Assembly (NCBI GenBank): GCA_025058835.1
Contig: JANXEI010000001.1
Coordinates: 252,561 to 316,560, forward strand
Origin: Acidilobaceae archaeon
GTDB taxonomy: Archaea > Thermoproteota > Thermoprotei_A > Sulfolobales > Acidilobaceae
Direction: 5' to 3'
Length of the DNA stretch: 64,000 nucleotides
Of the stretch, positions 1 through 64,000 are shown one piece after another. Made by a program: the position numbers and the translations under genes. The notes under the pieces are model-generated. The model did not search any database. It was not told where the DNA came from and saw only the letters and a list, made by a program, of their open reading frames with translations. Positions within the stretch are counted from its first letter, which is position 1, and each line of letters opens with the position of its first letter.

Positions 1-1
1 G

Positions 2-1477
2 GCGCTGAAGGTGGAATCGTATTTCGGCAAGCCCATGGACATAGAGTGGGCAATAGATGCAGACATGACTGACGGCAATCTGTTCCTCGTGCAGGCCAGG
101 CCTGAGACGGTTTGGAGCAAGAAGAGGGAGGAGAGGCCGAGAGAGGCTGGGATCGAGATAGGGAAGGTGTTGGTGAAAGGAGTGCCTGCCAGCCCAGGCA
201 TGGCCTTTGGAGAGGTGAAGGTAGCCCTCACAGTGGAGGAGGCTGCCAGGAAGATGACGAAGGGAGATGTGCTAGTCACTAGAATGACCGACCCCGACTG
301 GGTGCCCTACATGAAGATGGCCTCTGCAATAGTCACTGACGAGGGCGGCATGACCGCCCATGCAGCCATAGTGTCCAGAGAGCTGGGCATTCCTGCTGTG
401 GTAGGTACAGGCAACGCAACGAAGACCCTAGCTGATGGGATGAAGGTCACGGTAGACGGGAGCAAGGGCGTGGTGTATTACGGGTTCCTAGAGGAGGCAA
501 AGCCCAAGGTGACAAAAGAGGAGAGGCCAAAGGCCGAGCTCGTCGTGACGGCTCATCCCGTGACGGCTACAAAGATCTACATGAATCTAGGAGAGCCCGA
601 GGAGATAGAAAGGTATGTAGATCTGCCCTTTGACGGCATAGGGCTCATGAGGGTAGAGTTCATAATAGCCAGCTGGATCCAGTATCACCCCCTCTACCTG
701 ATAGAGCAGGGGAGGGGCGTCTACTTTGTGGACAAGCTAGCCGAAGGGATCGCCAAAGTTGCTGGCGCAATATACCCGCGGCCTGTTGTGGTCAGGTTCA
801 GCGACTTCAAGACCAACGAGTACGCCAAGCTGAAAGGAGGGGAGAAATACGAGCAGGTTAACGAGAGGAACCCCATGATGGGATGGAGGGGCGTTTCCCG
901 TTACATAAGCCCCCAGTACGAGCCTGCCTTCAGGCTCGAGGTCAGGGCAATAAAGAAGGTCAGGGATGAGTGGGGGCTGAAGAACGTCTGGGTCATGTTC
1001 CCCTTCGTGAGGACCACTTGGGAGCTAGAGAGAGCGCTGAAGATCATGGATGAGGAGGGCCTCAGCAGGGGAAGGGACTTCAAGGTCTGGATAATGGTGG
1101 AGGTGCCCAGCACTGTGTTCCTCGCAGAAGAGTTCGCTGACATGGTGGACGGTTTCAGCATTGGGAGCAACGACCTCACGCAGCTGGTGCTCGGAGCTGA
1201 CAGGGACAGCGGCCTGTTAGCGAGGATGGGATACTTCGACGAGAGAGATCCGGCAGTCCTCAAGGCTATGCGAAGGATCATAAGGGTTGCGAGGAAGAAG
1301 GGAGTTACGAGCAGCATCTGCGGTCAGGCGCCGAGCGTTTACCCTGAGATCGTGGAGTTCCTCGTGAAGGAGGGAGTGACCTCCATAAGCGTGAACCCTG
1401 ATGCAGTAGTTGCCACGAGGAGGCTGGTAGCTAGTATAGAGAACATGATAATCTTAGAAAAAGCTAGGAGAAAGTAG
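2..1477 (+). CDS. ppsA: Phosphoenolpyruvate synthase, 3' part (5' end outside window)
   Basis: This is the C-terminal ~490 residues of PEP synthase (pyruvate, water dikinase). The family makes PEP, AMP and phosphate from pyruvate and ATP at the entry to gluconeogenesis. The frame is open to the left edge, and only the last strand of the ATP-grasp domain is visible ([11 protein letters not shown]). The phosphohistidine swivel domain follows, with [15 protein letters not shown]; its His codon is at 359-361. The PEP-binding TIM barrel carries [15 protein letters not shown] and the catalytic Cys in SICGQAPS. The full enzyme is usually about 800 residues, so roughly 300 are missing because of the window edge, not a mutation. 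It converges on the subtilase with a 5-bp gap. Confidence 0.95.
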
Positions 1478-1482
1478 AGGCG

Positions 1483-4400
1483 CTAGCTCACCCTGATGGG
1501 CACGGGCAACAGCAGGAGCCCGTGCTCCTTGTACACGACTGTCTTTGCTCCCCCTACCACATATCCTATGTCTATGGTCGGGACTGTGTTGATCTTCAGC
1601 ACGAAGAGGAGAGAGCCATCGCTGCTAGCCCTCACGGTAGTCCTCAGAGTGAAGCTATCGCCAAAGCCTAGCCTTGCGGGCGTGACGCTCAGCTCCGACG
1701 CGTCATCCTCCGTTATCATGACTGCAAAGGAATCAGCAAATGACAGAGCATAGCTGCCGTGCACCCTTATTGAGACCTCCGTCGGAACGTTCCTCCTGAC
1801 GCTGAGCGGGCTAGGTCCGTCCATCCTTATCGGCTTCACGAGCACCTGGAAGGGCTCTGGGAAGCCTGCCTCCGGCGAGGCGTCAACCATGACTCCCTTT
1901 ATTATTAGCCAGACGGGGACGTCTGTTGCTCCGAACACGCCGGCATAGTGAGGCACGAAGATAGAGGAGAGCTTCGGGAGCGGAGAGTCGTAGAAAGCCT
2001 GGACTCCATGGCGTGGCCAGTAGGGCGGGAAGTTGAGCTTAGCGCTGACCACAGCTCCGTAGAAGAACAGATCGCTCGGGTCTGCTAGGACAGTGGGGCC
2101 TAGGCCTGCTACGGCTACGTCTATGTTAGTGTTCATGCCTCTCCATGACACGCTCACTAGGTATCCGAACACGCTCGGGTCCTCCACTATGATGGGGAAG
2201 CTCCTCCAGTCAGAGCTCTCGTACCTCCATCCCCAATCGAACTGGCCGCTCACTGCGTAGTTGTTGTAGCTGAACCTCTGGTCTCCCGCAAGAGTCACAT
2301 CGGTAGTGCCTCTGCTGATAACTGCTGCTACCGGCACGGAAATGGGTATGAGGGCTGCGCCGTCACTGTAGCGGGCCACTAGGTAGCCCTCGTAAAGGCC
2401 GGGCAGGGCGGTAGCAGGAACGCTGATCCTCACCTTCACGCTAGCCAGCTCGCCAGGCCTCACAAGGACGGAGGAGGGAGCGCTGATCCAGGTCCACGGC
2501 ACCGCCTCGTACTTTCTGAACTCCAGCTTTATCGTGACCTCCCTGCCTACGTAGGCGGAGCTAATGGAGAGGAAGCGCAGGTCGAAGATGGGAGCCTTTG
2601 CCAACGGAGCAACGCTCCTGTTGAGGAACCTTGCGGCTATGTCCTCAGCCATCTGGAACTTGTCTATGGGGTTACTGACTGTCAAGTGAAGCACGTTAGC
2701 CCTCCTGATGTCGTAGTTGATCCTCTGCGTCTCGGAGATGGCTATGAACCTGTCGTTGTTGACATCGATGCCGTAGTGGAGCTCTATGCCCGGATAGATC
2801 ATCTCTGAGTAGGGTCCTGCCCTACCCCTTGGGTCGTAGACGCTGTAAGGCATGTAGGCAACTATCTCCGCCAGCTTCACTCCCTCGAAGGCGCTCCTGT
2901 GCATCGGAATCACGAGCCTGGAGAGGCCGCTGACGAGCCTGACAGTGACGGAATCTGCTGTGTGCCGCACTACGACGTCGCTGAGGGGTACTGCTCTACC
3001 TCCTACGACGGCATATCCTGCAGTCAGGTTAAGGTGGCGCAGGAGCCCCTCAGTAGATACGCGGAACCAGATCGAGCTGAGGTCGACGCGGGTCTCCCTC
3101 CCGCTCACGCGGAAGGTCAACTCTAGCTCCTTAGAGCTGCCGGGCTTCATAACGCCCGGATACAGCTGGGCATCTCCCACGGGCGAGAGGTCGCTCGGAA
3201 CGCCGCCGAGGAGCGGCGGGGAGAGCCTGTAGTAGAAGTCCATGGCAAGAGGCACGGAGAGAGAGCAAGCTATTGGGATGCCTCCCCTAGCAAGCGCTGT
3301 GACTGCCCTGTAAACGTCCACATGGCCCGAGCCCTGGCTGTAGGGGTTATAGCCCATGTCCACTGCTGTGCTCTTCAGGAGACACTTCACGAAGCCTGGA
3401 GTGTAACTCATGCCCCTGCTCTTCATGTAGCTGAGCACTAGGGCCAGGGCTCCGCTGGTCATGGGCGTGGCCTGACTGGTGCCGCTGAAGAGGGTGTAGG
3501 CGTTAAGCCCGTTCCCGAGCCCTACGAGGGTGTGGGTTATTGCCCACTCGAAGCTGCCTATGTTGACGACATCGGGCTTCACGATTCCTATGTTCGTGGG
3601 ACCTCTAGCGCTCCAGGAGACTACGTCATGATAGGTGCCAGGCAGGAAGCCGAACGCAGGCCTGTACTCGAAGAGAGTGCTCGCGCCGAGAGTTATGGCA
3701 AGAGATGAATCTCCGGGGCTGGTAACGGTGCCATAGCCCATACCTCCGTTGCCCCCAGCATGTACTATGAGGGTGCCGCTCCTGAGGATCAAGTGATCCC
3801 ATAGCTGAGCGTAGTTGGAGACCCCGCTGGCGAAGCCGAGGAGGAGGAACACGCTGGAGCCCCAGCTGTTGCTTATGATGTCAGCCTTGTGCTTGCCAGT
3901 GAACTCCCAGGTCCAGAAGGCATACGGCTCCTGAGTGGTCTCGACGAGGTCGAAGCCGCTGAAGAAGATCACTGAGGCTATCGGGTTCATGAGGCCTGTG
4001 TTGGCAGCTAGCTGCGCGTCAGGAGCTATGCCCTTCAGCGGGAACCTCCCATAGCCTAGGGAAATGGGAGTCTCCAGCCTTGCAGCTATGGTGTTGGCAA
4101 CGCTGGTACCGTGGCTGTTGTAGTCATAAGCTATGGTAACGTATCTACCCTCGGGATCCAGCCCTGGGAAGATCCTGCCAGTATAGTCCCAGCCCGTGAG
4201 CCAGCTATAGGAGCCCGCCTCTCCAGTGAAGAGCCCGAGGAAGTCGTACACGAAGCCTGCGAGGGCTCCGATGCTGACATCTGGGATCCTGTCTCCCGTG
4301 AAGTCCCTTGCCAGCACCTCGCTCCCATACCTTGCAGGGGTCTCATCTGCAAAGCTGAGGTCGAAGAGGGGCCTTACCGCAGAGTCCGGCGGTGCCCTGA

Positions 4401-5499
4401 TCACTCCCGTCACGTTCATGGCTCTTAGGAGGAGGTAGTAGAGGGAGGAGAGGTCAGCGTACACCGTATCATACCTGCCCGGAACGCTGGAGTCAACGAA
4501 GAGAATGGGGATGGACACGTAGAGGGTGCCAAAGCCAGAGACGGAGTGGTACTGGATTGCAAGGCCGAACCTGTAGTTACCGCTTGCAGAGCGAATGTCT
4601 CCTACCCTGTAGCTAGTGAGGGGAACGTCAACTGCAAAGCTTCTCCCGGCAGGGGAAATGTACCTGAAGAACATAGTGCGCGTAACTCCAGTAGCGTAGT
4701 ATGCGCCGTCGTAGTAGGGGATGCCCCCTGGCGGCAGGGCTATGGTCCCGTTCGGACTCCTCCGGGCAACTACTGGAGTGAGGACCAGGCCCGACTGATC
4801 GCTGTCAAATATCATAGGCACGCCCTCGGGCGTCCTAGCTATGGCCGAGGAACCCAGGCCTGGGCTGCCGAAGTCTACTCCGGTATCGACGACTGCAACG
4901 ACTACCCCTCTGCCAGTTACGTTGTACTCCCTGTGGACCCTCGTAGCTCCTATCACCTCAACTGCCTTGTGAGTTGCTGGCTCTTCGCTGGCGCTCGGCT
5001 CAAAGGCCTCTGCCTCAGCTCTGAGAACCATGTCCCTCTCGTACAAGATGCTGGAGAGGGGCACCCTGTGGGCTGCTATGGCTAGTATGCCTGGGAGGGA
5101 GGCAAGGGCCTCCACGTCATCCCTCGTTACCCAAGCCTCTAAGTATATGAAGGTAGGTAACTTCATTACACTTATGATCCCTCTTGTGTTCTTGGCCACT
5201 GCTGCCAGGTCTACCTTCGGAGAAGCGGTAATGACAGCCTTCACCTGCCCCTCCCTTATCCTCTGGCCCTTCGAGAGGGCTAGCTGCATCATCTCGTAAT
5301 ACGTGGCCAAGTACTCTTCAGGAGCATCGAGAACTGCGACATGGGAATAAGTTGAGGGGTCTTGAAGAGCGGGATCAACGAAAGCCCTTCTCAGCAGGAG
5401 CTGGGGCTGAGAGGTCGTTGCAACGACAGCTCCCGCGCTCGGGAGGAGAAGGGCGATGATCATCAACATCGAGACTATCCGGAGACTCAAAGTCTTCAA
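1483..5499 (-). CDS. Secreted subtilisin-like serine protease (S8), 1,338 residues, with large insertion
   Basis: A large extracellular protease. A signal peptide is visible at residues 1-27, followed by a ~150-residue region that is probably a propeptide. The catalytic triad is readable: Asp205 in VAVVDTGVD, His463 in NSHGTSVANTIA and Ser675 in SGTSQATPMTSGA; Asn584 in AGGNGG is the oxyanion-hole residue. The 258-residue Asp-His spacing is far longer than in simple subtilisins and resembles the insertion of tripeptidyl peptidase II. About 640 residues follow the Ser, rich in beta strands and aromatic residues, probably beta-sandwich domains for cell-surface or S-layer association. I see no clear C-terminal membrane anchor. 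Likely role: peptide scavenging outside the cell. Confidence 0.93.
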   Translation of the reverse strand: MKTLSLRIVSMLMIIALLLPSAGAVVATTSQPQLLLRRAFVDPALQDPSTYSHVAVLDAPEEYLATYYEMMQLALSKGQRIREGQVKAVITASPKVDLAAVAKNTRGIISVMKLPTFIYLEAWVTRDDVEALASLPGILAIAAHRVPLSSILYERDMVLRAEAEAFEPSASEEPATHKAVEVIGATRVHREYNVTGRGVVVAVVDTGVDFGSPGLGSSAIARTPEGVPMIFDSDQSGLVLTPVVARRSPNGTIALPPGGIPYYDGAYYATGVTRTMFFRYISPAGRSFAVDVPLTSYRVGDIRSASGNYRFGLAIQYHSVSGFGTLYVSIPILFVDSSVPGRYDTVYADLSSLYYLLLRAMNVTGVIRAPPDSAVRPLFDLSFADETPARYGSEVLARDFTGDRIPDVSIGALAGFVYDFLGLFTGEAGSYSWLTGWDYTGRIFPGLDPEGRYVTIAYDYNSHGTSVANTIAARLETPISLGYGRFPLKGIAPDAQLAANTGLMNPIASVIFFSGFDLVETTQEPYAFWTWEFTGKHKADIISNSWGSSVFLLLGFASGVSNYAQLWDHLILRSGTLIVHAGGNGGMGYGTVTSPGDSSLAITLGASTLFEYRPAFGFLPGTYHDVVSWSARGPTNIGIVKPDVVNIGSFEWAITHTLVGLGNGLNAYTLFSGTSQATPMTSGALALVLSYMKSRGMSYTPGFVKCLLKSTAVDMGYNPYSQGSGHVDVYRAVTALARGGIPIACSLSVPLAMDFYYRLSPPLLGGVPSDLSPVGDAQLYPGVMKPGSSKELELTFRVSGRETRVDLSSIWFRVSTEGLLRHLNLTAGYAVVGGRAVPLSDVVVRHTADSVTVRLVSGLSRLVIPMHRSAFEGVKLAEIVAYMPYSVYDPRGRAGPYSEMIYPGIELHYGIDVNNDRFIAISETQRINYDIRRANVLHLTVSNPIDKFQMAEDIAARFLNRSVAPLAKAPIFDLRFLSISSAYVGREVTIKLEFRKYEAVPWTWISAPSSVLVRPGELASVKVRISVPATALPGLYEGYLVARYSDGAALIPISVPVAAVISRGTTDVTLAGDQRFSYNNYAVSGQFDWGWRYESSDWRSFPIIVEDPSVFGYLVSVSWRGMNTNIDVAVAGLGPTVLADPSDLFFYGAVVSAKLNFPPYWPRHGVQAFYDSPLPKLSSIFVPHYAGVFGATDVPVWLIIKGVMVDASPEAGFPEPFQVLVKPIRMDGPSPLSVRRNVPTEVSIRVHGSYALSFADSFAVMITEDDASELSVTPARLGFGDSFTLRTTVRASSDGSLLFVLKINTVPTIDIGYVVGGAKTVVYKEHGLLLLPVPIRVS

Positions 5500-5538
5500 G
5501 CTACCTCACCAGTCGCTATGTCTGCTCTCATTGCAGAG

Positions 5539-5549
5539 CCTTAAATAAC
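5539..5549 (-). promoter_or_regulatory. TATA box of the subtilase gene
   Basis: On the minus strand TTATTTAAGGC lies about 40 nt before the protease ATG (5499). That is the spacing expected for an archaeal TATA box with a ~15-nt leader. Read by eye only. Confidence 0.5.
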
Positions 5550-5609
5550 ACCATTAACACATCTCACTATAGCTCTCTCTGGAAAGCATCTGTGGGAGGA
5601 ACGAGATGG

Positions 5610-5618
5610 TATAAATCT
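5610..5618 (+). promoter_or_regulatory. TATA box of the radical SAM gene
   Basis: TATAAATC lies ~34 nt before the ATG at 5648. A purine run (GGGGGGAG, 5639-5646) just before the start acts as a ribosome-binding site. The subtilase has its own box 65 bp away, so this divergent pair uses two boxes. Confidence 0.55.
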
Positions 5619-5647
5619 TGTAGGAGGGAGAGCTATCTGGGGGGAGC

Positions 5648-6805
5648 ATGGACTCGAGAATGGTCCCAGAGCCGCTCGTCTACAGATACAGGCCCGATGC
5701 CCTCTGGGCCTTGAAGAACTCTGAGCTTCGCGAGAGGCTCTCCTGGTACTATTCTGTGCTCTTCAACGAAGCCCCCGCTAAGTACCTCATAGCAAAGAGG
5801 ATCAAGTCTCCCGTCGACCCTTACGAGCCGCAGGTGAGCCTCGAGGAGCTCTGGAAGGTCCACGATTCGCTCTCTGCTATCTTCAAGGAAGAGTGGAAGA
5901 GGATCGCGAATGGGGCGCCGCTAGGGGAGGTCGTGAGGCCCAACTACCTAGACGTGAAGGTTGCCATCGCGAAGAGGATGATGAAGAGATGCGAGCTCTG
6001 TGAGTGGAGGTGCCGCGTCAACAGGGAGGAGAAAATAGGGGTTTGTCGCGTGGGCAGGGAGTGCTTTGTCTACAGCTACTTCCACCACCTAGGGGAGGAA
6101 GCCCCTCTCGTCCCGAGCGGCACCATATTCTATGGCGGCTGCAACTTCAGGTGCGCCTTCTGTCAGAACTGGGACATAAGCCAAGTAAAGAGCAGCCGTT
6201 ACGAGGTCCTGGCCCCGAAGGCCCTTGCAGAGGCTCAGGAGGAGCTAGCCATCTGGGGGGCAAGGAACATAAACCACGTAGGAGGGGAGCCCACGCCTCA
6301 CATCCCCTTCATTCTAGAGAGCCTCCTCTACCTTGACACAAACGTAGCCCAGCTCTGGAACAGCAACATGTACATGAGCAGGGAAGCTATGAAGTTGCTC
6401 AAGGACGTCATAGATATTTGGCTGCCAGATCTTAAGTATGGCAACGACTCCTGCGCTAGGCGGTTGTCTGGAGTTAAGAACTACTTTGCCGTAGCTACTA
6501 GGAACATCCTCGAGGCTTACGAGGAGGGGGAGGGGAGCGTTATAGTTAGGCACCTGGTGCTCCCAAACCATCTGGAGTGCTGCACAAGGCCAGTGCTCAG
6601 GTGGCTGGCTGAGAAGGTGCCTGGGGCCGTCCTCAACCTCATGGACCAGTACCGCCCAGAGTACAAAGCTGCAGAGGAGCCTGAGAGATATCCTGACATC
6701 TCCAGAAGGCTGACGAGGGAGGAGTTCAGGAGGGCTGTGGAGATGGCAGAGGGGCTCGGCTATCGGTTCACGCAGGAGGAGCTCATGATAAGGCGGTCAG
6801 GTTGA
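5648..6805 (+). CDS. Radical SAM protein, PflA-like (COG1313 type)
   Basis: Radical S-adenosylmethionine enzyme of 385 residues. The [4Fe-4S] motif CNFRCAFC gives Cys165, Cys169 and Cys172 in the CxxxCxxC spacing, followed by QNWDIS as in the family annotated pyruvate formate-lyase activating enzyme-like. An upstream cluster, Cys115, Cys118, Cys122 and Cys133 (CELCEWRC..GVC), is typical of COG1313 and may hold metal. GGEPTPH is the family's SAM-binding GGE motif. The real substrate of these archaeal proteins is not established, and no glycyl-radical enzyme lies nearby, so the PFL link is by homology only. It is transcribed alone, ahead of TBP. Confidence 0.85.
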   Translation: MDSRMVPEPLVYRYRPDALWALKNSELRERLSWYYSVLFNEAPAKYLIAKRIKSPVDPYEPQVSLEELWKVHDSLSAIFKEEWKRIANGAPLGEVVRPNYLDVKVAIAKRMMKRCELCEWRCRVNREEKIGVCRVGRECFVYSYFHHLGEEAPLVPSGTIFYGGCNFRCAFCQNWDISQVKSSRYEVLAPKALAEAQEELAIWGARNINHVGGEPTPHIPFILESLLYLDTNVAQLWNSNMYMSREAMKLLKDVIDIWLPDLKYGNDSCARRLSGVKNYFAVATRNILEAYEEGEGSVIVRHLVLPNHLECCTRPVLRWLAEKVPGAVLNLMDQYRPEYKAAEEPERYPDISRRLTREEFRRAVEMAEGLGYRFTQEELMIRRSG

Positions 6806-6865
6806 ACTAGGCCAGTCATTCCTCCTTGACTGCCCGCCTCCTCATCCCAGCTCTGATCTTACCTA

Positions 6866-6879
6866 TGTATTTAAATACC
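6866..6879 (+). promoter_or_regulatory. TATA box of the TBP gene
   Basis: The sequence TGTATTTAAATACC is a near-perfect palindromic TATA box. Its centre (~6873) predicts transcription from about 6900, so the TBP message would have a leader of 10-20 nt. Binding by TBP to its own promoter is plausible but is inference. Confidence 0.6.
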
Positions 6880-6918
6880 CCTCCTAGAGAGCTTAAAAAG
6901 GTGCTTGTGGTGAAGTCG

Positions 6919-7494
6919 ATGGAGAGAAAGCCAGAGGTACAAGTTGAGAACATCGTCGCTACCGTGACCTTGGAACATTCCCTTAACCTAACCCTAATCG
7001 AGTCGAGAATGCCCGAGGTGGACTACAACCCCGATCAGTTCCCTGGCCTTGTCTACAGGCTGGATCAGCCGAAGGTGACGGCGCTCATCTTCAAGTCGGG
7101 AAAGATGGTGGTAACAGGCGCTAAGAGCATCAACCAGCTGGTCTTTGCCGTAAAGAAGATACTCAAAAACATGATAAACAAGGGAGTCCCCATATACGGT
7201 AAGCCCCAGATCCAGGTGCAGAACATCGTGGCCTCGGCAAACATAGGCATGATGGTGGACCTCGAGAAGGCAGCAGCCGTGCTCCCCAACAGCATATACG
7301 AGCCAGAACAGTTCCCCGGCCTTATCTACAGAATGGGGAAGCCCGGGGTGGTGCTCCTCATCTTCAGCAGTGGCAAGATGGTCATAACTGGGGCAAAGAG
7401 GGAGGAGGAGGTGCTCAGCACTGTAGAGAGCATTTACGAGACCCTTAAGGAGCAAGGCTGTGCCATAGAGCCTGGGGAGGAGTTCCCCTTCTGA
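6919..7494 (+). CDS. tbp: TATA-box-binding protein (TBP)
   Basis: General transcription factor that recognises the archaeal TATA box and recruits TFB and RNA polymerase. Two direct repeats are obvious: [37 protein letters not shown], then [37 protein letters not shown]. The frame runs further upstream, but the TATA box at 6866-6879 lies inside that extension, so ATG 6919 (191 aa) is chosen; GTG 6910 is an alternative. The tail is acidic (PGEEFPF), as in many crenarchaeal TBPs. It faces the metallophosphoesterase gene, with a T-run between them. Confidence 0.97.
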
Positions 7495-7500
7495 TTTTTT
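7495..7500 (+). terminator. Oligo-T terminator after tbp
   Basis: Six T residues directly follow the TBP stop codon (TGA 7492-7494). Archaeal RNA polymerase terminates at such T-runs without a hairpin. The last two T's are also part of the stop codon of the opposing metallophosphoesterase gene. Confidence 0.45.
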
Positions 7501-8239
7501 ACGCGTATAGCTCCTCTAGCTCGACCAAGGAATATACTCCAAGCCTCGGATCTACGAGAACAGGGAGGGCCCTCCTGGGTATGCCGCTGCTCCTTATTAT
7601 CGGGGACAGATAGGACTCCCTCTCAAGGCCGGCCGCGTTGCCAAACTGGTACTCCCCAAGGGCTGGGAGCACGAAGAGGGTCTTCCCCTTCTCCGTCGGC
7701 ATGATCAGCAGTGCTTTGAACTTCTCCCTATACGCCCCCACGCTTATCTGAACGGCAGGGTGCTCGTGTCCCATGATCACGTAGTCGCCCTTTAGCTCCA
7801 CCTCTAGGTGACCGTGAGTTATTGAGAACTCCCCTATGTCCAGCACGTCCTCTACTATGCTCACGCCGTGATCTTTAAGTAAGGGGGAGACGTAGTTGTC
7901 GTGGTTCCCCCTAACTAGGATGATCTCCTTCACTCCCGCCTCCCCTAGTTGGAGGAGGAACTCCTTCACCTCCCTCCTCTCTTGCCTCGTGAGCCTCTCG
8001 AAAACATGCTTTATGTCTCCGTTTATGATCAGCCTCTTCGCCCCCGTTGAGGCTATCGCCTCCTTCGCTGCGCTCATTACCTTCCCGAACTGGCTGCCGT
8101 AGACGAACACTCCCTGGGAAGCGAGGGCCTCCTCGTAGCCGAAGTGTATGTCCGCTACTATGAGCGCGTTATCTGATCTCAAGTACAGCACGGGTCTAGG
8201 GCCTGCGAAGCCGAGCTTCCTCCCCAGCACCTCCTCCAT
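7499..8239 (-). CDS. Metallophosphoesterase (COG1407, ICC-like)
   Basis: Calcineurin-fold phosphoesterase of 246 residues. All metal-binding motifs are present: ADIHFGYE, NGDIKHVFE, VRGNHDNY, THGH and MGHEHP. This archaeal family (COG1407) is predicted to act on nucleic acids or nucleotides; the physiological substrate is unknown. Start: a TTG at 8242 directly precedes ATG 8239, and the ATG is preferred. It ends in the T-run behind tbp and begins ~60 bp from the 3' end of tRNA-Lys on the same strand. Confidence 0.88.
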   Translation of the reverse strand: MEEVLGRKLGFAGPRPVLYLRSDNALIVADIHFGYEEALASQGVFVYGSQFGKVMSAAKEAIASTGAKRLIINGDIKHVFERLTRQERREVKEFLLQLGEAGVKEIILVRGNHDNYVSPLLKDHGVSIVEDVLDIGEFSITHGHLEVELKGDYVIMGHEHPAVQISVGAYREKFKALLIMPTEKGKTLFVLPALGEYQFGNAAGLERESYLSPIIRSSGIPRRALPVLVDPRLGVYSLVELEELYA

Positions 8240-8297
8240 CAAGGCCCCCTAGGGTGGCAGAGGGGGAGAGGAAATATAGAGGAGCCCCGGGCGGGTG

Positions 8298-8374
8298 TGG
8301 CGGGCCCGCCGGGATTTGAACCCGGGACCCACGGGTTAAAAGCCCGCTGCTCTGCCTGGCTGAGCTACGGGCCC
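8298..8374 (-). tRNA. tRNA-Lys (UUU)
   Basis: Complete cloverleaf on the minus strand. The 7-bp acceptor stem is GGGCCCG/CGGGCCC, the D arm GCTC...GAGC, the anticodon arm GCGGG-CTTTTAA-CCCGT with anticodon TTT, and the T arm CCGGG-TTCAAAT-CCCGG. Discriminator G and an encoded CCA (8298-8300) follow. There is no intron. A TATA box at 8400-8408 is placed for transcription starting just before G1. Confidence 0.96.
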
Positions 8375-8398
8375 TCCGACATAAGAGATTACCCCCGT

Positions 8399-8408
8399 CC
8401 TTATATTG
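8399..8408 (-). promoter_or_regulatory. TATA box of tRNA-Lys, possibly shared with sfsA
   Basis: On the minus strand AATATAAGG lies about 30 nt before tRNA position 1, the expected spacing. Read on the plus strand (CCTTATATT) it is also ~25 nt before the likely sfsA start, so one AT-rich box may serve both directions. Confidence 0.5.
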
Positions 8409-8423
8409 TCTTCAGGGAGCTGG

Positions 8424-9137
8424 TTGGAGCTCTTGAGGGTCGAGGCAGAGAGGGGAGTCCTCCTCTCCCTCGAGAACAGGTTCGTGGCCAGAGTGCTGCT
8501 AGAGGGGGAGGAGGAGTGTCACGTCCCTGACACGGGGAGCCTGCTGAGAAACGCTAGGAGGGGCACAGAGGTCTTCGTCAGGAGGAGGCGAGGCTTGGGG
8601 AGGAGAACCTCATGCGATGTAGTCGCAGCAAAGTTGCAAGAGATAGTTGGAGTTGACTCGAGGCTCCCAAACGCGCTCTTTGCAGAGCTCGTGAGGAGAG
8701 AGATCGGGGGGCTGAGGGGAGAACTGGTGGAGGAAGCTCTCATAAGGGGAGCTGGCATGAGCTACAGAGCAGACTTCCTCCTCCTCTCGCCAGGGGAGAG
8801 CCCCATAATTGCAGAGGTAAAAGGCGTGAACTTCGTCGACGAGAGGGGGATAGCCCTCTTCCCGAACGCTGTGAGCGAGAGGGCCGCGAGGCAGCTGGAC
8901 GAGCTCGTGAGGATGACGCAGGAGGGCTTCAGGGCCCTCTTGGCGTTTGTGATTATGAGGGGGGACGCAAAGGAGGTAAGGCCTTATTATGCTATGGATC
9001 GATCCTTCTCCTCTCGCCTCTGCGCCTACCGCGATCGCATAGTTTACAAGGCCTTTGGAACGAGGCTGGAGGAGAGGGAGGGAGCTCTCCACTTTAGCTT
9101 TGCCGGCGAGCTGGAGGTGAAGCCATGCCTAGCCTGA
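8424..9137 (+). CDS. sfsA: SfsA family protein (sugar fermentation stimulation protein homologue)
   Basis: The SfsA family combines an OB-fold-like N-terminus with a nuclease-like core. The bacterial protein was linked to maltose metabolism, but its biochemical function is uncertain. Visible signatures are ENRFVARVLLEGEEECHVPDTGSL, split here as ENRFVARV and HVPDTGSL, then RADFLL and AEVKGVNF, the last two resembling a restriction-endonuclease-type active site. The start is uncertain: TTG 8424 follows GGGAG closely, and TTG 8433 would be almost leaderless if the 8399-8408 box is used. The 3' end overlaps the next gene by 13 nt, suggesting co-transcription. Confidence 0.88.
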   Translation: MELLRVEAERGVLLSLENRFVARVLLEGEEECHVPDTGSLLRNARRGTEVFVRRRRGLGRRTSCDVVAAKLQEIVGVDSRLPNALFAELVRREIGGLRGELVEEALIRGAGMSYRADFLLLSPGESPIIAEVKGVNFVDERGIALFPNAVSERAARQLDELVRMTQEGFRALLAFVIMRGDAKEVRPYYAMDRSFSSRLCAYRDRIVYKAFGTRLEEREGALHFSFAGELEVKPCLA

Positions 9138-9568
9138 GGTACCTCCCTCTAACGCTTGCTGTGCTCGCCGTTATCCTCCTCTCTCGCCTCTCGCTCGTGG
9201 AGCTGAGGACGGAAGAGGGTCACGTGAGGAGGGTTCTGGTTACTTGCGATGCTCCTGTCGTCCTGGAGTTCAACAACAGTCTTACCCGCTCGCTCGTGAG
9301 GCTCAAATTCAAGGCTTGCGGGGGGCTTTGGGCAGAAGGAATAGAAACAGATCCGGGAACGTTGGAATACTACTCTGGAGGGTTCTGGGACGTAAACGAG
9401 AGCGCAAGGTCTTTCAGGGCCGAGAGGCTCCGCTTCTGCAGTGCAGACGAGTTCATAGTGAGGGTAGGAGAAGTCACGAAGAGGACATGGGAAACCTGTA
9501 TTGAGATATCAGCTGTCAACTTTGTCGACATCCTCTCAGGACTTCTGCCTATTCCTCGAGAGGAGTAG
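9125..9568 (+). CDS. Small anchored protein of unknown function
   Basis: 147 residues with no family that I recognise. Residues 5-25 are a hydrophobic segment (YLPLTLAVLAVILLS), so the protein is probably anchored with the rest outside. The outer domain has four cysteines (in VTCDAP, FKACGG, RFCSAD and WETCIE), which could form two disulfides. It overlaps the end of sfsA by 13 nt and the convergent TRAP permease gene by 33 nt. The hydrophobic start, paired cysteines and a strand pattern free of stops support a real gene. Function unknown. Confidence 0.6.
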   Translation: MPSLRYLPLTLAVLAVILLSRLSLVELRTEEGHVRRVLVTCDAPVVLEFNNSLTRSLVRLKFKACGGLWAEGIETDPGTLEYYSGGFWDVNESARSFRAERLRFCSADEFIVRVGEVTKRTWETCIEISAVNFVDILSGLLPIPREE

Positions 9569-11653
9569 GACAACCCCTGCAGTCAAGCCCAGCACATTAA
9601 GGAGCTCCACCGGCAGTATGAGGAGCACGCCAGCCACCCCCAGCGCGACCCTTCCCCAACTTGGTATCTCCCTTCCCTTCCCATCATAGCCTGCGTTTGC
9701 AATTGCGATCAGCCAAGTGCCCGCTGCCAGAGATATCACGCGAGTTATGACGAGAGTTGCCGTCCATAGGAGGTCTGAGGTGAGGAGCACTGGCATAATA
9801 AGCACTGCGGAGCCCCAGTAGGACCATATCATGCTAGGAGCGTAGAGGTACTTTGGAAGAGCCACGAGGGCCGCCTTAACGCCTATCTTCAGCGGGTTTT
9901 CCTTGAAGGCTGCCGCAGCGGCAAAGTTAGAGAGACCTACAGGAGGCGTAACGTCAGCTAACATAGCCATGTAGAACAGGAACATGTGAGTGGCAAGGAG
10001 TGCGGCTTCCTCAGGGATGCCAGAGGAGGTCGCCAGCTTTATTATAGCAGGGGCCGTTAGGAGAGAAGAGAGCACATAAGTAGCGGTGGGGGGCACGCCG
10101 AGGCCGAGGAGGAGGGAGAAACCAGTAGCGAAGATTATTGCTAGTGGGAGGCTGTCCCCCACGAGGTTCAGGAGAGCAATGGTGAACTTCTGATGAAGGC
10201 CTGAAATGACGACCATGGACATTATGACGTTGGCTATAGTTATTGACACGCCTATGGGAGCCACCATCTTCATCCCCTCGGCCAACCCCTCTGGTAGCCT
10301 GCGAATGTTACCTCTCATCTCGGGAACTCCCAAGGCAAGTAGGACAGAGGCGAGTATCGCAGCGCCTACAGCCAAGCGCACCGTGTAGCCGAAGAAAATG
10401 AAGATCAGGATAAGCAACGCCGGAACGAACGGGACGAGGAGTTTGAGGTCGATCCCCCTCTCTACTGGCACATCAACGGCCCTGATGCCGATACCCCTCA
10501 CGTAGTACTCGTTGTACAGAAGTATGGAGAGGGCATACAGGAGGGCAGGGAGCACTGACATCACTATTACCCAGGCGTATGGGACGTTTATGACCTCTAC
10601 TATGATGAAAGCAACGGCCCCCAAGATAGGGGGAGTTATTATGGCCAATGTGCCGGCATTAGAGACGATGCCTGCTGCTACAAGGGTGGGATAGCCTGCA
10701 GCCTTGTATATGTCCCTCATGGTAGCGCCTATGAAGGCGGTGTCGGCAGCGCCAGAGCCAGATATCATGCCCATCCCGATCCCCATCCCCACCGTGGCCC
10801 TCCCCACGCTGTACGGGCTCTTGCCGAGCAGCCTGAAGAAGGCCTTTGCCATTGCGTCTCCGTAGCCGAGCACCGTGAGAACGCCCGCAAGCAGGGTGAA
10901 ATACACCACATACTTCAGCGAGACGTTCGTGATCAGACCGAAGAGGGCAGCCTCGGTCTCGCTGTAAATCTTTGCAGAGAGGAACGCCACGTCAAAGCCA
11001 GGATGATACCAAGGCCGAGGGAGCAGGTAGCCGTATATGTTGTAGAGAATGAAGAGGACAGCAAGAAGGGGCATCTCAGGCCCTATGAAGCGGAGGACGA
11101 GCCCGAAGAGGAGGAGCGCCATAGTCCAGCCCATTGCCACGTCCCAAGGCTCAGGGGTTATGATGCGGTAGATGAGCTCCTCGTAGAACAGCACTTGATA
11201 TACATAGGGGGCTATCGTTGCTAGCGCGAGGAGAACGCTCAGGCTACGCGAGACCTCCGCGAAGGAAGGGGATAGGGGCGATAGCACGGGCAGGAACAGA
11301 GAGAGGAACCATATCGTGAGGAGGAAAGCAGCGGCCAGAGGCGCTCCCGCATCTACGAGGTAGTTCGTAGCAAGGTATGTGGGGAGAGCACTGAGGACGA
11401 GGAGTAGCAGCGAGAGACCCCACCTTATGCCTATCCCCGGCTGCTGGTGATGATCAGCTTGATACGTGAGGTAACCAATGAGGAGCAAGAAGAAAACGTG
11501 AGTGGCCCTCTGGAGTTGAGTGAGGTCTAGGATACCGATCCTATACTGGTAGGACAGGGGAGTGTAGGGGTGAACGATGAGGTAGAGGTGGTAGAGAGCT
11601 CCTATTATCGCAATGAGGTAGAGGGCTCTCCTCAGAGCTGCTGAAGGCAACAC
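9536..11653 (-). CDS. TRAP transporter permease, fused 4TM/12TM (DctQM)
   Basis: Integral membrane protein of 705 residues with about 16-18 hydrophobic helices. It is the fused small plus large subunit form of a tripartite ATP-independent periplasmic transporter, the type paired with TAXI receptors. The N-terminal ~200 residues correspond to the 4-TM subunit. The remainder is the 12-TM subunit, with signatures such as GMGMISGSGAADTAFIG, GLGVPPTATYVLSS and ADVTPPVGLSNFAAAAAF. Transport is driven by an ion gradient; substrates of TAXI systems are usually organic acids or amino acids. The receptor gene lies 3 bp upstream on the same strand, so the two form one operon. Confidence 0.93.
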   Translation of the reverse strand: MLPSAALRRALYLIAIIGALYHLYLIVHPYTPLSYQYRIGILDLTQLQRATHVFFLLLIGYLTYQADHHQQPGIGIRWGLSLLLLVLSALPTYLATNYLVDAGAPLAAAFLLTIWFLSLFLPVLSPLSPSFAEVSRSLSVLLALATIAPYVYQVLFYEELIYRIITPEPWDVAMGWTMALLLFGLVLRFIGPEMPLLAVLFILYNIYGYLLPRPWYHPGFDVAFLSAKIYSETEAALFGLITNVSLKYVVYFTLLAGVLTVLGYGDAMAKAFFRLLGKSPYSVGRATVGMGIGMGMISGSGAADTAFIGATMRDIYKAAGYPTLVAAGIVSNAGTLAIITPPILGAVAFIIVEVINVPYAWVIVMSVLPALLYALSILLYNEYYVRGIGIRAVDVPVERGIDLKLLVPFVPALLILIFIFFGYTVRLAVGAAILASVLLALGVPEMRGNIRRLPEGLAEGMKMVAPIGVSITIANVIMSMVVISGLHQKFTIALLNLVGDSLPLAIIFATGFSLLLGLGVPPTATYVLSSLLTAPAIIKLATSSGIPEEAALLATHMFLFYMAMLADVTPPVGLSNFAAAAAFKENPLKIGVKAALVALPKYLYAPSMIWSYWGSAVLIMPVLLTSDLLWTATLVITRVISLAAGTWLIAIANAGYDGKGREIPSWGRVALGVAGVLLILPVELLNVLGLTAGVVLLLSRNRQKS

Positions 11654-11656
11654 GTG

Positions 11657-12778
11657 TTACCTCTTCAGCGCCCCTACCTCCAGATAGTACGCAATGGCTC
11701 CCCTATGGTAAGGCATGACTCCTCCGTAGAGCAGGAGGGCGTTCTCTAGCCTCGTGTCCCTTGCTGCTGCTACGGCCCGATGGAGAGTGGGGAGGTTCTC
11801 GAAGACCACCTTCGTTATTGTGTACGCGACCTCTGGTGGCGTGTCCTTGTGACAAACGAAGACGTTCCAGAAGGAGAGGGTAGGAGTGTCCTCTGCCGTG
11901 CCATATACCGTCCTAGCGATCGTCCCCCTCGCAGCGAGCCCTGGGAAGGCAGCCGCGAACTTGTTTGCAGTTGCCTCATCGATGGGCACAAGGTAGAGCT
12001 GCTTCCCCCTAGCTGCAAGGGTTCTGGAGAGCTCCACTATGGAGCTCGTAGGGAGACCGCCGCTCCAGAAGAAGGCATCGATAGCGCCGTCCCTTAGGGC
12101 GTTGGCGCTCTCCGCTACTCCGAGCCTCTCCCACTTGGAGAAGTCGCGGGAGGGCTCTATTCCTATGAGCCTCAATATCTGTAGGGCCTCCACCTCTGTC
12201 CCACTACCGGGAGCACCCGTGGAGACCCTCTTGCCCTTGAGATCCGAGAGGCTTTTGATCCCTGAATCAGCGGTAGTAACCACATGGAGGAAGTTCGGAT
12301 ATGCTGCCCAGAGGATGGCTATGGGAGCTGGCCTCTCGGCAAATCTCTCATGTCTGCCGGTGAACGCAAGATATGCAACCTCTGGCAAGCTCATGGCACA
12401 GTATATGACTCCTTTTTCCACGTCAGTCTTGTCCCTTATGAGAAGGAGGTTGTCCACAGAAGCTGCCGTCTGAATGCTCGTTGCCTGAATGTCCGTGAGG
12501 TTTGAGAGGAGGCCTGCAACGGTCGCCCCATATACGAAGTAAACGCCGCCCACTCCTCCTGTGGCAATGACTACGCTATATTTCCTCTCAGGAGTTGGGG
12601 TAGGTGAGGGAACGGGCGTCGTAGGGGTCTCCCCAGGAGTGGGAGTTGGGGTAGGTGAGGGGGTAGGCGCTGGCCGGCTAGGGCTCTCCTGGAGGGAGAA
12701 GAGGAGAGCACCGACCACTATGAGAATCAGGAGAGCACCGACCAAGACATAAGCGAACCTTGAGGACATGTATAGCAC
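11657..12778 (-). CDS. TAXI-family TRAP transporter solute receptor
   Basis: Surface-anchored substrate-binding protein. Residues ~9-30 form a membrane anchor or signal segment. A Thr/Pro/Ser linker follows (residues ~32-66, runs of PTPTPTP), then the TAXI-type periplasmic-binding domain beginning SVVIATGGVGGVYFVYG. The anchor plus linker replaces the periplasm that archaea lack and holds the receptor just outside the membrane. GTG 12778 would be nearly leaderless from the TATA box at 12800-12814; ATG 12769 is the alternative start. It forms an operon with the fused permease. The ligand cannot be read from sequence. Confidence 0.92.
   Translation of the reverse strand: MLYMSSRFAYVLVGALLILIVVGALLFSLQESPSRPAPTPSPTPTPTPGETPTTPVPSPTPTPERKYSVVIATGGVGGVYFVYGATVAGLLSNLTDIQATSIQTAASVDNLLLIRDKTDVEKGVIYCAMSLPEVAYLAFTGRHERFAERPAPIAILWAAYPNFLHVVTTADSGIKSLSDLKGKRVSTGAPGSGTEVEALQILRLIGIEPSRDFSKWERLGVAESANALRDGAIDAFFWSGGLPTSSIVELSRTLAARGKQLYLVPIDEATANKFAAAFPGLAARGTIARTVYGTAEDTPTLSFWNVFVCHKDTPPEVAYTITKVVFENLPTLHRAVAAARDTRLENALLLYGGVMPYHRGAIAYYLEVGALKR
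12591..12661. repeat. Direct repeat encoding the Thr/Pro linker
   Basis: A 20-nt unit (GGAGTTGGGGTAGGTGAGGG on the plus strand) occurs at 12591-12610 and again, identical, at 12642-12661. It encodes part of the receptor's Pro/Thr-rich linker. Such repeats can change length by slippage and so vary between strains. Confidence 0.8.
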
Positions 12779-12799
12779 CGTAAACGACTATAGGTGGAT

Positions 12800-12814
12800 G
12801 GTATTATATTTATC
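12800..12814 (-). promoter_or_regulatory. TATA box of the TRAP operon
   Basis: Minus-strand GATAAATATAATACC, with its centre ~28 nt before the GTG start at 12778, predicts a leaderless or near-leaderless message. Confidence 0.5.
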
Positions 12815-12880
12815 TACTATAGTTTCACGGAAAAATTAAAAAACTAGTTAGTTAATAAGTCTCTCGCATACCATTTCTCG

Positions 12881-14080
12881 GTGACGTCGTTGCTCCTCCG
12901 CGGAGTGCGGGTCCTCGATCTGAGCAGATCCCTCGCTGGCCCCATTGCTACGCTGTTGCTCGGCGATCTGGGGGCAGAGATCATAAAAGTGGAGGCACTA
13001 GAGGGAGACGAAACGAGACAGTGGGCCCCCTTCGTAGGGAGCGAGAGCGTTTACTTCCTCAGCATAAACAGGAACAAGAAGAGCGTGGCCGTTGACCTCA
13101 GGACAGAGGAGGGGAGGGAAATCGTCAGGAGGCTGGCGAGGAGAAGCGATGTTGTCATAGAAAACTTCAGGTTGGGCGTGGCAGAGAGACTCGGCGTCGA
13201 CTACGAGAGCTTGAGGAAGGAGAAGAGGGACATAATTTACTGCTCTATCAGGGGCTTCGGTTCCCTCAGTCCCTATGCAGAGAGGCCTGCTTACGATCTC
13301 ATAGTTCAAGCCATGAGCGGCATAATGCTCTCTACTGGCGAGGAGGGGGGACCTCCTGTTCGGATAGCCTTTGCCCTCTTTGACATAATAGCGGGGCTCA
13401 TAGCTTCCAACGCCGTGCTGGCAGCCCTCCTGAAGAGAGGAGAGAAGGGTTCAACCCACATAGAGGTCTCGTTATATGACTCAGCCGTCTTCTCCATGAG
13501 CTACATAGCAATGATCTATCTGCTCACTGGCAGGAAGCCGAAGAGGTGGGGGCATGCCCATCCATCCATAGTCCCTTACCAAGCCTTCCGCTGTGCAGAC
13601 GGGAAGTGGATAGCAGTAGCGGTGACGAACGAGAAGTTCTGGAGGAACCTCTGCCTGGCTCTCGGCCTTCAGATCTGTGACGATACTAGATTCTACAGCA
13701 ATCCAAAACGCGTAGAGAACAGGGAAGAACTGGTCGCTCTCCTCGAGGAAGTCTTCCGCTCCAAGCCCTGCGATCATTGGCTCAGGCTGCTGGAGGAAAG
13801 CGACGTGCCCGCGGCTCCCGTTAACGAGCTCGACGAGGCTCTCAGCGATCCCCATCTAGAATCCTCTGGACTCCTAGGTTATGTGGAGCACTCGACTCTG
13901 GGGAAGATAAGGCAGCTCCTCTTCCCAGCCCTTCTAGACGGTATTAGGCCCCAGCCTATTCTTCCTCCGCCTCTCTTCGGAGAGCACACTGTAGAGGTCT
14001 TGAGGGAGATGGGCTACTCTGAAGAAGAGGTAATGGCCCTGCTGAGGAGGGGTATTGTTAGACAGAGCGGAAGTTCTTAA
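12881..14080 (+). CDS. CoA-transferase family III (CaiB/BaiF type)
   Basis: Class III CoA-transferase of 399 residues, the family of formyl-CoA, carnitine and succinyl-CoA:acid CoA-transferases, which move CoA between carboxylic acids through an enzyme Asp anhydride. VLDLSRSLAGPIATLLLGDLGAE and IKVE lie at the N-terminus (pieces VLDLSRSLAGP and LGDLGAEIIKVE). Asp168 in ALFDIIAGL is at the position of the catalytic Asp. GTG 12881 is used as start. It diverges from the TRAP transporter operon, so a link between uptake of an organic acid and its activation as a CoA ester is attractive, though this is inference. Its 3' end overlaps the convergent thioredoxin-like gene by 23 nt. Confidence 0.92.
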   Translation: MTSLLLRGVRVLDLSRSLAGPIATLLLGDLGAEIIKVEALEGDETRQWAPFVGSESVYFLSINRNKKSVAVDLRTEEGREIVRRLARRSDVVIENFRLGVAERLGVDYESLRKEKRDIIYCSIRGFGSLSPYAERPAYDLIVQAMSGIMLSTGEEGGPPVRIAFALFDIIAGLIASNAVLAALLKRGEKGSTHIEVSLYDSAVFSMSYIAMIYLLTGRKPKRWGHAHPSIVPYQAFRCADGKWIAVAVTNEKFWRNLCLALGLQICDDTRFYSNPKRVENREELVALLEEVFRSKPCDHWLRLLEESDVPAAPVNELDEALSDPHLESSGLLGYVEHSTLGKIRQLLFPALLDGIRPQPILPPPLFGEHTVEVLREMGYSEEEVMALLRRGIVRQSGSS

Positions 14081-14501
14081 TGTAGTACTCGAGGACTGTG
14101 TCCGTCCTCACCCCTTCCAGCCTCTCCTCCTTTATCTCTGCGCCGTTAACCTTTGCGACAAGGATGGTGGGACTGGCACTGACGTCGAACTCTGAAAAGC
14201 TCTTCGCTGCGGCCTGCGAGTCGCAGTTGCCAGAGAACCAGTTGCACATGATCACTACGAAATGTACATCTGGAGCATCGCCGTGCTTTACGAAGAGCCT
14301 GTAGAAGTGATGGTCCTGGACCCTGCAGGCAGGACAGTAAAGGTTGTCAAAATAGATCACATAGATGCCATCTCCCAACTCCCCCACCTTGAAGGGCTCT
14401 CCGTCCCTTCTCAATATCTCCCATCTCTTCGTCTGCTTGTTATACCTGTAGATGCCATGAGGGCTTCCGGGACCGGGTATAGCTTGTGTCATCTCTAGCA
14501 C
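14058..14501 (-). CDS. Thioredoxin-fold protein with CPAC motif
   Basis: 147 residues. The segment GIYVIYFDNLYCPACRVQD places a redox-type CxxC (Cys56, Cys59) at the end of the first strand, as in thioredoxins, and SASPTILV supplies the cis-Pro loop. Tyr replaces the usual Trp before the CxxC, and a third Cys pair (MCNWFSGNC) is present. It may be a disulfide oxidoreductase, but a partner is not evident. ATG 14501 and ATG 14492 are both possible starts. AT-rich GATTTAAG ~24 nt upstream suggests a short-leader transcript. Confidence 0.75.
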   Translation of the reverse strand: MLEMTQAIPGPGSPHGIYRYNKQTKRWEILRRDGEPFKVGELGDGIYVIYFDNLYCPACRVQDHHFYRLFVKHGDAPDVHFVVIMCNWFSGNCDSQAAAKSFSEFDVSASPTILVAKVNGAEIKEERLEGVRTDTVLEYYIKNFRSV

Positions 14502-14620
14502 CGAGACTTACCTGGCTGAGGGATTTAAGCTGCTCCATCTATACCCCTGGGGGGCAAGAGGAGGACTGCGAGTGCCGCCAATTGCCGAGCGCGGGGAAGG
14601 CTAGATGAAGCAAAAGCCTC

Positions 14621-16309
14621 TCAGTCCCTCACAAAAGGAGGCCTCTTCTCGCGAGCCCTTCTCCTCGCCTCCTCTATTATCTCGTCCAACCTTTCGAGGA
14701 AGTCGGGCGGGAGTTTAGTGAAGAGTGGCTCAGGCCGAGAGACCCTGTACTCTTCGGGGAAGTTGTAAAGCTCCGAGTCCCACAGCGCCTTACTCACCTG
14801 GCCCCCTAGGCCGAGCATAGACCAGAGCCTTTCCGCGGTCTTGGGCATCACCGCGGCTAGCAGGTGAGCCATCATCTTGGCTATGCTCGCCGCGCTCCAA
14901 AGGACCCTCGAGGCTTCCTCTCTGTTACTCTTCAGGAGGTGCCAGGGCTCTCTCTCGTTGAGGTATCTGTTCCCCAGCCTTGCCAGCTCGAGTATCTGCT
15001 CGCTGGCTGCCTTCAGCCTTATGTTGTCGTACTCCCTAACTGCCCTCTCAGCTATCTCCTTTGCCCTCTCCAGAACCTCCTCGCCCGGCCCCCTCGCGAC
15101 ACCTCCTGCCCTCTGGATTAGACTGAGGGTCCTGTTCACGTAGTTCCCTATGTCGTCGTTCAGCTCAGAGTTGACTATTCTGTAGAGCTCGCTCCAGGTG
15201 AAGTTCTGGTCTCCGCCCTCCGGCCTCAGCCTGGTGAGTATCCACCTCCAGTACTCCCCCGGCAGCAGCTCGAGGGCCTCGTCGACCCAGATGCCAACCC
15301 TTCTGCTCTTGCTGAAGTGACTACCTTCGTATAGCAAGTACTCGGTGGCGCTGATCCGCCAGGGGAGGACGTAAGGCTCTCCGCTGGCGAGGAGCATTGC
15401 TGGGAAGATTATGGAGTGGAAGGGTATGTTGTCCTTTCCTATGAAGTAAACGGTCCTCACCCCCTCTCCCATCCACCAACTCTTCCACTCCTCCTCCCTG
15501 CCCTGCGAGCGGAGGTACTCGATGGTGGCACTCACGTAACCGAGTAGGGCATCAAACCACACGTAGATGGTCTTCCCCTTTGCGCCGGCAAAGGGAGCCT
15601 CTATCCCCCAGCTGGTGTCCCTTGTAACGCTCCTAGCCTTCAATCCCTGCGTGACCCAGTTGAGGCTGTACTCCCTCACGTTGTCCTGGAGCTCGAGGTT
15701 GCTCTCCAACCACTTCAGCAGCCTCTCCCTCTCCCTCCCCAAGTCTATGTACCAATGGCGAGTGAGCTTGAAGAGCGGGCGAGAGCCACAAAGGGCACAG
15801 CGCGGCTCTAGCAGCTCTGAGGGGTGCAGGAGCTTGCCGCACCTGTCGCATTGATCTCCCCTTGCCCTATCGTAACCGCAGTTCGGACACTTGCCCTCTA
15901 CGAACCGGTCGGGGAGGAACATCTTGTCCTTCTCACAGTACGGCAGAACCTCGTCCTGCTCGAAAACGTATCCTCTCTCCATGAGCCTCGACATGAAAGC
16001 CTTGACGAACTCCTTGTGGACCTCGCTCTCAGTGCGGGAGTAGAGGCTGAACTCCACCCCGAGCTCGGTGAACAGCTCAAGGTCTCGCCTGTGGACGGCA
16101 CTCGTGAGCTCCTTCGGCTCGAGCCCCTTCTTTCTCGCCTCTAGCTCTATGGGAGTGCCGTGCTCGTCGCTGCCCGTAACGAATATCACCTCATGACCTC
16201 TCAGCCGCAAATACCTAGCGTAGATGTCAGCGCTCACTATGTGGATGACAGTGCCTAGGTGGGGAATATAATTGACGTAAGGCCACGCGGCTGTTACTAT
16301 GTATCTCAG
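14621..16309 (-). CDS. metG: Methionyl-tRNA synthetase, apparent CTG start
   Basis: Class I synthetase charging tRNA-Met. The HIGH-type motif is PHLGT, early in the protein, then FVTGSDEHGTPIE, two zinc knuckles (CPNC..CDRC and CALC regions) and the KMSKS equivalent HFSKSR. The first GTG (16237) lies after the HIGH-type motif. Reading upstream in frame gives RYIVTAAWPYVNYIPHLG preceded by CTG at 16309-16307, then CAG, GAA and a TGA stop. No ATG, GTG or TTG exists between that stop and the motif. GGTGA lies 6 nt before the CTG and a TATA box ~40 nt before it, so CTG is the likely start (562 residues) unless the sequence has an error. Confidence 0.9.
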   Translation of the reverse strand: MRYIVTAAWPYVNYIPHLGTVIHIVSADIYARYLRLRGHEVIFVTGSDEHGTPIELEARKKGLEPKELTSAVHRRDLELFTELGVEFSLYSRTESEVHKEFVKAFMSRLMERGYVFEQDEVLPYCEKDKMFLPDRFVEGKCPNCGYDRARGDQCDRCGKLLHPSELLEPRCALCGSRPLFKLTRHWYIDLGRERERLLKWLESNLELQDNVREYSLNWVTQGLKARSVTRDTSWGIEAPFAGAKGKTIYVWFDALLGYVSATIEYLRSQGREEEWKSWWMGEGVRTVYFIGKDNIPFHSIIFPAMLLASGEPYVLPWRISATEYLLYEGSHFSKSRRVGIWVDEALELLPGEYWRWILTRLRPEGGDQNFTWSELYRIVNSELNDDIGNYVNRTLSLIQRAGGVARGPGEEVLERAKEIAERAVREYDNIRLKAASEQILELARLGNRYLNEREPWHLLKSNREEASRVLWSAASIAKMMAHLLAAVMPKTAERLWSMLGLGGQVSKALWDSELYNFPEEYRVSRPEPLFTKLPPDFLERLDEIIEEARRRAREKRPPFVRD

Positions 16310-16342
16310 CTGTTCTCACCGAAGCCGTGGGAAAATGAGGGG

Positions 16343-16355
16343 AAAGTTTTAAGCC
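16343..16355 (-). promoter_or_regulatory. TATA box of metG
   Basis: Minus-strand GGCTTAAAACTTT, ~38 nt before the CTG start, predicts transcription from about 16323 and a ~14-nt leader holding the GGTGA ribosome-binding site. It overlaps the 3' end of the small membrane protein gene upstream. Confidence 0.5.
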
Positions 16356-16621
16356 CTCCTCTGGGGCTCCTGTACCTCTTCTACATATATTCCTATGACC
16401 CTCTTTACCCCCTCTTCGCAGTTACCCGTTACTAGGCCTACGTAGTCGCCCTCCCTGAATTCCCTCCTCTCCACCTTGTCTTTGCAGGCCTCCAGCGTGT
16501 AGGCCTTTACAGCACGCCCTGCACTTGCACTTCTCGAGAGCTCCATTGACTGGCGCAGGAGGACGAAGAGGAGGAGCCCCAGTAAGAATATGACAAGCAG
16601 GGGCTGGAGCCAGTCCATTGC
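16349..16621 (-). CDS. Small membrane protein of unknown function
   Basis: About 90 residues. One strong transmembrane helix near the N-terminus (LQPLLVIFLLGLLLFVLL) precedes a ~55-residue soluble, charged domain with two Cys (EACKDK, TGNCEEG). ATG 16621 is preferred because GGTGA lies 8 nt before it; GTG 16633 is also in frame. The gene begins immediately after the DUF1512 gene on the same strand and is probably translated from the same message. Both proteins have a single N-terminal helix and may work together, but nothing shows how. Confidence 0.65.
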   Translation of the reverse strand, partial: AMDWLQPLLVIFLLGLLLFVLLRQSMELSRSASAGRAVKAYTLEACKDKVERREFREGDYVGLVTGNCEEGVKRVIGIYVEEVQEPQRRA

Positions 16622-16634
16622 GCTGTTCACCAAT

Positions 16635-17732
16635 CTAGAGCACCCCGCTCGTGTTGCCTATGCCTGCAACTATTGCCGTGTCTCCCGGCTTGGTCTCTGA
16701 GATTATTATCTCCTTCGCTCTCTGCACTGCCCTCTCCACCCCTTCGTAGATCTGCTTGTTCATGGCAGAGATCGCCTCCTCCATTGACATCTTGATCACT
16801 AGGGCCCTAAGTGGGATGTTGTACTCGGCAGCCACCCTCTCAAACCTTATCTTTTCAGGCCCTATGTCGCCTATCGCTGCTCCCACTCCCTCTACCACGC
16901 TCCCGCTCTCCTCCCCCTCCAGCTTAAGGGCAGCGTCCACAGTTAGCAGCAGGTTGGGCCTCTCTCCCATCTCCCTCACCAGCTTCTCCACAGCGCTCCC
17001 AGGCTTGCCAACTGTCGGCATGGGTCCCTTCGCCTTCACAAGGATGACCCTCCTCCCCTCTATGTTGACCTCCGTGCTTACAGTCTCCCACTCTATCTCC
17101 TTCCAGTTGGCCGTGTAGTTAGCAAGCTTTGCCGCCACTAGGGGGCCGGCAGAGTCGCCTATGGGGTAGCCAGCGAGGAAGTCGTTAAGCGCCTTCCTAT
17201 ACGTGTCTGCCATTTTGAGCAGTTCAGGCATGAGTAGTTGGAGCTGCATGATGAGGACCCAGTTCCTTGTCTTCTCCCCCAGCAGCAGGTAATGTCTAAC
17301 TGCCTTGAACAAGAAGGTGAGGGCAGCCGTGATCTCTGAGAGCACCTCCGCCTTGCTCCTCACGACTTCGCTGCTCCCAGGCATAGCCCTGGCGAACTCC
17401 TCCTTGAACCTCCTGTTCCTCAGGTTGACGAGGACGTCTAACCTCTTGATTATGTCCACGGGCTCGATAGAGACGGGCTGGATCACGAAGAACTCTGTGA
17501 TCCTGTTCAGAGTGGTCTCGGGGTTCTTCGCCTCGTTCTTGACGAGGAAGTCCAGAGTCCTCCTCCTCGCATCCTCTGCCATTCCCTCCAGCACTGTGAG
17601 CTTGCCCCTAATGTCCCTTGTCCATATGTAGAGCTGGATGCGCTGGTTAAGCCCAAGGAAGAAGGCTAGCAGGAATATTATGAAGAGCAGCTGGCTGATG
17701 GCTTGGATCCATGAGGTCAGGTCCTGAACCAC
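16635..17732 (-). CDS. DUF1512 family membrane-anchored protein
   Basis: 365 residues matching my recollection of the archaeal DUF1512 family, whose function is unknown. A single transmembrane helix occupies residues ~8-27 (ISQLLFIIFLLAFFLGL), followed by a long cytoplasmic region that is helical in its first half and mixed alpha/beta in the second. The C-terminus ends ETKPGDTAIVAGIGNTSGVL, a glycine-rich stretch that could bind a nucleotide, though it is no standard P-loop. It heads a short minus-strand run with the small membrane protein. Confidence 0.78.
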   Translation of the reverse strand: MVQDLTSWIQAISQLLFIIFLLAFFLGLNQRIQLYIWTRDIRGKLTVLEGMAEDARRRTLDFLVKNEAKNPETTLNRITEFFVIQPVSIEPVDIIKRLDVLVNLRNRRFKEEFARAMPGSSEVVRSKAEVLSEITAALTFLFKAVRHYLLLGEKTRNWVLIMQLQLLMPELLKMADTYRKALNDFLAGYPIGDSAGPLVAAKLANYTANWKEIEWETVSTEVNIEGRRVILVKAKGPMPTVGKPGSAVEKLVREMGERPNLLLTVDAALKLEGEESGSVVEGVGAAIGDIGPEKIRFERVAAEYNIPLRALVIKMSMEEAISAMNKQIYEGVERAVQRAKEIIISETKPGDTAIVAGIGNTSGVL

Positions 17733-17771
17733 CTTATCTCCCTATGTTTGGCTCTATGCTAGCCCTATAAG

Positions 17772-18461
17772 CTAGAGCATATCTCTCGGATCTGCGACCT
17801 CTCCCGGCCTCATAGCCCTTACCTTGACTGGTAGCCCTCTCTGCTTCACGAGAGCCTCCAACTCCTCTGGCCTCCCGTACAGGACGGGGAAGGTGGCGTA
17901 GTGCATGGGCACCACGACTCTGGGGGAGAGGAGCTCGACGGCCTTTGCTGCCTCCACGGGGTCCATGGTGAAGTGACCGCCTATGGGGAGCATTGCTATC
18001 TGAGGCCTGTAAATTTCCCCTATCAACTTCATGTCCATCATAACGCTAGTGTCGCCTGCATGGTAAAAGGTGAGCTCCCTCCCCGCTATGACCACTCCGG
18101 TAGGAGCTCCATATGGACTGCTGTGAACGGCCGGGGTGAGGGCTATCTTCAGGCTCACTCCCTCTATCTTCATGGGCCCTCCTATGTTCCCTCCCACCGC
18201 CCTAGCGGGATCTCCTATCAGCCTGCCCAAGTGTTCTGCTAGCTCGTAGATAGCTACTATCCTAGCCCTCGGGTTGTTCCTCGCTATCGTAGCTACGTCT
18301 CCCACGTGATCCCCGTGACCGTGAGTTACGATTATGAGGTCTACGTCCTTGACCTGAGCGGCCTTCTCCTGCGAGAGAGGGTTAGAGATCCAGGGATCGA
18401 TTAGTATCTTGTAGCCGTCAACGTGAAGCTCAAAGGCAGAGTGTCCATAATACTTGATCAC
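17772..18461 (-). CDS. Metal-dependent hydrolase, UPF0173 (metallo-beta-lactamase fold)
   Basis: 229 residues. The N-terminus IKYYGHSAFEL and the metal motif THGHGDHVGD are typical of UPF0173 proteins, which form a compact metallo-beta-lactamase fold and are usually annotated only as hydrolases. AGDTSVMMDM and VPMHYATFP carry the other metal ligands (Asp and His). Start is GTG 18461. It diverges from the methionine aminopeptidase gene, with one AT-rich box between them. Confidence 0.9.
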   Translation of the reverse strand: MIKYYGHSAFELHVDGYKILIDPWISNPLSQEKAAQVKDVDLIIVTHGHGDHVGDVATIARNNPRARIVAIYELAEHLGRLIGDPARAVGGNIGGPMKIEGVSLKIALTPAVHSSPYGAPTGVVIAGRELTFYHAGDTSVMMDMKLIGEIYRPQIAMLPIGGHFTMDPVEAAKAVELLSPRVVVPMHYATFPVLYGRPEELEALVKQRGLPVKVRAMRPGEVADPRDML

Positions 18462-18493
18462 GTTACATCGCCGAGAGGCCTCGGGAGAGGGAA

Positions 18494-18508
18494 GCTATTA
18501 TACTATAG
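18494..18508. promoter_or_regulatory. AT-rich box between UPF0173 and map, possibly bidirectional
   Basis: GCTATTATACTATAG is nearly symmetric, and no second TATA-like sequence is visible in this 76-bp gap. Its centre is ~38 nt from each start codon (18461 minus, 18538 plus), so one box may drive both genes. Confidence 0.4.
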
Positions 18509-18537
18509 GCTTTGACCCCCTTTAGACGGGTAGAGAG

Positions 18538-19425
18538 GTGGAGCTTGAGAAGCTGAAGCTAGCTGGGAAGATAGCGGAGGAGCTGAAGGGGGAGGCAAGG
18601 AGACTTGTTAAGCCGGGGAGGAGGGCGTCGGAGATATGTGAGAGGCTGGAGGCACTAACGATAGAGCTGGGAGGTTCTCCTGCCTTCCCCTGCAACTTCT
18701 CCGTCAACAGCGTTGCTGCTCACTACACGCCAGGCCTCTCTGACGACCTGACTCTGGGAGAAAAGGACGTAGTGAAGGTGGACGTGGGCGTCCACGTCGA
18801 CGGCTACATTGCAGACACGGCCATAACGATAGACCTGTCGGGAGAGCATGGGAAGCTCCTAGAGGCTGCCGAGAGGGCCCTAGAGGAGGCAGTGTCGACC
18901 TTGAAGCCTTTTGTGAGCCTATACGAGATCGGGAGGGCAGTGGAGAGCGCCATAAAGTCGTTCGGCTTCAAGCCTGTAAGGAACCTCTCCGGCCACACCA
19001 TAGGGAGGTACGTTATCCATGCGGGGCTGAGCATCCCTAACTATGCAGACAGGGCCCTCTGGCACGTGAGAGTGATGCCCGGCATGCTGATAGCTATAGA
19101 GCCCTTTGCCACAAACGGAAAGGGGCTGGTGAGGGAAGGGGGGACCGTGAACATATTCTCCTTGTCCAGCAGGAGGCCTAGGATGGCCCTCAGCGAGGGG
19201 GAGGAGAAGCTGCTCTCCCTCCTTGCAGAGAGATACAGGACTCTCCCGTTCACTCCGCGATGGCTAAGGGAGAGGGGGGCAGAGGTCTTCCAGCTGTTTA
19301 GCTCGCTGAGGGCAAAGGGGGCCTTCGTGGAGTACCCGGTTCTCGTGGAGGTGAGCAACGGCCTCGTCTCCCAGTTCGAGCACACCGTTTACGTTGGGGA
19401 GAAAGAGGCAGTGCTCGTGGCCTGA
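18538..19425 (+). CDS. map: Methionine aminopeptidase, type II
   Basis: Removes the initiator methionine from new proteins. The 295 residues include the type II insertion. The metal ligands are readable at Asp82 and Asp93 (KVDVGVHVDGYIADTA), His153 (LSGHTIGRY), Glu188 (IAIEPFA) and the final Glu in SQFEHTVY. These numbers are essentially those of the Pyrococcus furiosus enzyme, which supports the GTG 18538 start. AGAGAGG upstream acts as the ribosome-binding site. It lies 39 bp ahead of ABCE1 in a translation-related group. Confidence 0.96.
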   Translation: MELEKLKLAGKIAEELKGEARRLVKPGRRASEICERLEALTIELGGSPAFPCNFSVNSVAAHYTPGLSDDLTLGEKDVVKVDVGVHVDGYIADTAITIDLSGEHGKLLEAAERALEEAVSTLKPFVSLYEIGRAVESAIKSFGFKPVRNLSGHTIGRYVIHAGLSIPNYADRALWHVRVMPGMLIAIEPFATNGKGLVREGGTVNIFSLSSRRPRMALSEGEEKLLSLLAERYRTLPFTPRWLRERGAEVFQLFSSLRAKGAFVEYPVLVEVSNGLVSQFEHTVYVGEKEAVLVA

Positions 19426-19464
19426 CCTATTAGGCTCCTCTCCTCGCGGCCGATAGGGGCTGGA

Positions 19465-21270
19465 GTGAAGCTAAGGCTAGCAGTGCTAGAGAGCGCTAGC
19501 TGCAAGCCAAAGAAGTGTAGCTATGAGTGCATCTCTGTCTGCCCTGTGAACAGGAGCGGAAGGGCTAAGGCAATAGACGCTGACACGGCAGTCAGAGCCC
19601 AGCCCATCGTGTTCGAGGACGCGTGCATAGGCTGTGGGCTATGCGTGAGGGCATGTCCCTTTGAAGCTCTGCAGATAGTCAACCTCCCCACAGAGCTAGA
19701 GGAGGAGGCAGTCCACAGGTACGGGGTCAACAAGTTCAAGCTCTACAGGCTCCCCGTGCCAAAGGAGGGGCAAGTAGTGGGTATTATAGGGAAGAACGGT
19801 TCTGGCAAGACCACCGCTATAAGGATCTTGGCAGGAGAGCTAAAGCCTAACCTGGGAGATCCAGAGAAAGAGGTGGAGTGGGAGGAGGTATCCAAGCGTT
19901 TCAGGGGGAGCGAGCTCCAGTCCTACTTCAAACTGCTAGCAGAGAGGAAGGTAAGAGTAGCCCACAAGATTCAGTACGTGGACCTAGTGCCGAAGAAGGT
20001 CAAGGGCACAGTGGGAGAGCTGCTGATGAGGGCTGACGAGAGGGGCATAGCAAGGGAGCTGGCCTCCCAGGTAGGCCTCGATAAGCTATGGAACAGGAGC
20101 GTCGAGGCCCTCAGCGGGGGGGAGTTGCAGAAGCTCCTCGTCGTCGCTACCTTGAGCAAGGACGCTAACGTCTACGTTTTCGACGAGCCCAGCAGCTTTC
20201 TCGATGTGAGGGAGAGGATAAGGGTGGCCCGTCTCATAAGAGGAGAGGCAAAGCCCGGCAAGTACATCATAGTGGTGGAGCACGATCTGGCTGTGTTAGA
20301 CTATGTCAGCGATCAGGTGCACGTCCTGTACGGCGAGCCGGGAGTTTACGGGATAGTCTCCCTGCCATATCCCACGAGATCGGGGATCAACGAGTTCCTC
20401 GACGGCTACCTCAGGGCTGAGAACGTGAGGCTGTGGAAGGAGCCCATAAAGTTCAGGGTCCACGGCGAGGCGGCAGAGGTAAAAGGGGGGAAGCTCGTCT
20501 CCTGGACAGCGCTAAAGGTAGAGGTGGGCGACTTCAGGCTCTTCGTGGAGCCGGGCGAAATATGGGAGAACCAGGTTGTAGGAATAGTAGGGCCTAACGG
20601 AATAGGCAAGACCACTTTCGTGAAGACCGTCGCAGGGCAGCTAAGAGCAGTAGAGGGGACAGTGTTCCCGGCAAGGGAGGGAGAGATAGCTGTTGCCTAC
20701 AAGCCCCAGTACGTGAGCCCTGAGCTGTTCCCGGAGGGGGCAACGGTGCTGGACGTCCTCAGGGCTTCGAACCCTGAGGCGGTCATGCCCGGCTCCTGGC
20801 TCTACCTGGAGCTGACGAAGAGGCTCAAGCTGGACAAGCTTCTGGAGAGGGAGGCAAGGAGCCTGAGCGGAGGGGAGCTCCAGAAGCTAGCGCTTGCAGG
20901 AGCCCTGGCTAGGGAGGCCCACCTGTACCTCCTGGACGAGCCCTCCGCATATCTCGACGTAGAGGAGAGGCTGGGCGTTGCAAAGATCATCAGGAGGGCC
21001 GTGGAGAACAGGGGCGCAGCAGCTCTCATGGTAGAGCACGACATAATGCTCGGGGACCTGGTAGCAGATCAGATCATGGTGTTCAGCGGCGACCCTGGCA
21101 GGGAGGGGAGAGCGGGCTCCCCTGGGCCTGTCAAGAGGGGGATGAACGCCCTGCTTGGAGATCTTTACATAACGATGAGGAGAGATCCGGAGAGCGGCAG
21201 GCCAAGGGTGAACAAGGAGGGCAGCTACCTTGACAGGATGCAGAAGTCCAGAGGAGAGTTCTACGGCTGA
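19465..21270 (+). CDS. abce1: Ribosome recycling ATPase ABCE1 (Rli1)
   Basis: Splits ribosomes after termination, using ATP and two iron-sulfur clusters. The N-terminal ferredoxin-like domain shows the Cys pattern CKPKKCSYECISVCP and CIGCGLCVRACP. Two ABC domains follow: Walker A GKNGSGKTT and GPNGIGKTT, each with an LSGGELQK signature and a DEPS Walker B end (FDEPSSFLD, LDEPSAYLD). The length (601 aa) is normal. Start is GTG 19465 in GGAGTGAAG. A T-run follows the stop codon. Confidence 0.98.
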   Translation: MKLRLAVLESASCKPKKCSYECISVCPVNRSGRAKAIDADTAVRAQPIVFEDACIGCGLCVRACPFEALQIVNLPTELEEEAVHRYGVNKFKLYRLPVPKEGQVVGIIGKNGSGKTTAIRILAGELKPNLGDPEKEVEWEEVSKRFRGSELQSYFKLLAERKVRVAHKIQYVDLVPKKVKGTVGELLMRADERGIARELASQVGLDKLWNRSVEALSGGELQKLLVVATLSKDANVYVFDEPSSFLDVRERIRVARLIRGEAKPGKYIIVVEHDLAVLDYVSDQVHVLYGEPGVYGIVSLPYPTRSGINEFLDGYLRAENVRLWKEPIKFRVHGEAAEVKGGKLVSWTALKVEVGDFRLFVEPGEIWENQVVGIVGPNGIGKTTFVKTVAGQLRAVEGTVFPAREGEIAVAYKPQYVSPELFPEGATVLDVLRASNPEAVMPGSWLYLELTKRLKLDKLLEREARSLSGGELQKLALAGALAREAHLYLLDEPSAYLDVEERLGVAKIIRRAVENRGAAALMVEHDIMLGDLVADQIMVFSGDPGREGRAGSPGPVKRGMNALLGDLYITMRRDPESGRPRVNKEGSYLDRMQKSRGEFYG

Positions 21271-21275
21271 ACTGC

Positions 21276-21281
21276 TTTTTT
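21276..21281 (+). terminator. Oligo-T run after abce1
   Basis: Six consecutive T's lie 6 nt after the ABCE1 stop codon and before the TTG of aIF2-alpha. It is a possible archaeal intrinsic terminator, or partial attenuation within the cluster. Confidence 0.3.
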
Positions 21282-21315
21282 AGCTCCAAATGAAGAACAA
21301 GGCCTAGGAACGCTG

Positions 21316-22116
21316 TTGAAGCTCAGATCTAGGAGGAAACTGCCGGATGAAGGGGAGCTGGTGGTAGCAGATGTGGTAGAGGTACACGATCACGGAGCTT
21401 ACCTAGAGCTCATGGAGTTCCCCGGCGTCAACGCTTACTTGCCCTGGAGCGAGGTGGCAACGAAGGCCATAAGGAGCATCAAGGAGGTCCTGAGGCCTAA
21501 CCTGAGGCTAGTGGTGAAGGTGATCAGGGTATACTCCAACAAGGGCAGCGTGGACGTGAGCCTGAAGAGGGTTATGGAGGGAGAGAAGAGGAGGAAGATG
21601 ATGTACTACAAGAGGTATGCAAAGGCGGCAGCCCTCATTTTGGGAGTAGCAGCTAGGATGAAGAAGGGGGAGGAGGAGGCATACAAGGAGGTCATCTGGA
21701 AGCTCGAGGAGGCCTACGGAGATCCCCTTACGGGGCTCGAGAGGGCAGTCATAGAGGGGGCTAGGGCGCTGGAGAACGCTGGGATACCAAAGGCATGGGT
21801 GGAGCCCCTCCTCGAGATGGCAAAGACCCACGTAAAGCTCAAGACCGCGAAGATCTCAGGGGTCTTCTTGCTGCGATCTAGAGCAGGTGAAGGAGTGTAC
21901 AGGATCAAGGAGTTACTCAAAAAGGTGGAGGAGGTGGCTAAGGACGAGAACGTTAGGGTCAGGCTGTACTACATAGGGTCCCCCAGGTACAGGATAGATC
22001 TCGAGGGCTACGACTACAAGGTCCTGGAGGAGAGGCTGGCAAAGGTTCTCAAGACGGCAGAGGAGGAGGCAAAGAGGCTAGGAGTAGAGATGAGCTTCGA
22101 GAGGTTGAAGGAATGA
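21316..22116 (+). CDS. eif2a: Translation initiation factor aIF2, alpha subunit
   Basis: Alpha subunit of the heterotrimer that brings initiator Met-tRNA to the ribosome. It has an N-terminal S1/OB domain (LVVADVVEVHDHGAYLEL, then the VDVSLKRV end), a helical middle domain and a C-terminal alpha/beta domain that binds the gamma subunit (YYIGSPRYRIDLEGYDYK). The 266 residues are typical. Start is TTG 21316. The stop codon overlaps the ATG of nop10 (ATGA). Confidence 0.97.
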   Translation: MKLRSRRKLPDEGELVVADVVEVHDHGAYLELMEFPGVNAYLPWSEVATKAIRSIKEVLRPNLRLVVKVIRVYSNKGSVDVSLKRVMEGEKRRKMMYYKRYAKAAALILGVAARMKKGEEEAYKEVIWKLEEAYGDPLTGLERAVIEGARALENAGIPKAWVEPLLEMAKTHVKLKTAKISGVFLLRSRAGEGVYRIKELLKKVEEVAKDENVRVRLYYIGSPRYRIDLEGYDYKVLEERLAKVLKTAEEEAKRLGVEMSFERLKE

Positions 22117-22283
22117 AGTGGCTCATGAAGAAATGTAGCAGTTGCGGGAGGTACTCGCTGAGGAGCGACAGATGTCCAGCTTGCGGAGGGGAGCTAGTTG
22201 TCCCTCATCCCCCCCGCTTCTCTCCCCACGACAAGTACTTGAGCTACAGGTATAGCCTCAAGAAGGAGAAGGGCCTCCTGTGA
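22113..22283 (+). CDS. nop10: H/ACA ribonucleoprotein subunit Nop10
   Basis: 56-residue protein of the H/ACA particle that directs pseudouridylation, working with Cbf5, Gar1 and L7Ae. A small zinc ribbon (CSSCGRY..CPACGG: Cys8, Cys11, Cys21, Cys24) leads into the signature PHPPRFSPHDKYLSYRY. The ATG overlaps the stop of aIF2-alpha by the ATGA arrangement, a pairing conserved across archaea. Its last 26 nt overlap the 3' end of a small gene on the other strand. Confidence 0.95.
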   Translation: MKWLMKKCSSCGRYSLRSDRCPACGGELVVPHPPRFSPHDKYLSYRYSLKKEKGLL

Positions 22284-22500
22284 GCTCTGCCAGCCTCTCC
22301 GCTAGCTTCAGGACGCTCTCGTAGGTCCTCTTCCTCATAACTTCCCTGAACAGCACCCTCTTGCCCGGATCATCTCTTATGGCTTCCCTTGCCAAGACTC
22401 TGAGCAACTTTATGCCCTCTGAGTTTAGAGCTCCCCTCTTGTCGAAGTACTCCTCCCTCCTCCCGAGCAGCCTCTCTAGGCCTCGAAGGGTTTTCTCCAC
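22258..22500 (-). CDS. Small helical protein of unknown function
   Basis: 80 residues, charged and helical throughout with no membrane segment or metal motif; I do not recognise it. Start is GTG 22500, inside the last 25 nt of the dCTP deaminase-like gene, so it looks translationally coupled to it. Its end overlaps nop10 by 26 nt. Coding potential is supported by the overlap-coupled position and the amphipathic composition; homologues would be needed to confirm it. Confidence 0.55.
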   Translation of the reverse strand: MEKTLRGLERLLGRREEYFDKRGALNSEGIKLLRVLAREAIRDDPGKRVLFREVMRKRTYESVLKLAERLAELTGGPSPS

Positions 22501-22964
22501 AGGTTCTCTCCCTGATAAGCGCCCGAGTAGAGTTTTTCTGCCCTCTCTATCAGCTTGAAGAAGACGATCTGGGCAATCCTCACCCCCTTCTCCAACGCTA
22601 TTCTCTTATGTGCCACAAGAAGCCCTTCCCCCCTCCCATTATATCCCGGATCCCAGACAGCGCCATGTAGGACCGCTCCCATCCTGAGGAGGCTGCTGCG
22701 TGGGAAGATGAGGCCCACTGCGTCCTCCGGCACCTTTACGGCCTCACAATACCTCACCCTGTAGGCTCCAGGTGACAGCCTCCAGACCCCTTCGGCCAGC
22801 TCTACACGCTTGCCAGCAGGTCTCTCCCTCCTCTCCTCCCCCAGATAGCCCTCGCCCTCGATCTCCTCCACCTCGCAGAGCCTGAGGTCCACCCCCGCTG
22901 GTTGGACAGAGCTCTCAGAAAGCGGGTACACAAAGCCTCTTGCCAGCTGACCGGGGAGTGCCAT
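22476..22964 (-). CDS. dcd: dCTP deaminase / dUTPase family protein
   Basis: Pyrimidine deoxynucleotide enzyme of the trimeric dUTPase fold, making dUMP/dUTP precursors and keeping uracil out of DNA. FPRSSLLRMG is the RSS(L)xRxG phosphate-binding motif, VWDPGYNGRGEGLL holds the active-site Asp and Glu, and VRIAQIVFF is the closing strand. ATG 22964 (162 aa) is chosen. The frame extends ~100 residues further, but that part is low-quality sequence antisense to the isoaspartyl peptidase, and a TATA box lies at 22979-22989. Whether it deaminates, hydrolyses or does both cannot be read with confidence. Confidence 0.87.
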   Translation of the reverse strand: MALPGQLARGFVYPLSESSVQPAGVDLRLCEVEEIEGEGYLGEERRERPAGKRVELAEGVWRLSPGAYRVRYCEAVKVPEDAVGLIFPRSSLLRMGAVLHGAVWDPGYNGRGEGLLVAHKRIALEKGVRIAQIVFFKLIERAEKLYSGAYQGENLWRKPFEA

Positions 22965-22978
22965 CGGGTCTCTCCAGT

Positions 22979-22989
22979 TCTTATATGTT
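22979..22989 (-). promoter_or_regulatory. TATA box of the dcd-like gene
   Basis: Minus-strand AACATATAAGA sits ~20 nt before ATG 22964, so the transcript would be leaderless. It also argues against the longer upstream reading frame. Confidence 0.5.
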
Positions 22990-23055
22990 TTCCTGCCAGA
23001 ATGATGAGGATACCCTGGTATTAAGCCAGGAGGGAGAGGGAGGGGAGGGTAAGCG

Positions 23056-23964
23056 ATGTCAGAGTTCGTCATAGCAGTCCACGGAGGGGCCGGCGCCTGG
23101 AGGCTTGGAGTGGGGAGAGAGGCGTTGGAGGACGTTATTCGTAGAGCTCTGCAGAAGGGCGCTGAAGTCATGAGGAGCGGCAGCTGCCTAGAGGCCGTCG
23201 TAGAGGCCATAGCCAGTCTGGAAGACTCTGGCATACTTAACGCGGGGGTAGGGAGCACCCTCGACTACCTGGGAAGGGTGAGCATGGACGCTGGGCTAAT
23301 GAGAAGCGATGGGAGGGCCGGAGCAGTGGCTCTCGTCACATACCCAAGAAACCCCATAAGGTTGGCAAAGATCGTGATGGAGAGAACTCCGCACGTTCTC
23401 ATTGCAGGGCCGGAGGCGGATGAGCTGGCGAGAAGGATGGGGCTAGAGAGGCACCCCGGGCCCAGCGAGAGGGCCTTGGCTAAGTGGAGAGAGCTAAGGG
23501 AACGGCCCGAATCGGAATGGGTCAGGGCAAGGATAGAAGCGGCGACGGCTCTGGGATATGATACGGTGGGAGCAGTAGCGTTGGGCCCCGATGGGTGCCT
23601 GGCTGCCGGTGCCAGCACGGGGGGTGTCTCCCTCAAGCTCCCGGGCAGAATAGGAGACAGTCCTGTGCCCGGCGCAGGTTTCTATGCTAACGAGAACATC
23701 GCTGTCTCTGCCACTGGCATTGGGGAGACCATACTGCTCTCCATGTCCTCCTTGAGGCTTGCTGACGCATACCTCCAAGTAGGGGAGCTGGAAGAGGCCC
23801 TCGAGAGGGTCGTAAGCGACCACAGCAAGAGGTGGGGCTTGAACACTCTCGGCCTCATAGCTGTGACGAGGAGAGGGGAGGTAGGAGGGAGGTACAACGC
23901 AGAGGCTATGCCGTGGGGGTATATGAAGGGAGGAGAAATAAGGGTCCTAGGAATACCCGCCTAG
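23056..23964 (+). CDS. Isoaspartyl peptidase / L-asparaginase (Ntn hydrolase)
   Basis: N-terminal nucleophile hydrolase of the plant-type asparaginase family, cleaving isoaspartyl dipeptides and asparagine. The precursor is expected to self-cleave before the Thr in GYDTVGAVAL, which becomes the nucleophile. AVHGGAGAW opens the alpha subunit, and GASTGGVSLKLPGRIGDSP and AVSATGIGE line the active site. The length (302 aa) is normal. A long purine run (GGAGGGAGAGGGGAGGG) precedes ATG 23056. It may repair aged proteins in a thermophile. The lhr gene follows 18 bp downstream. Confidence 0.94.
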   Translation: MSEFVIAVHGGAGAWRLGVGREALEDVIRRALQKGAEVMRSGSCLEAVVEAIASLEDSGILNAGVGSTLDYLGRVSMDAGLMRSDGRAGAVALVTYPRNPIRLAKIVMERTPHVLIAGPEADELARRMGLERHPGPSERALAKWRELRERPESEWVRARIEAATALGYDTVGAVALGPDGCLAAGASTGGVSLKLPGRIGDSPVPGAGFYANENIAVSATGIGETILLSMSSLRLADAYLQVGELEEALERVVSDHSKRWGLNTLGLIAVTRRGEVGGRYNAEAMPWGYMKGGEIRVLGIPA

Positions 23965-23982
23965 CTCGGCGAGGGGGCTCGC

Positions 23983-26589
23983 GTGGAGGAGCTGACGAGT
24001 CTCATGAGACCTTACGTCGCACAATGGTTCAAGGAGAAGTACGGAGGGCCAACGGAGCCCCAGCGGTTAGCCATCCCCCTAGTCAAAAGGGGGAAGAACG
24101 TTCTCATCTCTTCCCCTACCGGCACCGGCAAGACTCTGGCAGCGTTCCTAGGGGTTATTGACGAGCTCTACGGGATGGCAGAGAGGGGGGAACTGCGGGA
24201 CCAGGTCTACGCGATCTACGTGAGCCCCCTCAGGGCCCTGAACAACGACATGAGGAAAAACCTGCTGGAGCCGCTGGCTGAGATCTCTCATAAAGCAAAG
24301 GAGATGGGCTACGAGCTCCCGGAGATCAGAGTAGCAGTTAGGACGAGCGACACGAGCAGCTACGAGAAGCAGAAAATGGTGAGAACTCCCCCTCACATTA
24401 TTATAACGACCCCTGAAAGCCTCGCCATAGGGCTAGTAGCGCCCCGCTTTAGGGAGAGGCTCTCCTCCGCCCGCTGGATAATAATCGATGAGATTCACGA
24501 TCTGGCCTCGAGCAAGAGAGGAGCCCACCTCATGCTGAGCGTGGAGAGGCTGGACGAACTTGTCTTCGAGAGCACAGGGAGGAGGCTGCAGAGGATAGGC
24601 CTCTCCGCTACCATAGCTCCTCTAGAGGTCGTGGCCGAGTTCCTCGGCGGCTACGAGGACGGGAGGCCCAGGGAGGTAGAGATAGTGGACGCGAGGTTCG
24701 TGAAACCCATAGACATCCGGGTCGTTGTGCCTGATGTGGACATAGTCAGAGACCCGCCGGAGAGGGTCAATGAGTCCATATACGAGAAGCTGGCTGAGAT
24801 AGTAGAGGAACACCGCACCACTCTCGTCTTCACTAACACGAGAAGCGCCACTGAGAGGGTGGTTTTCAAATTGAAGAGGATGCTGAGAGACAGCATTGCA
24901 GACATCGACAAGATAGAGGCCCATCACTCCAGCATCTCGAGGGACCAGAGGCTAGAGGTAGAGGACAAGCTCAAGAAGGGAGAGCTGAAGGTAGTTGTCT
25001 CTAGCACGAGCCTCGAGCTCGGCATAGACATAGGCTACATAGACCTAGTGGTCCTCCTGGGCAGCCCCAAGAGCACTACGAGGCTCCTACAAAGAGTGGG
25101 GAGAGCAGGCCACAGAATTTCTGAAGTAAGCAAAGGGAGAGTTATAGTTGTGGATCGCGACGACCTGGTAGAGTGCGCAGTTTTAGCGAAGAGCGCTATG
25201 GAGAGGCTCATAGACAACGCCAAGATCCCCGAGAAGCCCCTTGACGTCCTAGCTCAACACCTAGTAGGGATGTCCATAGAGAAGAGGTGGAACATTGAGG
25301 ACGCTTTCCGCCTTGTGAGGAGGGCATACAACTTCAGGAACCTCAGCAAGGAGGAGTTCTTGGAGATGCTAAGGTTCCTCGGCGGAGGGGAGGATCTCGA
25401 CGAGGAGGGCGTGTACTCGAAGATATGGCTGGACGAGGAGAAGGGGGTCTTTGGAAAGAAGAGGTCAGCAAGGATGATCTACCAGCTGAACGCAGGGGTC
25501 ATACCAGATGAGGCAAAGATGGTGGTCGTGACTAGCTCTGGCAAGTTTGTGGGCAACTTGGAGCAGGAGTTCGTGGAAATGCTGGAGAAGGGCGACATTT
25601 TCGTGCTGGCTGGGAGAACGTTCAGGTTCCTGAAGAGCGACGGCATCAAAGTTCTCGTGGAGCCTGCAGACGGCGCAAGACCTACGGTGCCCAGTTGGTT
25701 CAGCGAGACGCTCCCCCTCAGCTTCGACAGCGCGCTGAGGGTAGGGAGGTTCAGGAGGATGGTGGAGGAGCTGCTGTCTCGGGGAGAGAACGCGGAGGAC
25801 TTGATCGCTAAAGAGTATCGCTTACAGCCTCAGGCTGCGAAGGCAATCGTAGAGTACGTAAGGGAGCAGATGCTCTACGCAGGGGCAGTGCCGGGAGACG
25901 ACCTGGTGCTCATAGAGTACTTCTGGGACGAGGGGTGGCACATAGTCTTCCACATGCTTTACGGGAGGAAGGTCAACGATGCTCTCTCGAGAGCATACGC
26001 CACCAAGCTCTCGGGGCTCCTGCTAACGCCCGTTAAAGTTTCGATTTCCGACAACGGCTTCATGCTCTCGTACGAAAAGGACGTGAGGCCTAGCAAGGAG
26101 CTCATTGTCGAGGTGCTGAAGGCGGTTAACCGCCACAACCTCCGGGAAGTACTGGAGAGAAGCATAACTCATACAGAGCTCATGAAGAGGAGGTTCCGCC
26201 ACGTGGCTGAGAGGAGCTTCATGATACTCAAGAGGTACAGGGGCTACGAGAAGAGCCCGGAGAGGCTCCAGCTCGGAGCCCAACAGCTCCTGGGCGTTCT
26301 CCTGGAGAGGAAGCCCGACCTCCCCCCGATCAGGGAGACGTACCGGGAGATACTGGAGGACTACATGGACCTTTCAAACTCCATGAAAGTACTCCAGTGG
26401 ATGGAGGAGGGAAAGGTGAGGGTGAAGATCGTAGGCCCCCTGGCCTATCCTTCTCCCATGTCTCACAACATAGTTGTGAAGAGCTTCAGCGACGTGGTGC
26501 TCATGGAGGACAAGAGGAAGATACTCAGGATGCTCCACGAAAAAATAAAGTCGATCATAGAGGGGAGGGATGGCGTGGCTGTAGCTTAG
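23983..26589 (+). CDS. Lhr-family DEAD/DEAH helicase (first copy)
   Basis: Superfamily 2 ATP-dependent helicase of 868 residues, COG1201. The P-loop SPTGTGKT ends at Lys50/Thr51. The box II DEIHDL, SAT (LSATIAP), TNTRSATE and QRVGRAGHR (motif VI) follow in order. The C-terminal ~400 residues are the winged-helix plus Lhr-core region typical of the family. Archaeal Lhr proteins unwind DNA and RNA-DNA forks and are linked to repair or RNA metabolism. Start is GTG 23983. No zinc ribbon is present, unlike the second copy at 58632. It overlaps the convergent CBS gene by 4 nt. Confidence 0.95.
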   Translation: MEELTSLMRPYVAQWFKEKYGGPTEPQRLAIPLVKRGKNVLISSPTGTGKTLAAFLGVIDELYGMAERGELRDQVYAIYVSPLRALNNDMRKNLLEPLAEISHKAKEMGYELPEIRVAVRTSDTSSYEKQKMVRTPPHIIITTPESLAIGLVAPRFRERLSSARWIIIDEIHDLASSKRGAHLMLSVERLDELVFESTGRRLQRIGLSATIAPLEVVAEFLGGYEDGRPREVEIVDARFVKPIDIRVVVPDVDIVRDPPERVNESIYEKLAEIVEEHRTTLVFTNTRSATERVVFKLKRMLRDSIADIDKIEAHHSSISRDQRLEVEDKLKKGELKVVVSSTSLELGIDIGYIDLVVLLGSPKSTTRLLQRVGRAGHRISEVSKGRVIVVDRDDLVECAVLAKSAMERLIDNAKIPEKPLDVLAQHLVGMSIEKRWNIEDAFRLVRRAYNFRNLSKEEFLEMLRFLGGGEDLDEEGVYSKIWLDEEKGVFGKKRSARMIYQLNAGVIPDEAKMVVVTSSGKFVGNLEQEFVEMLEKGDIFVLAGRTFRFLKSDGIKVLVEPADGARPTVPSWFSETLPLSFDSALRVGRFRRMVEELLSRGENAEDLIAKEYRLQPQAAKAIVEYVREQMLYAGAVPGDDLVLIEYFWDEGWHIVFHMLYGRKVNDALSRAYATKLSGLLLTPVKVSISDNGFMLSYEKDVRPSKELIVEVLKAVNRHNLREVLERSITHTELMKRRFRHVAERSFMILKRYRGYEKSPERLQLGAQQLLGVLLERKPDLPPIRETYREILEDYMDLSNSMKVLQWMEEGKVRVKIVGPLAYPSPMSHNIVVKSFSDVVLMEDKRKILRMLHEKIKSIIEGRDGVAVA

Positions 26590-27491
26590 ATGGCAAGTAT
26601 GTGCTTCAGTATGTCAGTCCTCGTTATTATCCCTATTGGCTTCTTTGTCGTGGGGTGAACAATGAGCAGCCTACCCACGCCATGGAAGTCCATGTACCTC
26701 ATTGCCTCTATCAGTCCCTCCTTGCCGCTTATGAAGAAAACGGTCTTCCTCATGTACTTCGACACAGGGGCGTCGAGGTCCTCAGAGTTTGCTACCACTG
26801 CCGCTAGGTCTGCCGTCGTGATGAAGCCCACTACTTCGTCCTTCTCATCTACCACCGGCGCTCCCCTTATGCCGTTCACGTGTAATATTCTCGCCACCTC
26901 CCTCATTGTGTGAGTGGTCCTAACCGTGATCAGCCTCCTGGAGCCCACGTTCTCCACATATTCCTCTGGGATCACTGCCATCTTGGTTATCTCCAGGAGC
27001 ATTTCGTTAGCGTTCAGATCCCTTCTCTTCACAATACCCTCTATGACTAGTTTCCTCTTCGGCAGGCTCTCTATCCTTGCCCTCATGCCCTCCTCCACGC
27101 GGCTAAGATCTCCCATAACCTTGACGAGAGCCCGCGCTGGCTCAGATGAGAAGAGCCCCATTATCTCCATGGAGATGGCCGTGAGCCTTATGTCCTCCCC
27201 CTCCCTGAAGACCACCACTACGCCATAGCCTGGCTCGAGGACCTTTGGCGGCGTGCCCCTTATTGCCTCATATGCCTTGAGCGTAGGTATGTATCCTCCT
27301 GCAGGACCAGTCCGGCTCTCCACATATCCCATGCTCTTCAGCCACATTATTATGTTCCTTACTGTACCCTCTTCCTTGCCCAGCAGCCTTGCCACTTCTC
27401 TGCTCTTGATCATTCTCCTCTCTTTCTCGTAGAGGTTCATCAGAGCCTCTAGTACCTCCCCTTGAACGCTCCTCAGGTTATGTCGGAACAT
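26586..27491 (-). CDS. Winged-helix protein with CBS domain pair (putative regulator)
   Basis: 301 residues. An N-terminal winged helix-turn-helix (residues ~8-75, with SREVARLLGKEEGTVRNIIMWL split here as KSREVARLLGKEEGTV and IIMWLKSMGY) binds DNA. A middle domain precedes two CBS motifs (RTTHTMREVARILHVNGIRG and MRYMDFHGVGRLLIV). CBS pairs sense adenine nucleotides, so this is probably an energy-sensing transcription regulator; its targets are unknown. GGGAGG lies ahead of the ATG at 27491, and TTTAAAC ~30 nt upstream may be the TATA box. Confidence 0.85.
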   Translation of the reverse strand: MFRHNLRSVQGEVLEALMNLYEKERRMIKSREVARLLGKEEGTVRNIIMWLKSMGYVESRTGPAGGYIPTLKAYEAIRGTPPKVLEPGYGVVVVFREGEDIRLTAISMEIMGLFSSEPARALVKVMGDLSRVEEGMRARIESLPKRKLVIEGIVKRRDLNANEMLLEITKMAVIPEEYVENVGSRRLITVRTTHTMREVARILHVNGIRGAPVVDEKDEVVGFITTADLAAVVANSEDLDAPVSKYMRKTVFFISGKEGLIEAMRYMDFHGVGRLLIVHPTTKKPIGIITRTDILKHILAI

Positions 27492-27584
27492 TTCCCCACT
27501 ACCTCCCGTATACTCCCAGTTGGTTTAAACAAATGAGAGCAAATATATTTTAGCATATAAGCCTAGAGTGCCAAACCTCCAACA

Positions 27585-28343
27585 TTATGTAGTCTTTTGT
27601 TTCCCACGTCTTACCCTCTTCTTAACCAAAATCATGTCTAGCGTCTTTGGAGAGACTTGGAAGACCTCCAGAGCAACGGTCCTTACATAGTCATCGTCAG
27701 GTAACATTTTCTTCTCTAACTTGAGCTCCAGCGCCAGGGACTGTTTCAACACCTCCTTCTCTATCTTGTCCTTCACCTCCTTCTTGCTAATAGCCTCTGC
27801 TACCGAGAATGCTATGTAGAACTTCATGTAGTTCTTGATCACTCTCTCCTTCTCAGGAAAGACCTTCAAGGCTACTTTGATGAGCTCTAGGAGCTTACTC
27901 TTGCTGTCGAAGCCAAAAAACACCTCTGTGAGCTTCAACCTGAAGATCCTTGATATCGTGTTGTCGTCCATCTCCCCTAGCATGACCTTGAGCTTCTCCC
28001 GAGCCCTTTCCGGGGGCTCCCTCATCATTATGTTTATAGCGTTCTCATACTTGACCTCCTCTGTGAATATCTTGTCGAAGAGCTCAGGATAAGACTCCTC
28101 GAGTCCCATCCCATGCTTTCCCACCACATATAGGCTGGCTAGCTCCTTGTCGTATATGTCAGCTGGATTCATGATGCCCTTGAGAGGCTTTATTGACTCC
28201 TTCTCATACACATCGCTCAAGAGCTTTACTGCATCTCCTCTCACCAGCGCCCCCCCAGACTCTTCCCACATCTCGAGGAGCTTGTGCCAAACGTCGACGA
28301 GTACGCTGACTCTTCTCTTCACGTCCACCACTCCTTTTCTCAA
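27585..28343 (-). CDS. Uncharacterised archaeal protein (possibly DUF2192)
   Basis: 252 residues, strongly helical, Lys/Glu-rich and without membrane segments. It resembles my memory of the crenarchaeal DUF2192 family, but I am not sure. The segment EKERVIKNYMKFYIAFSVAE looks like a core helix pair, and the C-terminus is very basic (KKRVRRGKQK), which could contact nucleic acid. Start is TTG 28343 preceded by GGTGA; inner GTGs are also possible. It shares its upstream box with the 58-residue gene on the other strand. Confidence 0.75.
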   Translation of the reverse strand: MRKGVVDVKRRVSVLVDVWHKLLEMWEESGGALVRGDAVKLLSDVYEKESIKPLKGIMNPADIYDKELASLYVVGKHGMGLEESYPELFDKIFTEEVKYENAINIMMREPPERAREKLKVMLGEMDDNTISRIFRLKLTEVFFGFDSKSKLLELIKVALKVFPEKERVIKNYMKFYIAFSVAEAISKKEVKDKIEKEVLKQSLALELKLEKKMLPDDDYVRTVALEVFQVSPKTLDMILVKKRVRRGKQKTT

Positions 28344-28386
28344 CAGCGTTCACCTGAGCGCCTGAGCCCCGCTCTCCTAAGATGTG

Positions 28387-28399
28387 AGTTATAATAAGC
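28387..28399. promoter_or_regulatory. AT-rich box between 27585-28343 (-) and 28422 (+)
   Basis: AGTTATAATAAGC, centre ~28393, lies 29 nt before ATG 28422 on the plus strand and 50 nt before the TTG at 28343 on the minus strand. It is the only TATA-like sequence in the gap and may serve both directions. Confidence 0.4.
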
Positions 28400-28421
28400 T
28401 TTCAGGAAGGGATATGCTGGG

Positions 28422-28598
28422 ATGGAGTTCTTCAAGGAGGGGGTCAGGGTAGTAAGGGTCGAAGACTGTAAAGATAAGTGCGAGGAGATGTGTAGAGAAG
28501 GAGTGGTGTTACTCATGACGAGAGAGAGGTTCTCTGGAGTGGAGGACCTGCCAAGAGAGTGTGTAGTCCTCGTAGTAGAGAGGGAGGAGAACTCTTGA
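28422..28598 (+). CDS. 58-residue Cys-containing protein, unknown
   Basis: A small protein read as MEFFKEGVRVVRVEDCKDKC (first 20 residues), then EEMCREGVVLLMTRERFSGV and a C-terminal part with PRECVVLVVE. It has four Cys: three in CxxxCxxxC spacing and one later. The beta-alpha-beta character suggests a compact fold, and metal binding is possible. The TATA-like box gives an almost leaderless transcript. The stop overlaps the TTG start of the SpoIIM-like gene (TTGA), so the two are translationally coupled. No family recognised. Confidence 0.65.
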   Translation: MEFFKEGVRVVRVEDCKDKCEEMCREGVVLLMTRERFSGVEDLPRECVVLVVEREENS

Positions 28599-29149
28599 GC
28601 TTCCTCGACATCTTGTTGGACAGGACCTTTGCCTATACTTGGATAGGCTTCACCCTTCTCTTCGGCCTTTCCGCCACGCTTTCCTCCGCTCTCTACTTTT
28701 CTTACGATGAGCAAGTGAAGGGGCTTGTGGAGGAGCTCATCGCTGAAAGGATGGAACAGCTAGAGGGGCTACCCCTACCCGATGAGCTCCTCTTTGCCGT
28801 CATCTTCTCGAACAATGCAGTAATAGCTCTCGTCTCGTCGCTGCTCTCCTTCTCGTTAATAGTGCCCTTGCTTATCATCATGTTTAACGGGGCCGTAGTG
28901 GGCTTCCTCATCTCTGCAGTGAGCGCTGAGGCTTCCCTTGGCCCTCTGCTTGGCGTGGGGACGTATTTCCTCCTCGCGCCCCATGGGGTACTGGAGGTAC
29001 CAGCCCTTTCCCTAGCATCTTCCGCAGTTGTCGGGATCCTAGCGAGGAAGAACTACCCCAGGTTCGTCATAGCCTCATCTCTCCTGGCCTTGCTTATGTT
29101 GCTGCACGCTGCCCTCGTGGAGCAACTCCTTTTCCTCTTGGCGAGGTGA
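28595..29149 (+). CDS. SpoIIM / DUF95 family membrane protein
   Basis: 184 residues with five or so transmembrane helices. The family pattern is clear: FSNNAVIALVSSLLSFSLIV, then PLLIIMFNGAVVGFLIS, then PHGVLEVPALSLASSAVVG. SpoIIM acts in peptidoglycan remodelling during sporulation in Bacillus, but archaeal members lack that context and their role is unknown. TTG 28595 is chosen over the upstream GTG because it follows GGGAGGAG and overlaps the previous stop. It is part of a three-gene run leading into ribB. Confidence 0.85.
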   Translation: MSFLDILLDRTFAYTWIGFTLLFGLSATLSSALYFSYDEQVKGLVEELIAERMEQLEGLPLPDELLFAVIFSNNAVIALVSSLLSFSLIVPLLIIMFNGAVVGFLISAVSAEASLGPLLGVGTYFLLAPHGVLEVPALSLASSAVVGILARKNYPRFVIASSLLALLMLLHAALVEQLLFLLAR

Positions 29150-29153
29150 GACT

Positions 29154-29834
29154 TTGATCGCCCTCCTCCTCTTAGCCCTGGTGAGCTCGAGCGGTGTCGC
29201 GACTCTGGAGGGGGAGATGGTGGAGCTCGAGGGGGGCGAGCAAGTCCTCTCTGCCGAGGGGGTAAAGAGAGCAAAGTTCGAAACGGCGGGGGGTACCTAT
29301 GAAGTGAGTAAATCTAACCAGAGCTGTGGGGGCTTCACCGTAATCCTTCTGGCCTTAAAAAAGGGGGAGATGTCGCTGGACTCCTGGGAAGCAAGCTGCC
29401 ACCCGGATGGGGCTCACGTGAAAGTGAAGATAAAGGGAGGATGCAATGCGTCCCTCCAGGCCTTCAGGGGAGAGAGACGGCTTGACGACCTCTCCATAGC
29501 CACGGCTGTGAGGAGCGATTGTGAAGGGGGCTCCTTGAGGGCCTCTCCCCTTCTCTGGAACACCTTGCTACTCTCCACCAAGGATAGATGGGTAGTCCTG
29601 CGCTTCTTCCGCCAGGGCGAGGAGCTGATAGTAGCATATGGGGTAGTCCTAAGGGAGGCTCAAGATTTCCCGATCGCCAGCCCCATCCCCGTAGAAGAAG
29701 CGGATCGGGTTGAGAGAGAGGGCGAGCAGGGCAAAGAAATTGATTACTTCAAATTAATAGCTCTGCTAATTCTCTTAGGAATCGTAGCGGTGCTTGAGCT
29801 TGCGCTCGGTAGAGAGAGCTATAGAGGCCATTAG
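29154..29834 (+). CDS. Surface protein with signal sequence and C-terminal anchor, unknown
   Basis: 226 residues. The N-terminal hydrophobic stretch (IALLLLALVSSSGVA) looks like a signal peptide, and the C-terminal YFKLIALLILLGIVAVLELAL is a membrane anchor, so the middle ~170 residues, beta-rich with four Cys (QSCGG, ASCHP, GGCNA, SDCEG), lie outside. TTG 29154 is preceded by GGTGAG. It starts 4 bp after the SpoIIM-like gene and overlaps ribB by 41 nt. Function unknown; with its neighbours it may form a membrane complex. Confidence 0.7.
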   Translation: MIALLLLALVSSSGVATLEGEMVELEGGEQVLSAEGVKRAKFETAGGTYEVSKSNQSCGGFTVILLALKKGEMSLDSWEASCHPDGAHVKVKIKGGCNASLQAFRGERRLDDLSIATAVRSDCEGGSLRASPLLWNTLLLSTKDRWVVLRFFRQGEELIVAYGVVLREAQDFPIASPIPVEEADRVEREGEQGKEIDYFKLIALLILLGIVAVLELALGRESYRGH

Positions 29835-30489
29835 AGCAGGAGAGGCGGTGCTTATCTACGACGGAGAGGAGAGGGAGGACGAGGTAGACATGGTCTTCCC
29901 AGCGTGGGTCGCCACTCCTGACGTTATTTACACTCTCAGGGTAGAAGCGGGAGGCCTCCTCTGCTTTGCCACCTCCTCATCCATCACCTCCGCCCTTGGC
30001 ATACCTTGGGGGGACGAGCTCCTCAGCACTTACGGTGACCTCCACCTAATAGCCAGGAGAAGGCTGAGGTATCGCGACAGGACTGCTTTTACGATATGGG
30101 TGAACCACATGAGCGTGAGGACGGGAGTGAGCGACGAGGACAGGAGCATAACTGTGAGGAGGCTGGACGAGGTCGTGAGGTTAGCACACAGCGGAGAGCT
30201 GGAGGGGGCGAAGAAACTCTTCTCCTCCGAGTTCCAGGCGCCAGGTCATGTCCCTATACTAGCGGCAAGGAGCCTGAGGGAGAGAAGGGGGCATACAGAG
30301 ATGAGCGTTACCCTCTTCTCCGCTGCCGGCGTGAGGCCTAGCATAGTGCTGGCGGAGATGTTGTCCAAGGGGAGGGTGATGAGCGTTGCGGAGGCAAGAG
30401 CGTACGCGGAGAAGAAGGGGCTAGTTATGGTTACCGGAAAGGAGCTAATGAAGTGGTGCGAGGAAAATGAAGTGTGTTGGAGTTATTGA
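29794..30489 (+). CDS. ribB: 3,4-dihydroxy-2-butanone 4-phosphate synthase
   Basis: Makes the four-carbon riboflavin precursor from ribulose 5-phosphate. The acidic loop DGEEREDEVDMVF near residue 25 holds the metal-binding Glu and Asp, and GHVPILAARSLRERRGHTE supplies the substrate and metal ligands including His. The length (231 aa) fits a monofunctional enzyme without the RibA half, as in archaea. TTG 29794 or TTG 29800 is the start; both lie inside the previous gene. It overlaps ribC by 23 nt. Confidence 0.94.
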   Translation: MSLRSVERAIEAIRAGEAVLIYDGEEREDEVDMVFPAWVATPDVIYTLRVEAGGLLCFATSSSITSALGIPWGDELLSTYGDLHLIARRRLRYRDRTAFTIWVNHMSVRTGVSDEDRSITVRRLDEVVRLAHSGELEGAKKLFSSEFQAPGHVPILAARSLRERRGHTEMSVTLFSAAGVRPSIVLAEMLSKGRVMSVAEARAYAEKKGLVMVTGKELMKWCEENEVCWSY

Positions 30490-30931
30490 CACGACCTTCT
30501 CAAGGGTAGATATGGGCAAGTATGTCATAGAGGTCTTGGAGAGGGAGCTGTCAGGCTACAAGATCGTGAGGCATACCGTCCCTGGTATCAAGGACCTCCC
30601 AGGCGGGGTGAAGAGGGTGTTAGACATGGGCTGCGAAGGGGCCATCAGTCTAGGGTGGGTAGGGAGGAAGGAAGTGGACAAGTACAGCTACCTGGCAGCC
30701 AGCATAGGTCTCATAAACGTCGCCATCATGACGTCAAAGGTGGTCATAGACGTCACGGTACATGAAGATGAAGCTGAGGAAGAGCAGGAGCTGAAGAGGA
30801 TAGCTATTCATAGGGCCAGAGCTCATGCCTCTAACCTAGCTGCCCTCCTGAAGGGAGGTCTTCAGGCCCTAACGCCGAAGGCCGGCATGGGGGTTAGACA
30901 GGGCTACCCTGATGCTGGCCCCATCCCCTGA
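30467..30931 (+). CDS. ribC: Riboflavin synthase, archaeal type
   Basis: Converts two molecules of 6,7-dimethyl-8-ribityllumazine into riboflavin. The archaeal enzyme is unrelated to bacterial RibE and related to lumazine synthase. VGVIDTTFSRVDMGK at the N-terminus is the archaeal signature, with HTVPGIKDLPGG and SLGWVGRKEVDK following. At 154 residues it is full length. It overlaps ribB (23 nt) and, at its end, the convergent coiled-coil gene (28 nt). Confidence 0.93.
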   Translation: MKCVGVIDTTFSRVDMGKYVIEVLERELSGYKIVRHTVPGIKDLPGGVKRVLDMGCEGAISLGWVGRKEVDKYSYLAASIGLINVAIMTSKVVIDVTVHEDEAEEEQELKRIAIHRARAHASNLAALLKGGLQALTPKAGMGVRQGYPDAGPIP

Positions 30932-31602
30932 ACCCGGAGCAGCCACTCTCCCCTGTCCTCATCGTAGACCAGGAGCCCAGCCCTTGCCAGCTTCTTGAAG
31001 AGCCTGCCAGCTCCCTCCCCTAGGTATGAGCCTATGAGACTAGACGCCTCCTCGACGCTCCTCACGCTGATGCTCTCCACCTCTGCCTTGAACTGCTCCC
31101 AGAAGTCCTTGTCCACAGCAATTTTTTCCTCCCCCACCTCTACCACCATTGCTCCCTCCCTCCTCAGCTTTTCGAAGAACTTCTCGGGGGCCTTCATCCA
31201 CTTCATGTCCTCGCTGAAGACTACCTGCTGGTCCTTCAGCCTGTCTATGGCAGAGACAGGCCTCCTCTCCTTCAATTCTCGAGGCTCCTTTACTTCTTTC
31301 GCTTCCCTCTCCTTCTCAACCTCCAACAGCTCTATTAGCTCTGAGAGTCTCCTCGATATCTCGTCTATCTTGCCCGTGTAAGGGTTGAGGAGGTCTGCTA
31401 CAGTTCTCTCGACCCTCTTGCTTACGTTGTCAGCTATCTCCTTCACATCCAGGCCCCTCGCCTCCCCCTTCCCCAGAGCCCTTCTCAGCACTTCTCTAGC
31501 GTACTCTGAGGGCAGAGGGTAGCCCTCGCTTCTCGCCTTCGCTTTGAGGGCCTCGTACTCCTCCCTCGAGAGCTCCACTTTCAGAACTACCTTCTCCTCC
31601 AA
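30904..31602 (-). CDS. Putative ribbon-helix-helix/coiled-coil protein, unknown
   Basis: 232 residues. The N-terminus (VVLKVELSREEYEALKAKAR, then YAREVLRRAL) resembles a ribbon-helix-helix DNA-binding domain. A predicted coiled coil follows (KIDEISRRLSELIELLEVEK, then a highly charged stretch), and a C-terminal domain ends in a winged-helix-like LFKKLARAGLLVYDEDRGEW. It could be a DNA-binding protein, and its position inside the riboflavin genes invites the idea that it regulates them, but that is inference only. It has its own TATA box on the side facing ribH. Confidence 0.7.
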   Translation of the reverse strand: MEEKVVLKVELSREEYEALKAKARSEGYPLPSEYAREVLRRALGKGEARGLDVKEIADNVSKRVERTVADLLNPYTGKIDEISRRLSELIELLEVEKEREAKEVKEPRELKERRPVSAIDRLKDQQVVFSEDMKWMKAPEKFFEKLRREGAMVVEVGEEKIAVDKDFWEQFKAEVESISVRSVEEASSLIGSYLGEGAGRLFKKLARAGLLVYDEDRGEWLLRVQGMGPASG

Positions 31603-31626
31603 GTCTCCCCCAGAGAAAGAAGAAGT

Positions 31627-31641
31627 TCAGTATAATATATT
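31627..31641 (-). promoter_or_regulatory. TATA box of the coiled-coil gene
   Basis: Minus-strand AAATATATTATACTG, centre ~31634, is ~32 nt before the ATG at 31602. Confidence 0.5.
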
Positions 31642-31651
31642 TGCCTGACAA

Positions 31652-31664
31652 GTCATATTTAAGC
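31652..31664 (+). promoter_or_regulatory. TATA box of ribH
   Basis: CATATTTAAGCC lies ~37 nt before TTG 31695. It sits inside the upstream extension of the ribH frame and so rules out the earlier ATG at 31641. Confidence 0.5.
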
Positions 31665-31694
31665 CCTCATGGGAGGAACGCAGGGGAAACCACC

Positions 31695-32150
31695 TTGACA
31701 GAGAGGATAGCAATAGTGGTGGCTGACTTCAATTACGACATAACGAAAATAATGCTAGAAAAGGCAGTGGAGCATGCCAAGTTCTTGGGCGCGGAGGTCT
31801 CGGTGGTCTTCCGCGTTCCCGGCAGCTTCGACTCCCCCTACGGCGTCATGGAAGTGATCAAGTTGGACTACGTAGATGCTGTGGTGGTTCTCGGCGCCGT
31901 CATAAAGGGGGAAACGGAGCACGACGAGGTCGTAGCACACCAAGCTGCCAGGAAGATCTTGGATCTCGGAGTTCAGTACGGCAAGGCAGTAGCCCTAGGG
32001 ATCATTGGACCTGGCGCTTCGAGGATGCAGGCACTGGAGAGGGCAGAGGAGTATGCTAGAAGAGCTGTGGAATCTGCGGTAAAGATGGTAAGGAGGAAGA
32101 GAGCTCTCGAGAGAGCAAGTTATGAAGGGAGGACGATAATCATAGAGTAG
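31695..32150 (+). CDS. ribH: 6,7-dimethyl-8-ribityllumazine synthase
   Basis: Condenses the ribB product with 5-amino-6-ribitylaminouracil to give lumazine. VADFNYDIT, RVPGSFDSPYGV, GAVIKGETEHDEVVAH (catalytic His) and LGIIGPG are all family motifs. TTG 31695 (151 aa, starting MTERIAIVVADFN) is chosen because the TATA box lies between it and the earlier in-frame ATG. AGGGGAAA upstream can act as the ribosome-binding site. GCH III follows 10 bp later in the same operon. Confidence 0.95.
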   Translation: MTERIAIVVADFNYDITKIMLEKAVEHAKFLGAEVSVVFRVPGSFDSPYGVMEVIKLDYVDAVVVLGAVIKGETEHDEVVAHQAARKILDLGVQYGKAVALGIIGPGASRMQALERAEEYARRAVESAVKMVRRKRALERASYEGRTIIIE

Positions 32151-32160
32151 GGGTACACAC

Positions 32161-32883
32161 ATGGCTAACACCTTCTTCACGCGCGTCGCGGTGCTGGAGC
32201 TGAAGGGGTACAGGGAGTGGACAGAGAGTCTAGGAGACGATAGGGAGTGGTTCATCCAGAGCTCCCAGGCCTCCCTCTACAAAGAGCTCCAGAAAATCTC
32301 CTCCTCCAAGGGGGGCTTCGTCCTGCCCATGAGGTATGACTACATGCTAGTCCTCTCCTCAAGCCTCTGCGAGAGCAACCATAGGGAGATCTGGGAGACG
32401 GCGAAGCAGAACGCACAGGTCAAGGTAAGGATGGCGAGCACCTGCGCGAGGAGCCCCCTGGAGGCAGAGCTAAGGGCTTGGACTGCTCTGAAGACGCTCA
32501 AGGAGGACTTCATCTTCGAGTTCTGTGACGAGGAGGAGAGCTCTGTCATTGCTCATCTCGACGTTAATTACATCACTGAGAGCACGAAGGAGGAGGGAGT
32601 AACACGCACTTACCATTCGATGCTGAACTTGGTGGGGAGGCTCTCCGACATTGCGGAGCCCAGGGGCGGTATAATCCAATACCTGGGCGGCGACAACGTG
32701 CTGGCAGTCCTGCCCGGCGAGGGGTACTTGAACGTTACGATAACCCTCATGAAGGAGGCCAACATAAAGGCGGGCCTGGGGATTGCGAGAAAAGCTAGGG
32801 ATGCATTGGCACTAGCAGCAAGGGCCCTCCATGAGATAAGGAAGGAGAGGAAGGTATCTCTCGTTGCCTACGTAAACATATGA
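32161..32883 (+). CDS. GTP cyclohydrolase III (archaeal)
   Basis: First step of archaeal riboflavin and F420 synthesis: GTP to the formylaminopyrimidine 2-amino-5-formylamino-6-ribosylamino-pyrimidinone phosphate. The fold is related to nucleotide cyclases, with two similar halves. The motif LGGDNVLAVLP near residue 178 is the cyclase-like metal and triphosphate loop, and MRYDYMLVLSSS corresponds in the N-terminal half. Length (240 aa) and position beside ribH fit well. Further pathway steps (formamide hydrolase ArfB, reductase RibD-like) are not in the window. Confidence 0.92.
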   Translation: MANTFFTRVAVLELKGYREWTESLGDDREWFIQSSQASLYKELQKISSSKGGFVLPMRYDYMLVLSSSLCESNHREIWETAKQNAQVKVRMASTCARSPLEAELRAWTALKTLKEDFIFEFCDEEESSVIAHLDVNYITESTKEEGVTRTYHSMLNLVGRLSDIAEPRGGIIQYLGGDNVLAVLPGEGYLNVTITLMKEANIKAGLGIARKARDALALAARALHEIRKERKVSLVAYVNI

Positions 32884-32887
32884 AATT

Positions 32888-32898
32888 CTATTTAAAGG
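32888..32898 (+). promoter_or_regulatory. TATA box of the ABC exporter operon
   Basis: TCTATTTAAAG, centre ~32892, predicts transcription from about 32918, placing GGGAG of the leader 5 nt before ATG 32930. Confidence 0.55.
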
Positions 32899-32929
32899 GA
32901 GCTGCCAACCCCCGTTCTTGGGAGAACTC

Positions 32930-33823
32930 ATGGGCACGGTGCTGGAGGTATCTAACGTCAGGAAGGTCTACGGCACCACTGTTGCTGTGGACAACGTCAC
33001 CCTGAAGGTCCACGACGGGGAGCTCGTGGGGCTCCTCGGGCCTAACGGGGCGGGGAAGAGCACTCTCATCAAGATATCCCTCGGCCTCTTGAGAAGAGAC
33101 AAGGGAACAGTTATCCTCAACGGCTATGATCCTTATGAGGACTCGAGGGCGAGGAGAGGAGTGGGGGTCATCTTCGAGAGGCCCATGCTCCCCGACTCCC
33201 TGACTATCATAGACCTGCTAGATCGGGCTTCTAGAATATATGGCACATCGAGAGAGGAAGTGAGGAGAGCTGTGAAGTACACGGGGCTAGAACCGCACCT
33301 CTACAAGACCTTCACAGAGCTCAGTGCAGGTCTGAAGCAGAGGGCGGCTATAGCGCATGCACTGCTCTCTAGACCTCGGCTCATAGTAGCAGACGAGCCC
33401 ACGAGCAACCTGGACCCCATAGAACGGGGGAGGCTCCTGGAGCTCATCGACACCCTTAACAGCGATGAGAAGATCTCGTTCATCGTCTCTAGCCATGTCA
33501 TCCCCGAGATCTCCAGGGTGGCAAAGAGGGTGGTGGTGATGAACAGAGGTAGGATTATACTTGAGGGGGATGTGAGCGAGGTGGTCATGAAGACCTCTGT
33601 GGCCAGGATTAGGGCGAGCGACGTAAAGGCTCTAGAGAAGATCTTGAGCCTCAGCGGCTATGATGTGAGAGTGGAGGGTATCAACCTGATAGTGAAACTG
33701 AAGGGAGTGGAGCAGCAAGCGGAACTGCTAAGACTCCTCGCAGACATTTCTGCCTCGGGCACGAGGATCTTGAGCATGGACTTCGCCGGCGCTGGGCTCG
33801 AGGAGGTCTTGAGGAGCGGATAA
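32930..33823 (+). CDS. ABC transporter ATP-binding protein
   Basis: 297-residue ATPase of the ABC-2 exporter type. It has Walker A GPNGAGKST, an LSAGLKQR signature (a variant of LSGGQ) and Walker B LIVADEPTSNLDP, with a C-terminal extension of ~90 residues typical of exporters. ATG 32930 is preferred to TTG 32918 because GGAG precedes it and the TATA box predicts a start near 32918. It is followed at 3 bp by its permease gene and then by an anchored protein, so all three are one operon. Substrate unknown. Confidence 0.93.
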   Translation: MGTVLEVSNVRKVYGTTVAVDNVTLKVHDGELVGLLGPNGAGKSTLIKISLGLLRRDKGTVILNGYDPYEDSRARRGVGVIFERPMLPDSLTIIDLLDRASRIYGTSREEVRRAVKYTGLEPHLYKTFTELSAGLKQRAAIAHALLSRPRLIVADEPTSNLDPIERGRLLELIDTLNSDEKISFIVSSHVIPEISRVAKRVVVMNRGRIILEGDVSEVVMKTSVARIRASDVKALEKILSLSGYDVRVEGINLIVKLKGVEQQAELLRLLADISASGTRILSMDFAGAGLEEVLRSG

Positions 33824-33826
33824 ACC

Positions 33827-34570
33827 ATGAGCCTGAGGACTTACTATAACATCTTGTATGTTGACGTGAGCGACGTCCTGAGGCCCCCGGGACTAGATGT
33901 GCTGATCCTCCTCGTTGCAGCCCTGGGCTCTGCCCTCGTCACAATACAGCCAGTCACGAGCCCTGTGGTCGCCACGAGGATCGCCCTAGATCCTACCCTT
34001 TTCGCTGCCGCCTTGTTCCTGGCAGTGAGAGGCTCTGCAGGGATGGCGTATCTAATTCAGAGCGGTATAGTAAACGTGTACCTCACGTACCCGATAGGCA
34101 AGGTACCTCTCGCAGTCCTTCTCATCATAAGCAGGGTCTTCGTGCCCTCCTTGATTGTCTTAGCTGCCCCCCTCGTCATACTTACGTTGCTGCTGAGCAG
34201 CGTTATGTTGAAGGGCCCAGAGAAGGCACTAGGCCTTTACTTGGGCTTCTTCTTCCAGGCATCTCTTTACGGTCTCCTCTTCCTGCTCTTTGCGCTGAGA
34301 TCGCGGAGCCAGTCCACAAGCGGCCTGCTGAGCGTCTCTGCCTACTTTGCCTACGTGGCACTCGCCCTTATCTTGCAAGCAATAGGAAGATCTATAGACA
34401 ACGAGCTAGTGAGAAAGGTAGGCGACGCCATGTACCTTCCGGAAATGGTATACTCCTCGTATATGAGAGGCGGCGTGGAGACTTGGCAGATACTTTTCGT
34501 GCCCACTATAGTTGTGTTCTTATTTGTGCTCATAGTGTGGTACTTCTCGAGGAGGTTTGAGGTAGTATGA
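33827..34570 (+). CDS. ABC transporter permease-like membrane protein
   Basis: 247 residues with about six transmembrane helices (for example LDVLILLVAALGSALV, LIVLAAPLVILTLLL and ILFVPTIVVFLFVLIVWYF). No specific family motif is visible, but the layout of an ATPase followed by a six-helix permease is that of an ABC-2 exporter. It overlaps the next gene by 4 nt, which supports co-translation. Confidence 0.8.
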   Translation: MSLRTYYNILYVDVSDVLRPPGLDVLILLVAALGSALVTIQPVTSPVVATRIALDPTLFAAALFLAVRGSAGMAYLIQSGIVNVYLTYPIGKVPLAVLLIISRVFVPSLIVLAAPLVILTLLLSSVMLKGPEKALGLYLGFFFQASLYGLLFLLFALRSRSQSTSGLLSVSAYFAYVALALILQAIGRSIDNELVRKVGDAMYLPEMVYSSYMRGGVETWQILFVPTIVVFLFVLIVWYFSRRFEVV

Positions 34571-35208
34571 GCAGAGTGCTAAAGAGGATGTCACTTATCT
34601 CCAGGCTCCTCGTTGTCATATCAATTGGACTGCTCGTCTCAAGCGTTGTAGCGGAGCTCTACGGAGCAAAGCTATCGACGGAGTTTTCCAGGAATGTGCC
34701 GGCAAATCCTCAGCTTGCCTCCCTACTGGCAATAGCAGCCTTGACTAGTGAGGGTAGAGTGGAGGTGACAGTGGAGGGGGCTGACAACGTTTACTACCTA
34801 AAAGTAGCGGGAGACCCCTTCCTGCTTGCGCAGCAGTTCCGTTCCCTTAGACTCAACGTCAGCAACGTCAGGTCTAACTTGGACCTAAGGGCTGGCGTCT
34901 CCTTCACCAGCATCCAGGTAGAGTCTAACCCGTTCCTCGTGCAGGCCCTCTCGCTCTTGGGCAACGTCATACCCATAACTGAAAAGAGAGAAAACGTATC
35001 GCGGATCAGTGAAAGGATCAGGAGCGATGCCTCTCTCCTGATAATCGCTGTAAGGGACACTCCAGGACAGATCAAATATGACATCAAGTACAGGATAGAG
35101 GAGTACGACCGCCTTTCCGCCCCCCAGACTTTGATAGCATCTTTCCTAATGATAGCTCTCGCTGTAGCATATGAGTACTACAGGAGGGCTAACAACAAAA
35201 CCTCCTGA
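34567..35208 (+). CDS. Membrane protein with large outer domain, ABC-operon partner
   Basis: 213 residues. A helix at ~10-30 (ISRLLVVISIGLLVSSVVAE) and another near the end (LIASFLMIALAVAYEYY) flank a ~140-residue extracytoplasmic domain with a beta-rich pattern. I do not recognise a family. It overlaps the permease gene by 4 nt, so it is probably an accessory or second membrane subunit of the exporter. Its end overlaps the convergent gene by 20 nt. Confidence 0.7.
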   Translation: MSRVLKRMSLISRLLVVISIGLLVSSVVAELYGAKLSTEFSRNVPANPQLASLLAIAALTSEGRVEVTVEGADNVYYLKVAGDPFLLAQQFRSLRLNVSNVRSNLDLRAGVSFTSIQVESNPFLVQALSLLGNVIPITEKRENVSRISERIRSDASLLIIAVRDTPGQIKYDIKYRIEEYDRLSAPQTLIASFLMIALAVAYEYYRRANNKTS

Positions 35209-36397
35209 GCAAGTAGGCAGCAGGGGGACCTAGCAGAGCTATAGCGGTGAAAACGCCTCTTATGAGGTCCCTCAGGGAGCCTACCCTCTGATAAGAAACG
35301 GTCACCCTCTCCCCCTGTACCTTTTCCTCCCGTAGGGAAATGTGCTCCCTCTCCACCTCCAGCGTTCTCTTGATGGGCGGGACTCTGTACTCATAGAGGC
35401 GAGGACGTGGGAGGCCCTCCTCTACCATGAAGTAACCCTCCCTGCCTGTCCCAATTACCGCCTTGCTCGTAGATCTTATTGCAACTGCTATGCTGCCCGT
35501 CCCCACCAGCTTGCCAGAGAACCAGATGCTGTCAGAGACGCCGGCCCCGCTGTATACGAACCCTCTCGTCCCCACTATCTTCACGTCCCGTACATGTCTC
35601 CACTCCCTAAACTCAACAACTCTTAGCCAGTCTCCGAAGGGCACCACGAGGGCCCTGCACCAGTAGTTCTCGCAGAGCAGCGCATCTACCGAAGACTCTC
35701 TCCCTGCTACCTCGATTTCAATTGCCTTCGCTCCCCCCAGCCAGTATATCAGAGCGGCAGTTCCCCTCTTCCCGAAGACGACGGGAGACCCTTTGTAGAA
35801 AGTTATTCCAGAGGGCTTCATGTCGGGAATTAGCTCATAGAGGCTCGCGTCTTCCTTGCTCACCTCTAGAAGGCTTCTGTCCAGCGCTACGTAGATCTTT
35901 TCTCCCTCCCACCCAATCTTCGTCTCCGTGGAGTAAAGAGGGGCAGAGATCATTTCCCCCTGTCCAGAGCGGGCGTCCACCTTCAATATCTTCAGAGATT
36001 TACCTGCAATCCCCGAAACAAAGAAGGTGCTCGACGAGCACTGCAGATCTGCGCCCGAGAGCAGATAGGGGAGCTGGAAGCTTCTCGCATCGCGTGCGGT
36101 AAGGGAGACGTAGGTCACCTTATCCGCAGAGAGAATGTAGACTTGGTCTCCAGAAGCGCACGCTTTGCCAGTAGCGTTCAAAGATATGCCCTCTTTAACC
36201 ACCATCGTTCTTCCGTCTAACCTTACTGCTGCCACAGCGTCGCCAGAGAGGTAGACCAACTCGCCCTCTGGGACTAATATACCAGAATAGTTTGGAACAG
36301 GATATGCTATGAGGAGGAGAAAGGATGCAAGGATAGCGTATATCAAGAGGACGATGTAGATCTCTTTCGCCCCCTGCCTCCTCACGGTTTCTCCCAA
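35189..36397 (-). CDS. Membrane-anchored protein with propeller-like repeats
   Basis: 402 residues. A hydrophobic segment near residues 14-33 anchors the N-terminus and another near the end (GVFTAIALLGPPAAYLL) follows a ~330-residue outer region. That region has repeated strand-turn patterns with spaced Gly/Val, for example VYLSGDAVAAVRLDG, VYILSADKVTYVS and IYVALDRSLLEVS, suggesting a beta-propeller of five to seven blades, though no catalytic motif is visible. A sensor or surface binding role is possible. It lies convergent to the exporter operon. Confidence 0.65.
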   Translation of the reverse strand: MGETVRRQGAKEIYIVLLIYAILASFLLLIAYPVPNYSGILVPEGELVYLSGDAVAAVRLDGRTMVVKEGISLNATGKACASGDQVYILSADKVTYVSLTARDARSFQLPYLLSGADLQCSSSTFFVSGIAGKSLKILKVDARSGQGEMISAPLYSTETKIGWEGEKIYVALDRSLLEVSKEDASLYELIPDMKPSGITFYKGSPVVFGKRGTAALIYWLGGAKAIEIEVAGRESSVDALLCENYWCRALVVPFGDWLRVVEFREWRHVRDVKIVGTRGFVYSGAGVSDSIWFSGKLVGTGSIAVAIRSTSKAVIGTGREGYFMVEEGLPRPRLYEYRVPPIKRTLEVEREHISLREEKVQGERVTVSYQRVGSLRDLIRGVFTAIALLGPPAAYLLRRFCC

Positions 36398-36420
36398 ATC
36401 ATCGACGTGGAGAAGAACTA

Positions 36421-37599
36421 TTAGCTGATAGTTATAGTGGAGACAAAGTAGAGAATGAGGAGTCCCAGCACGTCCATGAAGGTGGTCACGAGAGGCACTC
36501 CCACGTTATCGGGGTCTAGGCCGACCCTGAAGGAGAGCAGGGACACGAAGAGGGCCACAAATGCTCCCACGGGCACTGCAATTACCAGGCCTATCGTGAC
36601 AGGAACTAACATGTCTAGGAAAGCGAGCTCCCCTCCCAAGATCCATGCTGACGCGTAGCCTGCAAGAGAGACCACGAAGGCGCCGGGTAGAATGGCAAAG
36701 AGGGCATCAAGGAGAGCCCTCAGGAACGCGTTTCCGATCCCGGGGGCTCCGTAGAGGTGCAGGTGAACGCTGAGCCTCAGGCTTATGACGGAGGAGAGGG
36801 CACCAGCTATACCGATAAAGCTCACCGATATCTGGAAGAGAGCCCTCTCGGCCAGCTCCTCCTCGAAAATAGCCAACAGGACGCCCGCAAAGGGCTGGAG
36901 GAGGAGAACAGCTAGGAGCACGAGGAGCCTCTCCGACAGTATCCTCCCTGCTCTCTTGCTCGTTATGAGTATGGCAATCGGGAGGGAGATGCTGAGGGAG
37001 ATGGTAAGTAGGAAGAGGACGTGGGCGAGGGGTGAGGGAAGAGTAGAAACGAAGAGAAATGAGAGCACAAGTAGGGGAAAGGAGACGAAGTCGCCTCCTA
37101 TAGTAGCCGCAGTAGGCAGGACGTTCCCCGGGTCTCCTCCCCTCTTGAAGACAGTGGCAGCAAAGAGAGCTAGATATGGCAGGAGGACCGCAGTTGCAAG
37201 GGCGGAGGAGAGGGCACCAACAAGTTGCAGTACCTCTAGGTCAAGGTATTCGCCTGAGAGGCGGGAATAGAAGAAGGTGAGGAAACTGATGAGGAGCGAT
37301 GTGGAGGCAGTAAGCGCCACCACGGGCTTTGCTTCCAGCAAGAGGAGCTCCCGCATTGAGGACGAGGCCTCGCCGAGGTGGAGGGCAGTGTTCATCCTAG
37401 CGCCAGAGGAGCCCATAATGTCGCCTCTCAGGTCGTTCATAACAGGGATGAGGGCAATGACCTCCTTCCTCCCCTCTACAAGAGGATAGAGTAACGCTAT
37501 TACGAAAACGTTAACGGTATACAGAGCATAGCCAAGGGTCATCCCTAGCACTATCTCGATAGCTCCTCTGAGCCTCTCCCTCAGCGCCGTTAGTCGCAC
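36421..37599 (-). CDS. MgtE-type divalent cation transporter
   Basis: About 392 residues with ten or more hydrophobic helices in two similar halves, each opening with the MgtE/SLC41 motif: PVMNDLRGDIMGSSGARM in the first and PTAATIGGDFVSFPLL in the second. Such proteins carry Mg2+ or other divalent ions. No N-terminal CBS or cytoplasmic MgtE domain is present, so gating must differ from bacterial MgtE. GTG 37599 is the start, with GGGAG 6 nt ahead. A longer frame runs into argS and is rejected. It lies 41 bp from the argS stop on the same strand. Confidence 0.85.
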   Translation of the reverse strand: MRLTALRERLRGAIEIVLGMTLGYALYTVNVFVIALLYPLVEGRKEVIALIPVMNDLRGDIMGSSGARMNTALHLGEASSSMRELLLLEAKPVVALTASTSLLISFLTFFYSRLSGEYLDLEVLQLVGALSSALATAVLLPYLALFAATVFKRGGDPGNVLPTAATIGGDFVSFPLLVLSFLFVSTLPSPLAHVLFLLTISLSISLPIAILITSKRAGRILSERLLVLLAVLLLQPFAGVLLAIFEEELAERALFQISVSFIGIAGALSSVISLRLSVHLHLYGAPGIGNAFLRALLDALFAILPGAFVVSLAGYASAWILGGELAFLDMLVPVTIGLVIAVPVGAFVALFVSLLSFRVGLDPDNVGVPLVTTFMDVLGLLILYFVSTITIS

Positions 37600-37640
37600 A
37601 CTTGAGCTCCCGTCCCCGGTCCCTTTGGCGATCCCTAAAA

Positions 37641-39542
37641 CTACATCCGCTTTAGCGGCGGAACGCCCAGCAGGCTGAGGCCCGAGCCCAGCACCTGTGA
37701 CACTAGTTGGACCATAGCGGCCTTGCCCTCCCTCAGCCCTGCGTTGGGCTCCCTGATCACACTGTCCTTCTGGTACCACTTGTTGAAGAGGTCTGCAAGC
37801 TTGAGAAGGTAGGAGGCTAGATCTTCTGGCCTCAGCTCGTCAGCGGCCTTTGCTGCTACCATAGGATAGAGAAGAGCATGAATGAGCAGAGATCTCCTGT
37901 CTCTCTCGCTGAAGACCTCGGGCTCCGCAAGCTCATACTTTACTTGTCCGTGCTTCTCAAGGATGTTGTGAGCCCTCGCGTGAGTGTACTGGAGATAGGG
38001 GCCCGTGTTCTCCTCCAGCCTCAACACCCTCTCTACGTCAAAAGTTATCGATTTGGTAGCGCCAGGCTGGACAAGGCTGAACCTGATCGCGCCCACCGCT
38101 ATCCCCTCTGCTATGGACTCCAGCTCCTCCTTCGAGAGATCTGGGTTCCTGAGGGCTGCCTCCTTCGCTGCCCTCTCCTTGGCCTCATCTATGAGCTCGT
38201 CTAGAGTCACATATTCTCCCCTCCTCCCGCTCATCGCCCTCCCTGGCAGCCTCACTATCTCGTATTCGTAGTGGAGCATGTTCAGCCCTTCCCTCTCATA
38301 CCCTAGCCCCAGGAGGGCTATCCTGATCTGGAGTTGCGGGAGCCTCTGCTCACTGGCTATGACGTTTATGACTTGGTCGGCCTTCGAGTCGGAGAACTTG
38401 TAAATGCTGTATGCTATGTCGCGCGTCCAGTAAAGGGTGGTCCCGTCGCTCCTGAAGAGTATCATGGGAGGCACTTCGAAGCCCTTCGGGAGCCGAAGTC
38501 TTTCCCTCTCTTTCTCCCCCACCCTTTCCCTAACTATCCTCATGAGGTCGAGCGCCAGAGCCTCCTTGTGCTTCGTCAAGTATGGGCTCTCTCTCGCCTT
38601 CGACAGGACTGCTGCAAGAAGGCCGCTCCACACTACGTCGCTCTCCCAGTCTATGCTGTCATAGCCTATCCCCATCCTCCCCAGCGTCTCCATGAAGCCC
38701 TCAAGGGCTGCCTGAGACAGGGCCCTAACCTTGCTCCTTTCAGGCTCCAGTCCTGCCTCGTATCTGCTCATGATCTCAGAGAGCTTTGCCTCAGGGTTCT
38801 CTAAGGAGCTCACCCTTTCTATTATGAGGTCAGCCAGGGACGCGTCGCCCCTCTCCCTCAGCTTGACTAGCTGTGCTGCCAGCCTCTCTGCCTCCTCCTG
38901 ATCTCCCCTCCTCCTTGCCATTACCGCATCGATGGCTGTGTGGGTGACGGCATAGACCCATCCTATTGCATGATCTATCTTCGTGCCCAGCCTTGTCGAG
39001 AGCTCCTCAGGTTCAATGCCCAGCAGGGAGAAGCCGAGGACGACCACGGAGACCTGCCTCCCTACATCGTTTACGTAGTATCTCACTACCACGTCGTTCC
39101 CCCTTGCCTTGAGCATCCTAGCTAGGCAGTCGCCGAGACTCGCGTTCCTTGCATGGCCTATGTGAAGAGGGTGCACGGGGTTGGCGCTGGTGTGCTCTAC
39201 CACAATGCGACGAGGGGTCTCCGTCTTGAGGGGCTCAGGCCTCCAGCCCCCTTTCATCAGCTCAAAGAGCTCCCTCCCCAGGCCCCTCTCGTCTAACTTA
39301 ACGTTAAGGAAGCCGTTCCAGAGGCTGAGGCTCACGTAGTCGATAGAAACGCACTGCTGGACCTCAGGCAGGACCTGCTCTGCCCTTCCGAAGAACCTCG
39401 CCAAGGGGAAACCGAAGTCGCCGTACTCCTCCCTGGGAGTCTTGGACAGCAGCTTCACGAAAGAGTCGAGGGGCACTCCGGTCTTGTCCTCCAGACAGCG
39501 ACCTACTCTTAGGAGCGCCTGGACGAGAGGTCCTCCTTGCAA
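37641..39542 (-). CDS. argS: Arginyl-tRNA synthetase
   Basis: Class I synthetase of 633 residues. The HIGH motif is HIGHARNAS in SANPVHPLHIGHARNASLGD (pieces SANPVHPLHIGH and HARNASLGD). The KMSK position holds MSGRRGEYV, the family's usual replacement. The C-terminal DALR helical domain recognises the anticodon and ends near PPLKRM. TTG 39542 would be leaderless or nearly so from the box at 39562-39573. The gene diverges from rtcB. Confidence 0.96.
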   Translation of the reverse strand: MQGGPLVQALLRVGRCLEDKTGVPLDSFVKLLSKTPREEYGDFGFPLARFFGRAEQVLPEVQQCVSIDYVSLSLWNGFLNVKLDERGLGRELFELMKGGWRPEPLKTETPRRIVVEHTSANPVHPLHIGHARNASLGDCLARMLKARGNDVVVRYYVNDVGRQVSVVVLGFSLLGIEPEELSTRLGTKIDHAIGWVYAVTHTAIDAVMARRRGDQEEAERLAAQLVKLRERGDASLADLIIERVSSLENPEAKLSEIMSRYEAGLEPERSKVRALSQAALEGFMETLGRMGIGYDSIDWESDVVWSGLLAAVLSKARESPYLTKHKEALALDLMRIVRERVGEKERERLRLPKGFEVPPMILFRSDGTTLYWTRDIAYSIYKFSDSKADQVINVIASEQRLPQLQIRIALLGLGYEREGLNMLHYEYEIVRLPGRAMSGRRGEYVTLDELIDEAKERAAKEAALRNPDLSKEELESIAEGIAVGAIRFSLVQPGATKSITFDVERVLRLEENTGPYLQYTHARAHNILEKHGQVKYELAEPEVFSERDRRSLLIHALLYPMVAAKAADELRPEDLASYLLKLADLFNKWYQKDSVIREPNAGLREGKAAMVQLVSQVLGSGLSLLGVPPLKRM

Positions 39543-39561
39543 CCCCTTCCCCTCTCTACTA

Positions 39562-39573
39562 AGCTTTAAAACC
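39562..39573. promoter_or_regulatory. TATA box between argS (-) and rtcB (+)
   Basis: AGCTTTAAAACC is near-symmetric. It lies ~25 nt from the argS TTG (39542) and ~38 nt from the rtcB ATG (39606), with no other AT-rich box in the 63-bp gap. It probably serves both genes. Confidence 0.45.
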
Positions 39574-39605
39574 TAGAGAGCAAGCTAATTAGAGTTAGGA
39601 TCCGG

Positions 39606-41051
39606 ATGAGCGTTCAGCTCAAAAGAATCGACGAGAACGTGTGGATGATTCCCCCAGAGGCCAAGCAATGCATGAAAGTACCTGCTATAATCTATGCCGA
39701 TGACTTCCTCATAAACAAAATGAAAGAGGACTTGACGCTAGTCCAGGCAATGAACGTGGCGTGCTTGAAGGGGATTCAGAAGTACAGCTTGGTCATGCCC
39801 GACGGCCATCAGGGCTACGGCTTCCCCGTGGGAGGGGTAGCTGCCATGGCAGTGGACGAGGACGGGGTCATAAGCCCAGGCGGCATCGGCTACGACATCA
39901 ACTGCGGCGTGAGGGTGCTGAGGACTGACCTGACCCTCAAGGAGGTGAAGCCGAAGATCAAGGAGCTTGTGGACGAAATGTACAGGAACGTCCCCAGCGG
40001 CGTGGGCAGCACGGGGAAGGTCAAGGTCACCATGGCAGAACTGGACAAGGTGCTTAGCGAGGGCGTGCAGTGGGCAGTGAGCAAGGGCTATGGATGGCCC
40101 GAGGACATGGAGTACCTCGAGGAGAGGGGGAGCTGGTCCCTTGCTGATCCCTCGGCAGTTAGTAATACGGCAAAGCAGAGGGGGGCAGAGCAGCTGGGTA
40201 CTCTGGGGAGCGGAAACCACTTCCTCGAAGTGCAGGTAGTGGACAAGATATACGATGAGAGGATAGCGAAGGCCTACGGTCTATTCGAGGGTCAGATAGT
40301 GGTCATGATTCACACTGGCAGCAGGGGGCTCGGTCACCAGGTAGCAAGCGATTACCTCCTCGTCATGGAGAGGGCTATGAAGGCCTATGGCACTGTTCCT
40401 CCTGACAGGGAGCTCGCCAGCGTGCCCTATAACACCAAGGAGGCGCAGAACTACGTAAAGGCGATGGCAGCTGCAGCCAACTTCGCGTGGACGAACAGGC
40501 AGATGATAGCCCACTGGGTAAGGGAGAGCTTCAAGAAGGTCTTCAAGACAGATCCGGAGAAGCTGGGCATGAGGATAGTTTACGATGTAACGCACAACAT
40601 AGCTAAGATAGAGGAGTACGAGGTCGAAAAGAAGAGGAAGAAACTCATAGTCCACAGGAAGGGAGCCACTAGGGCTTTCCCGCCAGGACATCCTGAGATA
40701 CCTGCAGCATACAGAGAGGTAGGCCAGCCCGTCCTGATACCGGGAAGCATGGGCACGGCTAGCTACATACTTGCTGGAGTAAAGGAGGGGGAGAGGAGCT
40801 GGTTCACTGCGCCTCACGGCGCGGGCAGGTGGATGAGCAGGGCAGGTTCGAAGAGAAAGAAGAGCTACAGGGAGGTGGTCTCAGAGCTAGAGAGCAAGGA
40901 GATCTACATCAGGGCTAGCAACATAGAGACGGTGGTAGAAGAGGCGCCAGAGGCTTACAAGGACGTGGACAAGGTAGCACAGGTAGCCCACGCGGTTGGC
41001 ATAGCGAAGCTTACGGCAAGGATGAGGCCCATAGGAGTTACGAAGGGTTAG
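39606..41051 (+). CDS. rtcB: RNA ligase RtcB (tRNA splicing)
   Basis: Joins tRNA halves after intron removal using GTP and Mn2+ (3'-phosphate/5'-OH ligation). The metal ligands are readable: Cys100 (GYDINCGVR), His205 (GSGNHFLEV), His236 (MIHTGSRG), His330 (YDVTHNIAK) and the guanylylated His404 (TAPHGAGRW). These fall at almost the same positions as in the Pyrococcus enzyme. The 481 residues show no intein, which several archaeal rtcB genes carry. It overlaps the convergent CYTH gene by 14 nt. Confidence 0.97.
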   Translation: MSVQLKRIDENVWMIPPEAKQCMKVPAIIYADDFLINKMKEDLTLVQAMNVACLKGIQKYSLVMPDGHQGYGFPVGGVAAMAVDEDGVISPGGIGYDINCGVRVLRTDLTLKEVKPKIKELVDEMYRNVPSGVGSTGKVKVTMAELDKVLSEGVQWAVSKGYGWPEDMEYLEERGSWSLADPSAVSNTAKQRGAEQLGTLGSGNHFLEVQVVDKIYDERIAKAYGLFEGQIVVMIHTGSRGLGHQVASDYLLVMERAMKAYGTVPPDRELASVPYNTKEAQNYVKAMAAAANFAWTNRQMIAHWVRESFKKVFKTDPEKLGMRIVYDVTHNIAKIEEYEVEKKRKKLIVHRKGATRAFPPGHPEIPAAYREVGQPVLIPGSMGTASYILAGVKEGERSWFTAPHGAGRWMSRAGSKRKKSYREVVSELESKEIYIRASNIETVVEEAPEAYKDVDKVAQVAHAVGIAKLTARMRPIGVTKG

Positions 41052-41562
41052 ACTTTTTCTCCAAGACCATCTCTACATACGTTTTCTCCACATAGCTCTC
41101 TTTCCCTAGCCCCAAGCTCTCTGCAAGCCCCATTACGTCCTCAGCCCTCCCCCCTTTTGACTCTATCTCCACAAAACAACCTAACCCCTCCACCTCGTCG
41201 AGACTCACCACCAGGTCTTTGCTCTCAAAGTAATCTCTCCTCTTCCTAATCTCGAGCGCTAGCTTGAAGCCCAGCCTCTCCAGCAAGCTCTCTGCGTCAC
41301 CGGAAACGTTAAGGGTCAGCTCCAGCCTCCTCTTCATCTCCCCCCTCTCCCTCGGCCCCTTGTAAGTTAAGGTTAGCTCTCCGCCCCCTCTCCTTACCCT
41401 GAGGGCCTCGTCCGTCTTCAGGAAGTCTCTGCAGGGGTGAGAAAAGTAGCTGTCCACCTCCTCCCTCCTGCCGAGGTAGTTTAGCCCCATCCCAGTTAGC
41501 TGAGCCCTAAGCCCCTCCAACCTAGAGCACTCTACTCTGAACTTCCCCTCTACCTCTATCAT
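41038..41562 (-). CDS. CYTH domain protein (class IV adenylate cyclase-like)
   Basis: 174 residues in the CYTH tunnel fold that binds triphosphates. IEVEGKFRV matches the start motif ExExK, and later LRVRRGGGELTLTYKG supplies the basic strand, with VVSLDEVEGLGCFVEIES completing the tunnel. Members make cAMP, hydrolyse thiamine triphosphate or cleave inorganic triphosphate, and the archaeal role is unsettled. ATG 41562. It lies 10 bp from the 5' side of gcvPB on the same strand. Confidence 0.85.
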   Translation of the reverse strand: MIEVEGKFRVECSRLEGLRAQLTGMGLNYLGRREEVDSYFSHPCRDFLKTDEALRVRRGGGELTLTYKGPRERGEMKRRLELTLNVSGDAESLLERLGFKLALEIRKRRDYFESKDLVVSLDEVEGLGCFVEIESKGGRAEDVMGLAESLGLGKESYVEKTYVEMVLEKKSNPS

Positions 41563-41572
41563 GTGGAGCCCC

Positions 41573-43126
41573 CTATAGCGTTGTGAGCTTCCCCCTCTCC
41601 CGCAGCACCTTTACTCTCCAGCTCGGAGTAACAGTTCTGGGATGGTTTGCCTTAGCGTTGTCGACCCTTGCCCGAGCAGTGTTCCTTGGCATGTCCTTCA
41701 GGAGCTTCGGATCTTGCATCGCCATCCCCTCGAGCTCTATGAGCCTCTCGGCAAAAGCGTCTATGTTCTCCTTGGTCTCGCTCTCTGTGAACTCCACCAT
41801 AAGCGCCTCCTTCACTATGAGCGGGAAGTATATGGTAGGAGCATAGAAACCCGCGTCAAGCAAGCCCTTTGCCAGATCTTCAGCGTTGACTCCCGTCTCC
41901 TCCTGGAGCCTCTGAGCGCTCACTACCACCTCGTGCTTCCTGAACCTCCCCTCGCCGAAGGGTATGGTGTACTTCTCCGACCTAGACTTAATGAGGGAGG
42001 CGAAGTAGTTGGTGTTCAGAACGGCTATCTCCCCTGCCTCCCTTAGCCCTCTCGGTCCCATGGAGGCTATGTATGTGTATGCCCACAGGAGGGGGCTTAC
42101 GTTCCCGAACCACGCTCTCAGATAGCCTATGCTGTAAGGTCCTGGGCCCTCGAGCCTGTAGCTGTTCCCCTCCTTCACCACCCTGTAACCCGGCAGGAGC
42201 TGGGAGAGCCTTATGCCGTCCCTCACCTCTATGTCTTTCACGCAAACTGGACCTGCTCCGGGTCCCCCTCCGCCGTGGGGGGAGGAGAACGTCTTGTGCA
42301 GGTTCAGGTGAACTATGTCCGCTCCAATGTCTCCTGGCCTCGCCTTCCCAAGGATGCCGTTCAGGTTAGCCCCGTCATGATATACGAGCCCTCCAGCCCC
42401 ATGGACTAGCTCTGCTACCTCGAGGGCCTTCTCGTCAAAGAGTCCCAAGGTGCTGGGCACCGTTGCCATTATGCCTGCAGTGCGGGGGCCTAGGACAGAC
42501 TTTATGGCCTCTACGTCAACGTTACCGTCCTCGGCAGTGGGTATTTCTATGACCTTGAACCCAGCCATAGTGCCCGTCGCAGGGTTGGTCCCGTGGGCAG
42601 AGTCCGGCACAATGATCTCCGTCCTCTGCGCATCCCCCCTCAGCTCGTGGTACTTCCTGATGAGGAGGGCTCCCGTCAGCTCCCCCTGAGAACCTGCTGC
42701 TGGATGGAGCGTGCAGGCATCCATTCCTGTTATTACGGCAAGCCACCTCTCGAGGTGATAGAGAGCCTCCAGGAGGCCCTGGACTAGCTCATCGTCAACG
42801 AGCGGGTGGAGGAAGGAGAGCTTCTCATGGAAGGCATACCTGAGGGCTACCTTAGGGTTGTATTTCATCGTGCAGCTGCCGAGCGGAACGGGGCCAACGT
42901 CTACTCCGTACGCCATCTGGGAGAGCCTAGTGAAGTGCCTTACTACCTCCACCTCGCTCAGCGAGGGTATCTCCGGGGGGCTATTCCTCCTCACCTTCTC
43001 CGCCAGCGAGAACTCCCCTACTGCCCTCGTGATCTCCTCCTCAAGCGGTGGGAGGAGGAACCCCCTGCGCCCCTCCCTTCCCATCTGGAAGACTAGCGGC
43101 TCGTTCCACTTTGCCTGCCTGAACAC
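41573..43126 (-). CDS. gcvPB: Glycine dehydrogenase (decarboxylating) subunit 2
   Basis: Beta subunit of the split glycine decarboxylase (P protein), 517 residues. It carries the PLP site: Lys278 in LNLHKTFSSPHGGGGPG. HPAAGSQGE and VPDSAHGTNPAT also contact PLP and substrate. With the alpha subunit it decarboxylates glycine and passes the aminomethyl group to GcvH. gcvPA lies 1 bp upstream on the same strand, forming an operon. No gcvT or gcvH is in this window. Confidence 0.97.
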   Translation of the reverse strand: MFRQAKWNEPLVFQMGREGRRGFLLPPLEEEITRAVGEFSLAEKVRRNSPPEIPSLSEVEVVRHFTRLSQMAYGVDVGPVPLGSCTMKYNPKVALRYAFHEKLSFLHPLVDDELVQGLLEALYHLERWLAVITGMDACTLHPAAGSQGELTGALLIRKYHELRGDAQRTEIIVPDSAHGTNPATGTMAGFKVIEIPTAEDGNVDVEAIKSVLGPRTAGIMATVPSTLGLFDEKALEVAELVHGAGGLVYHDGANLNGILGKARPGDIGADIVHLNLHKTFSSPHGGGGPGAGPVCVKDIEVRDGIRLSQLLPGYRVVKEGNSYRLEGPGPYSIGYLRAWFGNVSPLLWAYTYIASMGPRGLREAGEIAVLNTNYFASLIKSRSEKYTIPFGEGRFRKHEVVVSAQRLQEETGVNAEDLAKGLLDAGFYAPTIYFPLIVKEALMVEFTESETKENIDAFAERLIELEGMAMQDPKLLKDMPRNTARARVDNAKANHPRTVTPSWRVKVLRERGKLTTL

Positions 43127-43127
43127 C

Positions 43128-44522
43128 CTACATCACCTCCATCATGGAACTGGCGAGGAGCTCTATGTCGTCCTTGCTGTGGACCTCCGTAACTGCCAGG
43201 AGCAAGTCGTTACCGCTAAACCATGCATGGCCCTCTAGGGGTATGCCTGCAAGGATGCCCCTCTTCAGGAGCTCCCTCCTCACCTCCCTGGCGTTCCTGG
43301 GAAGCCTCACTACGAATTCGTATATGAACTCCCCGGAGAGGAGCGGCGACCTAGCAAACTGAGACAGCTTCCTTGCAGCATAGTGGGACTTGTACCAGCA
43401 GTGCTTGGCCAGCTCCTCCAGCCCGCTCCTGCCCAGCAACAACACGTACGCCGAGGCAGCAATTGCCATGAGGGCCTCGTTGGTGGTTATGTTGCTCGTC
43501 GCCTTTGCCCTCCTTATGTGCTGCTCCCTAGTCTGGAGCACGAGGGTAAAGGCCTCCTCGCCGTCTATGCTGGAGGTCAGGCCCACTATCCTACCAGGCA
43601 TTTGCTTCACAAGCTCCCTGTCCCACCTAACAGCGAACACCCCTAAATACGGGCCTCCGAAGTTCAGGCCGAGGCCAAGGCTTTGGCCCTCTGCGACTGC
43701 TATGTCTGCGCCTAGCGCGCCCGGGGGCTTGAGTATGGAGAGGCTAACGGGCTCCACTCCCATAACGTAGAGGGCTCCCGCGCGGTGAGCTATCTCGCCG
43801 GCATCTTGAGCACCCTCGTCAATGATCCCGGTGTAGTGCGGGTACTCCATGTATATGGCCGCAACGTCGCTCCTAGCCTTGGCCTGCAAGTCCTCCAGGT
43901 TCAACTGGCCCGTCTCCCTATCTACCTTCACCTCCTGCACCGATGCCCCGTGAGGGCTGAGGTAAGTGTCTACCACCTTCCTGTAGAGGGGATTCATGGT
44001 CTCAGGGACTAGGAACCTCTTCCTACCCGTCACCCTCATGGCCATGAGGAAAGCCTCCGCAAGGGCACTGCTCCCGTCATACATGGAACTGTTGACCAGC
44101 TCCATCTCAAGGAGCTCTGCCATCAGGCTCTGGTACTCGAAGAGGACCTGGAGCAGCCCTTGGCTGATCTCCGCTTGGTAGGGAGTGTATGCTGTCATGA
44201 GCTCCCCTCTCGTTATCACCGACTTGACTGCCTCTGGGACGTATCTCGGCAGCACGCCCCCTCCCATAAAAGGCGGCGCCTTCAGCTCTGCTATTCTGGC
44301 AAAGAGAGAGTCCATGTGTCTCTTGAGCTCCTGCTCGCTAAGCATCCTCCCCTGACCTATGGGCAGCGCGTCCCACTTCTCAGCGGGGAACCTAACGTTC
44401 TCAGGAATGTCTGCATAGAGCTCTTCTATTTTGCTGATGCCGATAAGCTTCATCATCTCCCTCTTCACATCATCAGCGCTGTTGGGTATCCAGGGGTGCG
44501 CCAACTCACATCCGAGGGGCAT
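43128..44522 (-). CDS. gcvPA: Glycine dehydrogenase (decarboxylating) subunit 1
   Basis: Alpha subunit of the split glycine decarboxylase, 464 residues. The N-terminus HPWIPNSADDVKREMMKLIG is the family signature, followed by GGGVLPRYVPEAVK and YTPYQAEISQGLLQ. EGQSLGLGLNFGGPYLG lies at the subunit interface. ATG 44522 is used, but the TATA-like box at 44535-44544 predicts transcription from ~44514, so TTG 44504 (protein beginning MAHPWIPNS) is a good alternative. It is co-transcribed with gcvPB. Confidence 0.97.
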   Translation of the reverse strand: MPLGCELAHPWIPNSADDVKREMMKLIGISKIEELYADIPENVRFPAEKWDALPIGQGRMLSEQELKRHMDSLFARIAELKAPPFMGGGVLPRYVPEAVKSVITRGELMTAYTPYQAEISQGLLQVLFEYQSLMAELLEMELVNSSMYDGSSALAEAFLMAMRVTGRKRFLVPETMNPLYRKVVDTYLSPHGASVQEVKVDRETGQLNLEDLQAKARSDVAAIYMEYPHYTGIIDEGAQDAGEIAHRAGALYVMGVEPVSLSILKPPGALGADIAVAEGQSLGLGLNFGGPYLGVFAVRWDRELVKQMPGRIVGLTSSIDGEEAFTLVLQTREQHIRRAKATSNITTNEALMAIAASAYVLLLGRSGLEELAKHCWYKSHYAARKLSQFARSPLLSGEFIYEFVVRLPRNAREVRRELLKRGILAGIPLEGHAWFSGNDLLLAVTEVHSKDDIELLASSMMEVM

Positions 44523-44534
44523 AGCTGAGTAATA

Positions 44535-44544
44535 GATTTAAATT
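44535..44544. promoter_or_regulatory. Palindromic TATA box between gcvPA (-) and ThrRS-ed (+)
   Basis: GATTTAAATT contains the perfect palindrome ATTTAAAT. It is the only TATA-like sequence in the gap. It lies ~32 nt before GTG 44572 and ~20-35 nt before the gcvPA starts, so it may fire both ways. Confidence 0.5.
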
Positions 44545-44571
44545 ATGTTTATTGTTACGCGGGGAACGCTC

Positions 44572-45864
44572 GTGAGAGCGCTTTACATCCATGCTTCGAA
44601 GTTCTCCTACAAAGTAGTGAAAGAGGCCATTGAAAACCCCCCTGATCCGCCGGGCAATGGTGAATACGAGAACTGCCTCGTAGCCTTTGTGACAGTAGAG
44701 GAGGGGGACGATACGACCGTCGCTAGAAGGGCCGTGGGAGACATGGTGAGCCATGCTGAGAGGGTAGGAGCAAGCGTTCTCGTAATATATCCTTACGCCC
44801 ATCTCTCGAGCGAGCTAGCCAGGCCGAGTGATGCTCATAGAGTTCTTGTAAGCATGGAGGAGCAGGCAAGGGCCGCCTGGAGGGGGCCTGTCAGCAGGGC
44901 TCCCTTTGGCTGGTACAAGGCTTTCGACATATCCTGCCTTGGCCATCCGCTCTCGGAGCTCTCGCGTCAGTTCAAGAAAGAAGCTATGGTCACCTTCCAG
45001 GGTCTCTTGCTAGAGGAGGCGATAGCCAAGGGCCTCGTCGATGACTGGATGCTCCTAAAAGATCCTTGGGACGCGGAGGTCAAGGACGTCATGGGGAGGC
45101 TGGGGGCTGGAGAGGGAGAGAGGATCATGATGCTAGAGGCGGAGAACCTGCTCATGAAGGCTGCAAGAGTAGAGAGAACCATTAGGGTTGCAGAGCCAAA
45201 GGTAGTCGCAGGCATTTGGGGGGCCGCCTCCCTCCTCGAGCTCTGCGAGATGGCAGGCGAGGGGCTGGCGAGCTGGGGAGGGGCAGGCTCATCCCTAGTG
45301 GCGACCAGGGCTGAGATCAAGGAAGTGATCTCCGCCTTGAACCCCCGCCTCCTCGAGGAGGGAAAAGAGGTGAGCCTGACCTACGACGATAGGGACGGGA
45401 AAGTGGTAGTCTACAGGAGCAGGAGAGGAGGAGTCCCAATTGCGGCTGAGATAGGGGGAAAGAGGTGCATAGGACCCGTCTCTAGCCTAGTGTTCTCCCT
45501 GGTAGACTTGGCGTTGAAGGATGCGGAGAGGGGAATTACGCCTACCCTGCCGCCCCAGCTCGTCCCTGTGCAGGTTGCCCTGCTGCCCGTAAACGAGAGA
45601 CACCTAGCTTTCGTAGAGGCTCTGGCCAGAACTCTCAAGGACCATGGAGTGAGGACGAAGATCTTCTCAGCAGGGGGTCTTGGGAGCAGGATCAGGGAGA
45701 CTGGCAGGCTTTGGGTCCCGCTGGTGGGCACCGTCGGCGACAAGGAGGTGGAAAGCAACACAATATCTGTCAGGAGGAGGAGCGAGCCAGGAAAGCAAGA
45801 GGTAGTTACCGTGGCAGAGTTCTTAGATGAGGCAAAGAGGCTAAGGGGTACCATCTTAGTCTAG
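44572..45864 (+). CDS. Threonyl-tRNA synthetase editing protein (ThrRS-ed)
   Basis: Stand-alone editing factor that hydrolyses Ser-tRNA-Thr, paired with a separate catalytic ThrRS in crenarchaea. The N-terminal ~140 residues are the D-aminoacyl-tRNA deacylase-like archaeal editing domain, with APFGWYKAFDI and GHPLSELSR. A ~100-residue degenerate remnant of the catalytic domain without class II motifs 2 and 3 follows. The C-terminal anticodon-binding domain runs from PPQLVPVQVALLPV to the end. GTG 44572 is chosen because the upstream ATG (44545) touches the TATA box. No catalytic ThrRS gene is in the window. Confidence 0.9.
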   Translation: MRALYIHASKFSYKVVKEAIENPPDPPGNGEYENCLVAFVTVEEGDDTTVARRAVGDMVSHAERVGASVLVIYPYAHLSSELARPSDAHRVLVSMEEQARAAWRGPVSRAPFGWYKAFDISCLGHPLSELSRQFKKEAMVTFQGLLLEEAIAKGLVDDWMLLKDPWDAEVKDVMGRLGAGEGERIMMLEAENLLMKAARVERTIRVAEPKVVAGIWGAASLLELCEMAGEGLASWGGAGSSLVATRAEIKEVISALNPRLLEEGKEVSLTYDDRDGKVVVYRSRRGGVPIAAEIGGKRCIGPVSSLVFSLVDLALKDAERGITPTLPPQLVPVQVALLPVNERHLAFVEALARTLKDHGVRTKIFSAGGLGSRIRETGRLWVPLVGTVGDKEVESNTISVRRRSEPGKQEVVTVAEFLDEAKRLRGTILV

Positions 45865-46581
45865 AGACCACTTCACTACCTTGTTGGCAAAGAGAAAGGC
45901 AACGAGGGTCCAGAGGAGCAAGATGCTGAGCAGTAATAGGGGATCGAACTCGCTGCTGACGCCAGCCAAAGTCCTCGTCAGCTCCGCACCGCTCGCTGTG
46001 GGAATTATCATGGCAGGCAGCCTGAGGAACTCTGGCAAGGTCGTTACGGGGTAGAAAACTGGGGGCAACATAGTCCCAAGGAACGCGATTGGGTTCGTTA
46101 TAGCGCTAAGGTTAGCAGGCCTCTTGATGTAGAAGGCTGCAGAGAGGCCGAGCAGTATGCTGAGAGGAGATATGAGGAACGCCACGGCTATGGCAAAGAA
46201 CACTATCCAAAGCTGACCGATCAGCGCTCCCACGAGAGCATAGACTATCGATACGGTCAAGAAATAGGGGATCTCGCCGATGATCGCGCCCAGCAAGAAT
46301 ATGCGCGGTGTTATAGGTGATGCTATGTACAGGTCGAGAGTCCTCATGACCCTGCTCCAACCCACTACCTGGCCTACTCCGTTGATGCCGAAAGAGAAAG
46401 CGCCTGATGATATGTAGCCAGTAATGGCATAGGCTATCCCCTCTCTCCCCGCCCAGGAATAGAGGATGATAAGAATGGCTACCGCAAACATTGCATCTTG
46501 GATCAGCCAACCTGGCTGTCGTAGTAAATAGGCAGAGAGAAGCCTCGCCACGCCGAACGACCTGAGGATTGAGGAGATCAT
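45856..46581 (-). CDS. ABC-2 type transporter permease
   Basis: 241 residues with six helices (for example DAMFAVAILIILYSWAG, IPYFLTVSIVYALVGALIG and LLLLSILLLWTLVAFLF). The arrangement and the central segment NPIAFLGTMLPPVFYPVTTL, typical of ABC-2 permeases, identify it. The start overlaps the stop of the ATPase gene by 4 nt, so the pair is one exporter. The end overlaps the convergent ThrRS-ed gene by 9 nt. Confidence 0.88.
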   Translation of the reverse strand: MISSILRSFGVARLLSAYLLRQPGWLIQDAMFAVAILIILYSWAGREGIAYAITGYISSGAFSFGINGVGQVVGWSRVMRTLDLYIASPITPRIFLLGAIIGEIPYFLTVSIVYALVGALIGQLWIVFFAIAVAFLISPLSILLGLSAAFYIKRPANLSAITNPIAFLGTMLPPVFYPVTTLPEFLRLPAMIIPTASGAELTRTLAGVSSEFDPLLLLSILLLWTLVAFLFANKVVKWSLD

Positions 46582-47474
46582 GGTTTAGCACCTTTTGTAT
46601 AATATAGGTAAACGTCCTCGAGAGAGACTTGTTCCACAGTAGCCCTGCCGTCGCTCGGAAGGGCTGACCGCGCTTCCGAAAAGCTTTCAAAATACGCAAT
46701 GACAGTTTCGCCTACTTTCACTTTGAACTTAGCTTCGATGGGCGATGTACTCTCCACCACGACCCTGTACTTGAAGGGCAAAGCCCTCACCAGCTCCGAC
46801 GGAGGTCCCGAGACGACGCTCCTACCCTCGGACAAGATGACCACCATGTCAGCTATCTGTTCAGCCTCCCGCATGTTGTGTGTCGTGTAGATAGCGCTCC
46901 TCCCACCTTTTACTGCCCTCCGCACAGCTCCCCAAATCTTATACTTCCCCTCCACATCCACAGCCTCTGTGGGCTCGTCGAGGAAGATCACTTGAGCCTC
47001 AGTTGCGAGAATCATTGCGGTCAGCGTCCTCCTCCTCTGCCCACCGCTCAGCTCCCACCCTGGCGTGTTCCTCACCTCCCAGAGATCGAGCTCTTCGAGC
47101 CACCTCCTCGCCTCTTGCCTTGCAGAGGAGAGGGACATGCCCCTCGCTACCAGATACCACTGGACGGCCTCCAGAGGCGTCCAGTTAGGGTCTGGCCGCC
47201 CTTCCTGAGGCATCAGAGCAATCCTCTTCCTCACCATTTCCGCGTCTTTCACTACGTCGTACCCAGCCACCTCTCCTCTCCCCTTCGTCGGCTTGATGAG
47301 AGTAGAGAGAATGTGAATGGTGGTCGACTTGCCAGAGCCGTTAGGGCCCAGAAGGACTACTAGCTCCCTCTCCTCTGCCTTAAAGCTTACGTCCACAGCA
47401 CCCCAAACGCCTTGCGAATATAGCTTCCCTAACGCTTCAGCTCTGACAGCTGTAGCCAAAAGGGTTCTCCTCAA
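46578..47474 (-). CDS. ABC transporter ATP-binding protein
   Basis: 298 residues. Walker A GPNGSGKST, signature LSGGQRRRT and Walker B VIFLDEPTEAVD are complete, and the H-loop is YTTHNMREAE. The subfamily is the DrrA/Nod-type exporters acting on drugs or lipids; the substrate is not readable. TTG 47474 is used as start, with TTG 47459 as an alternative. It is in one operon with the permease gene. Confidence 0.93.
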   Translation of the reverse strand: MRRTLLATAVRAEALGKLYSQGVWGAVDVSFKAEERELVVLLGPNGSGKSTTIHILSTLIKPTKGRGEVAGYDVVKDAEMVRKRIALMPQEGRPDPNWTPLEAVQWYLVARGMSLSSARQEARRWLEELDLWEVRNTPGWELSGGQRRRTLTAMILATEAQVIFLDEPTEAVDVEGKYKIWGAVRRAVKGGRSAIYTTHNMREAEQIADMVVILSEGRSVVSGPPSELVRALPFKYRVVVESTSPIEAKFKVKVGETVIAYFESFSEARSALPSDGRATVEQVSLEDVYLYYTKGAKP

Positions 47475-47539
47475 ATACTTTTTCAGTAGAGGGGAAATGT
47501 CTGTAAATTTCTGAAATCGGTTGCTTTGATAGACGCTTA

Positions 47540-48502
47540 TTAAAGCTGTTCTAGGACCCTCTTAGCTCCGTACCAGGCGAGGGCCTTCGGGTAGATTTCT
47601 GAAAGGAGAGATATGAAGAAGGGGATCTTGATCCTGGCACCAGCAGCCCTTGCGTGGCCGCCCCCTCCTAGCTTCGTAGCTATCTTCTGCACATCGACCT
47701 TCCTGCTCCTCAGAGAGAGGCCCCCGTTAGGCCTCATGATGCCTGCCACGTGAGCGTCATAGCGGGACATGAGGATAGCAGCTATGATTCCGTTAGCCGG
47801 CGGCCCCTCCTCCTTCACTGCAAAGGCAACCCTGATTCCGCCCTTCTCCGTCACGAAGACCGTATCGAGGGCCTTGCTCACCCTCCTCAGCTCTTCGTCC
47901 ATGTACTGTTCTACCCTTCTCTCCAGCTCCTCGTCCCAGAGCTTGCCATCGACGAACTTGTCAAGCACTCTGTCCCTCCACTCCCTCCCCTCCTCCCTCG
48001 CTCCCACTGCTCTGTAGAGCCTTGGGGAGAGCGGGTGATCCCATCTCCACAGGTCCGCGGAACAGACTGCGAGTTCCAGCTCCCTCAGGAACTGATCGGG
48101 CTCCATCCCTCTACTCCTTGTAGCATAGTTAACTACTACTCCCGTAGCGCAGGTGCTCCTGTCTATGTACAGGCTCGCCCCCAGCTCCAGGAGGCCTCCT
48201 ATGTCCTCTCCGTCCCACACGTGGTGGTCGTAGAATTCTACCCTTGCCCTCTTGGCCAGCTCCCTCACGGCCCTCTTGGTCTCCCCCTTCATCTCTTCAT
48301 TGAGGCCTAGATCAGTAACAGCAACGAGGTCCCCCCTCTCCACGTATTTGCTCAATGAACGGAGGACCTCGTGGAGCTCGTAAGGCTCCGAGTAGAGGAC
48401 CGTCGCCCCATCTCCTCTCCTCTTCCCTAGCACCCTCAGTAGGGCTGCAGCCGCCCCCACTCCGTCTAGATCAGTGTGGGTGACCACGTAAGCATGGCTC
48501 AC
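47540..48502 (-). CDS. DHH-family phosphoesterase with DHHA1 domain
   Basis: 320-residue member of the DHH superfamily (RecJ, nanoRNase and c-di-AMP phosphodiesterases). VVTHTDLDGVGAAAAL holds the first metal Asps, VTDLG the second, EFYDHHVW the DHH signature, and GGGGHARAAGARI the DHHA1 substrate-binding glycine loop. The short length without extra domains points to a small-substrate enzyme (nanoRNA or dinucleotide) rather than a RecJ/GAN nuclease. Its ATG overlaps the stop of the HIT gene by 4 nt, so the two are co-translated. Confidence 0.9.
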   Translation of the reverse strand: MSHAYVVTHTDLDGVGAAAALLRVLGKRRGDGATVLYSEPYELHEVLRSLSKYVERGDLVAVTDLGLNEEMKGETKRAVRELAKRARVEFYDHHVWDGEDIGGLLELGASLYIDRSTCATGVVVNYATRSRGMEPDQFLRELELAVCSADLWRWDHPLSPRLYRAVGAREEGREWRDRVLDKFVDGKLWDEELERRVEQYMDEELRRVSKALDTVFVTEKGGIRVAFAVKEEGPPANGIIAAILMSRYDAHVAGIMRPNGGLSLRSRKVDVQKIATKLGGGGHARAAGARIKIPFFISLLSEIYPKALAWYGAKRVLEQL

Positions 48503-49020
48503 CTTTCTTCTCCCATGTACTTATCTATGAGAGGCTTAAGCATCTTGTAGGAATCGCTCAAGAGCTGGGGGATGACGGTGACGCCGGCAAGCACGGCCAT
48601 GTAGTTGGTGTCCCCAAACCACCTCGGCACAACGTGAACGTGCACATGGCCCTCTATCCCTGCCCCCGCTGCTTTGCCTATGTTTACGCCTACATTGAAC
48701 CCATCAGGCTTGTATGCCTCCTGCAAGGCCTTGAGGGAGGCCCTCAGCACCTTCATCATCTCAACTAGCTCCTCCATGTCGAGCTCCTCCAACCTGGCAA
48801 CGTGTCTATATGGGACAATCATGAGGTGACCGTTGTTGTATGGGTACCTGTTTAAGATAGCGTATACGCTCTTTCCCCTGTAGAGGATGAGGGCTTCCTC
48901 GTCGCTCTTCCTGGGCGCTTGACAGAAGACGCAGCCTTCATCCCTCTTCCGTCCCACATCGGAAACATATGCATATCTCCACGGCGCCCACAGCTGCGAA
49001 GTGTGGCCCTCCTTTTCCAA
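48499..49020 (-). CDS. HIT-family hydrolase (Ap4A/dinucleoside polyphosphate type)
   Basis: 173 residues. The histidine triad is EGHVHVHVVPRW. CVFCQAP near residue 31 is half of a zinc site seen in Fhit-like archaeal and actinobacterial HITs. LWAPWRYAYV is the N-terminal family motif. Such enzymes cleave dinucleoside polyphosphates or nucleoside phosphoramidates. Start is TTG 49020 preceded by GGGGGAGAGG. It is in an operon with the DHH phosphoesterase and divergent from the macro-domain gene. Confidence 0.93.
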   Translation of the reverse strand: MEKEGHTSQLWAPWRYAYVSDVGRKRDEGCVFCQAPRKSDEEALILYRGKSVYAILNRYPYNNGHLMIVPYRHVARLEELDMEELVEMMKVLRASLKALQEAYKPDGFNVGVNIGKAAGAGIEGHVHVHVVPRWFGDTNYMAVLAGVTVIPQLLSDSYKMLKPLIDKYMGEER

Positions 49021-49048
49021 AGCCTCTCCCCCATCCCCTCTAGTGAAA

Positions 49049-49059
49049 AACTTATATAG
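49049..49059. promoter_or_regulatory. TATA box between HIT (-) and macro-domain gene (+)
   Basis: AACTTATATAG lies ~29 nt before ATG 49083 on the plus strand and ~34 nt before TTG 49020 on the minus strand. It is the only such box in the gap, so it may be bidirectional. Confidence 0.5.
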
Positions 49060-49082
49060 CGGTACAAAGTATGGGGGGAACT

Positions 49083-49601
49083 ATGCGCCTCGTGCTAAAC
49101 AGAGCAGAGCTCCAGGTTACTGTAGGAGACCTGCTGGAGGCAGAGGTGGATGCCATAGTAAACCCCGCGAACAGCCTTATGATAATGGGGGGAGGGGTGG
49201 CAGGAGCGATAAAGAGGGTAGAGGGGGAGGAGATAGAGAAGGAGGCCATGAGATATGCGCCCGTGCCTATAGGGAGGGCAGTGGTGACTAGGACGAGGAG
49301 GCTCAAGGCCAAGCTAGTGATCCATGCACCAACTGTGGAGCGGCCGGGAGGGAGCTCCAGCACCGATGCGGTGAGGGCAGCGACGCTTGCCGCGTTAGCC
49401 GCAGCTAGGGAGGAAGGGGTGAGGTCCCTTGCTCTCCCCCTGTTGGGGGCAGGGGTAGGGGGGCTGAGCGCAGATGTATCGGCTGAGACTATGTTGAAAG
49501 CCCTGAGGGAATCGCCGTGGTTGCCGGAGAGGGTAGTGATCGTAGTGAGGGGAGACGCCTACGAGCTGGCAACAAGGGGGATAGAGAGGGCTTTAAGATA
49601 A
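49083..49601 (+). CDS. Macro domain protein (ADP-ribose binding)
   Basis: 172 residues forming one macro domain. It has VDAIVNPANS with the conserved Asn, LMIMGGGVAGAIKRVEG (glycine loop) and SLALPLLGAGVGGLS, the phosphate-binding loop. Such proteins bind ADP-ribose and remove it from proteins or from O-acetyl-ADP-ribose. ATG 49083 follows a GGGGGGAA ribosome-binding site and the TATA box; the ATG at 49071 lies 12 nt earlier in frame. It converges on ftsY across a 108-bp gap that looks like sRNA. Confidence 0.93.
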   Translation: MRLVLNRAELQVTVGDLLEAEVDAIVNPANSLMIMGGGVAGAIKRVEGEEIEKEAMRYAPVPIGRAVVTRTRRLKAKLVIHAPTVERPGGSSSTDAVRAATLAALAAAREEGVRSLALPLLGAGVGGLSADVSAETMLKALRESPWLPERVVIVVRGDAYELATRGIERALR

Positions 49602-49602
49602 C

Positions 49603-49651
49603 CTCAGAAGGAGGCGCTCCTCATCCGTCAGGCGATGGCGTAGACATCATC
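49603..49651 (-). ncRNA. Second candidate C/D box sRNA (weak)
   Basis: Immediately after the first candidate the minus strand shows a C-like box ATGATGT (49650-49644), a 12-nt spacer, CTGA (49631-49628), CGGATGA directly adjoining (49627-49621), a 13-nt spacer and CTGA (49607-49604). The spacing is right, but two of the boxes have mismatches and the D'-C' spacer is zero, so this may be chance. Confidence 0.25.
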
Positions 49652-49709
49652 GGTCAGATAGGTCACCCGTTCTTCACAGCTCAGCACTCGGCAAAGTCCT
49701 CATCCCAGA
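49652..49709 (-). ncRNA. Candidate C/D box sRNA (2'-O-methylation guide)
   Basis: Directly after the ftsY stop the minus strand reads C box GGGATGA (49706-49700, one mismatch to RTGATGA), a 15-nt guide, D' box CTGA (49684-49681), a 3-nt spacer, C' box GTGAAGA (49677-49671, one mismatch), a 13-nt guide and D box CTGA (49657-49654). The 3-nt D'-C' spacer and guide lengths are those of archaeal C/D sRNAs. The D' guide TTTGCCGAGTG would pair with ACTCGGCAAA, which I recall as a conserved stretch of archaeal 23S rRNA near E. coli position ~1665 (unverified). Confidence 0.5.
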
Positions 49710-50624
49710 CTAAAGGGCCCTCAAGCCTAATATTGTGTCCACGTAACTCTCTGGAGAAAACTGCTCTAGATCGTCATAGCTCTGGCCTGTGCCAAGGAAG
49801 AGTATCGGCTTTTCTGTGACGTAAGCAACTGACAAGATCGTCCCTCCCTTCACGTCCGCGTCTGCCTTTGACACGATGACCGCATCTATGCCTATGTGCT
49901 CGTTGAAGGACCTAGCCTGCTCCACTGCATCGTTCCCCGTGAGCGCATCCACCACCAGAACTCTGAGGTCAGGCTTAGCGATCCTCACTATCTTTCTCAT
50001 CTCCTCGAGGAGGTCCTTGTCCACGTGCATTCTGCCTGCCGTGTCAACGAGAACAGCACAGATCCCCTTTGCCCTTGCGTGCTCTATTGCATCGTGGGCC
50101 ACGCTTGCCGGATCGGAGCCGTACCTCCCCTTCAGAATTGGAACGCCCACTCTCCTCGCATGGACCTCCAACTGCTCCTGAGCCCCAGCCCTAAAGGTGT
50201 CTGCCGCCGCTATGACGACACCTATGCCCTCTTTCTTGAGCTTTTGGGCCACCTTTGCTATGGTGGTCGTCTTCCCCACGCCGTTTATTCCGAAGAACAA
50301 GATCACGTACGGCTCCTTCCTGGAACATTTCTGCCTCACGCTGGAAACCAGCTCCGGCGCTGGCTTGAAGTGGCTCAACATCTTCTTCCTAACTGCTGCT
50401 ATGATGAGCTTGTCGGCGCTCTCGCCCCTCGCCACCTTTGCGCCCGTGAGCTCCTTCTGGACGCGTTGCGCAATCCCTTCAGCGACCTCCAACGCCACGT
50501 CCGCGGCGACCATGTCCATGACGAGCTCTTCCAGAACGCCCCTCAACTCCTCCTCGCTTATGTTCCTGTATTTTACCTTATCTGCAAGGGCAGAGAACGC
50601 GTTCCTCAGCAGGTCGAAGACCAA
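49710..50624 (-). CDS. ftsY: Signal recognition particle receptor FtsY
   Basis: GTPase receptor that delivers SRP-bound ribosomes to the membrane, 304 residues. An N-domain of four helices covers residues ~1-95. The G-domain has P-loop GINGVGKTT (residues 112-120), then AADTFRAGAQEQL (G2), DTAGRMHVD (G3) and VSKADAD, the TKxD box with Ser in place of Thr. There is no long acidic A-domain, as usual in archaea. It is the last gene of the conserved archaeal cluster, 2 bp after prefoldin alpha. Confidence 0.97.
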   Translation of the reverse strand: MVFDLLRNAFSALADKVKYRNISEEELRGVLEELVMDMVAADVALEVAEGIAQRVQKELTGAKVARGESADKLIIAAVRKKMLSHFKPAPELVSSVRQKCSRKEPYVILFFGINGVGKTTTIAKVAQKLKKEGIGVVIAAADTFRAGAQEQLEVHARRVGVPILKGRYGSDPASVAHDAIEHARAKGICAVLVDTAGRMHVDKDLLEEMRKIVRIAKPDLRVLVVDALTGNDAVEQARSFNEHIGIDAVIVSKADADVKGGTILSVAYVTEKPILFLGTGQSYDDLEQFSPESYVDTILGLRAL

Positions 50625-50626
50625 GA

Positions 50627-51052
50627 CTATCTCCTTTCGCTCACTGCTGCCTGGAGCACTGCCTGGTACCTGTCGTAAAGGGCAGCCAGCTCGTCCATCC
50701 TCTTCCTAGTCTCATCTATTGCTCTCTCTAGCTTGGACTTCCGCTCCTCAAGGACCTTCAGCGCTTCATCCGCTGTGAGCTTAGCATAAACGTTCAGCCC
50801 GAGAAGGACCATGATCTTCTCATCTGTCGCCTGGAACCTGCCTGCCACATTGAGGTGCGGGTCCAGATAGATCAACATCTCCTTCTTCTCCACCTTCAGC
50901 GCCTCTATTCCTCCCATTGCCCTCAGGACGCTGTCCCTCATCTGGAGCAGCTGTTGCGAGTAGAGCTGGAGGACGTCTATCTGCTCCTTTATGAGCTGCG
51001 CCTGGGCTGCGACAGCGCCTACGTCGACCTTGTGCTTCTGAGGACCGCTCAC
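50627..51052 (-). CDS. pfdA: Prefoldin alpha subunit
   Basis: One of the two subunit types of the hexameric chaperone that passes unfolded proteins to the thermosome. The 141 residues form two long coiled-coil helices (about 5-50 and 90-135) joined by a beta hairpin region containing YLDPHLNVAGRFQ and VLLGLNVYAKLTADEA. Both overlaps, 4 nt with LX upstream and the 2-bp gap to ftsY, indicate co-transcription. Confidence 0.94.
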   Translation of the reverse strand: MSGPQKHKVDVGAVAAQAQLIKEQIDVLQLYSQQLLQMRDSVLRAMGGIEALKVEKKEMLIYLDPHLNVAGRFQATDEKIMVLLGLNVYAKLTADEALKVLEERKSKLERAIDETRKRMDELAALYDRYQAVLQAAVSERR

Positions 51053-51309
51053 TTTACTACCCTCTCTAGAGATGAGAGCTTGAGGACCTTCATGTCGTCG
51101 ACTTCCTCGGGATTCACCTCTTGTATGCTCTCCACTCTGATGTGGTCCCTCCTCAGCTTATGCCTGCTCCCAAGCAGCGAGTACACCTTCTCCAGCGCTG
51201 CCTCAGGCCGCGTTGTCCTCACGTACAGCTCGAACTTCCTCCTCTCCGGCGCTCTGTCATGGGATATGAGCATGTAACCTCTCACCAGGAACACTTTCAC
51301 CTCACTCAC
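51049..51309 (-). CDS. rplX: Ribosomal protein LX (L18Ae / eL20)
   Basis: 86-residue large subunit protein equivalent to eukaryotic L18a. VKVFLVRGYM at the N-terminus and FELYVRTTRPEAALEKVYS, LGSRHKLRRDHIRVESI are family sequences. It overlaps aIF6 by 4 nt and prefoldin alpha by 4 nt, within the conserved cluster. Confidence 0.95.
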   Translation of the reverse strand: MSEVKVFLVRGYMLISHDRAPERRKFELYVRTTRPEAALEKVYSLLGSRHKLRRDHIRVESIQEVNPEEVDDMKVLKLSSLERVVK

Positions 51310-51938
51310 GTCCCACCACCCAGCGCAGTCTGGATCCTTGCTATCTCAGGCCCTGTGGTCTCCTCTCCCACGAGGGCTCCCTTCGAATTAGCAACAAGTC
51401 CAACCCTTATCAAGGATACTCCGAAATTAACGGTGCCCTGCATGAGGGGGACGCCGAAGAGGTCTTGCAAGCTCTTCACCTCCTCATCGCTCGCCTCGGG
51501 GCACACGAGGCCTCCTCTGTCTGTGACCACAACCACAGAGCCCACCACGCTCGAGCCGCAGACTGTCGTCTTCACGACCTCAACCTCCAGTGTGTCCCTC
51601 ACCACCCTCAACGCCTCCTGGTCCATGTAAGGGTAAACCACTGCGGCCTTGCTGTTGGAAGCTAACAGGTTTCCTAGAGCGTTCTCCTTTGCCTTGAGCA
51701 CTGCAACGTTCACGTCCCCCACGATCTCCTTTACCCTTTTCTGCTCCTCCTCCGTTACCATGCGAGGCAGGAGGAGGCCGTTCTTGTTGCCTGCGAGTAG
51801 AACTCCCAAGAGCCTTGTGGAGAGGAGCGTGATCTCGCCTACTCTCTCCACGGCGAGGACTTCAGCGATGAGCTGCTTGGCCTTCTCTTCCGTGCCGGGA
51901 GGAACAAGGGCATAGTCCTCAGAAGCGTAGATATACAC
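51306..51938 (-). CDS. eif6: Translation initiation factor aIF6
   Basis: Anti-association factor that binds the large ribosomal subunit. The 210 residues form the five-fold pentein, with the repeat character visible in LGVLLAGNKNGLLLP, NLLASNSKAAVVYP, VVVTDRGGLVCPEAS and VGLVANSKGALVGEETTGPE. The last ends in the motif typical of the family. It lies between L31e and LX, overlapping LX by 4 nt. Confidence 0.96.
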   Translation of the reverse strand: MYIYASEDYALVPPGTEEKAKQLIAEVLAVERVGEITLLSTRLLGVLLAGNKNGLLLPRMVTEEEQKRVKEIVGDVNVAVLKAKENALGNLLASNSKAAVVYPYMDQEALRVVRDTLEVEVVKTTVCGSSVVGSVVVVTDRGGLVCPEASDEEVKSLQDLFGVPLMQGTVNFGVSLIRVGLVANSKGALVGEETTGPEIARIQTALGGGT

Positions 51939-51994
51939 GCCTATGTTCGGGTTACCGTTAAGGCTGAGCTTGGCGACCTCGAAACGCTTGGCCT

Positions 51995-52318
51995 TCAGCC
52001 CTTCGCTCCCTCCATAGGACCGGGCTTCAACCTCTCCGCAGCAAGCCTTACCCTAGCTATCCTCACTTCCTTCTCCTCCCCTTCGGGCTTCTCCGTCTTC
52101 ACATCCACCACTACCTTAATCCTCCTCGGTGGCCTCTCCCTGCTCCTCTCCCAGATGACTTCGTTTACCTCATTCATTATCAACACTCTCTCAGCCTTGG
52201 TATGCCTCTTCACGAACTCCCTCAGCAGCCTTATGGCCCTATCTGCCCTGTTTACCCTCTTCCCTCTATATGCCTCCCCGAATGGGACCACGAAGACCCA
52301 CTTACCCCTCTCAGGCAT
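51995..52318 (-). CDS. rpl31e: Ribosomal protein L31e (eL31)
   Basis: Large subunit protein of 107 residues near the exit tunnel. RGKRVNRADRAIRLLREFV is the family core, followed by NEVIWERSRERPPRRIKV. It has a C-terminal charged extension (EKPEGEEKEV). It starts 4 bp after the L39e stop. Confidence 0.95.
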   Translation of the reverse strand: MPERGKWVFVVPFGEAYRGKRVNRADRAIRLLREFVKRHTKAERVLIMNEVNEVIWERSRERPPRRIKVVVDVKTEKPEGEEKEVRIARVRLAAERLKPGPMEGAKG

Positions 52319-52322
52319 GGCT

Positions 52323-52478
52323 CTACACCTTGAGCTTACTCACTCTCCAATTCCTCCTAACGGGGCTGAACCTCACCTTTCTCAAAGTCCTCGCTATCAC
52401 CCACGGGGGCAGCGCCCTTTTGCTCTTGTTAGCTCTTGCCAACCTAAGCTTCCTTGCAAGGGGCTTGTTCCGCGCCAC
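52323..52478 (-). CDS. rpl39e: Ribosomal protein L39e (eL39)
   Basis: A 51-residue, very basic protein lining the exit tunnel. It reads [20 protein letters not shown], then [20 protein letters not shown] and [11 protein letters not shown], matching the family closely ([15 protein letters not shown] and RRNWR). Start is GTG 52478, 3 bp after the PDCD5 stop, and the stop is 4 bp before L31e. Easily missed because of its size. Confidence 0.97.
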
Positions 52479-52481
52479 CTC

Positions 52482-52829
52482 TCACTTCCTCCTGAAAGTG
52501 ATCTTGTAATCCTTCCTGGTTCTCTCGCTCAGTTCCGTTAGCAGACTCTTAATTACCTCCTCCCCCACAGGCGGCTTAAGCCTGCCTGCGCTCGTGAGCT
52601 GAATTATGTAGTCTTCTATTACCTTCGCGAGTTCAGGCTTCACGAGCGCTATGTTAGTTAGCCTGCTCCTAGCCTCGCTGGTCAGCAGGCTCCTCAGCAG
52701 CGCCTCCCTCTGGCTCTCCGCTTCCCTCCTCTTCCTCTCCTCCTCAAGCCTCCTCTGCATCTCAGCCATCTTCCTGCTCCTTATCGCCTCGAGCTCCTCG
52801 TCAACGTAGTCCTCGCCCATCTCCCCCAC
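52482..52829 (-). CDS. PDCD5-like DNA-binding protein (TFAR19 family)
   Basis: 115 residues. The archaeal homologue of eukaryotic PDCD5, annotated as a DNA-binding protein of unclear function. The N-terminus is charged coiled helix (ELEAIRSRKMAEMQRRLEEE), and the core is the three-helix bundle SEARSRLTNIALVKPELAKV with a C-terminal KDYKITFRRK. It lies between S19e and L39e as in many crenarchaea. Confidence 0.93.
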   Translation of the reverse strand: MGEMGEDYVDEELEAIRSRKMAEMQRRLEEERKRREAESQREALLRSLLTSEARSRLTNIALVKPELAKVIEDYIIQLTSAGRLKPPVGEEVIKSLLTELSERTRKDYKITFRRK

Positions 52830-52830
52830 C

Positions 52831-53289
52831 TCACATATACTTTGAGAGCTCTGGCATGCTCTTGACCAGCTCCTCCATTACTTCTTTCGCAGCAACGTCG
52901 AGCATGCTCCTCCCTTTAGCGGAGAGGGTCCTCCCCCTGCCCGGCACCTTGACTACGAGGCCCGCAGCCTCTAGCTGCTGGAGAATCTCTCTAGCCACGC
53001 TACCAGAGCCCTCTCTGAAGTGCGGTGGAGCGGAGCCTCTCCTTTTCCTCCCTCCGTAGATAACTCTCATAGCCCCTACCCCCACGGGCTCTCCTGACTT
53101 GTACAGCTTCCTCATGACAGAGGCAGCTCTCACATACCACCAGTCAGCCTCCCGAGGCGGGTATTCTTTGAACGACCCCGTTTTCGCAAAGAGAGCCCAT
53201 TGAGGCGGCTTGATCTCTTTGTATTCCCTGAGCTTCTGGGCCACCCTCCTTATCAGCGCCTCTGCAGGCACCTGCACTGCGTTTACCAA
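52831..53289 (-). CDS. rps19e: Ribosomal protein S19e (eS19)
   Basis: Small subunit protein of 152 residues. PPQWALFAKTGSFKEYPP and DWWYVRAASVMRKLYKSGEP are family hallmarks, with GRKRRGSAPPHFREGSGSVA following. It is one bp from the PDCD5-like gene. Confidence 0.96.
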   Translation of the reverse strand: MVNAVQVPAEALIRRVAQKLREYKEIKPPQWALFAKTGSFKEYPPREADWWYVRAASVMRKLYKSGEPVGVGAMRVIYGGRKRRGSAPPHFREGSGSVAREILQQLEAAGLVVKVPGRGRTLSAKGRSMLDVAAKEVMEELVKSMPELSKYM

Positions 53290-53301
53290 ACCCTACACCC
53301 C

Positions 53302-53580
53302 TTACTTGCTCCCATAGGGGGAGCCAGCCCTTTTAGGCTTATATAGGATGAAGGTTCTCCCCCGTACCTCCACTAGCCTAGCCCCTAGAGCCTTCGCGAT
53401 CCGGGCAGCCAGCTCCCTTCTGCCCTCCTCTAGCTCTGGCACGGTTCTGAGCATCTTCACCTTCACCAACTCCTGCTTCTTGAACCTCTCCTCTATTTCC
53501 CTCAACACGCTCCCCTCGAGCCCTCTCTTCCCCACAATCACGTCAGCCCTCTCTGCCGCCTTTTCCCTCGCCCTCTTCAC
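53302..53580 (-). CDS. CRM/YhbY domain RNA-binding protein
   Basis: 92 residues. The YhbY/CRM fold binds the pre-ribosomal subunit or other RNA; the family motif GKxG appears as VIVGKRGLEGSVLREIEERF (residues ~15-34). KKQELVKVKML and VEVRGRTFILYKP complete it. The start ATG 53580 lies inside the RNase P gene (38-nt overlap), so the first residues may be shorter than given. A ribosome biogenesis role fits the neighbours. Confidence 0.85.
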   Translation of the reverse strand: MKRAREKAAERADVIVGKRGLEGSVLREIEERFKKQELVKVKMLRTVPELEEGRRELAARIAKALGARLVEVRGRTFILYKPKRAGSPYGSK

Positions 53581-53911
53581 GACCTCTTCCCCTCTTGTAG
53601 GGGTATCTATGTATATAACCGCATGCGAGACACCTCACAACCACATATGAGAACCTGCCCTGACTCCTGGTCCTCACAGAGGCAGAGAGTCCCGGAAGAA
53701 GGGGGAGTCGACAGCTCTTGCAGATCTTCCTCTTCAGCTCCCTACGAGGCCTCACCCTCGTCCTCATTGACAGCTTGAGTAGATATTCGCAAGCCTCCCT
53801 CGCCCTCCTCTCGTTCCCCCTCCTCAGCTCCGAGAGGGCGAAATCAAAGATGATCTCCTGCCTCTGCCTAACGAGGTCTGCCAGGAGCCTACGCCTGCTC
53901 TCCCTCTTCAA
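53543..53911 (-). CDS. rnp4: Ribonuclease P protein component 4 (Rpp21)
   Basis: Protein subunit of archaeal RNase P, which matures tRNA 5' ends; it binds the specificity domain with Rpp29. 122 residues: helices at the N-terminus (RRLLADLVRQRQEIIFDFAL), then a zinc ribbon CKSC (residues ~66-69) and CLAC (~94-97), then a basic tail. The last ~13 residues are Gly/Arg/Glu-rich and overlap the start of the CRM-domain gene by 38 nt. It also overlaps the end of the ligase gene by 23 nt. Confidence 0.92.
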   Translation of the reverse strand: MKRESRRRLLADLVRQRQEIIFDFALSELRRGNERRAREACEYLLKLSMRTRVRPRRELKRKICKSCRLPLLPGLSASVRTRSQGRFSYVVVRCLACGYIHRYPYKRGRGREEGEGKGGREG

Positions 53912-55685
53912 CCTTCTTCAGCTGCCTCCTGTACATCTCGACTATCTCCCCTTCTGTCGTAGCATCCTCAGGCCTCTTGTCCTCACGCCACCTAACGAAC
54001 CTAGGGAACCTGATCGAGACCCCCACGCCCTCCTTGACAGCGTTGAGCCCGCAGGTGTGGATGGGGGAGAGGGTGAGCTCTGCGCCGAGCACCTCTGCAA
54101 CGTAGTGGGGAACGACCCACACGTCGGGCTTCATGCGGGAGTCCACGCGGGGGTGCCGCTGCGGAATTATCTTGTCCTTCAACATCTCGTTCATCCTGTC
54201 AAGCTCCTCGTCGGTGAAGCCCGTCGCCATCTTGCAGACTGTCTTGAACATGTCCTCCTCTGGGTCGTAAGCTGCCATGAGCAGGCTGCTCAGCTTCCCC
54301 CCTCTCTTGCCAGTTCCGTAGAAAGCCCCCACGACCACAAGGTCTACCGTATCTATCATTTCGCTCTTGTAGTCTCTCTTGTACTTCACCCAAAGCCATC
54401 CCCTGGCGCCCGCAGTATAAACGCTCTTGTCGTGAATTGCCTTCACCATGATGCCCTCTGCCCCCTGTTCCACGGCCTCTAGGAAGAACTTCTCTACCTC
54501 CTCCGCTTCCTCCACAACCTTGTACTTCGCGATCTCCCAGCTCTCGGATGGCTCCACAATGCTCTCCAGCACCTCCCTCCTTACGGGCAAGGGCTCTAGG
54601 GTGAGGTCCCTCCCGTCCACGTAGAGGGCGTCGAAGAGGAAGACCTTGACGGGCACCTCCTTTACTGCCCTTTCTATTTCGTGCTTCCTCTTCCTGTGCA
54701 TGAGCTCTTGGAAGGGCCTCATGTCTCCCGTCTCTGGGTCTATTGCCACGACCTCCCCCTCCACTATAGCCTCCCTTGCCTTGATCCCCCTCCTTGCCAT
54801 CTCAACTACATCAGGATACCGTAGCGTGATGTTCTCCAGCTTCCTTGAGAACATGATGACCTTGTCTCCCCTCTTGTGTATCTGAGCCCTCTCTCCATCG
54901 TACTTGAACTCCGCTATAGCCCTCCCTCCTACCTTCTCCATGATCTCTCTCGCGTCCCTCCCCCTCTCTGCCAACATAGGCCTGATGGGGATTTCCACTT
55001 GCGGCTCGACCCTCTGGAGCTCCTCAACCCCTTTCGTAGCAATGATCCTCGCTACGTCGCCAAGGTCTGCCCTCAGGTTGTAGGCCCTCTCGACCTGAGG
55101 CCGGAGCTCAGAGCTGCCGCCGAAAGCAATAGCCAAAGCGTCGAGGATGGTGGCATCCCCTACCCCCACCCTTAGCCTCCCCTCTACCAGCCTTACCAGG
55201 TATTTCGCCTCAGTGGGACCGGCATCTGAGAGGAGGCCGGCAAGGCTCCTGATCTTCAGGTCCCTGCTACCCTCTCCGATAGCGTAGGCAATACGGACCA
55301 AAGCGTCATAGACGCGGGAGACGGTAAGCTCCCTCCTCTCCTCCCCTAGCAGTCCAGCCAACCCTCTCCTCGGCCTCGAGGCGAGCCTCTCTGCTACCTC
55401 GCCCAGATCTCCCGTGGCCTTGAAGGACTTACTCACTGCCTCCTCGCTCGCCCCGAAGGCAATGCTGATGGCCTTGATTATGTACTTCTCCCCTACCCCT
55501 AGCTCCGGTATTTCCTTCCACTCAGGGCCCAGCCTCCCCTGAACGAGGTAAACTACCTTGTCGATGACTTGCGGCGGCGTCTGGAGGAAGAGCTGGACAA
55601 GCATCTGGGTGATCTGGGTCCTCGCGCTGATGTTCTCAAGAGCCTGGAGAGTCTTTGCCAGCGCCTCAAATTTGAGGTCTTCCAT
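53889..55685 (-). CDS. lig: ATP-dependent DNA ligase
   Basis: Replicative ligase of 598 residues. Residues ~1-220 are the DNA-binding domain. The nucleotidyltransferase domain begins near PMLAERG and holds the AMP-accepting Lys261 in AEFKYDGERAQIH, with later motifs VIMFSRK, VEGEVVAID, EGIMVKAI and WVKYKRDY, the last in the OB domain. The ATG at 55685 follows CGGGGGGAGC. It leads the operon with RNase P component 4. Confidence 0.97.
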   Translation of the reverse strand: MEDLKFEALAKTLQALENISARTQITQMLVQLFLQTPPQVIDKVVYLVQGRLGPEWKEIPELGVGEKYIIKAISIAFGASEEAVSKSFKATGDLGEVAERLASRPRRGLAGLLGEERRELTVSRVYDALVRIAYAIGEGSRDLKIRSLAGLLSDAGPTEAKYLVRLVEGRLRVGVGDATILDALAIAFGGSSELRPQVERAYNLRADLGDVARIIATKGVEELQRVEPQVEIPIRPMLAERGRDAREIMEKVGGRAIAEFKYDGERAQIHKRGDKVIMFSRKLENITLRYPDVVEMARRGIKAREAIVEGEVVAIDPETGDMRPFQELMHRKRKHEIERAVKEVPVKVFLFDALYVDGRDLTLEPLPVRREVLESIVEPSESWEIAKYKVVEEAEEVEKFFLEAVEQGAEGIMVKAIHDKSVYTAGARGWLWVKYKRDYKSEMIDTVDLVVVGAFYGTGKRGGKLSSLLMAAYDPEEDMFKTVCKMATGFTDEELDRMNEMLKDKIIPQRHPRVDSRMKPDVWVVPHYVAEVLGAELTLSPIHTCGLNAVKEGVGVSIRFPRFVRWREDKRPEDATTEGEIVEMYRRQLKKVEEGEQA

Positions 55686-55698
55686 GCTCCCCCCGCCT

Positions 55699-55711
55699 TT
55701 GTTTAAGCCCT
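55699..55711 (-). promoter_or_regulatory. TATA box of the ligase operon
   Basis: Minus-strand GGGCTTAAACAAA is centred ~20 nt before ATG 55685, predicting a leaderless or very short leader. The nearby GGGGGAGC may still act in ribosome binding. Confidence 0.4.
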
Positions 55712-55733
55712 GGAGGTTAAAGTAGGAGGGGCG

Positions 55734-55820
55734 ATGAGAGATCTCGTTCCCGACTCGATGAGGGCGGGTGCAAAAGTCGAGCCCCTAATTAGCTCTGGCA
55801 AGATCTCGAGATTGGGATGA
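55734..55820 (+). other. Possible 28-codon ORF in a 191-bp gap
   Basis: The gap 55686-55876 holds no recognised gene. On the plus strand ATG 55734 follows a strong AGGAGG and opens 28 codons (MRDLVPDSMRAGAKVEPLIS first). The segment also contains GCGATGA and CGATGAG, weakly like C boxes. It could be a micro-protein, a small RNA or nothing; homology in relatives would decide. Confidence 0.2.
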
Positions 55821-55876
55821 TCTGGCCGACATAGTCCGAGGCTGGCGCCTTTGAGGAAGGGTCAATGAGCTGACCG

Positions 55877-56164
55877 CTAGGGGAGCAGGTTATAGACTGC
55901 AGTCCAGGCGGAGAGGAAGAGCAGGATCTGAGCCAGAAGCGACTCCAAGAGAGTACCCCTCGTAGGGAAAAGGGGCGGCATGACTCTACTAACGGCAAGA
56001 AGGAGGGCAGCGTTAGCCGCCAAGCCAAAGAGAGTAAGAATCGAGGCTGAACGACTGTCGAGAGCGATCTGTGAAGCAACGATCCCGAAGACGACGCCGG
56101 AGACAAAGCCTAGAGCGCCCGCGACCAGGATGTGCTTCCGATAGAGGGTGAGAGCCTCCCTCAT
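55877..56164 (-). CDS. Small membrane protein of unknown function
   Basis: 95 residues with three predicted helices (ILVAGALGFVSGVVFGIVAS, ILTLFGLAANAALLLAVS and LLAQILLFLSAWTAVYN). Its ATG overlaps the stop of the PIN-domain gene (4 nt), so it is the last gene of that run. No family is recognised. Hydrophobic periodicity and coupled start support a real gene; the alternative frame at 55789-56106 has the character of a shadow. Confidence 0.65.
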   Translation of the reverse strand: MREALTLYRKHILVAGALGFVSGVVFGIVASQIALDSRSASILTLFGLAANAALLLAVSRVMPPLFPTRGTLLESLLAQILLFLSAWTAVYNLLP

Positions 56165-56583
56165 CTCCTCCTCGCCTCCCTGATCTTCCTGTACCTTATT
56201 CCCATGACCTCAAAGCCCGCCCTCACGAGCGCGAGTTGAAGTCTCTTGTCATCCGTTGCCACCTTCACCCTGCACCTCTCCGAGAGCTTCAGGGCGAGGG
56301 CGATGACGGATATATCTGCGGGGCTCAACTCCCTCTCAACACCTACCCTTCTCGCAGCCTCTTTTGCCATTGATATAAAGGCTGGAGGGGGCTCCACTAC
56401 GAGGAGTTTCCCTGAGGCCAAGGCTCTTTCGACTAGATCCTTGCTCTCAGCGTCCTTTACCTCCTCTATCACCTGCGGAGTAACGTAACAGCTCACCCTC
56501 AAGGGCAGTCCAGACAGCACTGGCCCTGTGTCTGCTATTACGACCTCACCAGTATGTGAGCACTCTTGTGTAGAGCCGCTCAT
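56161..56583 (-). CDS. PIN-domain endonuclease, Nob1-like
   Basis: 140 residues. The PIN nuclease acid residues are visible in IADTGPVLSG, TPQVIEEVKD, LSPADISVIALAL and VATDDKRLQLA. The order and spacing match archaeal Nob1, which cleaves the 3' end of 16S rRNA. The C-terminal zinc ribbon of full-length Nob1 is absent, as I recall for some crenarchaeal versions. It overlaps the NAD kinase gene by 38 nt upstream and the membrane protein downstream by 4 nt. Confidence 0.82.
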   Translation of the reverse strand: MSGSTQECSHTGEVVIADTGPVLSGLPLRVSCYVTPQVIEEVKDAESKDLVERALASGKLLVVEPPPAFISMAKEAARRVGVERELSPADISVIALALKLSERCRVKVATDDKRLQLALVRAGFEVMGIRYRKIREARRR

Positions 56584-57385
56584 AAAAGTTCTCTCCCCTC
56601 TTAAAGCGGGCCATTTTCACGCCGAAGTTACAAGGACCTACGGCTATGGTGCTTCCCGGCCTCAGCTCGCTCGTCACCTGCCCATCAAGGCTCAAGTACG
56701 CCTCGTTGCTGTTTGCGGTCAGCGAGATCTCCACATATGACTCTCCCGGTATCACTATGGGTCGAAGGTGGAGCTGGACCGGGTTCAGGGGGACCACCAC
56801 GTTAACCCTCAGCCTAGGGTCCACTATAGGGCCTCCAGCACTGAGCGCGTGAGCCGTGCTGCCTATGGTTGTGGAGACTATGATGCCGTCGCCATCTATC
56901 CTCATCGCCACGTAACCATCCACTGAGGCTATGAGCCTCACCATTTTGCCCATCTTTGCGAGGAGGACTGCATCGTTCATGACGCAAGGGAAGGCCTCGT
57001 TGTTCACGTAAACTGCTAGACGCGGGTATTCCACCACCTTATACCTGCCCTCTATGAAGTCCTTCACCCTCTCCTCCACTTCGTATCTGTCGACCTCTAG
57101 CAGGAACCCTCTCTTGCCTGCCCTAATGCCTAGGAGCACAGGGCTTTCCCTTTGGATGCTAAGCAGAGTGCGGAGGAGGGTGCCGTCGCCGCCTATCACT
57201 ATCAACTTCTCCGGCAGCTCTCCCTTCAGGCTGAACCTCTCGTACGAGCTCAGTTCCGGATAGTCCGTGCTCTTCTCCACTGCGAAGCCTACGTTCAGGG
57301 ACTCGAGCGTTCTCGCCACTCTCTGGGCCACCTCTTGGGCGAGGCTGCTCTCCCTCTTCACGACGAGCCCCACAGAAGCCTTCAA
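56546..57385 (-). CDS. nadK: NAD kinase
   Basis: Phosphorylates NAD to NADP. The 279 residues contain the VIGGDGTLLRTL motif with the catalytic Asp, the downstream VMNDAVLLAK (NE/D motif) and IVSTTIGSTAHALSAGGPIV, all standard. Start is ATG 57385. The last 38 nt overlap the PIN-domain gene. Confidence 0.95.
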   Translation of the reverse strand: MKASVGLVVKRESSLAQEVAQRVARTLESLNVGFAVEKSTDYPELSSYERFSLKGELPEKLIVIGGDGTLLRTLLSIQRESPVLLGIRAGKRGFLLEVDRYEVEERVKDFIEGRYKVVEYPRLAVYVNNEAFPCVMNDAVLLAKMGKMVRLIASVDGYVAMRIDGDGIIVSTTIGSTAHALSAGGPIVDPRLRVNVVVPLNPVQLHLRPIVIPGESYVEISLTANSNEAYLSLDGQVTSELRPGSTIAVGPCNFGVKMARFKRGENFYERLYTRVLTYW

Positions 57386-57420
57386 GATGCCCCCTCCTGC
57401 TAAGAGCTCCCTCGAGGGCT

Positions 57421-57858
57421 TTAAGCGGGAAGGACGATGAGGGTCACTCTGAGCTCCTCCCCTTGAGACATGAGGCTAGTCAGCTCCCTCTTCAGGTCTC
57501 TGGCCGCCTTGTCCGCTCCTATCATGACCGTTTCAGGGCCCACGTAGGATGACTTCCTGAAGACCATCTTCTTCGTATCGCTTAGCTCTAGCCTCGAGGA
57601 GCCCCTCCCTACAACTGCGTCGCAGACTTCCCTTGCGCAGAAGAGAGCCACCAGGAGGGCATCGTCTCTGGCCATCAGCCGCTTTACTTCTTCAGGTATT
57701 TCTGCCGGCGAGATCTCGGCGCCCACCCCTATAATACAGTCGCCTCTCGGCGTGAGGTCCTCCTCCTTCGTGATCTCTAGCGTCGTCTTATGAGTGGCCC
57801 TAACGTTGTGATGCCCTCTCGCCCTGAACTCTAGCACTTTCGCCTCAGCCAGCCTCAC
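57421..57858 (-). CDS. DUF371 family archaeal protein
   Basis: 145 residues of a conserved archaeal family of unknown function. FRARGHHNVRATHKTTLEIT at the N-terminus and ITPRGDCIIGVGAEIS-like LTPRGDCIIGVGAE are its signature, with a later KSSYVGPETVMIGADKAA. The strand-rich fold and HHN/RATHKTT motif suggest a ligand-binding or enzymatic role. Start is ATG 57858, separated from the FKBP gene by a shared AT-rich box. Confidence 0.88.
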   Translation of the reverse strand: MRLAEAKVLEFRARGHHNVRATHKTTLEITKEEDLTPRGDCIIGVGAEISPAEIPEEVKRLMARDDALLVALFCAREVCDAVVGRGSSRLELSDTKKMVFRKSSYVGPETVMIGADKAARDLKRELTSLMSQGEELRVTLIVLPA

Positions 57859-57881
57859 TTTCCCTCCCGCTACCTCGAGTA

Positions 57882-57894
57882 GCCTATTAAAGGT
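57882..57894. promoter_or_regulatory. AT-rich box between DUF371 (-) and FKBP (+)
   Basis: GCCTATTAAAGGT, centre ~57888, is ~30 nt from ATG 57858 (minus) and ~35 nt from ATG 57923 (plus), the right spacing for short-leader transcripts both ways. A second weak AT stretch (CATTATTTCC) lies at 57902-57911. Confidence 0.4.
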
Positions 57895-57922
57895 CCCAGT
57901 CCATTATTTCCGGTGCTCTCGC

Positions 57923-58660
57923 ATGAGGGAGAGGAGCGCCGTACTGATCAACTATACCGTAAAGCTCGTGGAGGAGGGCAGAGAGAGGGTGATAGACACC
58001 ACCATAGAGTCGGTGGCGAAAGAGGCAGGGATATACGATCCAAACAGGGTCTATGGAGAAATGATAGCCGTCATCGGCAAAGGGACCCTGCTCCCTATAG
58101 TTGAGGAATACATTTCCCAAATGAAAGTAGGGGAGAGGAGAGAGGTGATAGCGCCGCCGGAGAAAGCATATGGACCCTACAGGGAAGACCTAGTGGTAAG
58201 GTTACCGCTCAAGCAGCTACAGCGCTACGGGATTCCTCCGCGAGTAGGAGAGGAAGTGGAGGCGGGGGGAAGGAGGGGTAGGATAGCAAAGGTGACAGAG
58301 AGGTTTGCCTTCATAGACTTCAACCACCCCTTGGCGGGCAAGACTCTGAAGATAGAGGTGGAACTAGTCAGGAGGGCTGAGACCGCAGCGGAGAAGATCT
58401 CGCTGCTCGCTGCAAGGATGCTCAGGCTCCCTCCAGATGCCGTGAGAGCAGAATATGAAGAGGGAGAAAAAGTGGCCAAGCTTGTCCTGCCGCCAGGCGT
58501 GCTAGGCCTTTCAGATCTGGAGGCGAGGCTGGGGCAGATAGCCTCAGATGTATATGATGTTCTCAAGCCGAAGAGGCTGAGCATAACTATCAATATAGAC
58601 TATCCTGAGGAGACGAAGGCTGGGGAGCAGCCTACAAGTCCCAGTACTCCCTCGTCGTAA
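57923..58660 (+). CDS. FKBP-type peptidyl-prolyl cis-trans isomerase, long archaeal form
   Basis: 245 residues. The N-terminal FKBP domain with an IF (insert-in-flap) region has VLINYTVKLVEEGRERVIDT, VIGKGTLLPIVEEYISQMKVG (shown as two pieces) and FNHPLAGKTLKIEV, the SlyD-like closing strand. A C-terminal ~85-residue domain follows that is found in long archaeal FKBPs. It is a cytoplasmic folding helper. ATG 57923. It ends convergent with the Lhr helicase gene, overlapping by 29 nt. Confidence 0.93.
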   Translation: MRERSAVLINYTVKLVEEGRERVIDTTIESVAKEAGIYDPNRVYGEMIAVIGKGTLLPIVEEYISQMKVGERREVIAPPEKAYGPYREDLVVRLPLKQLQRYGIPPRVGEEVEAGGRRGRIAKVTERFAFIDFNHPLAGKTLKIEVELVRRAETAAEKISLLAARMLRLPPDAVRAEYEEGEKVAKLVLPPGVLGLSDLEARLGQIASDVYDVLKPKRLSITINIDYPEETKAGEQPTSPSTPSS

Positions 58661-61394
58661 AGTACTTCTCCTCTAGCTCTATCACATTGAGGAGGAGGGA
58701 TTTTTCCCCTCCTCTCATGAAGGCCTCCATGGCCCTCTTGGCCCCCTGTGGTCCTACTCCTTTTGCCACTAGGGCCATGACTAGCTGTCTGCTGTACTGA
58801 TAGTAGTTTGCATGAAGGCTCGCCAGATCGTCTACCTTGTACTTTTTCAGTAGCCCCTCTTCCTCTTTGCTCAGCTTCCCTCCTTGGGCCTTCTTCCTTA
58901 TAATTTCAGCGACTTTCCACCCTTCCTCGGTTGGAGGTAGGGGGACAACATATACTGCGCCACAATTGGGGCATCTGTATTCCCCCAGCTCCTCCACCCT
59001 AAACTCCTTGCTGTTCCCGCATATGTAGCAGGTCATAAGGACTCTCTTCTTGAGCAGGGCCTTCTTCTTGCCCTCCACCAGAGACTCCGAGGCCAGAACC
59101 TTCGCCATCGCCATGACGTCCCTTCTTACATAAGGGTTGGAGAGAACCTCTTCGGAAAGCTTTGAAGGTCCATCCACTACCGAAATATCCCTTAGCTCTT
59201 GGAAGAAAGACTCTAGCGCTTCAAAGTCTAACTTCTCATGCTCCAGCTCCCTCAAAGTCTCCTTTTCTACTACCGTGCCCTCGTACCACTTAGCCAGGCT
59301 CCGCAGGGAGATCTTGTCAGCCTTTGCTCCCGCCTCTATTACTCCCATCCTCTTTGCCACATGATAGAAGCGGAAGGTGAACGCCCGGGTGGACTTCACG
59401 ACCCTAATCACGGCCTCTCTCCTCTCTTGAGCGCTCAGCCCCCTCGCCCTCTCTATGGCTTTCACCACAGCCATTGCAGGCGCTTTGAAGAATATCGCAT
59501 AGGGGATTACGGAGTGCTCCACGGCGCCCATCTCCATGAGAGAGCTGAGCAGTAGGGCAAGAGCAAAGTTACCGCGCGATCCGAGGCAAGAGTATAGGAT
59601 AGAGGCCTCCCCTAGGTCCTCTACGATCACATCTCCTGGCACGAAGCCCCTCCCCCACATCTTCTTCGTCTCTTTCAGCACCTCTCCCACCTTAGAGAAC
59701 GGCGCTTCGCCCCTCATCATTATCTTAGCCATTTGCGAGCAGACCTCCTGAGCAACTTCACGACTTACGGGTATGAGATCTCCCACCCAATATGGGACTA
59801 CGCCCTCGAGCGTGGCGGTGGGCTTTGCGACTATATTCTCCTCCTCTGGGTCAATGTCCACGACCTCCCATATTCTGCCCGCCAACACGAACCTAGGCTT
59901 CGCACTGCTCTTGCCAGAGGTCCAGCGGGTGAGCAGCTCGAGCTCGACGAACACCTCGCTGAGTTTCCCAACCTTCTGCTCTGAGACCATGTCTGTGACT
60001 GTGTAGAACCTCTCATCAGGTATCATGGTCACGCCGTACAGGTATTCGAAGGCCCTCCGGCTCTTCACCAGGCTACCATCATCTTTCAGCCTGAGTACCC
60101 CGACTTTGTGCAGGTGCTCTGCCACTGCCCTGAGCTCGTCCATGGAGAGTTGCTGGAAGGGCTTCGCTCTCCTCAGCAGAATCAGTGCTTCCTCTAAGTT
60201 CCTAACGCTCCCCTCCACTACCATCGCTGTCAGCTGGTGAGCTAGGACATCATAGGGCTTTTCGTGACCCTCCAGATCCTCTAGGTACCCAAGCTTCGTC
60301 CTCTCTGCAATGATGAGGGATTCGAGGGCCTCGTAAAGGTTGTCCGGGGCGAGGATCAGCGCTCTGCTCACGGCGCCCTGCCTGTGACCTGCCCTCCCCG
60401 CCCTCTGTGCCAGCCTCACGACCTGCCTGGGGGAGAGGAGCTGCACCACGGTCTCTATGCTCCCTATGTCTATACCCAGTTCCATGCTCGAGGTCGCTAT
60501 CAGAGCCTTCAGCTTTCCCTCCCTGAAGTCCCTCTCAGCCTCCTCTCTCACTCGCCTCTCAAGGCTGCTGTGGTGGACGCGAGCGAGGTCTGGCATAAGA
60601 GCGTTGAGCTGCGCGCCCATCTCCTCCGCAAGAGCTCTGGTGTTGGCAAAGATCAGCACTTGGCTCTCAGCTGCTACCTCCGTAAGCCTCCCAGGGATCT
60701 CCGTCCACCTCGTCAGCTCCACTCTAAAGTCGTACTCCTTGACCCTCGCACCCCTCACTACTCTCACGCGTTCTGTAGTAGAGAGGAAAGTCTTCGCCTC
60801 CAGTATGCTCTGCTTAGAGAGGGTCGCGGAGAGGCCTATCCTCTGAACTTTCCTGGCCGAAGCAAGGGAGAGCCTCTCCAGGACCACGGCCAGCTCGGCT
60901 CCCCTCTCGCTCTCCAACATCTCCTGAACCTCGTCCACTATCACCCAGCCCACTCTGCCCCAGATCTTCCTGTAATCCCTGAGGGTAAGCAGCAGGTTAA
61001 GGCTCTCGGGCGTCGTTATGAGTATGTCCGGAGGGTTCGAGAGGAACTCCTTCCTCTCCTCTGCGCTCGTGTCGCCGTGCCTCACCATTGCCCTGAAGCC
61101 TACTGCCTCAGCTAGCCTCCGGATCCTCAGGCTGAGGTCTCTGTTCAAGGCCCTCAGGGGAGTGATGTAGACGGTTTTCACGTATTTGCCCCTAGGCTCT
61201 TCTAACATCTTGGACAGCACCGGGAGGAGGGCAGCCTCCGTCTTCCCGCTGCCTGTAGGGGCCACTATGAGCACATGATCGCCTGTGAGCACGGCTCCTA
61301 TGGAGTGCCTCTGCACCTCGTAGAGGCTGCTGAAGCCTAGCGATTCCACGGCCTTCCTCACTCTTTCATGAAGTTTCATGAGAACCTCGTCCAT
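58632..61394 (-). CDS. Lhr-family helicase (second copy) with C-terminal zinc ribbon
   Basis: 920 residues. The P-loop is APTGSGKTEAA (Lys51), the box II DEVQEM, motif III LSATLSK and motif VI QRAGRAGHRQ. After the Lhr core a zinc ribbon is visible (CYICGN..CPNCGA) and then ~100 helical residues, a layout not seen in the first copy. ATG 61394 (following GGAGAGCTC) is chosen over the longer frame, which crosses the TATA-like box and is antisense to the next gene. Archaea often encode two Lhr types; this is likely the other one. Confidence 0.94.
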   Translation of the reverse strand: MDEVLMKLHERVRKAVESLGFSSLYEVQRHSIGAVLTGDHVLIVAPTGSGKTEAALLPVLSKMLEEPRGKYVKTVYITPLRALNRDLSLRIRRLAEAVGFRAMVRHGDTSAEERKEFLSNPPDILITTPESLNLLLTLRDYRKIWGRVGWVIVDEVQEMLESERGAELAVVLERLSLASARKVQRIGLSATLSKQSILEAKTFLSTTERVRVVRGARVKEYDFRVELTRWTEIPGRLTEVAAESQVLIFANTRALAEEMGAQLNALMPDLARVHHSSLERRVREEAERDFREGKLKALIATSSMELGIDIGSIETVVQLLSPRQVVRLAQRAGRAGHRQGAVSRALILAPDNLYEALESLIIAERTKLGYLEDLEGHEKPYDVLAHQLTAMVVEGSVRNLEEALILLRRAKPFQQLSMDELRAVAEHLHKVGVLRLKDDGSLVKSRRAFEYLYGVTMIPDERFYTVTDMVSEQKVGKLSEVFVELELLTRWTSGKSSAKPRFVLAGRIWEVVDIDPEEENIVAKPTATLEGVVPYWVGDLIPVSREVAQEVCSQMAKIMMRGEAPFSKVGEVLKETKKMWGRGFVPGDVIVEDLGEASILYSCLGSRGNFALALLLSSLMEMGAVEHSVIPYAIFFKAPAMAVVKAIERARGLSAQERREAVIRVVKSTRAFTFRFYHVAKRMGVIEAGAKADKISLRSLAKWYEGTVVEKETLRELEHEKLDFEALESFFQELRDISVVDGPSKLSEEVLSNPYVRRDVMAMAKVLASESLVEGKKKALLKKRVLMTCYICGNSKEFRVEELGEYRCPNCGAVYVVPLPPTEEGWKVAEIIRKKAQGGKLSKEEEGLLKKYKVDDLASLHANYYQYSRQLVMALVAKGVGPQGAKRAMEAFMRGGEKSLLLNVIELEEKYFTTREYWDL

Positions 61395-61425
61395 GAGCTC
61401 TCCACTATGTATAGAGCTCCACCCC

Positions 61426-61438
61426 CTATTATATTTGC
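61426..61438. promoter_or_regulatory. AT-rich box between lhr (-) and membrane protein (+)
   Basis: CTATTATATTTGC lies ~37 nt before ATG 61394 on the minus strand and ~34-60 nt before the candidate plus-strand starts (TTG 61465, ATG 61492). It is the only TATA-like sequence in the gap. Confidence 0.4.
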
Positions 61439-61491
61439 ATGATGGAAGAGGCGCCGGAGCTACGTTGGGCTGCTGGCAACTAACTCCCAAG

Positions 61492-62739
61492 ATGGGGGGA
61501 GCAATACTACTATATGGAGTCGGGATGCTCCTCTCCGTCTACGTCCTGACCTCCCCCCTTCCCCTCGGCCCCCTCGCCCTTTACTACAGTATAGTTACGG
61601 CCCTCATCCTCTCCGTCCTTGCCCTCTTCCTCTCGCTTTTCGTTGCGTTTTTCAGCAGGAGCGCCATCTCCGCAGCCGCCACCATCGCCAGTATACCTGT
61701 TGTTGCTGCTCTTGCTGGCGCCCAGCTCGTCACAGAGCACGTGTTAGCCCTTCTCGGATCGCTGCTCAGCGGTGCGGGAGTAGTGCTCCTGTTTTTGAGG
61801 AGGATCGGCGAGTCATCGCTCGACTTCCTAAGGGACCCCTCCGACTGGTCTCCTACGGCGCTGGCCTCCGCGGCCCTCTCCCTGTGGCTCGTAACGTCCG
61901 CATATGATCTCCCCTGCGAGATCTCAGCCCTGCTCGCCTCCCTCTCCCTGCCCGCTGCATTCCTGAGTGCTATGGTCTCTAGAAACGTTGCGGAGTCGCT
62001 ACTCCTCGGGGGGCTCTCGGGCCTTGGGCCTATAGGCTTGACGATCACTGCCATTGTCGCCTCCTTCCGGCCTTTGCCTCCCATCAAATGCGAAGGCATA
62101 GAAGTAGGGAGACTTCTAGGCTACTCTAGCTACTCCTCTGTCAACAGGAGCATGATGAGGACTAAGGGCGACGAGTGGAGGCAGGAGATCCTAGCGTGCT
62201 CCCGGGGGGGTAGGGCCGTTATTGCCCTGCAGGAGCCATGGGTGCTGTGGATATATGGTAGAGACTCAGACGCGGTGGCAGATGTCTTGATGAAGAGGAT
62301 GGGGGGCTTTCGAAAGATAGAGGTGAAAGGCGGAGAGAGCTCGAGCGCGAGGGCTTATCGTCTCGCGGAACTCTACGCAGAGATCTCGTCGATAGGGGAG
62401 CAGAGCGTCTGGCTCGACCTGCGCCTCTCTGGGCTAAGGGAGGAGGAGGTGGAGTCGCTGGTCTTCGAGGTCGCAAAGAGGGCGAGGAGGGTAGTAGTGA
62501 CTCTATCCGAGGTGCCATGGAAGGGCGCCAGCCTTTCGCCAAAGGGGCCGGCAAGGAGCGCAGGCGTAATAGTCGCTGGGCTGGAGGATCCTGGTCAGGC
62601 AGAGAGGGTCGCCCAGACCCTCTCCCCCCAGAGCGAAAACCTGAGGGAAAGCCTGGCGCGGGGTCGCCCTCTCTTCGCCTTTCCCAGCTGTGAGGGTAAG
62701 CTAATAGCGTTCGAAAAGGACGACCTGAAGGCTGTTTAG
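61492..62739 (+). CDS. Membrane protein with C-terminal soluble domain, unknown
   Basis: About 415 residues from ATG 61492; TTG 61465 with GGAG ahead is an alternative start. Six or seven helices fill the first half, beginning ILLYGVGMLLSVYVLT. The second half is soluble (from ~residue 215) and mixed alpha/beta, with segments RAVIALQEPWVLWIYGRDS and VIVAGLEDPGQAERVAQ, but no P-loop or other catalytic motif is seen. No family recognised. It converges on the glycerate kinase gene with a 39-nt overlap. Confidence 0.7.
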   Translation: MGGAILLYGVGMLLSVYVLTSPLPLGPLALYYSIVTALILSVLALFLSLFVAFFSRSAISAAATIASIPVVAALAGAQLVTEHVLALLGSLLSGAGVVLLFLRRIGESSLDFLRDPSDWSPTALASAALSLWLVTSAYDLPCEISALLASLSLPAAFLSAMVSRNVAESLLLGGLSGLGPIGLTITAIVASFRPLPPIKCEGIEVGRLLGYSSYSSVNRSMMRTKGDEWRQEILACSRGGRAVIALQEPWVLWIYGRDSDAVADVLMKRMGGFRKIEVKGGESSSARAYRLAELYAEISSIGEQSVWLDLRLSGLREEEVESLVFEVAKRARRVVVTLSEVPWKGASLSPKGPARSAGVIVAGLEDPGQAERVAQTLSPQSENLRESLARGRPLFAFPSCEGKLIAFEKDDLKAV

Positions 62740-64000
62740 GTTTGATCCGGTAGGACCTATTCTTATCAGGCCACCAACTCTCTCGAAGAAGGAGTAAGAA
62801 TCGTTTTCCTCCAGAGCCTTGTGAGGGTCAAGCTTCATGTCGAGGGCCCTCTCTATGCTCTCTGCCGATGCAATGACTCCGGCAGCGTCCGTGTAGCCGT
62901 CTATTCCGTCCGTATCCATAGAGAGGATGACGGCATTGCCCTTGCCTCCCCACCTTCTCATGGTGAGGGCCCACGACAGCGCCAGCTCCATGTTCCTCCC
63001 CCCTCTTCCCTTACCCCTCACTCTCACAGTAGTCTCCCCGCCCATGAGGAGGGCTCCGGGGGGCGACACGGGTACTCCTCTGCTCATTGCCTCCAGGGTT
63101 ATCGAGGCCAGAGCCCTCCCTACCTCCTTTGCCTCTCCCTCTACCCGCGAGGTAAGGATCATTGAGCTGAACCCTGCGTCCTTCAGCTTCTCCTCTAGAC
63201 CCCTCAGGACGTCCATGTTCGTTGCCACTAGCTCATTGTTCGTTTTGGAGAGTTGAGGCGATCCAGGTTTCGGCGTCTCCTCTCTCTTCCCTGCAGCCCC
63301 CTCCCTTATGAAGTCAATGACCCTGTGAGGCAATAGGGGCTCGAGGCCGTAGCGCTGAATGACCGCCTCGGCGTCCCTGAACGTCGTGGGATCTCCGACC
63401 GTAGGCCCCGAGCCTATGGCGTCCATGTTGTCCCCTGGCACATCGCTAGCGTATAGCCCTGTCACGGGAGCAGGGTATGCAAAGGAGGCGAGCCTCCCTC
63501 CCTTGGTGGCAGAGAGGTGTTTCCTCACAGCGTTTATTTCATGAATCGTGGCGCCCGAGGAGAGGAGGTGTTTCGTGGTCTCCCTAACGTCCTCTATTGT
63601 TAGCGGATCTAGGGGCTTCTCTACTAGCGCGGAAGCGCCGCCGGAGACGAGGACCACTAGCCTGCTCGTCCTGGCACTCCTCGCCCACTCCAGCACGCCC
63701 TCCCCTGCCCGCAGGCTTGACTCGTCGGGCAGCGGATGAGATGACTCTATGAGCTCAAGCCCTCCCACCCTCTCCCCAGCCCCCCTCGCCGTCACGACAA
63801 TACCCCCTTCAGCTTCGAATGTCTCCAGTAGTCCCCTAGCCATTTGCACGGCCCCCTTCCCTATTGCCACTACGACCCCTCTGCCTCTCGTGGCCCGAGC
63901 TTTCACCCTTACGTCTAGCCTAGAGAGGGCTATCACGTCGTTAACTAGGCTCTCTGCCAGAGCGCGCAGCTCCACAGCTGTTCCCTTCGGATCCCTGCAG
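62701..64000 (-). CDS. Glycerate 2-kinase (MOFRL family), possibly cut by the window edge
   Basis: Phosphorylates glycerate to 2-phosphoglycerate, as in the archaeal non-phosphorylative Entner-Doudoroff route. VVVAIGKGAVQMARG, VSGGASALVEKP, YASDVPGDNMDAIGSGPTVG and the C-terminal MOFRL motif (GGRNMELALSW) are all present. A GTG at 63975 gives 424 residues, close to the normal ~440, but the frame stays open to the right edge, so the true start may lie outside. It overlaps the convergent membrane protein gene. Confidence 0.93.
   Translation of the reverse strand, partial: CRDPKGTAVELRALAESLVNDVIALSRLDVRVKARATRGRGVVVAIGKGAVQMARGLLETFEAEGGIVVTARGAGERVGGLELIESSHPLPDESSLRAGEGVLEWARSARTSRLVVLVSGGASALVEKPLDPLTIEDVRETTKHLLSSGATIHEINAVRKHLSATKGGRLASFAYPAPVTGLYASDVPGDNMDAIGSGPTVGDPTTFRDAEAVIQRYGLEPLLPHRVIDFIREGAAGKREETPKPGSPQLSKTNNELVATNMDVLRGLEEKLKDAGFSSMILTSRVEGEAKEVGRALASITLEAMSRGVPVSPPGALLMGGETTVRVRGKGRGGRNMELALSWALTMRRWGGKGNAVILSMDTDGIDGYTDAAGVIASAESIERALDMKLDPHKALEENDSYSFFERVGGLIRIGPTGSNLNSLQVVLFERY

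Follow-up and report, generated by a model that had tools for sequence, protein, structure and literature searches.

The gap behind ftsY raises the question of whether a spacer of 107 nt between convergent genes can encode guide RNAs and, if so, how many and directed at which targets. Within the 64-kb stretch of DNA that was analyzed (the window), this gap occupies positions 49603-49709 and, on the minus strand, contains two complete box C/D sRNAs, designated sR1 and sR2. On one side it directly adjoins the ftsY stop codon TAG (49712-49710); its other end is two bases away from the stop of a convergent macro-domain gene (49601). Read from 49709 to 49603, its first part is TCTGGG-ATGAGGA-CTTTGCCGAGTG-CTGA-GCT-GTGAAGA-ACGGGTGACCTAT-CTGA-CCG, and its second part, after CCG, is ATGATGT-CTACGCCATCGC-CTGA-CGG-ATGAGGA-GCGCCTCCTT-CTGA-G. 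The eight boxes follow the order C-D'-C'-D-C-D'-C'-D, and each D-type box is separated from the following C-type box by 3 nt. A search of both strands of the whole window for C-D'-C'-D series at set spacings returned three matches, all inside the gap: 49703-49654, 49650-49604 and a composite series at 49677-49628. Forty dinucleotide shuffles of the window gave a mean of 0.025 series. We assign a probability of about 0.9 to the reading that the gap holds two tandem C/D sRNAs, most likely cut from the ftsY transcript, with sR1 acting as a dual 23S rRNA guide and sR2 as a tRNA-Leu guide.

The initial annotation had proposed one, perhaps two, C/D box sRNA-like structures at this site. Boxes in order that are unique in the window, conserved, and accompanied by complementarity to rRNA and tRNA uphold this proposal, and two sRNAs are present. 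The description of the second series as weaker did not stand: with two CTGA boxes, an ATGATG box C and orthologues in relatives, it is as good as the first. The proposed guide lengths of 15 and 13 nt depend on the chosen end of box C, and the pairing part of the sR1 D' guide is 10 nt long.

Features of the gap behind ftsY; positions refer to the window
Feature	Position	Strand	Basis
sR1, box C/D sRNA, predicted dual 23S rRNA guide	49654..49709	-	box order, conservation
sR1 box C, ATGAGGA	49697..49703	-	sequence and box search; RTGADG in relatives
sR1 D' guide, CTTTGCCGAGTG	49685..49696	-	TTTGCCGAGT complementary to 23S 1832-1841; C1835 (E. coli 1672) predicted to be 2'-O-methylated
sR1 box D', CTGA	49681..49684	-	sequence and box search
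sR1 box C', GTGAAGA	49671..49677	-	3 nt (GCT) past box D'
sR1 D guide, ACGGGTGACCTAT	49658..49670	-	23S 2118-2126 (UAGGUC-x-CC) best supported as target, with G2121 (E. coli 1983) as predicted site
sR1 box D, CTGA	49654..49657	-	sequence and box search; CCGA in several congeners
sR2, box C/D sRNA, predicted tRNA-Leu guide	49604..49650	-	starts 3 nt past sR1 box D; 14/60 relatives
sR2 box C, ATGATGT	49644..49650	-	sequence, orthologues, box search
sR2 D' guide, CTACGCCATCGC	49632..49643	-	CTACGCCATCG pairs with three tRNA-Leu(NAG); predicted site U44
sR2 box D', CTGA	49628..49631	-	sequence and box search
sR2 box C', ATGAGGA	49618..49624	-	sequence and box search
sR2 D guide, GCGCCTCCTT	49608..49617	-	pairs with AAGGGGGCG of tRNA-Leu(NAA), nt 21-29
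sR2 box D, CTGA	49604..49607	-	sequence and box search
ftsY (SRP receptor)	49710..50624	-	Pfam SRP54 GTPase and neighboring families; likely source of the precursor transcript

Archaeal box C/D sRNAs were defined by a RUGAUGA box C, a CUGA box D and D' and C' boxes in order, guides of 10-16 nt and a short D'-C' spacer. sR1 has this box order, guide length and spacer, together with rRNA complementarity beside its guide boxes that places the target nucleotide five positions from the box, at N+5. sR2 combines ordered boxes with a guide complementary to a stable RNA, tRNA-Leu(NAG), over 11-13 bp. Boxes and guides are conserved in both cases (sR1 in 40 and sR2 in 14 of 60 genomes), and fibrillarin and Nop5 genes lie adjacent on host contig C23. 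At a relaxed threshold, Rfam returned 27 weak matches in the gap, all to C/D-box snoRNA families and on the same strand. None of the 27 reached its gathering score (sR14, 26.8 bits versus 38; sR60, 25.6 versus 50; sR11, 20.6 versus 39), so that membership in a named family is not indicated, and at gathering thresholds Rfam detected nothing but a tRNA in the whole window. Judged by their sequences, sR1 and sR2 are additional members of the known archaeal C/D sRNA class. They add two well-supported guide RNAs with named predicted targets, neither annotated by Rfam, to an uncultured archaeal lineage.

The D' guide of sR1 forms an exact 10-bp match with the organism's own 23S rRNA, with C1835 at N+5. 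By 23S alignment this nucleotide corresponds to E. coli 1672. The match confirms a complementarity that the initial annotation had placed at about E. coli 1665. The target sequence ACUCGGCAAA is invariant in all 17 relatives with readable 23S rRNA. Pairing of the D guide with the organism's own rRNA is shorter, and its target was sought by averaging duplex scores over aligned 23S columns from seven genomes. The top column was E. coli 1979, which places N+5 at 1983, or G2121 in this organism; its lead was modest, at 6.9 compared with 6.3 for other 23S columns. Shuffled-guide p-values were derived from related genomes and are non-independent. When all 107 nt were compared with rRNA without gaps, the highest raw matches were G+C-rich runs that either did not fit the guide register or fell outside mature rRNA; these were rejected.

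Alternatively, sR1 could in effect be a single guide for C1835, with a D guide that has no real target and a chance fit at G2121. The pairing at G2121 in this genome consists of 6 bp, a mismatch and 2 bp; in a scan of this genome alone other 23S sites equal G2121 in score; and D guides differ in other lineages, those of g18/g27 and g19 being suited to other sites. However, the column that places N+5 at G2121 tops the combined profile, and GACCUC is retained in most genera of the family. The other 23S sites topping the own-genome scan are absent from congeners and were dropped. A D-guide target in SRP RNA, suggested by ftsY as the host gene, was set aside in favor of the 23S site. Further, guide and target differ in concert between species. 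At the D target the 23S sequence is CUAGGUCCCC in this genome and CGAGGUCCCC in close relatives, CUAGG being unique to this genome and CGAGG present in the relatives, while the guide reads GACCUAU here and GACCUCA in congener G004; in both cases the guide gives its best pairing with the target of its own organism. This single compensatory change (U/A versus G/C) between this genome and its congeners provides a clean case of a guide RNA tracking a base change in its rRNA target. G2121 also adjoins the D' target across helix 61. We therefore consider a single-guide sR1 unlikely, though the strongest of the alternatives.

The dual-guide reading of sR1 gains a structural aspect from the position of its targets. 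C1835 and G2121 are 286 nt apart in sequence. The target stretches 1832-1841 and 2118-2126 are closely enclosed by a perfect duplex of 10 bp, 1820-1829/2132-2141, which we take to be helix 61; this helix closes domain IV. Such targets, remote in sequence but neighbors in the secondary structure, typify a bridging double guide, an assignment that depends on the D-guide target. The sequence data suggest a dual-guide role for sR1 on 23S rRNA, in which it could bridge the base of domain IV. Its D' guide would direct 2'-O-methylation of C1835 and its D guide that of G2121, and besides marking the two strands flanking helix 61, sR1 may hold them together during folding. Intron-like insertions were observed in the 23S genes of some relatives, directly upstream of the D' target in G002 and G059 (L135, L134) and between the two target sites in G017 and G026 (L129, L128).

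The equivalent locus in relatives was located via FtsY. Among 60 relatives in the order, 40 carry the sR1 pattern with an intact guide, at one copy per genome, compared with 2 matches in total for a reversed-pattern control. Retention of the boxes behind ftsY was found in part. Within the genus (g1, G000-G005), RTGADG..TTTGCCGAG occurs no more than about 25 nt from the ftsY stop in six of six genomes, and in genus g13 sR1 lies 60-170 nt past ftsY; in most other genera it resides at unrelated loci, adjoining a ParA/Mrp-like ATPase in g2, g7, g9 and g14 and in other contexts in the remaining genera. At many of these loci a TTTAA box precedes box C by about 35-40 nt, as expected for a gene transcribed from its own promoter. 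Because most other genera carry sR1 at unrelated loci, its position behind ftsY is best read as a feature of the lineage, not as a conserved coupling to ribosome synthesis. The idea that the supply of these guides is tied to ribosome synthesis is consequently weak: the ftsY link is kept in g1 and g13 but not in most other genera, sR2 lies 15 kb away in G005, and the order-wide comparison speaks against a general coupling of sR1 to the ribosome operon.

The D'-C' spacer of sR1 is 3 nt in this genus and forms stem-loops in other genera, of about 12 nt in g10 and more than 30 nt in g13 (L084, L086, L087, L088, L101). The spacer of L087 folds at -28.8 kcal/mol, below 199 of 200 shuffles, while the folds of L088 and L089 were not significant. 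The orthologue in G005 (L010) has an atypical second half, with ACGG as box D' and CAGA as box D, and a tRNA-like sequence lies approximately 70 nt past it.

The D' guide of sR2 forms 11 bp with three tRNA-Leu of this genome (UAG, GAG and CAG), extendable to 13 bp by two more pairs (one of them G-U), and places U44 at N+5; the two tRNA-Leu(NAA) genes have one mismatch to this guide. GCCATCG with flanking boxes was found in 14 of 60 relatives and once in the control, and the longer TACGCCATCG with boxes is common to most sR2 orthologues. In G049, the anticodon stem carries a base change (GCGGA), and a base of the guide has changed to match it (UCCGC). Overall, the evidence is good for U44 of tRNA-Leu as the predicted D' target, at which sR2 would direct methylation in tRNA-Leu(NAG).

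The D guide of sR2 would pair with the 5' side of the D stem and anticodon stem of tRNA-Leu(NAA), where 9 bp (one G-U) can form with nt 21-29 in this genome. Its sequence varies between species. Nevertheless, when compared with 42 non-Leu tRNAs of this genome, the best tRNA partner was tRNA-Leu for 12 of 13 orthologues, of which 11 suit nt ~21-31 of tRNA-Leu(NAA) and one suits the variable/T arm. The latter, in G014 (L148), carries the D guide GCCACGCAGGC, an apparent switch of site within the same tRNA. The orthologue in G037 had no tRNA-Leu fit on the D side. Since the target is G-rich, which favors chance pairing, and the pair at the predicted methylation position (N+5) is G-U here, the evidence for tRNA-Leu(NAA) as the putative D target is moderate. 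A guide with both arms on tRNA-Leu appears to be an uncommon variant and is the least expected part of the locus. We hold only tentatively, at somewhat less than even odds, that both arms of sR2 and of its orthologues across the order truly act on tRNA-Leu (U44 of NAG; nt 21-31 of NAA) and that sR2 is fused here with a helix-61-bridging 23S guide into a four-guide array. If this were true, a single sRNA would cover the NAG and NAA isoacceptors alike, the two halves of the leucine tRNA set.

The tight layout could alternatively reflect one uninterrupted C/D RNA carrying four guides, or alternative units formed from the middle boxes (C'-D-C-D'), instead of two sRNAs. The spacers are uniformly 3 nt, with sR1 box D as far from sR2 box C as each D' from its C'; the composite series at 49677-49628 is a third box series; and the CCG-only junction (49657-49644) recurs in the nearest relative, G003. 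The CC of this junction is the sole 3' stem strand for sR1 and the sole 5' stem strand for sR2. However, the units are approximately 24 nt apart in G004 and occupy separate loci in G005, which indicates that sR1 and sR2 evolved as two genes, and most relatives carry sR1 without sR2. The arrangement in G004 and G005 thus favors two sRNAs over one array, and we regard a single RNA as improbable, more so than a single-guide sR1. Because CC is the only candidate strand for each, the terminal stems of sR1 and sR2 are mutually exclusive and cannot form simultaneously. The possibility that the gap contains no RNA gene, only chance box-like motifs in a short spacer of convergent genes, is negligible: CTGA and TGA are common words, but 0.025 series are expected per window, sR1 and sR2 are deeply conserved, and their complementarity to the organism's own rRNA and tRNA is exact.

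The gene ftsY is the last of an L39e-L31e-eIF6-L18a/LX-prefoldin-ftsY run, as identified with Pfam. In archaea, about one-quarter of C/D sRNAs overlap a gene at its 3' end, and boxes alone were sufficient for C/D sRNA maturation in the case tested (PMC7994747). Since sR1 starts right at the ftsY stop codon and archaea often show overlaps of this kind (PMC7994747), it is plausible that sR1 and sR2 derive from the 3' tail of the transcript of the ftsY operon. Both would be excised from this tail and protected by L7Ae, Nop5 and fibrillarin. A TATA-like ACAATATTA in the 3' end of ftsY was noted and set aside, as it encodes a conserved DTILGL and is indistinguishable from coding constraint.

Bridging double guides have been proposed by Dennis et al. 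2015 for sR51 of Thermoproteus tenax, sR114 of Ignicoccus hospitalis and sR17 of Nanoarchaeum equitans (PMC4644070, Table 3). Like these, sR1 has two predicted targets that are widely separated in sequence but near each other in the secondary structure (PMC4644070). Provided that an offset of 266, as at A1912/A2178, applies, the T. tenax sR51 site G2249 in the numbering of that study would equal E. coli 1983, the site predicted for the sR1 D guide (PMC4644070). The I. hospitalis sR114 site 1937 is near the sR1 D' site (PMC4644070). sR1 differs in its combination of C1672 and G1983 (E. coli numbering) in one sRNA, which was not found in Table 3 of that study (PMC4644070).

Known archaeal C/D sRNAs that target tRNA include the Pyrococcus guides to position 34 of tRNA-Leu, -Met and -Trp and the Pyrobaculum families of Lui et al. 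2018 (as reviewed in PMC7994747). sR2 resembles them in having a D' guide on tRNA that would direct ribose methylation by fibrillarin; unlike the Pyrococcus guides, it is directed at position 44, not 34. A search of the open literature, with Lui et al. 2018 outside its scope, found no C/D guide to tRNA position 44 in archaea. As reviewed, tRNA guides have one guide on tRNA and another without a target (PMC7994747), whereas both guides of sR2 suit tRNA-Leu. Because the review gives tRNA guides a targetless second guide, a two-armed sR2 would be an exception; it suggests that two-armed tRNA guides are possible in Crenarchaeota, against the summary given for Pyrobaculum.

The Rfam families sR11, sR14 and sR60 have the same architecture as the sRNAs of the gap and differ in their second guides; sR11 carries a similar guide, UUUGCC.AGU. 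C/D sRNA genes that overlap the 3' ends of open reading frames, and clusters of two to three such genes, were described by Tripp et al. 2017 (as reviewed in PMC7994747). sR1 and sR2 are like these cases in starting at the ftsY stop codon and lying in tandem; nothing essential differs, and the 3-nt junction is tight.
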